From Chryseobacterium gleum (GTDB taxonomy: Bacteria > Bacteroidota > Bacteroidia > NS11-12g > UBA955): DNA of 34,150 nt. The position numbers and the translations under genes are program-made. Shown piece after piece: positions 1-34,150 of this stretch. Positions within the stretch are counted from its first letter, which is position 1, and each line of letters begins with the position of its first letter. The DNA is taken from assembly GCA_945870885.1 (NCBI GenBank), contig CAMBTR010000006.1:1-34150 (forward strand), written 5' to 3'. The notes under the pieces were generated by a model. It saw only the letters and a program-made list of their open reading frames with translations. It did no database searches and was not told the origin of the DNA.

Positions 1-2
1 GT

Positions 3-809
3 TTGATTTGGGAAGCCAAAGAAAAAGATGGCAACACTTGGTTGAATGAGAGTTTCGCGTTGCCTTTGGAAGCGATGGAAGCGGAGACGGAGAAATCTAG
101 CGAGCGCGATCGTTCACGGGAGGTGCTTCATTCGATGCTTTCTATGGTGACAGAGGGGTTTTGGAAAACGGGGAAATCGTATCGTATAGAAACCCAATTG
201 GAGTTTGAGCGCAGCAGTGGTTTGGGTAGTTCAAGCACAATGGTAGCCAACTTTGCGAGATTCGCGGGGCTTGATGCGCAGTTAGTGCAGCAAAAGGTAT
301 TTGGCGGTAGCGGTTATGATGTGGCCTTGGCGGAGTTGGGCAAAGGATTGGTTTTTTGGAAAAATGGGGAGGTTGCGAATTGGGATAAATGGAGTTTGTC
401 ATCCGACCTTACGAGTAAATGGAAAATCGTTTTCTTGGGCAAAAAGCAAAATAGCAGAAGTGCGTTAAGCGATGTGAAAGCCAAGCTAACTGCGATGAAA
501 AATGATGATTTCTTGATGCGTCAGTTGCAACAAGTGTGTGCAGCGGTAAAATTGGCCGACCAAGTGCCGATGTTAGAAGCGGGCTTGGAAATGTGGCAGG
601 CCATTTTGGCGATGAGTTTGGAACTTGAAACGCCATACCAGCATTTTAAATTTCAACCCTTAAAAGGGGGACTTTGCAAGTGGTTAGGCGCTTGGGGTGG
701 AGATATGTTATTGATCAATGATGTTTTTGCCGAGAGCGAGCAAGATGCATTGAAGAAATTCCAAACGGTTTCTTGGAATGATATTATTTTGAATCAAAGG
801 ACTTTTTAA
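3..809 (+). CDS. GHMP kinase, GYDIA-type (5' end probably truncated by the window edge)
   Basis: Protein has the GHMP ATP-binding signature (ERSSGLGSSSTMVANFA) and a GGSGYDVA motif; sits directly before mvaD and mevalonate kinase. The typical N-terminal start is missing, so the gene likely begins upstream of position 1. Confidence 0.85.
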   Translation: MIWEAKEKDGNTWLNESFALPLEAMEAETEKSSERDRSREVLHSMLSMVTEGFWKTGKSYRIETQLEFERSSGLGSSSTMVANFARFAGLDAQLVQQKVFGGSGYDVALAELGKGLVFWKNGEVANWDKWSLSSDLTSKWKIVFLGKKQNSRSALSDVKAKLTAMKNDDFLMRQLQQVCAAVKLADQVPMLEAGLEMWQAILAMSLELETPYQHFKFQPLKGGLCKWLGAWGGDMLLINDVFAESEQDALKKFQTVSWNDIILNQRTF

Positions 810-819
810 ATTGAGGCAA

Positions 820-1887
820 ATGGATAATAATGTGACATCAATTCGTGTGGGTTACCAGTGTCCATCGAACATCGCTTTGGTGAAATATTGGGGTAAAAAA
901 GAGGGCGGTGTTCAATTGCCAGCCAATCCAAGTATCAGTTGGAGTTTGGGTGATTTGTATGCCTCTACGGTTGTACAAGCCATGCCTCGGGAAAATGACC
1001 AAGCATTTGTATTTACCCTTGCCGGTGAGTCGAAGCCGTCGTTTGAGCCCAAAATTGCCAGTTTTTTGACAAAAATAGCATCAGACTGTCCTTGGTTGTC
1101 GGACTATACGTTATTGATCGATTCCCAAAACAATTTCCCTCACGGCACGGGTATCGCGAGTTCAGCGGCCGGTTTTGGTGCATTGAGCCTATGTTTGGCG
1201 CATATCGAACAACTACTGTTGGGCGATACGTCCTTGCAGACAGAGGTTGGCGGAATGAGTTTTTGGCAACGTTCAAGCTATTTGTCGCGCATCGGTTCTG
1301 GTAGTGCTTGTCGTTCCATGTTTGCTAAACCTGCCGTTTGGGGTGAAACACCCGCAGTTGCTGATAGTAGCGATTTATTTGCCGTTGAATTGGATTTTGA
1401 AACGCATCCCAGCCTATCCAATTGGAAAGATGTGGTTTTGATTGTTGACGATGGCGAAAAGTCGGTGAGTAGCTCGGCCGGACATGCTTTGCTTGCGAAT
1501 CATCCTTATGCCGAAGCTCGGTTTAGTCAGGCGCAGAAGAATTTAGAAGGCATCGCATTGTCGATGAAGAATGGCGATGTAAAATCGTTTATCGAAATTG
1601 TTGAATCGGAGGCGTTGCAGCTGCATAGCATGATGATGACGTCGATTCCGTATTACGTGTTGATGCGACCCAATACCTTGGCGATTATCGAAGAAATATG
1701 GCGTTTCCGCGAACAAACGGGCTTGTCGATTTGCTTCACTTTGGATGCTGGAGCCAATGTTCACTTCCTTTACGATGGAAACATCGAACAGACAGTGATG
1801 AACTTTGTGAATAATACGTTGTTACCTTATTGCAAAAATGGACAGTATCTTTGTAGCAATATAGGGAAAAGCCCTAATCAATTGTAA
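820..1887 (+). CDS. mvaD: diphosphomevalonate decarboxylase
   Basis: NIALVKYWGKK, PANPSISWSLG, FPHGTGIASSAAGFGAL and RIGSGSACRSMF motifs typical of the family; ATG at 820 preferred over TTG at 811. Confidence 0.93.
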   Translation: MDNNVTSIRVGYQCPSNIALVKYWGKKEGGVQLPANPSISWSLGDLYASTVVQAMPRENDQAFVFTLAGESKPSFEPKIASFLTKIASDCPWLSDYTLLIDSQNNFPHGTGIASSAAGFGALSLCLAHIEQLLLGDTSLQTEVGGMSFWQRSSYLSRIGSGSACRSMFAKPAVWGETPAVADSSDLFAVELDFETHPSLSNWKDVVLIVDDGEKSVSSSAGHALLANHPYAEARFSQAQKNLEGIALSMKNGDVKSFIEIVESEALQLHSMMMTSIPYYVLMRPNTLAIIEEIWRFREQTGLSICFTLDAGANVHFLYDGNIEQTVMNFVNNTLLPYCKNGQYLCSNIGKSPNQL

Positions 1888-1890
1888 ACA

Positions 1891-2841
1891 ATGGGGGAAA
1901 TGATAAAAGACTCACTTTATTACGCCAAGATTCTCTTGTTTGGCGAATATGGTATCATCGAAAATTCGATGGGTTTGAGCATTCCGTATCATTTTTTTAA
2001 AGGCAATTTTGATTTTGCGTCTGAGCCCAATGAAGTGCAGAAGGATTCGAATGAGAGCATCAAGGAGTTCGTATCTCATTTAGAGTCGTTGCGCAATGCT
2101 GGCGATCTTCCTTGCGCCTTAGATTTCACTCGGTTACATGCCGATTTAGAATCGGGTTTATTTTTTGATAGTAGCATTCCTCAGGGGTTTGGTGTAGGCA
2201 GTTCTGGTGCTTTGGTGGCAGCGGTTTACGCTAAATATGCGGTTTCACGTGTGACCCAGTCGGATGTGATGTTGGGCGACAACTTGAAGGAACTCAAACT
2301 GACATTGGCCAAGTTGGAGTCGTTTTTTCACGGAAAAAGCTCTGGTTTGGATCCATTGATTTGTTACTTGAATTTGCCGATTCTTATTAAAGGTCAGGGC
2401 GATTTGGGTACTGTAGGCATCCCAACGGAGAATGCAGAAGGCAAGGGCGCTATCTTTTTGATGAATTCGGGTTCGCCAGGAAAAACCCAAAATATGGTTT
2501 CGATATTCTTGAATCGTTTGAAGGACGATGGATTTAGGAATATGGTGAAGACCCAGTTGAAGAAGCAGAACGACGATTGTGTGACATCGTTCTTGAAAGG
2601 TGATACTTCTCAGTTGTTTGGTCATTTGAAAGGCTTGTCTCAGTTGTTGTTGGATAACTTTAGGCCCATGATTCCAGATCATTTTGAAAAGGTGTGGCGC
2701 GAAGGCATTGATAGCGGCGATTATTACTTGAAATTGTGTGGCAGTGGTGGAGGTGGATTTATATTGGGCTTTACCCAGGACTTTGAAAAAGCGCAATCCT
2801 TGTTGAAAGCGCATAAGTTGCAGGTGATTTACAAAATGTAA
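1891..2841 (+). CDS. mevalonate kinase-like GHMP kinase
   Basis: YYAKILLFGEYGII, PQGFGVGSSGALVAAVY, FHGKSSGLDPLICYL and KLCGSGGGGFILGF motifs. Confidence 0.88.
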   Translation: MGEMIKDSLYYAKILLFGEYGIIENSMGLSIPYHFFKGNFDFASEPNEVQKDSNESIKEFVSHLESLRNAGDLPCALDFTRLHADLESGLFFDSSIPQGFGVGSSGALVAAVYAKYAVSRVTQSDVMLGDNLKELKLTLAKLESFFHGKSSGLDPLICYLNLPILIKGQGDLGTVGIPTENAEGKGAIFLMNSGSPGKTQNMVSIFLNRLKDDGFRNMVKTQLKKQNDDCVTSFLKGDTSQLFGHLKGLSQLLLDNFRPMIPDHFEKVWREGIDSGDYYLKLCGSGGGGFILGFTQDFEKAQSLLKAHKLQVIYKM

Positions 2842-2848
2842 TCACTCG

Positions 2849-3745
2849 ATGCTAGGAATTCGAAAAAAACACATTACCAGATTTTTGCTGTTGTTGGGGA
2901 TTGTACGATGGTATAATTTGGCCCTAATTGCGGCTTCGCAGTATTTGTTGTTTTGGTTAACGTTCTCGGATCATCAATTGGGCAGGGTTTTTTACGATGT
3001 CAAGTTGCATTGCATCGTGGCGGCAAGTCTATTTTCTGTCGCCGCGGCCTTTATCATCAATGCCTTTTACGATGTGGACAAGGACTTGGTGAACAAGCCA
3101 AAGCAGGTGGTAATTGGGAAGCTCTTGGGGGAGTCGAGTTTGCTCAATTTATACGTGGTTTTGAACTTTTTTGCCGTGGGTTTTGCTATGATGGCATCCA
3201 TTCGGGTGATGGTGTTTTTTGTGTGTTATACAGCGTTTTGTTGGTTTCACAGCCACAAATTGCAGAAAATGCCGGTAATCCGCGAGATTTCTGCCAGCCT
3301 ACTCACAATGATTCCACTGATTGCAATTTGGTTTCATTTTGGGCATTGGCATTGGGGGATGTTTTATTACATGGGTAGTTTGGGGATTTTGTTATTCACG
3401 AGGGAAGTGGTGAAGGACATGGCCGGACATAAGGGCAATTTGATTTTTGGATACCAAACTGTAGTTGTTGTTGCCGGTGTGAAAACTGCGAGATGGGGGT
3501 TGGTGGCGATGAATACAGGCTTTTTTGTTATGTATTGGGCGTTGAATTGGATTCAAATGGTAGATCCTGTTTTACCCAATTGGCATCCGGATTATTATTT
3601 GATTATCTCTGGGGTTTCCTTGTTTACGGCGTTTTGGGTTTCATGGTCGATGTTTTTTATTCGAGATGATTCCAAAATTGTTGTGATGGATGTTTTCTTG
3701 AAGTTGGGCGTGGTGATTCATTTGCTGAGTATCGTTACTCAGTAG
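2849..3745 (+). CDS. UbiA-family prenyltransferase, likely geranylgeranylglycerol-phosphate geranylgeranyltransferase-type
   Basis: Multi-TM protein with NAFYDVDKDLVNKP (UbiA NDxxDxxxD-like) and REVVKDMAGHKGN (second Asp-rich motif); adjacent to mevalonate genes. Confidence 0.85.
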   Translation: MLGIRKKHITRFLLLLGIVRWYNLALIAASQYLLFWLTFSDHQLGRVFYDVKLHCIVAASLFSVAAAFIINAFYDVDKDLVNKPKQVVIGKLLGESSLLNLYVVLNFFAVGFAMMASIRVMVFFVCYTAFCWFHSHKLQKMPVIREISASLLTMIPLIAIWFHFGHWHWGMFYYMGSLGILLFTREVVKDMAGHKGNLIFGYQTVVVVAGVKTARWGLVAMNTGFFVMYWALNWIQMVDPVLPNWHPDYYLIISGVSLFTAFWVSWSMFFIRDDSKIVVMDVFLKLGVVIHLLSIVTQ

Positions 3746-3787
3746 TTTTGGAGGGAAGGCTACGGAATTAATTTGTAACTTGCGATA

Positions 3788-6250
3788 GTGACGGAGATTC
3801 AGACCCTTTTTGCGCATGTGTTGGTTCCGGTGCCGGTACCAAAGACCTATACGTATAGGGTTCCTCACGATTGGAACGATTGGATACACCAGGGATTGCG
3901 GGTGGCGGTTCAATTTGGACCTAAGAAGATTTATGCGGGGATTATATTGGAGTTGAGTGATTCGCCGCCGGAGGGATATCAAGCATCGTATATTTTGGAC
4001 GTGTTGGACGATGCGCCCATTGTGAATCACAAGCAGTTGCAGTTTTGGCGTTGGGTGGCAAAATACTACATGTGTTATTTGGGAGAGGTGATGGCAACGG
4101 CTTTGCCGGCCGGGTATCGACTTCAGAGTGAGACGAAGATCGTATTGCATCCCGATGCGGATTTGGAGGCCATAAGTAGGTCGGATGTTGAGGATTTGGA
4201 GTGGCAGATTTTGGAGTTGTTGGGAAAGAAGGATGGGATTTCGTTGGATGATATCCATCAGAAACTGGCCGTAAAAAATGTATTAAAGCATGTTAAGTCG
4301 TTGTATTTAAGGGGTTTGGTTGTGATGGAGGAGGAGTTGAAGGAAAATTATCGACCTAAGTTTGAGGAGTTTATACAGTTGTGTAGCATTTGGGAGGATT
4401 CGGAGTTGGCGAATTTGAGTTTGAATGCATTGGAGCGACGTGCACCGAAGCAGTATGAGGTGATGATGCATATTTTGGGGACGGGAAAGCGGGAGTTAAC
4501 GGTGGAGTCGATTGTGAAGGGTTTTGAGGTCGACAGGACGGTTTTGAAGCAGTTGGAGAAGAAGTTGATGATAGAGGTCGTGAAGCGCCGCCGCGATCAC
4601 CTTCAGGTGATCCGCGGCGGCGCGCAAGAATACCAACTCACCGAATCTCAGTCGCGGGCCCTTGGAATCATCCGTACTGGATTTGAAGAAAAACAGCCGG
4701 CCTTGCTATACGGGGTTACGGGATCGGGCAAAACCCATGTCTATATGGAGTTGGTGAAGGAGACGTTGGCGGCGGGGAAACAGGTGCTTTATTTGTTGCC
4801 AGAGGTTGCACTAACGGAGCATATGGTGGCTCGGATGGGTGCGTTTTTGCCGGTGGAAATTGGCGTTTGGCATCACTTTTATAGTTCTCACGAGAGGACG
4901 GAGTTGTACGATCGGATATTAAAGGATCAAATCCAATTTGTGGTGGGTACCAAAGGGGCAGTTTTTGCTCCTTTTTCTAATTTGGGGTTGATTGTGGTGG
5001 ATGAGGAGCATGAATCAACGTATAAGCAGTTTGATAAAAAGCCATTTTATCACGGTCGGGATTCGGCGTTTCAGTTGGCCAAGTATCATGGAGCCAATGT
5101 TTTGTTGGGTTCGGCCACGCCAAGTTATGAAATGCAGTTTGCCGTGCAGCAGCATCGTATGGTAATTGCCGAAATCACGGAGAAGTACGATGGCGGAAAA
5201 CCAGCTGAGTTGATGTATTTGAATATCGGCGAGTTGAAAAAAACGGGTCAGATGAATTCGTTGTTTTCCGAGCCGGTGAGGATGGCCATTCAGAAGGCGA
5301 TGGATGTGAAGCAGAAGGTGGTGGTGTATCACAATCGAAAGGGGTATGTGCCTTACATTGAGTGTGGGGATTGTGGGTTGACAACGCAGTGCAAGCATTG
5401 CGATATTTCGATGACCTATTATAAGAGTTCGGACAATCAGCGATGCAGTTATTGTGGGTTTCAGCAGCCGGTACCATCGAAATGTGTGGCCTGTGGTTCT
5501 CAGGATTTGAAGTTGAAGGGGACGGGCACGGAGAAGTTGGCCGAGGAATTGGGTCAGCTGTTTCCCAAGGCGAGGGTGGCGCGGTTTGACCAGCAGAGCA
5601 TGCGGAAGCGGGATGATTTTCAGAAGATTTTGACGGCGTTTGAGCGGGGTGATATTGACATTTTGGTTGGGACTCAGTTATTGTCGAAGGGGATTGATAT
5701 TGAGAATATCGGCTTGGTTGTGGTGCCGGATGCGGATATGTTGTTGCACATTCCTGATTTCAGGAGTCATGAACGGGCATTTCAGCAATTGCAGCAATTG
5801 AGTGGTAGGATAGGTCGCCGCGCGGAGCGCGGCGTGATGATGTTGCAGACATATCAACCGGAACATGAAGTACTGAAATCCATCAAAGCCGATGATTACC
5901 AAGGGTTGATGCAAGTGGAAATGGAGCAACGGGAAGCCTTCGGCTATCCGCCTTACACAAAGTTGATTAAGGTGGATGTGAAGCACATAGATGCACAAGT
6001 GGCGACCGAGGCCAGCCGTTGGCTGGCCGACCAATTGCGAAAGCAATTGGGGAACCTGGTGCTGGGGCCCCAGGTTCCGTCGGTCGCCCGCATAAAAAAC
6101 CGATTCATCCAGCAAATTGTCATCAAGGTCCCCCGAGAAACCGCCCAACTGAACGCTGCAAAATTCCTGTTGCAACAAGTTCGTGAAGCGGCCTTAGCGC
6201 ACAACACTTGGCGGTCGGTTCGCATCGACATTATCATCGATCCCAATTAA
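3788..6250 (+). CDS. priA: primosomal protein N' (replication restart helicase PriA)
   Basis: ALLYGVTGSGKTHVYMEL Walker A, VVDEEHE, LLGSATPSYE, Zn-binding CGDCGLTTQCKHCD...CSYCG...CVACGS, GTGTEKLAEEL, VLGPQVPSVARIKNRF C-terminus. GTG start. Confidence 0.96.
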   Translation: MTEIQTLFAHVLVPVPVPKTYTYRVPHDWNDWIHQGLRVAVQFGPKKIYAGIILELSDSPPEGYQASYILDVLDDAPIVNHKQLQFWRWVAKYYMCYLGEVMATALPAGYRLQSETKIVLHPDADLEAISRSDVEDLEWQILELLGKKDGISLDDIHQKLAVKNVLKHVKSLYLRGLVVMEEELKENYRPKFEEFIQLCSIWEDSELANLSLNALERRAPKQYEVMMHILGTGKRELTVESIVKGFEVDRTVLKQLEKKLMIEVVKRRRDHLQVIRGGAQEYQLTESQSRALGIIRTGFEEKQPALLYGVTGSGKTHVYMELVKETLAAGKQVLYLLPEVALTEHMVARMGAFLPVEIGVWHHFYSSHERTELYDRILKDQIQFVVGTKGAVFAPFSNLGLIVVDEEHESTYKQFDKKPFYHGRDSAFQLAKYHGANVLLGSATPSYEMQFAVQQHRMVIAEITEKYDGGKPAELMYLNIGELKKTGQMNSLFSEPVRMAIQKAMDVKQKVVVYHNRKGYVPYIECGDCGLTTQCKHCDISMTYYKSSDNQRCSYCGFQQPVPSKCVACGSQDLKLKGTGTEKLAEELGQLFPKARVARFDQQSMRKRDDFQKILTAFERGDIDILVGTQLLSKGIDIENIGLVVVPDADMLLHIPDFRSHERAFQQLQQLSGRIGRRAERGVMMLQTYQPEHEVLKSIKADDYQGLMQVEMEQREAFGYPPYTKLIKVDVKHIDAQVATEASRWLADQLRKQLGNLVLGPQVPSVARIKNRFIQQIVIKVPRETAQLNAAKFLLQQVREAALAHNTWRSVRIDIIIDPN
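4585..4623 (+). repeat. Intragenic palindrome A in priA: 17-bp stem with one bulged C, TTCA loop
   Basis: GCGCCGCCGCGATCACC (4585-4601) / TTCA / GGTGATCCGCGGCGGCGC (4606-4623); arms are reverse complements apart from one extra C. Confidence 0.95.
5816..5834 (+). repeat. Intragenic palindrome B in priA: 8-bp perfect stem, GGA loop
   Basis: CGCCGCGC (5816-5823) GGA GCGCGGCG (5827-5834), inside the GRIGRRAERGV coding segment. Confidence 0.9.
6001..6088 (+). repeat. Intragenic four-way-junction palindrome cluster C in priA
   Basis: Outer stem GGCGACCGA (6001-6009) / TCGGTCGCC (6080-6088) encloses GGCCAGCC-GTT-GGCTGGCC (6010-6028), CCAATTGC-GAAA-GCAATTGG (6031-6050) and GGAACCTGG-N10-CCAGGTTCC (6051-6078); all arms are perfect reverse complements. 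Confidence 0.95.
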
Positions 6251-6286
6251 TGACATTCCTCATCATTTTTTCCCAATTGGATGTCG

Positions 6287-6294
6287 TAAATTTG
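6287..6294 (+). promoter_or_regulatory. Candidate Bacteroidota -7 box TAAATTTG upstream of hppD
   Basis: Matches the TAnnTTTG consensus; 20 nt before ATG 6315. Confidence 0.4.
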
Positions 6295-6314
6295 TGAAAT
6301 CTTATCGTAACACC

Positions 6315-7439
6315 ATGGAAACATCAACCTTAGAAACTGTAGCCACCGATGTGGATTTTTTACCCTTAAATGGTACGGATCACTTGGAATTTTATGTGGG
6401 CAATGCCAAACAGAGCGCCTACTACTATCAAACAGCTTGGGGCTATAAGTTAGTTGCTTATGCTGGACCGGAAACAGGAGTGAGAGATCGCGCCAGTTAT
6501 GTGTTACAGCAAGATAAAATCCGTTTGGTTTTAACCACCTCTATGGATCCAAATAGCGAAGTGACAAAGCATCACGCGCAGCATGGCGATGGAGTGAAGT
6601 TTTTGAGCCTTTGGGTAGATGATGCAACGGCGAGTTTCAACGAAACAGTGAAGCGCGGTGCAAGGCCTTATATGGAGCCAACCACCTTGGAAGATGAGTT
6701 TGGAACTGTAGTGGTGAGTGGAATTTATACCTACGGAGAAACCGTTCACAAGTTTGTTGAGCGTAAAAATTATAAAGGTGCCTTTTTGCCAGGATTCAAA
6801 GCGGTTACCAACGCGATGGATGTAACCCCAGTGGGACTAAAATACGTGGATCACTGCGTGGGTAATGTTGAGTTGGGTAAAATGGATGAGTGGGTTGAGT
6901 TCTATGAGAATGTAATGGGATTTAAGTTGTTGTTGACCTTCGACGATAAGGACATCAGTACAGAATACAGCGCTTTGATGAGTAAGGTGGTGAGCAACGG
7001 AAACGGGTATGTTAAGTTCCCAATCAATGAGCCAGCCGATGGAAAAAAGAAGTCTCAAATTGAAGAGTATTTGGATTTTTATCGCGGCCCGGGTGTACAA
7101 CACATCGCCGTTGAAACCGATGATATCCTTGAAACGGTCGCCGATTTACGTCGTAGAGGCGTAGAATTCCTTTACGTTCCAGAAACCTACTACGATGATG
7201 TTTTGGATCGTGTGGGTGATATTCAAGAGGATTTAGAAGCGTTGAAAAAAATGAATATCCTTGTGGATCGTGATGATAGTGGGTACTTGTTGCAGATTTT
7301 CACCAAGCCGGTGGAAGATCGACCTACGTTGTTCTACGAAATCATCCAGCGTAAAGGTGCCAAGAGCTTCGGAAAAGGAAACTTTAAGGCCTTGTTCGAA
7401 AGCATTGAGCGCGAGCAAGCCAGCCGCGGAAACTTGTAA
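6315..7439 (+). CDS. hppD: 4-hydroxyphenylpyruvate dioxygenase
   Basis: Two-domain VOC protein with DHLEFYVGNA, YVDHCVGNV, GPGVQHIAVETDDI and SGYLLQIFTKPVEDRPTLFYEIIQRKG...FGKGNFKALFESIEREQ C-terminus. Confidence 0.95.
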   Translation: METSTLETVATDVDFLPLNGTDHLEFYVGNAKQSAYYYQTAWGYKLVAYAGPETGVRDRASYVLQQDKIRLVLTTSMDPNSEVTKHHAQHGDGVKFLSLWVDDATASFNETVKRGARPYMEPTTLEDEFGTVVVSGIYTYGETVHKFVERKNYKGAFLPGFKAVTNAMDVTPVGLKYVDHCVGNVELGKMDEWVEFYENVMGFKLLLTFDDKDISTEYSALMSKVVSNGNGYVKFPINEPADGKKKSQIEEYLDFYRGPGVQHIAVETDDILETVADLRRRGVEFLYVPETYYDDVLDRVGDIQEDLEALKKMNILVDRDDSGYLLQIFTKPVEDRPTLFYEIIQRKGAKSFGKGNFKALFESIEREQASRGNL

Positions 7440-7508
7440 TTAAGATACAAATTGCTTAGCTCATTAAGCAATCTATATTGAAATTTGCTTAATCTAAATA
7501 TCAAATAC

Positions 7509-7540
7509 ACGAGAAAGGCCCCATACGGGGCCTTTCTCGT
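7509..7540. terminator. Intrinsic terminator-like hairpin between convergent genes
   Basis: ACGAGAAAGGCCCC / ATAC / GGGGCCTTTCTCGT, 14-bp perfect stem, intergenic between convergent hppD and the 7563..8627 gene; no strong flanking U-tract. Confidence 0.75.
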
Positions 7541-7562
7541 TAAAAATAGGATGAAATTGGTA

Positions 7563-8627
7563 TTAGTTCGGGGTATTGAACTTGCTGGTGTCAATAGAAT
7601 AATGGCGACCTACTTTGTTGTTTTTAGCCATCAATTCTTTGATTTTGTTTAATTTCTCGATCATCTTTTCACCGTCTTTGGCATCGTAATCGTTAGCAAT
7701 TAAAGCATTGCAAGATTCGATTGCTTTATCGGGCATATCTAAAATAGTATACAGAACAGCATTATTATAATCACAAGCATATCTCAATTTGCGTTCTGAT
7801 TTTTCATCGGCGGCATACTTCGCACGAACGCCAGTCATGTATTCAATGCTACTCATCAACTCTGCACGTGTTGCAGCATCGATGCCATTGGCGGTTACCT
7901 TAGCAACGCTAGCCTTCATTTTTGCCATGTTGGCAACCCAAGCTTCGTTTTCAGGGTGCTTCTTAGAATCTGTTGTCCACAAACTCGCTTGGTCTGTGCT
8001 TACAGGAAAACCATATTTGTCGTTGATTGAGTAATTCAAACTGTTCAACCAAGATTCCATGTGCTCTTTCACTAATTTGTTAGAAATGGCCTGGCGGTTA
8101 TTGCTGAAGTATCTTTCTGCCTCAGAATAGCTGCTGAATTCCGGGCTTTTCCATTCCATTTTAGTGGTGCTGTTGCTGATTGTGCTGCGGTTGATCAACA
8201 CGTTGCTTTGCCAATCTTTGGCTGAGTAGGTTGCGCCAATACTATAGTTTACATTCGACCAATAGTAGTATCGAGTAGCGGTTATAACACCTTCTTTATT
8301 TTTGGTTTCTTCTTTGCGCTGGTCGATTTTCTGACCATCAAACATCAAATCATCAAAGTTTACCGTGAATTGTGCATGACCTCCGCCATATACTTTTTTC
8401 CAACCTTGAAGGTTTACGCGCTCTTCGATGGAAGAGGCCGACATTGCATTGGAAATAGTAGAAGGAACCTCAACGCGAACATTGTAAGTTCTCCAGGTGC
8501 TGTCCAACGGAGTTGAAGGCAAGTCACGGTATTGGTATGGCACGAATACGCGATCTAAGTCGATTTTTTGGGCTGTTCCTAAACCAGTCAATAACGTGGT
8601 TAAGGCAATGATAAACTGTTTTTTCAT
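7563..8627 (-). CDS. Secreted/periplasmic protein of unknown function
   Basis: Signal peptide MKKQFIIALTTLLTGLGTAQ; long single ORF; no family recognised. ATG at 8627 preferred over the ORF-track TTG at 8636. Confidence 0.75.
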   Translation of the reverse strand: MKKQFIIALTTLLTGLGTAQKIDLDRVFVPYQYRDLPSTPLDSTWRTYNVRVEVPSTISNAMSASSIEERVNLQGWKKVYGGGHAQFTVNFDDLMFDGQKIDQRKEETKNKEGVITATRYYYWSNVNYSIGATYSAKDWQSNVLINRSTISNSTTKMEWKSPEFSSYSEAERYFSNNRQAISNKLVKEHMESWLNSLNYSINDKYGFPVSTDQASLWTTDSKKHPENEAWVANMAKMKASVAKVTANGIDAATRAELMSSIEYMTGVRAKYAADEKSERKLRYACDYNNAVLYTILDMPDKAIESCNALIANDYDAKDGEKMIEKLNKIKELMAKNNKVGRHYSIDTSKFNTPN

Positions 8628-8716
8628 GAACTGCAAAATTCGTTATTGTTTCTTGAATTATTCATCAGACGATTGTCAAACTATGTTGAATTTGATGAAA
8701 AATGGATTTCCGTCGC

Positions 8717-10420
8717 TTAATTATCGATGGCGGCCAATTCAACCTGTACGAATTGCATCAAATCGCTAATATAACTCTCTGAGAATTCAAATTTTACACC
8801 GGCCGTTTCATAAATGTTAGGGATGCTTCTTGTATTTCCCAGTTTCAAAAATGCCTTGTAATCTTCGATGGCTGCTTGTCCTTTGGTAATATAGTTTTTC
8901 CAAACACCCACGGCGCCCAATTGCGCAAATCCATATTCGATATAGTAAAATGGTACTTCAAAAATATGAAGTTGTTTGTGCCAAGAATTTTCTAATGCCG
9001 ATTCCAAGTCGGTGTAATCTACTTCGCCACTGCCAAAACGACCACATAGTTCTAGCCATTTTGCAGTTCGTTCGGCCTCGGAATGGGTCGGGTGCTCGTA
9101 AATCCAATGTTGAAACGCATCAACTTGAGCAATCCAGGGTAAGGTGCCTAAAATCCCCTCCAATTGTTCGCTCTTGGCACGATCGAGGAGGTTTTTATCG
9201 TCAAAATAAGCATCCCAAGTGTTCATCGTGAGCAATTCCATGCTCATGCTAGCTAGCTCGGCGACTTCACTCGGAGTATTCTTATAAGCGTTTAATGTCA
9301 ACGGAGACATTTCGAAACTATGAATCGCATGACCTGCTTCGTGGACCAAGGTCTCAACATCGCGAAGGTTTCCGCTTGCATTCATGAAAATAAAGGGCAT
9401 GTTGGTTTTTGCCAAAGGATAGTTGTATCCGCCTGGTGCTTTTCCCAATCGAGAATCCAAGTCCAAGAGGTTGTGCGATTTCATTGTTTTGATGCATTCT
9501 CCGAAATAGAGGTCAACGCGTTCCAAACAATCTATTCCTTTTTCCAGCAATTGGTCGCCGCCCGTGAAAGGTTTCAATGGCTCTCTGCCCAAAGGATCCA
9601 CTGCGGTGTCCCATGGTTTTAAAGAATCCAGGCCCATTTTTTCTTTGCGATCTCGCATCAACGATTTAAGCATCGGCACAACGGCTGTTTCTACACTGCG
9701 ATGGAAATCTTTGCACGCGTCTACATTGTAGTCGTATCGACCCATGGCCTTAAACATGTAGTCACGGAAATTATCGAACCCGGCATTCACGGCCAACTGA
9801 TTACGCAATTGCACCATTTTGTTGAAAATGCCATTTAATTTGTCGGTGTCTTCCGCACGTCGTTTTTGCATCGAATGCCAAACCAATTCTCGCTTTTGAC
9901 GGTCGGTTTGCATCAGGATATTGCTAGCCTGTTGGAGGGTTATGGTTTGTCCGTCCCATTCAATCGACATATTTCCTTGAACGGATGAGTATTCTTGGGC
10001 GAGGGTGGCCAATTCGCTTTGAAGGGGGATGTTTTCCTCGCGGAAAATTTCAACGGCACCTTTTAATCCGCGGATATAAATCTCATTGCCTTCATTGAGT
10101 TGACGCAGGGATTCGGCGAAGGGGGAGTCAACGATTTTGCGATTCAATTGATCTTCCAGCGGCGATAGATGGGGCTGGATTTCCTGAACAAATGTTAGAT
10201 ATGAGGCTTCGTGGTCTTTGTTTTGGGTATCGCAGGTCATTTTGATATAGCGCCAAGCCATATCTTCGGACAATGCACTTTCTAGGTCGCTGACATCTTG
10301 CAGAAATTGCTCAAAATCTGGGGCATTTATGATGCTGCGATCTAGTAAGGAATCAAATAGAGGAATCACATCGTCTTTCGATTGAACGACGAAGGGGTTG
10401 GGAATAAAAGAAGAAGACAT
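8717..10420 (-). CDS. M3 family oligoendopeptidase (PepF-like)
   Basis: Zn-metallopeptidase motif VETLVHEAGHAIHSF; M3 fold features (LAVNAGFDNFRDYMFKAMGRYDY). Confidence 0.93.
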   Translation of the reverse strand: MSSSFIPNPFVVQSKDDVIPLFDSLLDRSIINAPDFEQFLQDVSDLESALSEDMAWRYIKMTCDTQNKDHEASYLTFVQEIQPHLSPLEDQLNRKIVDSPFAESLRQLNEGNEIYIRGLKGAVEIFREENIPLQSELATLAQEYSSVQGNMSIEWDGQTITLQQASNILMQTDRQKRELVWHSMQKRRAEDTDKLNGIFNKMVQLRNQLAVNAGFDNFRDYMFKAMGRYDYNVDACKDFHRSVETAVVPMLKSLMRDRKEKMGLDSLKPWDTAVDPLGREPLKPFTGGDQLLEKGIDCLERVDLYFGECIKTMKSHNLLDLDSRLGKAPGGYNYPLAKTNMPFIFMNASGNLRDVETLVHEAGHAIHSFEMSPLTLNAYKNTPSEVAELASMSMELLTMNTWDAYFDDKNLLDRAKSEQLEGILGTLPWIAQVDAFQHWIYEHPTHSEAERTAKWLELCGRFGSGEVDYTDLESALENSWHKQLHIFEVPFYYIEYGFAQLGAVGVWKNYITKGQAAIEDYKAFLKLGNTRSIPNIYETAGVKFEFSESYISDLMQFVQVELAAIDN

Positions 10421-10427
10421 AGGTGAC

Positions 10428-10976
10428 TTAGCTACCCATTTTGCGTGGGGTGGTGGTCTTTGATTTTGCGCCGGTGGCAGTTTTAGAAGGAACGATTTTC
10501 TTGGTTGCTACGGCTTTTTTGGCTTTTGCATCGGTGGTTTTTGGCGCATCGGCATCGGCACCTTCTTCGGCAGACTCTTCTTTGTCGATGTTGGCCCAAT
10601 CCAAATCAGTGCCTTTTAACATTCCGTACCAAACGAACAATTTTTTCATGTCTGAAGTGTAGACACGTTCGCGATCGTAGCTAGGGAGTGCCAACGACAT
10701 GAAGGCTTTTACTTCATCATTGTCGGCTTTAGCATCAGGAATGGCTTTTCCAGACTCTTCCAAAGATTTGATGGTCATGAGGACATTGGCCAATTTGACT
10801 TCTGCATCTTCGGTAAACATAGCAATATCGCTAAGGATACTGATTCTCTGTCGTGGGTTGGTGCCGAAGCGCTTTCCATCTGTAAGAGATTCGAGGATCA
10901 AACCATTTTTATTTCTACCTAAAATTTTGTGCAATCCGGGCATTCCCGTTACCGATACAACGTCTTTCAATTCCAT
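10428..10976 (-). CDS. DUF5606 domain-containing protein with basic low-complexity tail
   Basis: MELKDVVSVTGMPGLHKILGRNKNGLILESLTDGKRF N-terminus typical of DUF5606; C-terminal K/A/T-rich tail. Confidence 0.8.
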   Translation of the reverse strand: MELKDVVSVTGMPGLHKILGRNKNGLILESLTDGKRFGTNPRQRISILSDIAMFTEDAEVKLANVLMTIKSLEESGKAIPDAKADNDEVKAFMSLALPSYDRERVYTSDMKKLFVWYGMLKGTDLDWANIDKEESAEEGADADAPKTTDAKAKKAVATKKIVPSKTATGAKSKTTTPRKMGS

Positions 10977-11015
10977 AAGAATACAAATTTCGCCAAATGC
11001 GGTTGAATAAACAAA

Positions 11016-11366
11016 CTAAGCGATGTGCTTACGGGTATATACTTTTTGGAATTCTCTCAATAGCACCGCCTTGGACATGTTTTCTGGGGTATTTCCGCCC
11101 ATACTTTGTACAAAACGATACTGTTTTTCGGTGAGGTCCACGCGATAAACCACCTTCATCCAGGTGCTGTGGTGTTGGGTTTGAAGTGTTTCGATGCAAG
11201 CCAGTAGTTCGGGAATCATCGATTCGAGTGTGGGATACAGATCTTGTCCAAAGGTGAATCCCATCAAACCAAAATCTTTTTCAATTTGATCTTTTACGGC
11301 CATGAGTAATTCTTGACTCTCCGAGGCGGGCAAATCCGCTTTCCAGCTGTTGGTGATCTCGTTCAT
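11016..11366 (-). CDS. Hypothetical protein (possible alternative start at 11381)
   Basis: ORF coupled to the upstream symporter stop (TGATG arrangement at 11364-11368); no recognised domain. Confidence 0.6.
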   Translation of the reverse strand: MNEITNSWKADLPASESQELLMAVKDQIEKDFGLMGFTFGQDLYPTLESMIPELLACIETLQTQHHSTWMKVVYRVDLTEKQYRFVQSMGGNTPENMSKAVLLREFQKVYTRKHIA

Positions 11367-12643
11367 CAGTCCTTTTCCCATTTGTCAACGGCCGCAGTTG
11401 CTAGACCATTGCCCAAGACGTTTGTCATGGATCTTCCCATATCGCAAAAATGGTCGATGGGTAAAATTAGGGCGATGCCTTCCGCTGGAATGTCGAACAT
11501 AGCGCAAGTAGCGGCCACCACAACCAGGGAAGCGCGTGGAACACCGGCAATGCCTTTTGACGTAAGCATCAAAACCAAAAGCATCGTGAGTTGCGTACCC
11601 AAATCGAGTGGAATTCCATAGGCTTGGGCGATGAAAATCGAGGCGAAGGTCATGTACATCATCGAACCATCGAGGTTAAAGGAGTAGCCAAGGGGAAGGA
11701 TGAAACTAACGATCTTTTTACGACACCCGAATTTTTCCAATTCTTCGGTGAGTTTTGGGAAAACAGCTTCGCTCGATGTCGTGCTGAATGCCACCATCAA
11801 CGGGGTTTTGAGGTGGTTTAGGAGGGTGCCTAATTGCTTGCGGAGTATTAAGTATCCAACGGCGAGTAATAGGATCCAGAGCAGGGTGAGGCCGACATAG
11901 AACGATGCCATGTAATAGCCGTAAACCTTGAGTATCCCGAGTCCTTTTGTGGCGATGATTGCCGTAATTCCACCAAACACACCGAGCGGTGCAAACCACA
12001 TTACATAGCCCACCAGGATTAGGATTACTTTGCTCAAGTTATCTAGGAACTTAACGATGCTTTCGCCTTTTTCGCCGTATTGGGTAAGTGCAATTCCGAA
12101 GAATATCGAAAATACAACAATTTGAAGTATTTCGTTGGTAGCCAAAGCTTCAAATATGCTTTTTGGGAAAAGGTGTTCGATGAAATGTTGTATGGAAAAG
12201 CTTTGTGTCTTCCCAATTACATCGGCCGCGGCAGAAGTATCTAAGGCATTGATATTCAGGTGAAGGGATTCTCCGGGTTTGAAATAATTGACAAGCATCA
12301 ATCCCAATAGCAAGGAGGCTAGGGACGCGCTGAAAAACCAAATCATAGAGCGACCGCCAACGCGACCAACGGCCTTTAGGTTACCCATTTTTGCGATACC
12401 TACAATCAACGTAGTAATAACCAGAGGCGCAATAATCATTTGCACCAATCGCAAGAAAACGCCGGTAAGGATTTTGAAATACTGACCAATATGTTCAGAC
12501 CGAACGATATCTTTTAACGCGCCAGAAGCATCTTTAATTTGAATGGTTTCAGGGAAGTAAATATGGATGAGTTGGCCGGTAATCGCACCCAAAATCATGG
12601 CTGCGATGATGTACCAAGTAAGGTTTTGTTTTTGTTGACTCAT
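11366..12643 (-). CDS. Dicarboxylate/amino acid:cation (Na+/H+) symporter family
   Basis: AFSTTSSEAVFPKLTEELEKFG, LPLGYSFNLDGSMMYMTFASIFIAQA and MLTSKGIAGVPRASLVVVA motifs of the SLC1/GltP family. Confidence 0.94.
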   Translation of the reverse strand: MSQQKQNLTWYIIAAMILGAITGQLIHIYFPETIQIKDASGALKDIVRSEHIGQYFKILTGVFLRLVQMIIAPLVITTLIVGIAKMGNLKAVGRVGGRSMIWFFSASLASLLLGLMLVNYFKPGESLHLNINALDTSAAADVIGKTQSFSIQHFIEHLFPKSIFEALATNEILQIVVFSIFFGIALTQYGEKGESIVKFLDNLSKVILILVGYVMWFAPLGVFGGITAIIATKGLGILKVYGYYMASFYVGLTLLWILLLAVGYLILRKQLGTLLNHLKTPLMVAFSTTSSEAVFPKLTEELEKFGCRKKIVSFILPLGYSFNLDGSMMYMTFASIFIAQAYGIPLDLGTQLTMLLVLMLTSKGIAGVPRASLVVVAATCAMFDIPAEGIALILPIDHFCDMGRSMTNVLGNGLATAAVDKWEKD

Positions 12644-12718
12644 GGTTACTGCAAGTATACATCAGGGAAGGGTAGAAAGGAAACGGGGGTTGGGGTTTCA
12701 AAGGTCAAAAAATCGTTG

Positions 12719-12726
12719 TAGGTTTG
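12719..12726 (+). promoter_or_regulatory. Candidate -7 box TAGGTTTG just before the epimerase ATG
   Basis: TAnnTTTG match ending 5 nt before ATG 12732. Confidence 0.35.
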
Positions 12727-12731
12727 TTGTA

Positions 12732-13697
12732 ATGATTGTTGTAACCGGAGCCGCAGGATTTATAGGGTCTGCCTTGTTGGGAGAACTACAGAGAATGGGC
12801 TATGGCGATTTGATTGCTGTGGATGATTTTTCCGTTCAGGCAAAGTCGGCCAATTATCAAAACAAGCGAATTACGCAGTTCGTGGAGCGCAGCGATTTCT
12901 TCGATTGGCTATCTCACAATTCCAAACGCATACAATTCATTTTTCACATAGGGGCACGCACCCGTACCGATGAATTTGATGAAGCTGTTTTGCAACATTT
13001 GAATGTGGAATATTCGCAAAAAATGTGGCAAGCCTGCGCAGATAATAATATTCCCTTGATCTATGCATCCTCTGCCGCCACCTATGGCGATGGTACCCAA
13101 GGTTTTTCTGATGAGCCCGCATCGTTGGATTCATTGAGCCCTCTGAATCCCTATGGAAATAGCAAACATCGTTTTGATTTATGGGTGATGGAGCAGAAAA
13201 AGACGCCACCGTTTTGGGCTGGATTCAAGTTCTTTAATGTCTTTGGTCCCAATGAATATCATAAAGATAGAATGGCTTCAGTAGTATTCCATGCCTATAA
13301 TCAGATCAAAGAAACCGGGGAGGTATCGCTTTTTAGAAGTCATAACAAGGATTTCGCCAATGGCGCTCAGGAACGCGATTTTATCTATGTAAAAGATGTC
13401 CTTTCCGTGATGATGCATTTTTTGGTTCATCGCAAGAACAGCGGATTGTATAATTTGGGGACAGGAACCTGTAGGACGTTTGAGGATCTGGCGAATGCGG
13501 TTTTTGCGGCCATGTATTTGGCGCCGGAAATTCATTTCGTGGATATGCCATTGGATATTCGCGATAAATATCAATATCACACCCAAGCCAATATGGATCG
13601 TTTGGTGGCGGCGGGATATAAATTGCCGTTTACGCCGTTAGAGATTGCGGTGGATGATTACGTGAAGAATTATTTGATTTCTGGACAATATTTATAA
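12732..13697 (+). CDS. hldD: ADP-L-glycero-D-manno-heptose 6-epimerase-like NAD-dependent epimerase
   Basis: MIVVTGAAGFIGSALLGELQ Rossmann motif, YASSAATYGDG, NPYGNSKHRFD, KFFNVFGPNEYHKDRMASVVFH. ATG 12732 preferred over the ORF-track start. Confidence 0.88.
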   Translation: MIVVTGAAGFIGSALLGELQRMGYGDLIAVDDFSVQAKSANYQNKRITQFVERSDFFDWLSHNSKRIQFIFHIGARTRTDEFDEAVLQHLNVEYSQKMWQACADNNIPLIYASSAATYGDGTQGFSDEPASLDSLSPLNPYGNSKHRFDLWVMEQKKTPPFWAGFKFFNVFGPNEYHKDRMASVVFHAYNQIKETGEVSLFRSHNKDFANGAQERDFIYVKDVLSVMMHFLVHRKNSGLYNLGTGTCRTFEDLANAVFAAMYLAPEIHFVDMPLDIRDKYQYHTQANMDRLVAAGYKLPFTPLEIAVDDYVKNYLISGQYL

Positions 13698-13722
13698 CAA
13701 TTGAAGGTTTAATTTGAAGCTA

Positions 13723-13730
13723 TATATTTG
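13723..13730 (+). promoter_or_regulatory. Candidate -7 box TATATTTG just before the histidine kinase ATG
   Basis: TAnnTTTG match ending 3 nt before ATG 13734. Confidence 0.3.
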
Positions 13731-13733
13731 ATA

Positions 13734-16700
13734 ATGAATCGCTTTCAAAGAAATACACTGCTTCTGATTTTAGGCGCCATGTTGGTTGCCGTTGGACAGG
13801 TATTTATGATTCGCGAACAGAATTTGGGCGCTGAGAAAGGCCTGATGAACTTGTCGAACCGCATCGAGGAGTCTATGATTAATGCGCAAGCGTTGATTTT
13901 ACAAGTTGATGATTCTATCGATAAGAAAGAGCAACTGTTGGTCAAATCCACGCATTTGGATTGGGCGGGTTATGAGCGACTTTCTCAGACTTTGCAGACC
14001 CAAGGCGTTGATTTTTTTGTGTATGAATTTGGGCAGCCTGTATTTTGGTCGACCCAGAATTTTCAGATCTCCCCAAATTTTGAAAAACCCATCGAGTTGC
14101 AAAAGCAGGGAAATATGTTTGTGGCAGTTTATCACAGGCAACGAGATGGGAAATCCTTTGCCTATGTGCTTCCGTTGATAGAGGCCAAGGAGATTTCGTA
14201 TACCCAGAGTAGTGTTTTTCAGAATTCGAATGTGGTGGAATATTCCATAAGCAGAAATCCGGTTGAGAATTCTACGCCAGTAATAGTTCCAGATATGGAA
14301 CTATTCTATTTGGTGGTTTCCAATTATCAGCATCCTTATTGGTTTGATATTCTGTTTTTATTGGGTGCTTTGATGATTAGTGCGGCGGTGTTCGGAATCA
14401 CAAAGTCGAGCAAGTTTCATTTGTTGGCGGTGGGTGGTTTATTCGCAACCTGGCTTGGCGTGTATTGGCTGTTTTCACATGGATATACACTCGAAACACT
14501 GCGCTCAACACCCTTATTTTCTCATGAACTGTTCTTTGCTTCCCAGAGCGGTGGGTCGCTTGGAGAATTGATATTTATTACGGTCTTGGGCTTGTTTGTG
14601 GTCAGCAGTTTGGTGCGATGGCTTGAGCAATGGATTCAGAAATCAGGCCAACCCTTGGCTGGTTTTGTTTTAAGTAATCTGGCGATGCAGGCGAGTTTGT
14701 GGATGTTGGTTTGGCTGTTGTTGAATGGTGTGAACTTGGTCCATTTAGGTCGGATCAATCTAGATTTTCAACAATTTCACCGGCTCACATTATTTTCATT
14801 TATTGCCGTTGCTACGTTGGCCGTGCAATGGGTTGCGTTCTACCGCTTAAATGGTTTTGCCTGGAGCGTTTTGCAGGTACAGTCTACATGGATTGTTCGA
14901 TTGATTTCTGTGGCTCAGGCCATGCCGCCGTTGGTCTTTGTTTACATCACACCAGATTTAACAGATATTTTCCCTTATTGGATGGGTTTCATTGCTGCTT
15001 GGATTGGATTTGAGTGGTGGATGAAGGACCGAAAAGATTGGATGCGCGTGGTGCTTCGTGTAGTTTTTGCGGGGATTTTAATTAGTAGTTTGTTTGCTAA
15101 GGAATCCGCCATCAAAGAAAAAAGAACGAGGCGCTATTTGGCCGAAAATCTCTTGCAAGGGACTGATATCGAAACAGCTGAACGCCTGAAAAAAACGGAA
15201 TCGATGTTGCTAGTTGACAAAGGCATCGTGGACTATTATACCTGTACCGATGAAACCAAAGCCGAGTTCGAAAAGCGATTGAGAGAGCTCTATTTTGGTC
15301 CTTATTTGGCCGATTTCGAGGTCAATTTTTTGGATTTCAATTCGTTGGGTAAATCGTACCGACAAGAAAATTCCTACGATTATCCGGCAATAAGTCAGTT
15401 GGTTAGGGGCGAAGATTGCGTTCCGGTAACCACCAATTTCGTAAAGGTTAATAATTACAAACTCAAAGGCAGTTTTATCGGTCGTTTTGATGTCAGCTCC
15501 GCAGTGGGCTATCACGGCGTTTTCTTTGTGATCTTATCCCCTCGATTGTCGTCCATGGAAGGCCGATTGAGTGATTTATTCAATCGGAATGTGTTGGAGC
15601 CTTTGTACGCCGACAATCAATACAGTTTTGCCATTTACAATAACAATCGATTGAATTATTCTTATGGATCGGTAGATTATCCGTTGGACAATCGCTGGCA
15701 TGGGAAGTACAATGATTCAATGGCGGCCAATGACGGTGGTGGCAAGGGTTTCTTGTTGGCCGAGGGCGTAAGTCATTTTGTGCTTACGGATGGCTTAAAT
15801 AATACGGTGGTGTTGTCTCGAAGTCAGATCGACTTTATTGGTTCGATTACGGGTTTTACGGTGCTTGGACTCGGAGGAATTTTGCTGGTACTGCTTTATT
15901 ATTTTGTGCTGTGGCTTCGGCAGCACATCATCGTAATGGGCGATATTACGGGCAAAAAGTTAAAGTTGCTGAAGAATTTGCGTAGCAGGATGCCGATGGG
16001 AAATCAGGGAGAATTGTTCATCGCCAATCGTTTGCAGCTTTATGTGACGTGGATGGTGTTTGCGACGTTTTTGGTGGTGCTGTTTGTAACGGTGAATTAT
16101 TTCGTAAGGAATTATTCTGAGACGCAGAAAGACGGTTTGAGGCAGAAGGCGAACGAAATCGCATCGAAGTTGAGCAGTAAAGTAAACATTGATGCGGTGT
16201 ACGACAAATATCAAACAGGGCTGGTGTATGATTTGGCGGAGTATTACAATACGGATATCAATTTGTATCGCGCGGATGGGACTTTGTTAGTATCGACCAA
16301 TGATCGTTTGATTGAAGAAAGCGTTCGCGGTCGGTTGATGAATCCGTCTGTGTATCGCAAAATGTCGAATTTGGGTTCGTCTACCTCGCTCATCAATGAG
16401 AGTTTAGGCGATTTGGACTATATCTCTTCGTATACAGCATTGTTAAACAAGGATTTGAAGGTGAAGGGGTATTTGAATTTGCCGTATTTCTCGAATCGTA
16501 AGGATTTGTATCGCGACATTTCTGAGTATGCGGTTACGATTATCAATTTGTTTGCTTTGGTTTTTGCGATCATGATTGTGATTGCATATTTGGTGGCCCA
16601 GCGCATTGCCTTGCCATTGAATTTGATTCGCAAGCAGTTGGCATCGATTAAGATTGGGGAGAGGAATCAGCCTTTGGATTGGGACAAGAACGATGAGATT

Positions 16701-17450
16701 GGGTTGTTGGTGAAGGAGTATAACAAGATGATTGTGGAGTTAGAGAACAGTTTGAATTTGTTGGCCGAAAGTGAACGTCAGGGTGCATGGAGGGAGATGG
16801 CAAAACAGGTGGCGCACGAGATAAAAAATCCATTAACGCCGATGCGATTGTCGTTGCAGCATTTGCAGTTTTCATTGCAGCGCAACGATGAGAATTTGAA
16901 GGATAAGATTCAGAAAACGAGTGAGTTATTGATACGTCAGATTGATTCTTTGAGTCAGATGGCGGAGGAATTTAGTTCGTTTGCTAAGATGCCTGAGCCC
17001 AAGTTGGAGCGGGTGAATTTGGTGCAGGTGGTGTCGGATGCGGTGTTGTTGTTGGGCAAGGAAAGTGATATGCCAATTGAGTGGAAGTTTGCCAGCGACG
17101 ATGTGCATGTGCAAGCGGATCCATTGCAGTTGGGTAGGGTGTTTACGAATATTCTAAAGAATGCCATTCAGTCGATTCCGGAGGGAAGGACGGGTGAGAT
17201 TGCTGCTGAGTTGAAGTTGAAGGACAAAAGGGTAGTGGTTGAGTTTCGGGATAACGGGAAGGGAATTCCTGAATCGTTGCGGGATAAGATTTTCTCACCA
17301 AATTTTTCTACGAAAAATTCTGGGATGGGGTTGGGTCTTGCGATTTCTAAGAAGATTGTGGAGCAGTTGGGTGGAAGCATAGCTTACCAGACCAAGGTGG
17401 GTGAGGGTACTACATTTACGATAGAGTTGCCTGTAGTTCAGGTCGACTAG
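13734..17450 (+). CDS. Large membrane sensor histidine kinase (NtrY-like, HAMP-HisKA-HATPase)
   Basis: Many N-terminal TM segments, HAMP region (RIALPLNLIRKQLASIKIG), H-box EMAKQVAHEIKNPLTPMRLSLQHLQ, N-box FTNILKNAIQSIPEG, G boxes DNGKGIP and GMGLGLAISKKIVEQLGG. Confidence 0.93.
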   Translation: MNRFQRNTLLLILGAMLVAVGQVFMIREQNLGAEKGLMNLSNRIEESMINAQALILQVDDSIDKKEQLLVKSTHLDWAGYERLSQTLQTQGVDFFVYEFGQPVFWSTQNFQISPNFEKPIELQKQGNMFVAVYHRQRDGKSFAYVLPLIEAKEISYTQSSVFQNSNVVEYSISRNPVENSTPVIVPDMELFYLVVSNYQHPYWFDILFLLGALMISAAVFGITKSSKFHLLAVGGLFATWLGVYWLFSHGYTLETLRSTPLFSHELFFASQSGGSLGELIFITVLGLFVVSSLVRWLEQWIQKSGQPLAGFVLSNLAMQASLWMLVWLLLNGVNLVHLGRINLDFQQFHRLTLFSFIAVATLAVQWVAFYRLNGFAWSVLQVQSTWIVRLISVAQAMPPLVFVYITPDLTDIFPYWMGFIAAWIGFEWWMKDRKDWMRVVLRVVFAGILISSLFAKESAIKEKRTRRYLAENLLQGTDIETAERLKKTESMLLVDKGIVDYYTCTDETKAEFEKRLRELYFGPYLADFEVNFLDFNSLGKSYRQENSYDYPAISQLVRGEDCVPVTTNFVKVNNYKLKGSFIGRFDVSSAVGYHGVFFVILSPRLSSMEGRLSDLFNRNVLEPLYADNQYSFAIYNNNRLNYSYGSVDYPLDNRWHGKYNDSMAANDGGGKGFLLAEGVSHFVLTDGLNNTVVLSRSQIDFIGSITGFTVLGLGGILLVLLYYFVLWLRQHIIVMGDITGKKLKLLKNLRSRMPMGNQGELFIANRLQLYVTWMVFATFLVVLFVTVNYFVRNYSETQKDGLRQKANEIASKLSSKVNIDAVYDKYQTGLVYDLAEYYNTDINLYRADGTLLVSTNDRLIEESVRGRLMNPSVYRKMSNLGSSTSLINESLGDLDYISSYTALLNKDLKVKGYLNLPYFSNRKDLYRDISEYAVTIINLFALVFAIMIVIAYLVAQRIALPLNLIRKQLASIKIGERNQPLDWDKNDEIGLLVKEYNKMIVELENSLNLLAESERQGAWREMAKQVAHEIKNPLTPMRLSLQHLQFSLQRNDENLKDKIQKTSELLIRQIDSLSQMAEEFSSFAKMPEPKLERVNLVQVVSDAVLLLGKESDMPIEWKFASDDVHVQADPLQLGRVFTNILKNAIQSIPEGRTGEIAAELKLKDKRVVVEFRDNGKGIPESLRDKIFSPNFSTKNSGMGLGLAISKKIVEQLGGSIAYQTKVGEGTTFTIELPVVQVD

Positions 17451-17456
17451 GGTGTC

Positions 17457-18437
17457 TTATTCGGGCCGGTATTTGAGGGCCAAATCTATTTGTGCGATGA
17501 GTTTTTTGAGGCCGGCGCGTTGCATGGCTGATTTCTTGAGTTGGGATTTGATTCGCGCTGGCTCAGTCAAGGCTTCTTTCCATTGCGAATTGTTCCAGCT
17601 GATCATTTCACGGGGTTCAAATCGAGGCTCTTGATTGGGTTGGGAGAATTTGTTCCAAGGGCATACATCCTGACAAATATCGCAGCCATAGGCCCACTGG
17701 CCTGTATTTGTGACGAGCGATTCGTCCTGAGTGGTAGTTGCCAAATCAACGCTGGGCCATGTTTTATCCTCGATGGTGAGGTAGGAAATACATCGATTGG
17801 AATCTATCACTTGGGGTTGGACGATGGCCTGTGTTGGACAAGCATCTATACAAGCAGTACATTCACCGCAGTGGTCGGTTTGTTGTTGGTCGGGCTCAAG
17901 TTCCAGGTTGCAAATAATCTCCGCCAAAAAGAAAAAACTACCCACGCCCTTTCTCAGAAGGAGGCTATTTTTCCCAATCCATCCAAGTCCCGCTCGCTCA
18001 GCCCACTGTCGTTCCATTACCGGTGCACTATCTACAAATGCCCTGCCTTCGAAATCTGGGATCCGGGCTTGAATTTCCCCCATCAAAACAAACAACTTCT
18101 CTTTGATGACGTGGTGATAATCATCGCCCCAAGCATATCTTGCGATTTTGGGTGCGCTGATGTCTACATCCGTTTTTAGTTGTTTTGGGAAGTAGTTGTA
18201 GGCAAAGCAAATGACCGTTTTTGCACCTTCTACGAGCAACGATGGGTTGAGTCGCTTCTGGAAATGATTTTCCATGTAAGCCATCTTTCCATGAAATCCT
18301 TTTTCTAGCCAATCTGTAAGTTGTGACTCGGTTTCGTGCAGTTTCTCCGCGCGCGCAAATCCACTGGCCAAAAAACCATGTTTTTCAGCCAGGGCCGATA
18401 TGAATTCCTTTTGGTCTAAAGTGTTTTGCACTGCCAC
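17457..18437 (-). CDS. queG: Epoxyqueuosine reductase
   Basis: CGECTACIDACPTQAI and CDICQDVCPWNKF 4Fe-4S motifs, ERAGLGWIGKNSLLL; GTG start. Confidence 0.95.
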   Translation of the reverse strand: MAVQNTLDQKEFISALAEKHGFLASGFARAEKLHETESQLTDWLEKGFHGKMAYMENHFQKRLNPSLLVEGAKTVICFAYNYFPKQLKTDVDISAPKIARYAWGDDYHHVIKEKLFVLMGEIQARIPDFEGRAFVDSAPVMERQWAERAGLGWIGKNSLLLRKGVGSFFFLAEIICNLELEPDQQQTDHCGECTACIDACPTQAIVQPQVIDSNRCISYLTIEDKTWPSVDLATTTQDESLVTNTGQWAYGCDICQDVCPWNKFSQPNQEPRFEPREMISWNNSQWKEALTEPARIKSQLKKSAMQRAGLKKLIAQIDLALKYRPE

Positions 18438-18450
18438 AAAAATAGGGGCA

Positions 18451-19479
18451 TTACAACAACGTATTGCCGCCGGGGTATCTGGGGTCCAATTTGCCCAAAT
18501 GACGGAATGCCAATGCTGTGGCTTCTCTGCCTCTTGCAGTTCGCTGCAAATAGCCTTCTTGGATCAAGAATGGTTCGTATACTTCTTCAATCGTGCCAGC
18601 ATCTTCCCCAACAGCGGTTGCAATGGTGTTTAGTCCAACCGGACCGCCTTTGAATTTCTCAATGATGGTGCTCAAAATCTTGTTATCCATCTCGTCTAAG
18701 CCATTGGCATCCACATTTAATGCTTTCAACGCAAATTTTGCGATATCTAAAGTGATGGTTCCATCGCCTTTGATTTGGGCGAAATCACGGGTTCTTCTGA
18801 GTAATGCATTGGCTATACGCGGTGTACCACGACTTCTACGTGCAATTTCAAATGCTGCTTCCTCTACGATGGGCGTTTGCAGAATGTGAGCACTTCGGCC
18901 TACGATGTTGGTAAGCGTAGCGGCATCGTAGTATTCTAAACGACAATTGATGCCAAAACGAGCGCGCAAAGGAGATGTCAATAAGCCGCTTCGCGTAGTA
19001 GCACCCACCAAAGTAAATGGCTGCAAAGCGATTTGTACACTCCTGGCATTTGGGCCGGTATCGATCATGATATCGATCCGATAATCTTCCATCGCAGAAT
19101 ACAAATACTCTTCCACCACCGGACTCAAACGATGTATTTCATCAATGAACAGCACATCGCCTTCTTGTAAATTGGTAAGCAATCCCGCCAAGTCGCCTGG
19201 CTTTTCTAAAACGGGCCCTGAGGTAATTTTCATGCTGCTGCCCATTTCGTTGGCAACAATAAAACTCAAGGTAGTTTTTCCCAAACCTGGAGGGCCATGA
19301 AGTAGGATGTGGTCCAAGGCTTCCCCACGCATTTTGGCCGCCTCGACGAAAATTTTGAGGTTCTCAATGATTTTGGGCTGACCGGTGAAATCGCCAAAGT
19401 CAGCCGGACGCAAAACCTTTTCAATGTCCTTGTCGGAATTGCTCATGTTTTCTGCGTTTGCATCTAAATTGGGATTCAT
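18451..19479 (-). CDS. ruvB: Holliday junction branch migration helicase RuvB
   Basis: [83 protein letters not shown] motifs. Confidence 0.97.
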
Positions 19480-19519
19480 TTTCGTGGGATTGGGTGTTCT
19501 GAAAGGATATGTGCTTTAT

Positions 19520-20395
19520 TTAATCGGCAATATGGGCCAATTTTCTCAAATTCTGATCAACTTGGTCGTTGACTTGCCACAATGGGGGTCTTACGGCCGT
19601 TCCGCAGAGTTGTTTTTCGTTTAACATGGTTTTGATCCCGCCTGGACTTCCATCGGCGAATATCGCAATGGATGATTCCAATACCCTTTCATGCGCTGCT
19701 CTTGCTGCAGTAAAATCACCTTGTAATGCGGATTTCACCATGCCTGAGAACATTTTTGGGAATATATGGTTGATCACAGAGATTACGCCACTTCCGCCGC
19801 AAGCTAGGATAGGGAAAGTAAGCCCATCGTCTCCACTGATAACCAAAAAATCCGCTGGTTTGTCTTTGAGAATTGTCATTACCTGCTCCATGTTCCCGCT
19901 GGCCTCTTTTGTAGCAACGATGTTCGGATGTCTCGCCAACTCCAATTGGGTTGAGGCGGTCATGTTGCTGCCCGTTCTTCCTGGTACATTGTATAAAATC
20001 ACTGGCAAGGGAGAAGCATTAGCCACCTCGGTATAGTGGTAAATAATTCCCTGTTGATTGGGCTTGTTATAATAGGGTGATACGCTTAAAATGGCGGTTA
20101 AACCATCGGTATCCAACGACTTAAGCTGTTCTACCACATCAGAAGTGTTGTTGCCACCCACGCCCAAAACCAAAGGCAATCGACCTGCGTTTGCTTTTTT
20201 GATGTGTGAAACAACGGCGCTCTTTTCTTCGTTCGATAGCGTAGCGCTTTCACCGGTAGTGCCCAACATGACAAAGTAGTTGGTTCCGCCAGCAATCTGT
20301 TGCTCAATGATTCTGCTTAAAGCATCAAAATCAATGCTGTAATCGTTGTTGAATGGCGTGATCAATGCCGTGCCTGTTCCAATGAGTTCTTTCAT
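19520..20395 (-). CDS. dapA: 4-hydroxy-tetrahydrodipicolinate synthase
   Basis: GTGTALITPF, GTTGESATLSNEEK, YNVPGRTGSNM, KEASGN and SGDDG motifs. Confidence 0.95.
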   Translation of the reverse strand: MKELIGTGTALITPFNNDYSIDFDALSRIIEQQIAGGTNYFVMLGTTGESATLSNEEKSAVVSHIKKANAGRLPLVLGVGGNNTSDVVEQLKSLDTDGLTAILSVSPYYNKPNQQGIIYHYTEVANASPLPVILYNVPGRTGSNMTASTQLELARHPNIVATKEASGNMEQVMTILKDKPADFLVISGDDGLTFPILACGGSGVISVINHIFPKMFSGMVKSALQGDFTAARAAHERVLESSIAIFADGSPGGIKTMLNEKQLCGTAVRPPLWQVNDQVDQNLRKLAHIAD

Positions 20396-20940
20396 GCCAA
20401 TTTATTCAAGTGTTCCTTTAAATCACAAAGGTACTGATTCATGCTGTTCTTCTCAGTAGGTTTGATTAATACGTCGTAGTTTCCAAGGTGTTTTGCATTG
20501 TAGGGCCCCACTTTGCATGCTGCTTTACAAACCGATGCCATTCCCAAAAATTGCCAATTCCCGTTTAGGTCGAGCGATATGAAAAAATCTGTTTCCTGCA
20601 ACAGCACATTTTTGAGGTCTTCCGCCTTAGGAAATCCGGTGCGATCAAAGTCCCATTTGCCCACGTGATACGTATTGACTTCCGGCACCAATGGGGTTTC
20701 TTCGGTAGTTTTTACATTGAAATACACAATGCGAATGACTTGTTTACCGGCATTTTTTAAATATTCGATGTATTCTTTGATGGCTTTCGTCTCTGCGGGC
20801 GAACAACTGCTGTCCCAAACCAAAATAAAACGGGTCGCTTTGTTGAAATTGGGCGCATATTTCAATTTGCCAAATTCCTTGGCCTTGTGCTGATGCAATT
20901 TTGCGATAACCCTTGAAACCAATCCGTCGTTGTTGCTCAT
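20392..20940 (-). CDS. DUF6913-like conserved hypothetical protein
   Basis: Upstream of and overlapping dapA (ATGA at 20392-20395); segments such as FFISLDLNGNWQFLGMASVCKAACKVGPYN resemble the Bacteroidota family found next to dapA. Confidence 0.65.
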   Translation of the reverse strand: MSNNDGLVSRVIAKLHQHKAKEFGKLKYAPNFNKATRFILVWDSSCSPAETKAIKEYIEYLKNAGKQVIRIVYFNVKTTEETPLVPEVNTYHVGKWDFDRTGFPKAEDLKNVLLQETDFFISLDLNGNWQFLGMASVCKAACKVGPYNAKHLGNYDVLIKPTEKNSMNQYLCDLKEHLNKLA

Positions 20941-20951
20941 GTCTGTTTTTT

Positions 20952-23027
<2,076 letters not shown>

Positions 23028-23105
23028 TCACAATTTAATGAATATTTTGGGTGAAATTTTTTGCTCCCACGGATTTGTGGTTACTTGCGGCATCAATTAA
23101 AAATT

Positions 23106-23612
23106 ATGTCGACTTTGGCCATTTCCCCCAATCACGTTGTAGGCATCGCTTACACTCTTACAGTTGCCGATGGCGAAGTCGTTGACTTTGCTGACGTAGC
23201 TTCTCCTTTATTATTTATTCACGGCATTGGCCAGACAATTGAAGCATTTGATGATAAATTGAATGGCTTGAAAGTGGGCGATACTTTTGATTTTGGGTTG
23301 GACGCTGCCAATGGGTATGGTGAACTTGATCCTAAGTTGGTGGTTGATTTGCCAAAATCAATTTTTGAAGGGGAGGATATTCCTGAGGATGTTTTGGAGA
23401 TCGATGCTGTGTTGCCATTGCAAGATTCAGAAGGCAATCCTTTGGACGGTCGCGTTGTTGAAATCGGTGAGGATTTTGTTAAGGTGGATTTGAATCATCC
23501 TTTGGCGGGTGAGGATTTGCATTTTAAGGGTGAAATTCTTTCGGTTCGCGAAGCCACTGAAGAAGAGTTGGAGCACGGCCATGTTCATGGCGAAGGCGGT
23601 CATCACCACTAA
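23106..23612 (+). CDS. FKBP-type peptidyl-prolyl isomerase, SlyD-like
   Basis: LLFIHGIGQTIEAFDDKLNGLKVGDTFDF, LVVDLPKSIFE, DLNHPLAGEDLHFKGEILSVREATEEE, His-rich tail HGHVHGEGGHHH. Confidence 0.92.
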   Translation: MSTLAISPNHVVGIAYTLTVADGEVVDFADVASPLLFIHGIGQTIEAFDDKLNGLKVGDTFDFGLDAANGYGELDPKLVVDLPKSIFEGEDIPEDVLEIDAVLPLQDSEGNPLDGRVVEIGEDFVKVDLNHPLAGEDLHFKGEILSVREATEEELEHGHVHGEGGHHH

Positions 23613-23634
23613 TCGTTTGCCCTAGGGCTTTCAT

Positions 23635-26604
23635 TTATTTTGTTTCTTCTGCGTAGCGCGGATCGGTTTGGTATGGGATTTTTTTCATCCGACTGACGTC
23701 GATATTAAAAACGCCAAAGTCTTCGGTGATTTGGCCCCAGAGTCTGTAGATGCCTCTTCCGTGGAAGGGATATGCTTGCACGGTGGGCGGGAAGTGTATG
23801 CTATCAAAATAATTTCCTTCTGCATCTAGCCAAGTGCCAAAATTCATCTCTTTGCCGCCTACGGTTCTGGTGGGTTTTACGGTGACGAGGTAGCCTTCCA
23901 TAATTACGAATTTCTTTAACATATTGGCGAAGTGTTTTCCCCGGATTTTGGATAGGTGGGGCAGGGTTTCATCGTGTGGAAAGGGCGCGCCTTGCATCAA
24001 ATGGAAAGGGTTGCAGAGAGAAAATCCCAGAAGATTCCGTTCGTCGTGTGCAATTTCTAGCCAAGAATCTTCTAGGCTTGGCAGTTGGTATTCTTTGGGC
24101 GCTTCTAGGAAAAGTTTTTGGGTTTGGGCGACGGGTTTTTTGTTGTTTCCGTAGAGGGCGTGGGCTTCCCACATGAGGGCTTTTCTGCTTTTTTTCCAGC
24201 ACCTACAGGCGCCAATTTGGATGAGGATTTTGAGTTGTTCTAGGCCGGGTTCAACGCGTTGTTTGAATTCGCTGAGGTTTGTAAATAGGCCATCGGCGTT
24301 GCGGGCTTGCAAAAGGCGTTGTATGCAACTCTGCTCCATGCTATCGATGAGGCCAAGTCCTAGCCAAAGCGTTTTTTCTTGGATTCGGGTGAGGGCTTCG
24401 CTGTGATTGATGCATGGAGCTTGGATGTTGGCTCCGCTCTTTCTTGCTGCGTGCACGTAGAATTCTGTTCGATAGAAGCCTCCGAAGTTGTTGATTACGG
24501 CGGTATAGAATTCCAAGGGGTAGTAGGCTTTGAGATAGAGGCTTTGGTAACTTTCTACTGCGTAACTGGCGCTATGTCCTTTGGCGAAGCTATAGCCGGC
24601 GAAACTTTCGATTTGATGCCAAACCTCGGCGATGAGCTCGGGTTTATGTCCTTTTTGTGCGGCCGATTCGAAGAATTTATCTTGCACTTTTTGAAACTCC
24701 TCTCTGCTGCGAAATTTTCCACTCATGCCACGTCGTAGCACATCGCTTTCGCCCAATCCAAGGCCGGCGAAGTGGTGGGCGACTTTAATCACGTCTTCTT
24801 GGTAGACCATGATACCATAGGTTTCGGGCATCAGGTCCCAAAGGACGGGGTGAGCTTCTTTTCGTTTTTCGGGCTGTATATGTCGTTCAATGAACGTGCG
24901 CATCATTCCGCTCCGGGCTACGCCCGGGCGGATGACGCTGCTGGCAGCGACCAATGTTAGGTAGTCGTTGCATTTGAGTTTTCTCAGTAGCTGTCGCATC
25001 GCCGGACTTTCAACGTAAAAGCACCCCGTGGTATGTCCGCTTTCGATCAATCTCCGGATGATGGGATCGTCCTTAAACGCTTGAATTTGGTGAATGTCGA
25101 TGTCGATTCCGCGGTTTTGCTTAACGTAGATAATGGCATCTTTGATGTGTCCAAGTCCGCGTTGGGATAGGATATCGAACTTGGCGATGCCGAGGTCTTC
25201 GGCTTCGAGCATGCTAAACTGTACCACGGGAAATCCTTTGGGTGGCAGGAAGGTGGCGCTATAGTGGTGAATGTGTATTTCGGGGATGAGGATGCCGCCC
25301 ACGTGGATACTGAGGTGGTTGGGGAGGTTGTGGATGCGATGGGCGTGTTTGAGTAGGGTTGCGTTTTTCTCGGTGGAGTGTTTGTTGAGTAGCGCATCGA
25401 TTTCGGCTTTGGGCAGGCCAAATACTTTACCGAGTTCGCGAATAACGGCATTGCTTTGAAAGGTGCTATAGGTAGCCAGGAGTGCAGCGCCATGGTCTTT
25501 GTATTTGTTGAGGATGTAGGCGGTAACGTGGTCTCTGTCTTGCCACGAAAAGTCGAGGTCGAAGTCGGGCGGACTGCTCCGATGCGGGTTGATAAATCGT
25601 TCGAAGTAGAGGTCGAGGTGTATGGGATCCACATCCGTAATTCTAAGGCAGTAGGCAACCACGGAGTTAGCGCCGGAGCCACGGCCGACGTAGAAGTAGT
25701 TGTTTTCTCTAGCGAATCTACAGATGTCCCAATTGATAAGGAAGTAGGGGGTAAATCCTAGTTCGTAGATCATTTGCATTTCCTTTTCCAGTCGTTGTGT
25801 GGTTTGGAAGGTATAGTTGGGGTATCGGTAGTGGAGGCCTTGGGTGGCAAGTTCTCTCAGCATTCGGAAGTCTTGGTTTAGGTTTCCGGAGAAGGTTTTT
25901 TTATTTTGAGGGGTATTCCATTGGAGGTCCCAGGCGCAGCCTTCGCAGAAGGCCTGCGCCTGGGAGATGAGGGAAGGGGTTGCGGCAAATTTTGAAAAAA
26001 TTTGCCGCAGGGGCGCCCATTTCTGCCACGGCGCAGCCGTGGCAGAAATGGGCAACTTCGTTACCAAACAATTGTGATCAATGCACCGCAATAATTTGTG
26101 CGTCTCAAAATCAATCTCGTCCCGAAATGTCACCGTGTGCCAAGCAATCATCGGCAAGGAAAAATTCCGATTCTTCGCCAGTCGCAATTGAGGCAGCACC
26201 TCGGCATGGATTGCGATTGCGTTCCCTGGTCCTTCTTTTTTGTAGGTATAAACCACCTTGACCGACAAAAACGTGGGTGGATAGGTAGGGAAGGGTTTGT
26301 GGTTCATCAGGTGATCCGATAAAAAAGCGTTGATTTCGGCAAAGCTGCTCTGCGAGGTGCTTATTAGAATATATAGCGGTTCATCCCCATTGCGAATGTC
26401 GACCCCCACCAAAGGCATAATGTGTTTTGTGTCTCTGGCAGCCCTTAAAAAATTACTCACCCCCGTTACCGTGTTGATGTCGGCCAATAATACCGGTACA
26501 CGAAACCCCATAGAAATGGCCTCGGATTCGCAGCGTTGCACGATCTCTTCCGGCGAAATCAACCCGTAACGCATGCTGAAATGAGAGTGGAAGTGGAAAA
26601 TCAT
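23635..26604 (-). CDS. DNA polymerase III alpha-type (DnaE-family, short 989-aa accessory form)
   Basis: PHP N-terminus (MIFHFHSHFSMRYGLISPEE), YFLINWDICRFARENNYFYVGRGSGANSVVAYCLRITDVDPIHLDLYFERFINPHRSSPPDFDLDF, GIMVYQEDVIKVAHHFAGLGLGESDVLRRGMSGK, GYSFAKGHSASYAVESYQSLYLKAYYPLEFY. Confidence 0.93.
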   Translation of the reverse strand: MIFHFHSHFSMRYGLISPEEIVQRCESEAISMGFRVPVLLADINTVTGVSNFLRAARDTKHIMPLVGVDIRNGDEPLYILISTSQSSFAEINAFLSDHLMNHKPFPTYPPTFLSVKVVYTYKKEGPGNAIAIHAEVLPQLRLAKNRNFSLPMIAWHTVTFRDEIDFETHKLLRCIDHNCLVTKLPISATAAPWQKWAPLRQIFSKFAATPSLISQAQAFCEGCAWDLQWNTPQNKKTFSGNLNQDFRMLRELATQGLHYRYPNYTFQTTQRLEKEMQMIYELGFTPYFLINWDICRFARENNYFYVGRGSGANSVVAYCLRITDVDPIHLDLYFERFINPHRSSPPDFDLDFSWQDRDHVTAYILNKYKDHGAALLATYSTFQSNAVIRELGKVFGLPKAEIDALLNKHSTEKNATLLKHAHRIHNLPNHLSIHVGGILIPEIHIHHYSATFLPPKGFPVVQFSMLEAEDLGIAKFDILSQRGLGHIKDAIIYVKQNRGIDIDIHQIQAFKDDPIIRRLIESGHTTGCFYVESPAMRQLLRKLKCNDYLTLVAASSVIRPGVARSGMMRTFIERHIQPEKRKEAHPVLWDLMPETYGIMVYQEDVIKVAHHFAGLGLGESDVLRRGMSGKFRSREEFQKVQDKFFESAAQKGHKPELIAEVWHQIESFAGYSFAKGHSASYAVESYQSLYLKAYYPLEFYTAVINNFGGFYRTEFYVHAARKSGANIQAPCINHSEALTRIQEKTLWLGLGLIDSMEQSCIQRLLQARNADGLFTNLSEFKQRVEPGLEQLKILIQIGACRCWKKSRKALMWEAHALYGNNKKPVAQTQKLFLEAPKEYQLPSLEDSWLEIAHDERNLLGFSLCNPFHLMQGAPFPHDETLPHLSKIRGKHFANMLKKFVIMEGYLVTVKPTRTVGGKEMNFGTWLDAEGNYFDSIHFPPTVQAYPFHGRGIYRLWGQITEDFGVFNIDVSRMKKIPYQTDPRYAEETK
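24908..24931 (-). repeat. Short interrupted GC-rich palindrome in dnaE
   Basis: CCG-ct-CCGGGC TAC GCCCGG-g-CGG (+ strand), within the IRPGVARSGM coding segment. Confidence 0.7.
25928..25965 (-). repeat. Intragenic palindrome H1 in dnaE: 17-bp stem with one bulge
   Basis: + strand TCCCAGGCGCAGCCTTC (25928-25944) GCA GAAGGCCTGCGCCTGGGA (25948-25965); one extra C. Confidence 0.95.
25981..26009 (-). repeat. Intragenic palindrome H2 in dnaE: 13-bp perfect stem
   Basis: + strand TGCGGCAAATTTT (25981-25993) GAA AAAATTTGCCGCA (25997-26009). Confidence 0.95.
26015..26053 (-). repeat. Intragenic palindrome H3 in dnaE: 18-bp perfect stem
   Basis: + strand GCCCATTTCTGCCACGGC (26015-26032) GCA GCCGTGGCAGAAATGGGC (26036-26053). 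Confidence 0.97.
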
Positions 26605-26693
26605 CGGGTGATTAAATCAATTTGATAAAAATAATGACAATTTATTGCCAACAATATAGTCAATTATTTACAGCAAACGAGGCAACATGGGAG

Positions 26694-26701
26694 TAACTTT
26701 G
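26694..26701 (+). promoter_or_regulatory. Candidate -7 box TAACTTTG upstream of the DUF5723 gene
   Basis: TAnnTTTG match, 15 nt before ATG 26717. Confidence 0.35.
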
Positions 26702-26716
26702 TGCGTTCTAAAGCGT

Positions 26717-28204
26717 ATGCGAATACTTTGTTGGTTATTATCAATATGCATGTGTTTGGGAATCAACGCCCAAAACTTTGCGCCCATCGCCGTGGGGAAA
26801 TACGCTGGGGTTCATGCGGCCAAAATCAATCCTTCGCTCACAGCCTACACTCCTTACCAATGGCATGTCAATATTGTCGGGGTCTGGGGCAACGTCAATA
26901 ACAATTACGTAAATCTCAAGTTGCCGTATTCTGCATATCGTGCGGCATTCAATAAAGTCCCTGTTCAGTATCAAACCATCAACGGAAATCCCAGATTCGA
27001 TTCGTCGTTTTTGGTGGAAGACTTCAATCGCAAACGAAAATTTGCTGGGGTGGGTGCCATCGCCTATTTGCCATCGTTTACGATGAAATACAAGAAAATT
27101 CAGATCGGATTGATAAATGATGTCGTTGTGCTTGCCAATGTTTCCGGACTCGATGAGCCGATGGCACATGCATTACTTACCGATTTGAGCAACAATCGCA
27201 AGGCTTTCAAATATTTCATTCTGGATAAAAACGGCAACTACAATTTGAATCGAACCACAGTTTCGGCCAATGCTTATGTGAGTTCGGGGATTAATATCGC
27301 TTACAATATGCCGATGATGTGGAAGCAGCAAATGATGTTTGGGGCCACCGTGAAGAAGATTTGGGGTTTGGGCGGTAGTTATTTTCAGTACGATAATATG
27401 CAAGTGCATCGTGGGAATCCATTTCAGTTACAATTTGATAAAACCAACATTCGTTATGCTTTGTACCAAGGTCAAGGAAAGGGTACGGGCGTGGACTTGG
27501 GCTGGAGTTACGCGTTTCATTTGGCCGATTACAAGCGCAACGGGGATTATCTGAAGCGACATAAAATGTACAAGTACAAATTTGGCTTGAGTATAATGGA
27601 TATTGGTTCTGTTCGATATCGAGATGCTTCGGTGACGGCAATTGAAAATTCTACTACTACCAGTTGGGATGCTTCCAATTTCAAGAATGACTTAACAGCG
27701 TCGCAGGTGGATGTTTCATTGGCGCCATTGAATAATGTTTTTAAAGGGGTTTCGGGTTATACCACGGGTAAACAAGATGTGATTATTGGCTTGCCAACGC
27801 GATTTGTGGCGAGCATAGATTACCAATACAGTAAATATGTTTTTATTCAAACCCAGGTGATGCAAAGTTTGAGAGGTCGTTACACCCAGAGCGCTCGTTA
27901 TCAGAGCTATGCGACGATTGCCCCACGATATGAAAGAGAGAAATGGGAAGTGTCGTTGCCGGTTTTGCTCGAATACGATTATCGCAGTTTGCGGGCGGGA
28001 CTTTCCTTTAGGGCGGGATGTTTTTATATCGGCAGCAACAGTGTTTTTAATTTGCTGTATACTCGAAATATGCGGGATGCGGATATCTATATGGGCTTCA
28101 CCGTCTATCGATTTGCGGGGTCAAAAAACTCGAGGTTTATTCAGATGATGCGGGATCAGATTGACCGGTTGGACAAGAAGAAGCCGGATTGCGAAAAGAT
28201 GTAA
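26717..28204 (+). CDS. DUF5723 family outer-membrane protein
   Basis: Signal peptide MRILCWLLSICMCLGINAQ; Tyr/Gly-rich beta-barrel-like sequence starting NFAPIAVGKYAGVHAAKINPSLTAYTPYQWHVNIVG. Confidence 0.7.
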   Translation: MRILCWLLSICMCLGINAQNFAPIAVGKYAGVHAAKINPSLTAYTPYQWHVNIVGVWGNVNNNYVNLKLPYSAYRAAFNKVPVQYQTINGNPRFDSSFLVEDFNRKRKFAGVGAIAYLPSFTMKYKKIQIGLINDVVVLANVSGLDEPMAHALLTDLSNNRKAFKYFILDKNGNYNLNRTTVSANAYVSSGINIAYNMPMMWKQQMMFGATVKKIWGLGGSYFQYDNMQVHRGNPFQLQFDKTNIRYALYQGQGKGTGVDLGWSYAFHLADYKRNGDYLKRHKMYKYKFGLSIMDIGSVRYRDASVTAIENSTTTSWDASNFKNDLTASQVDVSLAPLNNVFKGVSGYTTGKQDVIIGLPTRFVASIDYQYSKYVFIQTQVMQSLRGRYTQSARYQSYATIAPRYEREKWEVSLPVLLEYDYRSLRAGLSFRAGCFYIGSNSVFNLLYTRNMRDADIYMGFTVYRFAGSKNSRFIQMMRDQIDRLDKKKPDCEKM

Positions 28205-28241
28205 TCGATTCTAATTTGTCGTTTTGATATGATAGTATGTC

Positions 28242-28264
28242 GAAGCGGCCCGCAGGGCCGCTTC
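28242..28264 (+). terminator. Intergenic terminator-like hairpin
   Basis: GAAGCGGCCC GCA GGGCCGCTTC (10-bp perfect stem) followed by tctctttccttatcttt, 40 nt after the DUF5723 stop. Confidence 0.65.
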
Positions 28265-28272
28265 TCTTTCCT

Positions 28273-28280
28273 TATCTTTG
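28273..28280 (+). promoter_or_regulatory. Candidate -7 box TATCTTTG just before the TolC-family ATG
   Basis: TAnnTTTG match ending 5 nt before ATG 28286. Confidence 0.35.
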
Positions 28281-28285
28281 TATTT

Positions 28286-29803
28286 ATGTGGAATCGAATT
28301 TCCTCGACATTGTATTTCCTTGTCGTGTTTGCCGCGGCATTGTCAACCTCTGGGCTTAAATCTCAAGTCGTTGTTTTGTCCAATTCATCTGCCATCAACT
28401 CGGCCTTGGAAAGGGCTGTGAACACCGGCGAATACACATTGGAGGCCTGTATCGCACAAGCCCTCAATCAAAACATCGATGTCCAACTGTCGATGCTGTC
28501 CCAAACACAATCCGAAATGACCTTGGATCAATCGATGCTAAATTTCGGCCCTGATTTGTCGGGCGGGGCCGGGCAGTTTTATCAATCGGGAAGAAGTATC
28601 GACCGCTTTACAAACCAGTTTGTGCAATCAACCATCGGGAGTAACAATTTTCAATTGCAGGGGTCTTTGCTCCTTTTTGGCGGACTACAAAATCAAAACA
28701 ATTACAAGCAGGCCAAAGAAAATTGGTTGGCCTCGGGCATGGATTTAAAGGCGATGCAGTTGACGGTTACGTTGCAAGTGTCGTCTGCGTATATTCAATG
28801 TTTGCAAGCCCATGAATCTCTCGTTGCGGCGGCACAAGTGCTAGAGTCGAGTAAGTTACAATTGGATCGGGGTCAAAAAATATTCGATGCAGGTGGAAGT
28901 ACGCAAGGTGCATTGCTGTCGTTAAAAGCCCAAGTTGCCAACGATGCCGCAAGTGTAACCAATGCAGAAAATGTGAAGGCAACTGCGCTGCAGAATTTGA
29001 AGCAGCTCATTCGTCTGGAATACCATAAACCCTTTCGTCCGGTGAACGAAGATTTGGGAATTATCTCTGAGCCTTTTGGATACACTGCCAGTCAGTTGGT
29101 AGATACGATTTTATTCAAGCGCCCAGATTATCAAGCAGCTGCGTATCGTGTGGCGGCGGCTGAATTTGGATTAAAATCGGCCAAAGGCGCAACGATGCCT
29201 ACGTTGAGTGTGGGTGGCAATTTAAATACGGTCTATTCTGATAACGCGAAAACGGTTGAAAATGTAAGTATTACGGGATTTTCTCCTGTTGGAAGGGTGC
29301 AAGGCACCAATGCGATCGTAGAGGCTCCAGAATTTGCATATACAATGAAAACCAAAGGGTTTGGCGATCAGATCCAAGATAACTTCGGTAAATCATTGGG
29401 TGTGAATTTGAATATTCCCATTTACTCCGGACTTTCACGTCAGAATCAAGTGAAAACGGCAAACTTGGCGGTCTTACGGGCGCAGTTGAATATGGATAGA
29501 ATTCAGCAAAACGTACAAAATGAAGTGCTTTCCGCGTTTAATAATTATCAAAATGCAGAAAAACGATACGCATCAAACTTAGAGAATAAAAACTTGCAGA
29601 CCCAAAATCAGCAATATGTGAAACAGCGATACGATGCGGGCGCGGCCTCTTACTTTGAATACCAATTGGCCTTGTCGACAAGTTCTGCGGCGCATCAAAA
29701 TTATATCTCTGCCAAATACGAACTAACATTCCGTAGGTTGGTACTAGAGTTCTATTTGTCACCTGATCAATATCAAACATCAATCATCCCTACCCAAAAA
29801 TAA
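28286..29803 (+). CDS. TolC family outer-membrane efflux protein
   Basis: Signal peptide, YTLEACIAQALNQNIDVQLSMLSQTQSEMTLDQSMLNFGPDLS, LNIPIYSGLSRQNQVKTANL and NYQNAEKRYASNLENKNL TolC-like repeats. ATG 28286 preferred over 28229, which would translate the hairpin. Confidence 0.9.
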   Translation: MWNRISSTLYFLVVFAAALSTSGLKSQVVVLSNSSAINSALERAVNTGEYTLEACIAQALNQNIDVQLSMLSQTQSEMTLDQSMLNFGPDLSGGAGQFYQSGRSIDRFTNQFVQSTIGSNNFQLQGSLLLFGGLQNQNNYKQAKENWLASGMDLKAMQLTVTLQVSSAYIQCLQAHESLVAAAQVLESSKLQLDRGQKIFDAGGSTQGALLSLKAQVANDAASVTNAENVKATALQNLKQLIRLEYHKPFRPVNEDLGIISEPFGYTASQLVDTILFKRPDYQAAAYRVAAAEFGLKSAKGATMPTLSVGGNLNTVYSDNAKTVENVSITGFSPVGRVQGTNAIVEAPEFAYTMKTKGFGDQIQDNFGKSLGVNLNIPIYSGLSRQNQVKTANLAVLRAQLNMDRIQQNVQNEVLSAFNNYQNAEKRYASNLENKNLQTQNQQYVKQRYDAGAASYFEYQLALSTSSAAHQNYISAKYELTFRRLVLEFYLSPDQYQTSIIPTQK

Positions 29804-29804
29804 C

Positions 29805-31097
29805 ATGAAGAAAAAACGCATTCTTTGGATTTCCATAATTTCACTCGTTGTCTTGGTCGTTGTTGCCATGGTGATGAAAGGCGGTAAAAAAGATTTAGAA
29901 GTTGAATCGGTAAAGGTGGAGAATCGCACAATCACGGAAATTGTGAGTGTGACGGGCAAAATTCAGCCTGAAAGCGAAGTGAAAATCAGTGCGGATGTGA
30001 GTGGGGAGATTATCGATATGATGGTTCATGAGGGCGATAGTGTCACCAAAGGACAACTGTTGTTGCGCATCAACCCTGAATTGTATGAAACGGCGATGTC
30101 GCAGTTGAAAGCCAACCTCGACAATACAAAAGCGGCCTTGGCTGGGTCTGAAGCGCAGTTGATCAAAGCGAAGGCGGCCTATGACCAAGCGGGGCTTACA
30201 TTTAAGAGGCAGAAGACTTTGCACGAGCAAAAAGTGATATCGGAACAAGAATGGGAAACAGCACAATCGCAGTATGAATTTGCGAAGGCGGATTTTGAAT
30301 CGGCAGGAAAATCGGTATTGGGGTCGCGTTACAATGTTCAAAGTGTAGCGGCGAGATTGGAAGAGGGTAGAAGAAATTTAGGAAGGACCAGTATTTATGC
30401 GCCGGCTTCGGGTACGGTGACGCATTTGACATCTGAAAAGGGTGAAAGGGTGGTTGGTACGGCTCAGATGGCGGGTACTGAAATCATGCGAATATCGAAT
30501 ATGAATGTGATGGAAGTGCAGGTGAATGTGAATGAGAACGATATTGTGAAGATTCATCGTGGCGACAGTGCGGATGTGAAGGTGGATGCATACGACAATC
30601 GAGTTTTTAAGGGCGTGGTGACGGAAATTGCGAATTCAGCGGTGTTCAATTCCGCGCAAAATATGAGCGACCAGGTAACCAATTTTGTGGTGAAAATTCG
30701 TTTGGCGCCGAGCAGTTATCCCGATTTGATTAAGAAAGGGGAGTTTCCATTTTTGCCGGGGATGACGGCCAGCGTGGATGTGAAAACGAATACAAAAGCG
30801 GGAGTGATTGCGGTTCCTATTGCGGCGGTAACGACAAGAAATCCAGTCATTGATGCTTCGGCGAAGGGTGGTGTGGTGAATGCTGCGGCTAAGACGCCAA
30901 CTTCAGGGGTCCAAACTTGGGTGTTCTTATATAACGGCGGCAAAGCGAAGGCGGTTGAGGTAAAAACGGGACTTCAGGATTTGGACTATTACGAAGTGAT
31001 TTCGGGTCTAAAAGTGGGCGATGAGGTGGTTTCGGGTCCAAGCATGGCGATTGCCAAGACCTTGAATGATGGGGATCGACTAAAAAAGAAGAAATAA
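29805..31097 (+). CDS. HlyD/MacA-type efflux periplasmic adaptor
   Basis: N-terminal TM, VTGKIQPESEVKISADVSGEIIDMMVHEGDSVTKGQLLLRINPELYE, coiled-coil, SIYAPASGTVTHLTSEKGERVVGTAQMAGTEIMRISNM. Confidence 0.93.
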   Translation: MKKKRILWISIISLVVLVVVAMVMKGGKKDLEVESVKVENRTITEIVSVTGKIQPESEVKISADVSGEIIDMMVHEGDSVTKGQLLLRINPELYETAMSQLKANLDNTKAALAGSEAQLIKAKAAYDQAGLTFKRQKTLHEQKVISEQEWETAQSQYEFAKADFESAGKSVLGSRYNVQSVAARLEEGRRNLGRTSIYAPASGTVTHLTSEKGERVVGTAQMAGTEIMRISNMNVMEVQVNVNENDIVKIHRGDSADVKVDAYDNRVFKGVVTEIANSAVFNSAQNMSDQVTNFVVKIRLAPSSYPDLIKKGEFPFLPGMTASVDVKTNTKAGVIAVPIAAVTTRNPVIDASAKGGVVNAAAKTPTSGVQTWVFLYNGGKAKAVEVKTGLQDLDYYEVISGLKVGDEVVSGPSMAIAKTLNDGDRLKKKK

Positions 31098-31146
31098 CTT
31101 TTACACAAAATACCAACCTATAGGGTAGGTTTCTTACACAAAACAT

Positions 31147-31154
31147 TATTTTTG
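31147..31154 (+). promoter_or_regulatory. Candidate -7 box TATTTTTG for the riboswitch transcript
   Basis: TAnnTTTG match immediately 5' of the cobalamin riboswitch. Confidence 0.4.
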
Positions 31155-31350
31155 TGGTGTTGCTAGGTTCGATTGTGGATGGCTAATTCACATCGATGAA
31201 AAGGGAACTTCGGTGAAAAACCGAGACTGTACCCGCAGCTGTAACTCCAGATCAAACATTGTTTGATTTATATTTTGGGCATCTAACGCCACTGTGTAAC
31301 AACGGGAAGGCGCCCAAGATGGAGAAGTCAGAAGACCTGCCTGATAACAC
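31155..31350 (+). ncRNA. Cobalamin (B12) riboswitch
   Basis: Conserved blocks in order: gaaaaGGGAActtcGGTGAAAaaCCgagaCTGtaCCCGCagCTGTAA, gCCACTGtgtaacaacGGGAAGGCgc, GAAGtCAGaAGACCTGCCTgataac; directly upstream of a BtuB-like receptor. Confidence 0.93.
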
Positions 31351-31392
31351 TATTGCACGCTTTCGGGATAAAGGCGCAGCGAGGAATCGGGC

Positions 31393-33384
31393 GTGCTTTG
31401 CGTTCCCGTATCTTCTCTCACTTTTCTCGTTTTTGTGCCAACGCAATCTATGTTTGCCTTGTGCGCCATATCGCTCCTATCTGTGGTTTCGGAAATTACT
31501 CCGAAGACAGATTCTGTTTCTCGCAAGTTGGAGTTGATAAAGCCTGTAGATACAGTGTTTGTTCATGTACAACGCATCGATTTTGCCACTTTGGGCAGGG
31601 TGGTGAGAGATTATCAGGCGGGGAACGATGATCGTTCGTTGACATCGGCTTTGGGCGGTGCGGGGGTATTTTTTAAGCAATACGGTGTTGCTGGTTCTAG
31701 TACGATTTCTCGTCGTGGCGCCGATGCAAATCAAACTCAGGTGAATTGGAATGGCTTGCCGGTAAATAATGCCATGCTCGGGATGACGGATTTCAATACG
31801 CTGTTGAATTGGGGAAATACGGAAATGTTTCTTGTTGAGGGTGGGAATTCGGCCAGTGTGGGTAGTGGAAGTATGGGCGGGACGCTGTTTTTGAGAAATG
31901 GGGTCGCTTTTGGATCTTCCAAGGCATTTGAACAAAAATCCAAGTTGCTTAGTACCATAGGAAGTTTTGGCGAGCGCAATGTTGCTGCCGATGTTTCTGT
32001 GCACAATCGTAATTTGATGGTTCAGGTTTCGGCTTTGCGATTTGAATCCAATAATGCGTTTCACTTTTCTGATTTAGGGTTAGATATTCCAAGTCGTTTG
32101 ATGGAAAATGCCCATCGGGAGCAGTCGATGCTTCGCTCGGTGATGGCATATAATAAGGGCGCACATTATTTGAAGGCGGTGACGGAATTTGCCACAATGC
32201 AACGACAGTTGGGTTTGGCATTGGGTTCGTTTCAGGCCTTGGGCCGACAAGACGACAATAACATGCGATCGGTGTTGGAATACATTTATCAGCCAAATCG
32301 AGGGTTTTCGGCTACGCATCGACTGGGGTATGTGAAGGATCAAATCAATTATTTTTCATCGCCGAGCGATAATAAAGGCAGTTTGAGCATTGGGAAGACG
32401 GTGCATTTTCAAAGTGAGTTTTATCGGATTTGGGGAATTTGGAAAGCATTTTTGGGGAATGACATACAATTTCAGCAAGCTCATTCTGAGTATTACTTGG
32501 GATGGTCTTCACGGGTATTGCCCGCCTCTTTGATTGGATTGAGTGCATCAAAAGGGAAAACATCTTACGGTTTCAACGGTCGTTATGAATGGCATGAAAA
32601 AGTGCCTACCATGGGATTGTCGTTTGTATATCAAGCATCAAAACAAGGTTCGATCAAAGCCAATGTGCACAGCAGTTTCCGTCGTCCTACGTTGAATGAT
32701 TTATTTTGGGTAACCGGTGGTATGGCGCAGGGATTAAAGCCAGAAAAGGGCAAGGGTGCTGAGGTGGGTTATTTGTTGAAGTGGTTGCCGAATGTGTTGT
32801 GGAAACAAAATCGGGTGGATGAAAATCGATGGGTGGGGCAATCGGAGCTGACGTTTTATTATCGGACAGTGGATCAGCCTATTTTGTGGGTGCCCAAGGG
32901 TACGTATTGGTTTGCTACGAATTTATCGGGTGGCGGTATTTATGTCGGTGGGCAATTGAGTGCTTCGCTAAAATATCAAATGGGAGACAAAGGCTCGGTG
33001 ATACTAAAATCGAATGTGGACAGGGTGAGCAGCAGAGTGAAACAGACACCGGAGTCGATGGCGTATCAACAGATTTTTGTTCCTGATTGGAATGGGAATG
33101 CGTATTTGGGGTTTGAGAATTTGCGCTTTGAGACGGGAATCGGAATGGATTATACGGGACGAAGGTTTATTCAGACAGACAATTTGGAATCGTTAAATCC
33201 TTTTGCGTTGGTGAATCTGCAATTTGGTTTGAGAAAGGTTGTATTGCCTATGGGGATGATGTTGCAGGGGAAGTTAGAGTTGTTGAATGTGTTAAACCAA
33301 GAATATGTGAATATGCCAGGTCGGCCGATGCCGGGAAGGGCTGTCAGAATGACTTTGGTAATTAAATCGAATCAATCAAAATGA
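31393..33384 (+). CDS. btuB: TonB-dependent receptor, BtuB-like vitamin B12 transporter (start uncertain: GTG 31393 or ATG 31450)
   Basis: Plug-domain sequence SLTSALGGAGVFFKQYGVAGSSTISRRGADANQTQVNWNGLPVNNAMLGMTDFNTL and beta-barrel with C-terminal LELLNVLNQEYVNMPGRPMPGRAVRMTLVI; follows a cobalamin riboswitch. Confidence 0.88.
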   Translation: MLCVPVSSLTFLVFVPTQSMFALCAISLLSVVSEITPKTDSVSRKLELIKPVDTVFVHVQRIDFATLGRVVRDYQAGNDDRSLTSALGGAGVFFKQYGVAGSSTISRRGADANQTQVNWNGLPVNNAMLGMTDFNTLLNWGNTEMFLVEGGNSASVGSGSMGGTLFLRNGVAFGSSKAFEQKSKLLSTIGSFGERNVAADVSVHNRNLMVQVSALRFESNNAFHFSDLGLDIPSRLMENAHREQSMLRSVMAYNKGAHYLKAVTEFATMQRQLGLALGSFQALGRQDDNNMRSVLEYIYQPNRGFSATHRLGYVKDQINYFSSPSDNKGSLSIGKTVHFQSEFYRIWGIWKAFLGNDIQFQQAHSEYYLGWSSRVLPASLIGLSASKGKTSYGFNGRYEWHEKVPTMGLSFVYQASKQGSIKANVHSSFRRPTLNDLFWVTGGMAQGLKPEKGKGAEVGYLLKWLPNVLWKQNRVDENRWVGQSELTFYYRTVDQPILWVPKGTYWFATNLSGGGIYVGGQLSASLKYQMGDKGSVILKSNVDRVSSRVKQTPESMAYQQIFVPDWNGNAYLGFENLRFETGIGMDYTGRRFIQTDNLESLNPFALVNLQFGLRKVVLPMGMMLQGKLELLNVLNQEYVNMPGRPMPGRAVRMTLVIKSNQSK

Positions 33385-34150
33385 AAAAATATATGAAAAT
33401 GCGTGTTTTGTCACTTGTCGTTGCACTTATGGGTGCCTCGACCGTTAGCGGTCAGACTATCACAGAGGGTTTCGAAACGATGCCTATGGATTCTGGAACT
33501 GTATTGAATGGAAGTCGTGGAGAACGCGATATTATATTGCATCCCAAAGGCCCTTTTGTTTCACACATGCCTGTTTTGTGGGATACTTCCTTCGGTGGCT
33601 ATTGGGCTGCGGGATGGGCGGTTTCTCGGAAGTTAGATGGTTCGGGTGGAGCATCGGATTTTGCAAAACACTTATATTGTGCCAAGCCGGGCTATGGTTC
33701 TGAGAAAAATATGGCTGGCAAATACGATGGCAAAGCGTTTGCCATTGGGATGAACGGTTCCTTTTTTGTTTCTGAGGCGGGTCCTGGAAGTGGAATTTTG
33801 GGATTTAAAATCGCCAATACCACTTTTGCTTACAATAGCATGAAATCGGGAGATGCCTTTGCCAAGAAGTTTGGTGGGGCTTCGGGGAACGATGCGGATA
33901 GTTTTGTTTTGAAAATTTCGGCCTTTCATAGGGGTCAGTTTTTGTTCAGCAAGCGAGTGATTTTGGCGGATTTTCGTTTTGCGAATAATGCAAAAGATTA
34001 TATTTTAGATAGTTGGGCAATCGTTGATTTGTCGATGCCTCAAAAGGAAGTGGGTCCGCGCGACAGCTTTGTATTTGAGTTGATGAGTTCTGATAACGGT
34101 CAGTTTGGAATGAATACACCGGGATTTTTCGCCATCGACGAGGTGATTGC
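33381..34150 (+). CDS. DUF4465 domain-containing secreted protein (3' end cut by window)
   Basis: Manual translation (absent from the ORF track because no stop is reached): MKKYMKMRVLSLVVALMGASTVSGQTITEGFETMP...GILGFKIANTTFAYNSMKSGDAFAKKFGGASGNDADSFVLKISAF...ILADFRFANNAKDYILDSWAIVDLS...FELMSSDNGQFGMNTPGFFAIDEVI, matching the DUF4465 pattern; ATGA overlap with btuB stop. Confidence 0.88.
   Translation, partial: MKKYMKMRVLSLVVALMGASTVSGQTITEGFETMPMDSGTVLNGSRGERDIILHPKGPFVSHMPVLWDTSFGGYWAAGWAVSRKLDGSGGASDFAKHLYCAKPGYGSEKNMAGKYDGKAFAIGMNGSFFVSEAGPGSGILGFKIANTTFAYNSMKSGDAFAKKFGGASGNDADSFVLKISAFHRGQFLFSKRVILADFRFANNAKDYILDSWAIVDLSMPQKEVGPRDSFVFELMSSDNGQFGMNTPGFFAIDEVI

What the first reader, a model, noticed from the sequence alone, without database searches (positions are those of the whole stretch)
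6001..6088. Perfect four-way-junction (cloverleaf-like) fold encoded in the priA C-terminus
A 9-bp perfect outer stem (GGCGACCGA/TCGGTCGCC) exactly brackets three perfect hairpins (8 bp with loop GTT, 8 bp with GNRA tetraloop GAAA, 9 bp with 10-nt loop) with only 0-2 unpaired nt between helices. This is an 88-nt multibranch structure made wholly of perfect Watson-Crick pairs, inside codons for QVATEASRWLADQLRKQLGNLVLGPQVPSVARIKNR. The VLGP...ARIKNR residues are normal PriA C-terminal sequence, so the fold arises from codon and residue choice, not a simple insertion. As DNA it could extrude a Holliday-junction-like cruciform; as RNA it resembles a structured element.
Basis: partly seen in the sequence, partly recalled or inferred. 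Interest (0 to 1): 0.8.

Follow-up and report, generated by a model that had tools for sequence, protein, structure and literature searches.

The report
Locked DNA hairpins inside coding genes
The priA gene of this freshwater bacterium really does contain an 88-base stretch that folds into a perfect four-armed structure, and it is the most extreme of a small set of perfect hairpins inside protein genes of this genus whose stems hardly change between species, most likely because DNA copying errors keep repairing one arm from the other rather than because the hairpins have a job.

Summary
Window 6001-6088, inside priA, folds into four perfect Watson-Crick helices (34 bp, no G-U). Its energy is far beyond 3000 codon-resampled versions, and it is the strongest fold in 434 kb of the genome. 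It is not an insertion, not repeated and not an Rfam family. Six other species keep it. One of them is only 77% identical over the rest of priA, yet all 25 testable synonymous sites in the stems are unchanged, while unpaired sites vary. More distant congeners lack the fold, apart from one hairpin.
It is not alone. A second priA hairpin, three hairpins in a DnaE-type polymerase gene, and hairpins in glycosyltransferase, aminotransferase, MnmH and rhodanese genes behave similarly. In the DnaE and glycosyltransferase genes the arms change together, with amino-acid replacements. One DnaE loop is exactly inverted between sister species. Coding hairpins with arms of 11 bp or more are 4-10 times more frequent than in codon-permuted genes, and many have the C-GNA-G loop known to make extra-stable DNA minihairpins.
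Best reading: DNA hairpins nucleated by stable loops, perfected and held perfect by replication template switching. A selected RNA element or a DNA recognition site is not excluded. For the priA fold itself, arm-to-arm copying is inferred, not seen.

The parts
3788..6250 (+). priA (replication restart helicase PriA, 820 aa), host gene of the fold
   Evidence: Pfam PriA_3primeBD, DEAD, Zn_ribbon_PriA, PriA_C; orthologues in relatives
6001..6088 (.). four-way-junction fold; folds equally well as DNA on both strands
6001..6009 (.). outer stem, 5' arm (pairs with 6080-6088)
6080..6088 (.). outer stem, 3' arm
6010..6028 (.). hairpin H1, 8 bp, loop GTT; the only helix kept whole in L008-L011
6031..6050 (.). 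hairpin H2, 8 bp, GC-GAAA-GC (GNNA minihairpin loop; GGAA in L007 and L015)
6051..6078 (.). hairpin H3, 9 bp, 10-nt loop
4585..4623 (.). second priA hairpin (17 bp with one bulge, loop TTCA); core identical in L003-L006 and L008-L011, decayed in L007
23635..26604 (-). DnaE-type DNA polymerase III alpha gene (989 aa; a second copy, the longer DnaE is on contig C38) carrying three coding hairpins
26015..26053 (.). DnaE hairpin H1, 18 bp perfect, 3-nt loop
25981..26009 (.). DnaE hairpin H2, 13 bp perfect, 3-nt loop
25928..25965 (.). DnaE hairpin H3, 17 bp with one bulge; loop inverted (TGC/GCA) between sister species

Best explanation
The priA fold is a cluster of coding DNA palindromes that were perfected, and are kept perfect, by template switching during replication (quasi-palindrome correction). 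When single-stranded DNA at the fork folds on a stable loop, the polymerase copies one arm from the other. A mutation in either arm is then overwritten, pairing spreads outward, and the arm with fewer protein constraints is rewritten as the reverse complement of the constrained arm. In priA, the three inner hairpins bring the outer arms next to each other, so the outer stem behaves like a short-loop palindrome and is corrected too. Shown: the fold, the locking of its synonymous sites, and paired arm changes and a loop inversion in sister elements of the genus. Inferred: that the same process made the priA fold, and that it needs no function.
For: Wobble sites in stems are frozen in six elements in five genes: priA 6001 in L007 25/25 against 59% in the rest of the gene (P 2e-6); priA 4585 in L008-L011 11/11 against 53-56%; DnaE 26/27 (70%); aminotransferase 9/9 (57%); rhodanese 9/9 (68%); MnmH 13/13 (72%). 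DnaE arms covary: 12 pairs changed on both sides, shuffled mean 4.9, 0/500. The outer arm of DnaE H1 has three unrelated states; where it is extended it pairs, each time as the complement of the more protein-constrained arm. Glycosyltransferase orthologues have three different outer stems, all paired, with amino-acid changes in both arms. The DnaE H3 loop is TGC in L060 and GCA in its sister L062, an exact inversion; H1 has GAA and TTC. Arm homogenisation and spacer inversion are the reported signatures of template switching in coding DNA (PMC8604942). Coding hairpins with arms of 11 bp or more: 9 against 2.0 expected (G000), 12 against 1.2 (G009), while 8-9 bp arms are at expectation, as a threshold process predicts. 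Loops C-GNA-G or complement: 8/23 and 9/28 of coding hairpins against 0/83 and 0/79 in codon-permuted genes, P about 2e-6 each; GNA and GNNA loops make extraordinarily stable DNA minihairpins (PMC4686876). No excess of G-U over A-C: 9 against 18.
Against: In the priA fold itself no arm-to-arm copying is caught: carriers have nearly identical stems, and covariation on the wider alignment is weak (further pair types 13 against shuffled 15.6). A G000-G009 comparison of 299 kb found no template-switch-type substitution clusters of three or more mismatches, though only about 20 hairpins with arms of 10 bp or more lay in it. Simple arm homogenisation should not slow wobble-wobble pairs, yet 10/10 such sites are unchanged in L007 (only five pairs, so weak). 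Why helices cluster (four in 88 nt in priA, three in 126 nt in DnaE) is not explained. Absence of SbcCD does not single out the genus, since the family lacks it too. C-GNA-G loops are also common in the genus's intergenic hairpins.
Confidence: 0.5

Rival explanations
1. A selected RNA structure in the priA mRNA, for example one that slows ribosomes, tunes decay or affects transcription; the other coding hairpins would be similar cis elements.
For: Strong RNA fold; frozen synonymous sites with changes mainly in loops; the H2 loop varies only GAAA to GGAA, both GNRA; DnaE pairs covary.
Against: No G-U pair in the fold, and in DnaE stems G-U changes are not more frequent than A-C. The hosts are unrelated genes with hairpins at scattered positions. 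Covarying pairs often cost amino-acid changes. The fold is absent from priA of half the genus. No Rfam match.
Confidence: 0.24
2. A DNA recognition site: the folded single strand or extruded cruciform is bound by a protein (for example a hairpin-binding recombinase, phage polymerase or primosome factor), and selection keeps it.
For: Folds equally well as DNA on both strands; C-GNA-G/GNNA loops typical of stable DNA minihairpins are enriched in the genus, in coding and intergenic DNA, and not seen in G024 or E. coli samples.
Against: No shared stem sequence is apparent among the elements inspected and the fold has no second copy; loop sequences vary; no candidate protein was sought.
Confidence: 0.12
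3. The priA fold arose once in the ancestor of the window's clade by chance or template switching, and L007 received the same 88-nt segment recently by homologous recombination, so it only looks frozen.
For: L007 is 97.7% identical over the 88 nt and 77% elsewhere; the priA tree does not resolve L007's position (support 0.38).
Against: The near-identical tract (about 5999-6090) ends at the fold's boundaries; six elements in five genes show the same stem-only conservation in different species pairs, which one transfer cannot explain.
Confidence: 0.09
4. Chance: protein-imposed complementarity plus codon bias.
For: 6 of 9 outer pairs and several H1 pairs are fixed by the amino acids (sequence inspection).
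Against: None of 3000 codon-resampled versions comes within 15 kcal/mol; stems are frozen in relatives.
Confidence: 0.03

Closest known systems
Template-switch (quasi-palindrome) arm homogenisation and spacer inversion in yeast coding genes (Abraham and Hazkani-Covo 2021, PMC8604942)
   Same: Perfect inverted repeats with short spacers inside coding genes, multinucleotide changes that make one arm the complement of the other, exact loop inversions, amino-acid replacements.
   Different: Here a bacterial genus; elements persist over several species with frozen stems; several helices cluster and in priA close into a four-way junction; loops favour C-GNA-G. Recent events were not detected genome-wide.
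Template switching creating and maintaining RNA hairpins (Monttinen and Loytynoja 2022, PMC8794818)
   Same: Perfect stems and multi-base compensatory changes explained by copying one arm from the other.
   Different: That work concerns RNA genes with functional stems; here the stems lie in protein genes with no known role.
Coding palindromes in mitochondrial genes of Nematomorpha (PMC6649704)
   Same: Perfect inverted repeats inside conserved protein-coding sequence, both arms translated.
   Different: Those repeats reach 284 bp and are numerous; here arms are 8-21 bp, about 13-17 per Mb with arms of 11 bp or more, in a bacterium, mostly with 3-4 nt loops.
Rickettsia palindromic elements (cited in PMC6649704)
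   Same: Palindromes inside reading frames.
   Different: Those are inserted mobile repeats; the priA fold is neither inserted nor repeated.

Membership tests
Template-switch-maintained coding inverted repeats | perfect inverted repeat with short spacer inside a gene, beyond chance | tested here: met
Template-switch-maintained coding inverted repeats | one arm rewritten as the complement of the other (arm homogenisation) | tested here: inconclusive
   paired multi-nt changes in the DnaE and glycosyltransferase genes; in the priA fold carriers have nearly identical stems
Template-switch-maintained coding inverted repeats | spacer (loop) inversion | tested here: met
   DnaE H3 TGC/GCA between sisters L060 and L062; not seen in priA
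Template-switch-maintained coding inverted repeats | recent reverse-complement mutation clusters on short branches | tested here: not met
   none in 299 kb of G000 against G009 for clusters of 3 or more mismatches; therefore given as the likely mechanism, not as proven membership
Rickettsia-type palindromic element | insertion relative to orthologues, repeated in the genome | tested here: not met
   gap-free protein alignment, single copy
Known structured RNA (Rfam) or tRNA | covariance-model or ARAGORN match | tested here: not met
Selected cis-acting mRNA structure | compensatory changes with G-U tolerated on the transcribed strand | tested here: inconclusive
   covariation in DnaE but G-U 9 against A-C 18; weak for priA
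Selected cis-acting mRNA structure | effect on expression or phenotype when stems are broken | not testable with these tools
   needs bench work
Extra-stable DNA minihairpin (C-GNA-G / GNNA loops) | GNA or GNNA loop closed by G-C pairs | tested here: met
   priA H2 GC-GAAA-GC; many genus hairpins; priA H1 (GTT) and H3 (10 nt) do not have it

The most novel reading that the evidence does not exclude
This genus uses single-stranded DNA hairpins with C-GNA-G or GNNA loops, scattered in coding and intergenic DNA, as structural signals read by a protein, and the priA four-way junction is the most elaborate of these sites; selection on folded DNA, not RNA, freezes the codons.
Probability: 0.13. Interest if true: 0.82.

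Novelty: new variant of a known kind. Interest (0 to 1): 0.55.

Why it matters
If template switching is the cause, these genes show a mutational process freezing synonymous sites and driving paired amino-acid changes over genus-scale time. Synonymous conservation and covariation are normally read as proof of a functional RNA, so this would be a warning case for RNA-structure surveys. It also gives a testable link between DNA minihairpin loops and palindrome evolution. If instead the folds are selected, a class of hidden elements inside bacterial genes awaits a function.

Tried and rejected
Mobile repeat or insertion: rejected. Rfam or tRNA: none. Genome-wide excess of short (8-9 bp) coding hairpins: none. 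Most intergenic long hairpins that were inspected look like ordinary terminators. Genome-wide template-switch clusters between G000 and G009: none found. Loss of SbcCD as the cause: canonical SbcCD is missing from the genus but also from nearly all relatives, so it does not discriminate. Assembly artefact: rejected, because the fold is in independent MAGs from different studies.

Full report
Observation. Window 6001-6088 lies in frame in priA (3788-6250; Pfam PriA domains). The RNA fold is -64.8 kcal/mol with the four-way structure at 81% of the ensemble. DNA folding gives the same structure on both strands. Holding the protein fixed and drawing codons from the usage of the window's genes, none of 3000 sequences passes -49.2. 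In 434 kb of the same genome this is the most extreme 90-nt window, ahead of the intergenic terminators.

Origin in the protein. Orthologues align over the region without gaps, so nothing was inserted. The fold is built partly from forced complementarity: A-T-E and S-V-A codons pair in six of nine outer positions, and Q-L pairs with Q-L in H2. In more distant congeners (L008-L013) only H1, or part of the outer stem, is present. Comparing them with the window, the right arm of H2 (AAATCACTG to AAGCAATTG, Ser to Gln) and the left arm of H3 (GAT CGC to AAC CTG) are the arms whose amino acids changed, towards the complement of the better conserved arm. This is inference from sequence, because the divergence is too great to order the steps.

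Conservation. Seven species carry the fold. L007 (G003) is 77.2% identical to the window over the rest of priA and 97.7% over the 88 nt; its two differences are unpaired (a loop base and base 6079). Of the wobble positions that pair in stems, 25 of 25 are unchanged, against 351 of 596 in the rest of the gene. Over all carriers three variable columns are unpaired and one is paired. A second priA hairpin at 4585-4623 behaves likewise in the other half of the genus: its 13 codons are identical in L008-L011, where about half of codons match elsewhere, but it has decayed in L007. The two elements thus have different species distributions.

The wider class. Scanning coding sequence for perfect hairpins gave expected numbers at 8-9 bp arms and a clear excess at 11 bp and above: 9 against 2.0 in 700 kb of G000 and 12 against 1.2 in 695 kb of G009. 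G013 had 3 against 1.6, G024 2 against 0.8, and E. coli K-12 0 against 0 in 171 kb (earlier runs gave expectations of 0.3-1.7 for G000). The members lie in unrelated genes: a DnaE-type polymerase, glycosyltransferase, aminotransferase, a rhodanese-thioredoxin protein, a large surface protein, with near-perfect ones in MnmH. Their stems are mostly frozen too. G000 and G009 share some of these genes, so their counts are not fully independent.

How the arms change. The DnaE gene carries three hairpins across the genus. H1 keeps the core GCCACGGC-nnn-GCCGTGGC. Outside it the window clade has GCCCATTTCT/AGAAATGGGC, G014 has a paired T-A to C-G change in this, and G003/G005 have CCAGCAAT/ATTGCTGG; five other species have no extension. 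In each extended case the right arm codes the conserved W-x-x-W stretch and the left arm is its complement. Pair counting gives 12 pairs with changes on both sides against 4.9 in shuffles. In the glycosyltransferase, three species have GCG/CGC, GCGT/ACGC and GCCTGTTG/CAACAGGC outside a constant CTGCGGCG/CGCCGCAG core, with amino-acid changes in both arms. The DnaE H3 loop is TGC in L060 and GCA in its well-supported sister L062, and GCA/TGC recurs across the tree. Arm homogenisation and reversible loop inversion in coding inverted repeats are what template switching was reported to do in yeast, with spacer inversions there seen only at arms longer than 9 bp (PMC8604942).

DNA or RNA. The priA fold has no G-U pair. 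In DnaE stems the departures are 9 G-U and 18 A-C, so wobble pairs on the message are not favoured. Coding hairpins of 9 bp or more in the genus have C-GNA-G loops or their complement in 8/23, 9/28 and 4/14 cases, against 0/83, 0/79 and 0/48 in codon-permuted genes; none were seen in G024 or E. coli samples. GNA and GNNA loops with two or more G-C pairs form extraordinarily stable DNA minihairpins (PMC4686876). H2 of the priA fold, GC-GAAA-GC, has a GNNA loop, and its variant in L007 and L015, GGAA, is GNNA too (both are also GNRA, so this point alone does not separate DNA from RNA). Intergenic hairpins of the genus share the C-GNA-G loop, so the bias is not limited to genes.

Mechanism. I take template switching on folded single-stranded DNA as the most likely cause (0.5). 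A hairpin with a stable loop forms at the fork, the polymerase copies one arm from the other, mismatches vanish and pairing spreads. Because a wobble site often pairs with a coding position, the change that protein selection tolerates is mostly the reversion, which freezes synonymous sites. Weak points: the priA fold itself shows no copying event, a G000-G009 scan found no such clusters, wobble-wobble pairs are frozen as well, and clustering of helices is unexplained. A selected RNA (0.24) or DNA site (0.12) remains possible, as does recombination into L007 (0.09).

Controls on the source. Relatives are metagenome-assembled Flavobacteriales/Bacteroidota genomes from several independent projects, including Lake Baikal and other sites that read as freshwater, so assembly error cannot explain the shared fold. 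Canonical SbcCD, which cuts long hairpins in E. coli (from general knowledge), is absent from the genus except for divergent partial matches, but it is also absent from nearly all relatives.

Noticed in passing
window 31148-31358 (+): Cobalamin riboswitch (90.4 bits) upstream of the 663-aa ORF at 31393.
   Followed up: no
L037:1-48 and L045:1-44 (contigs C7 and C15 of the genome): Two contigs begin with the same 20-22 bp perfect palindrome GTTGTGCCCGAAACGGATATAAACGTTTATATCCGTTTCGGGCACAAC: a repeat at assembly breaks, possibly a mobile or terminator-like element.
   Followed up: no
DnaE-type gene, window 23635-26604, about residue 415; L056-L064: Most relatives carry a variable insertion of several tens of residues (starting SYYS...) that the window's closest clade lacks.
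   Followed up: partly
G000:C42:11631-11903; G002:C153:2756-4131: No canonical SbcCD in the genus; a divergent SbcD-like ORF (in G002 next to an SbcC-like ORF) is present instead.
   Followed up: partly
L045:12185-12262 (MnmH gene): Two adjacent coding hairpins (GCGCGGCC-GTA-GGCCGCGC, and AAGCATGA.GGCCGC-GAA-GCGGCC.TCATGCTT), conserved in the window's clade only; a 6-bp remnant of the second in some others.
   Followed up: yes
L242, ORF 17583-18282; L211, ORF 14106-15063: Coding hairpins with 21-bp (G000) and 20-bp (G009) perfect arms, no orthologue in hand; the longest coding palindromes seen.
   Followed up: no
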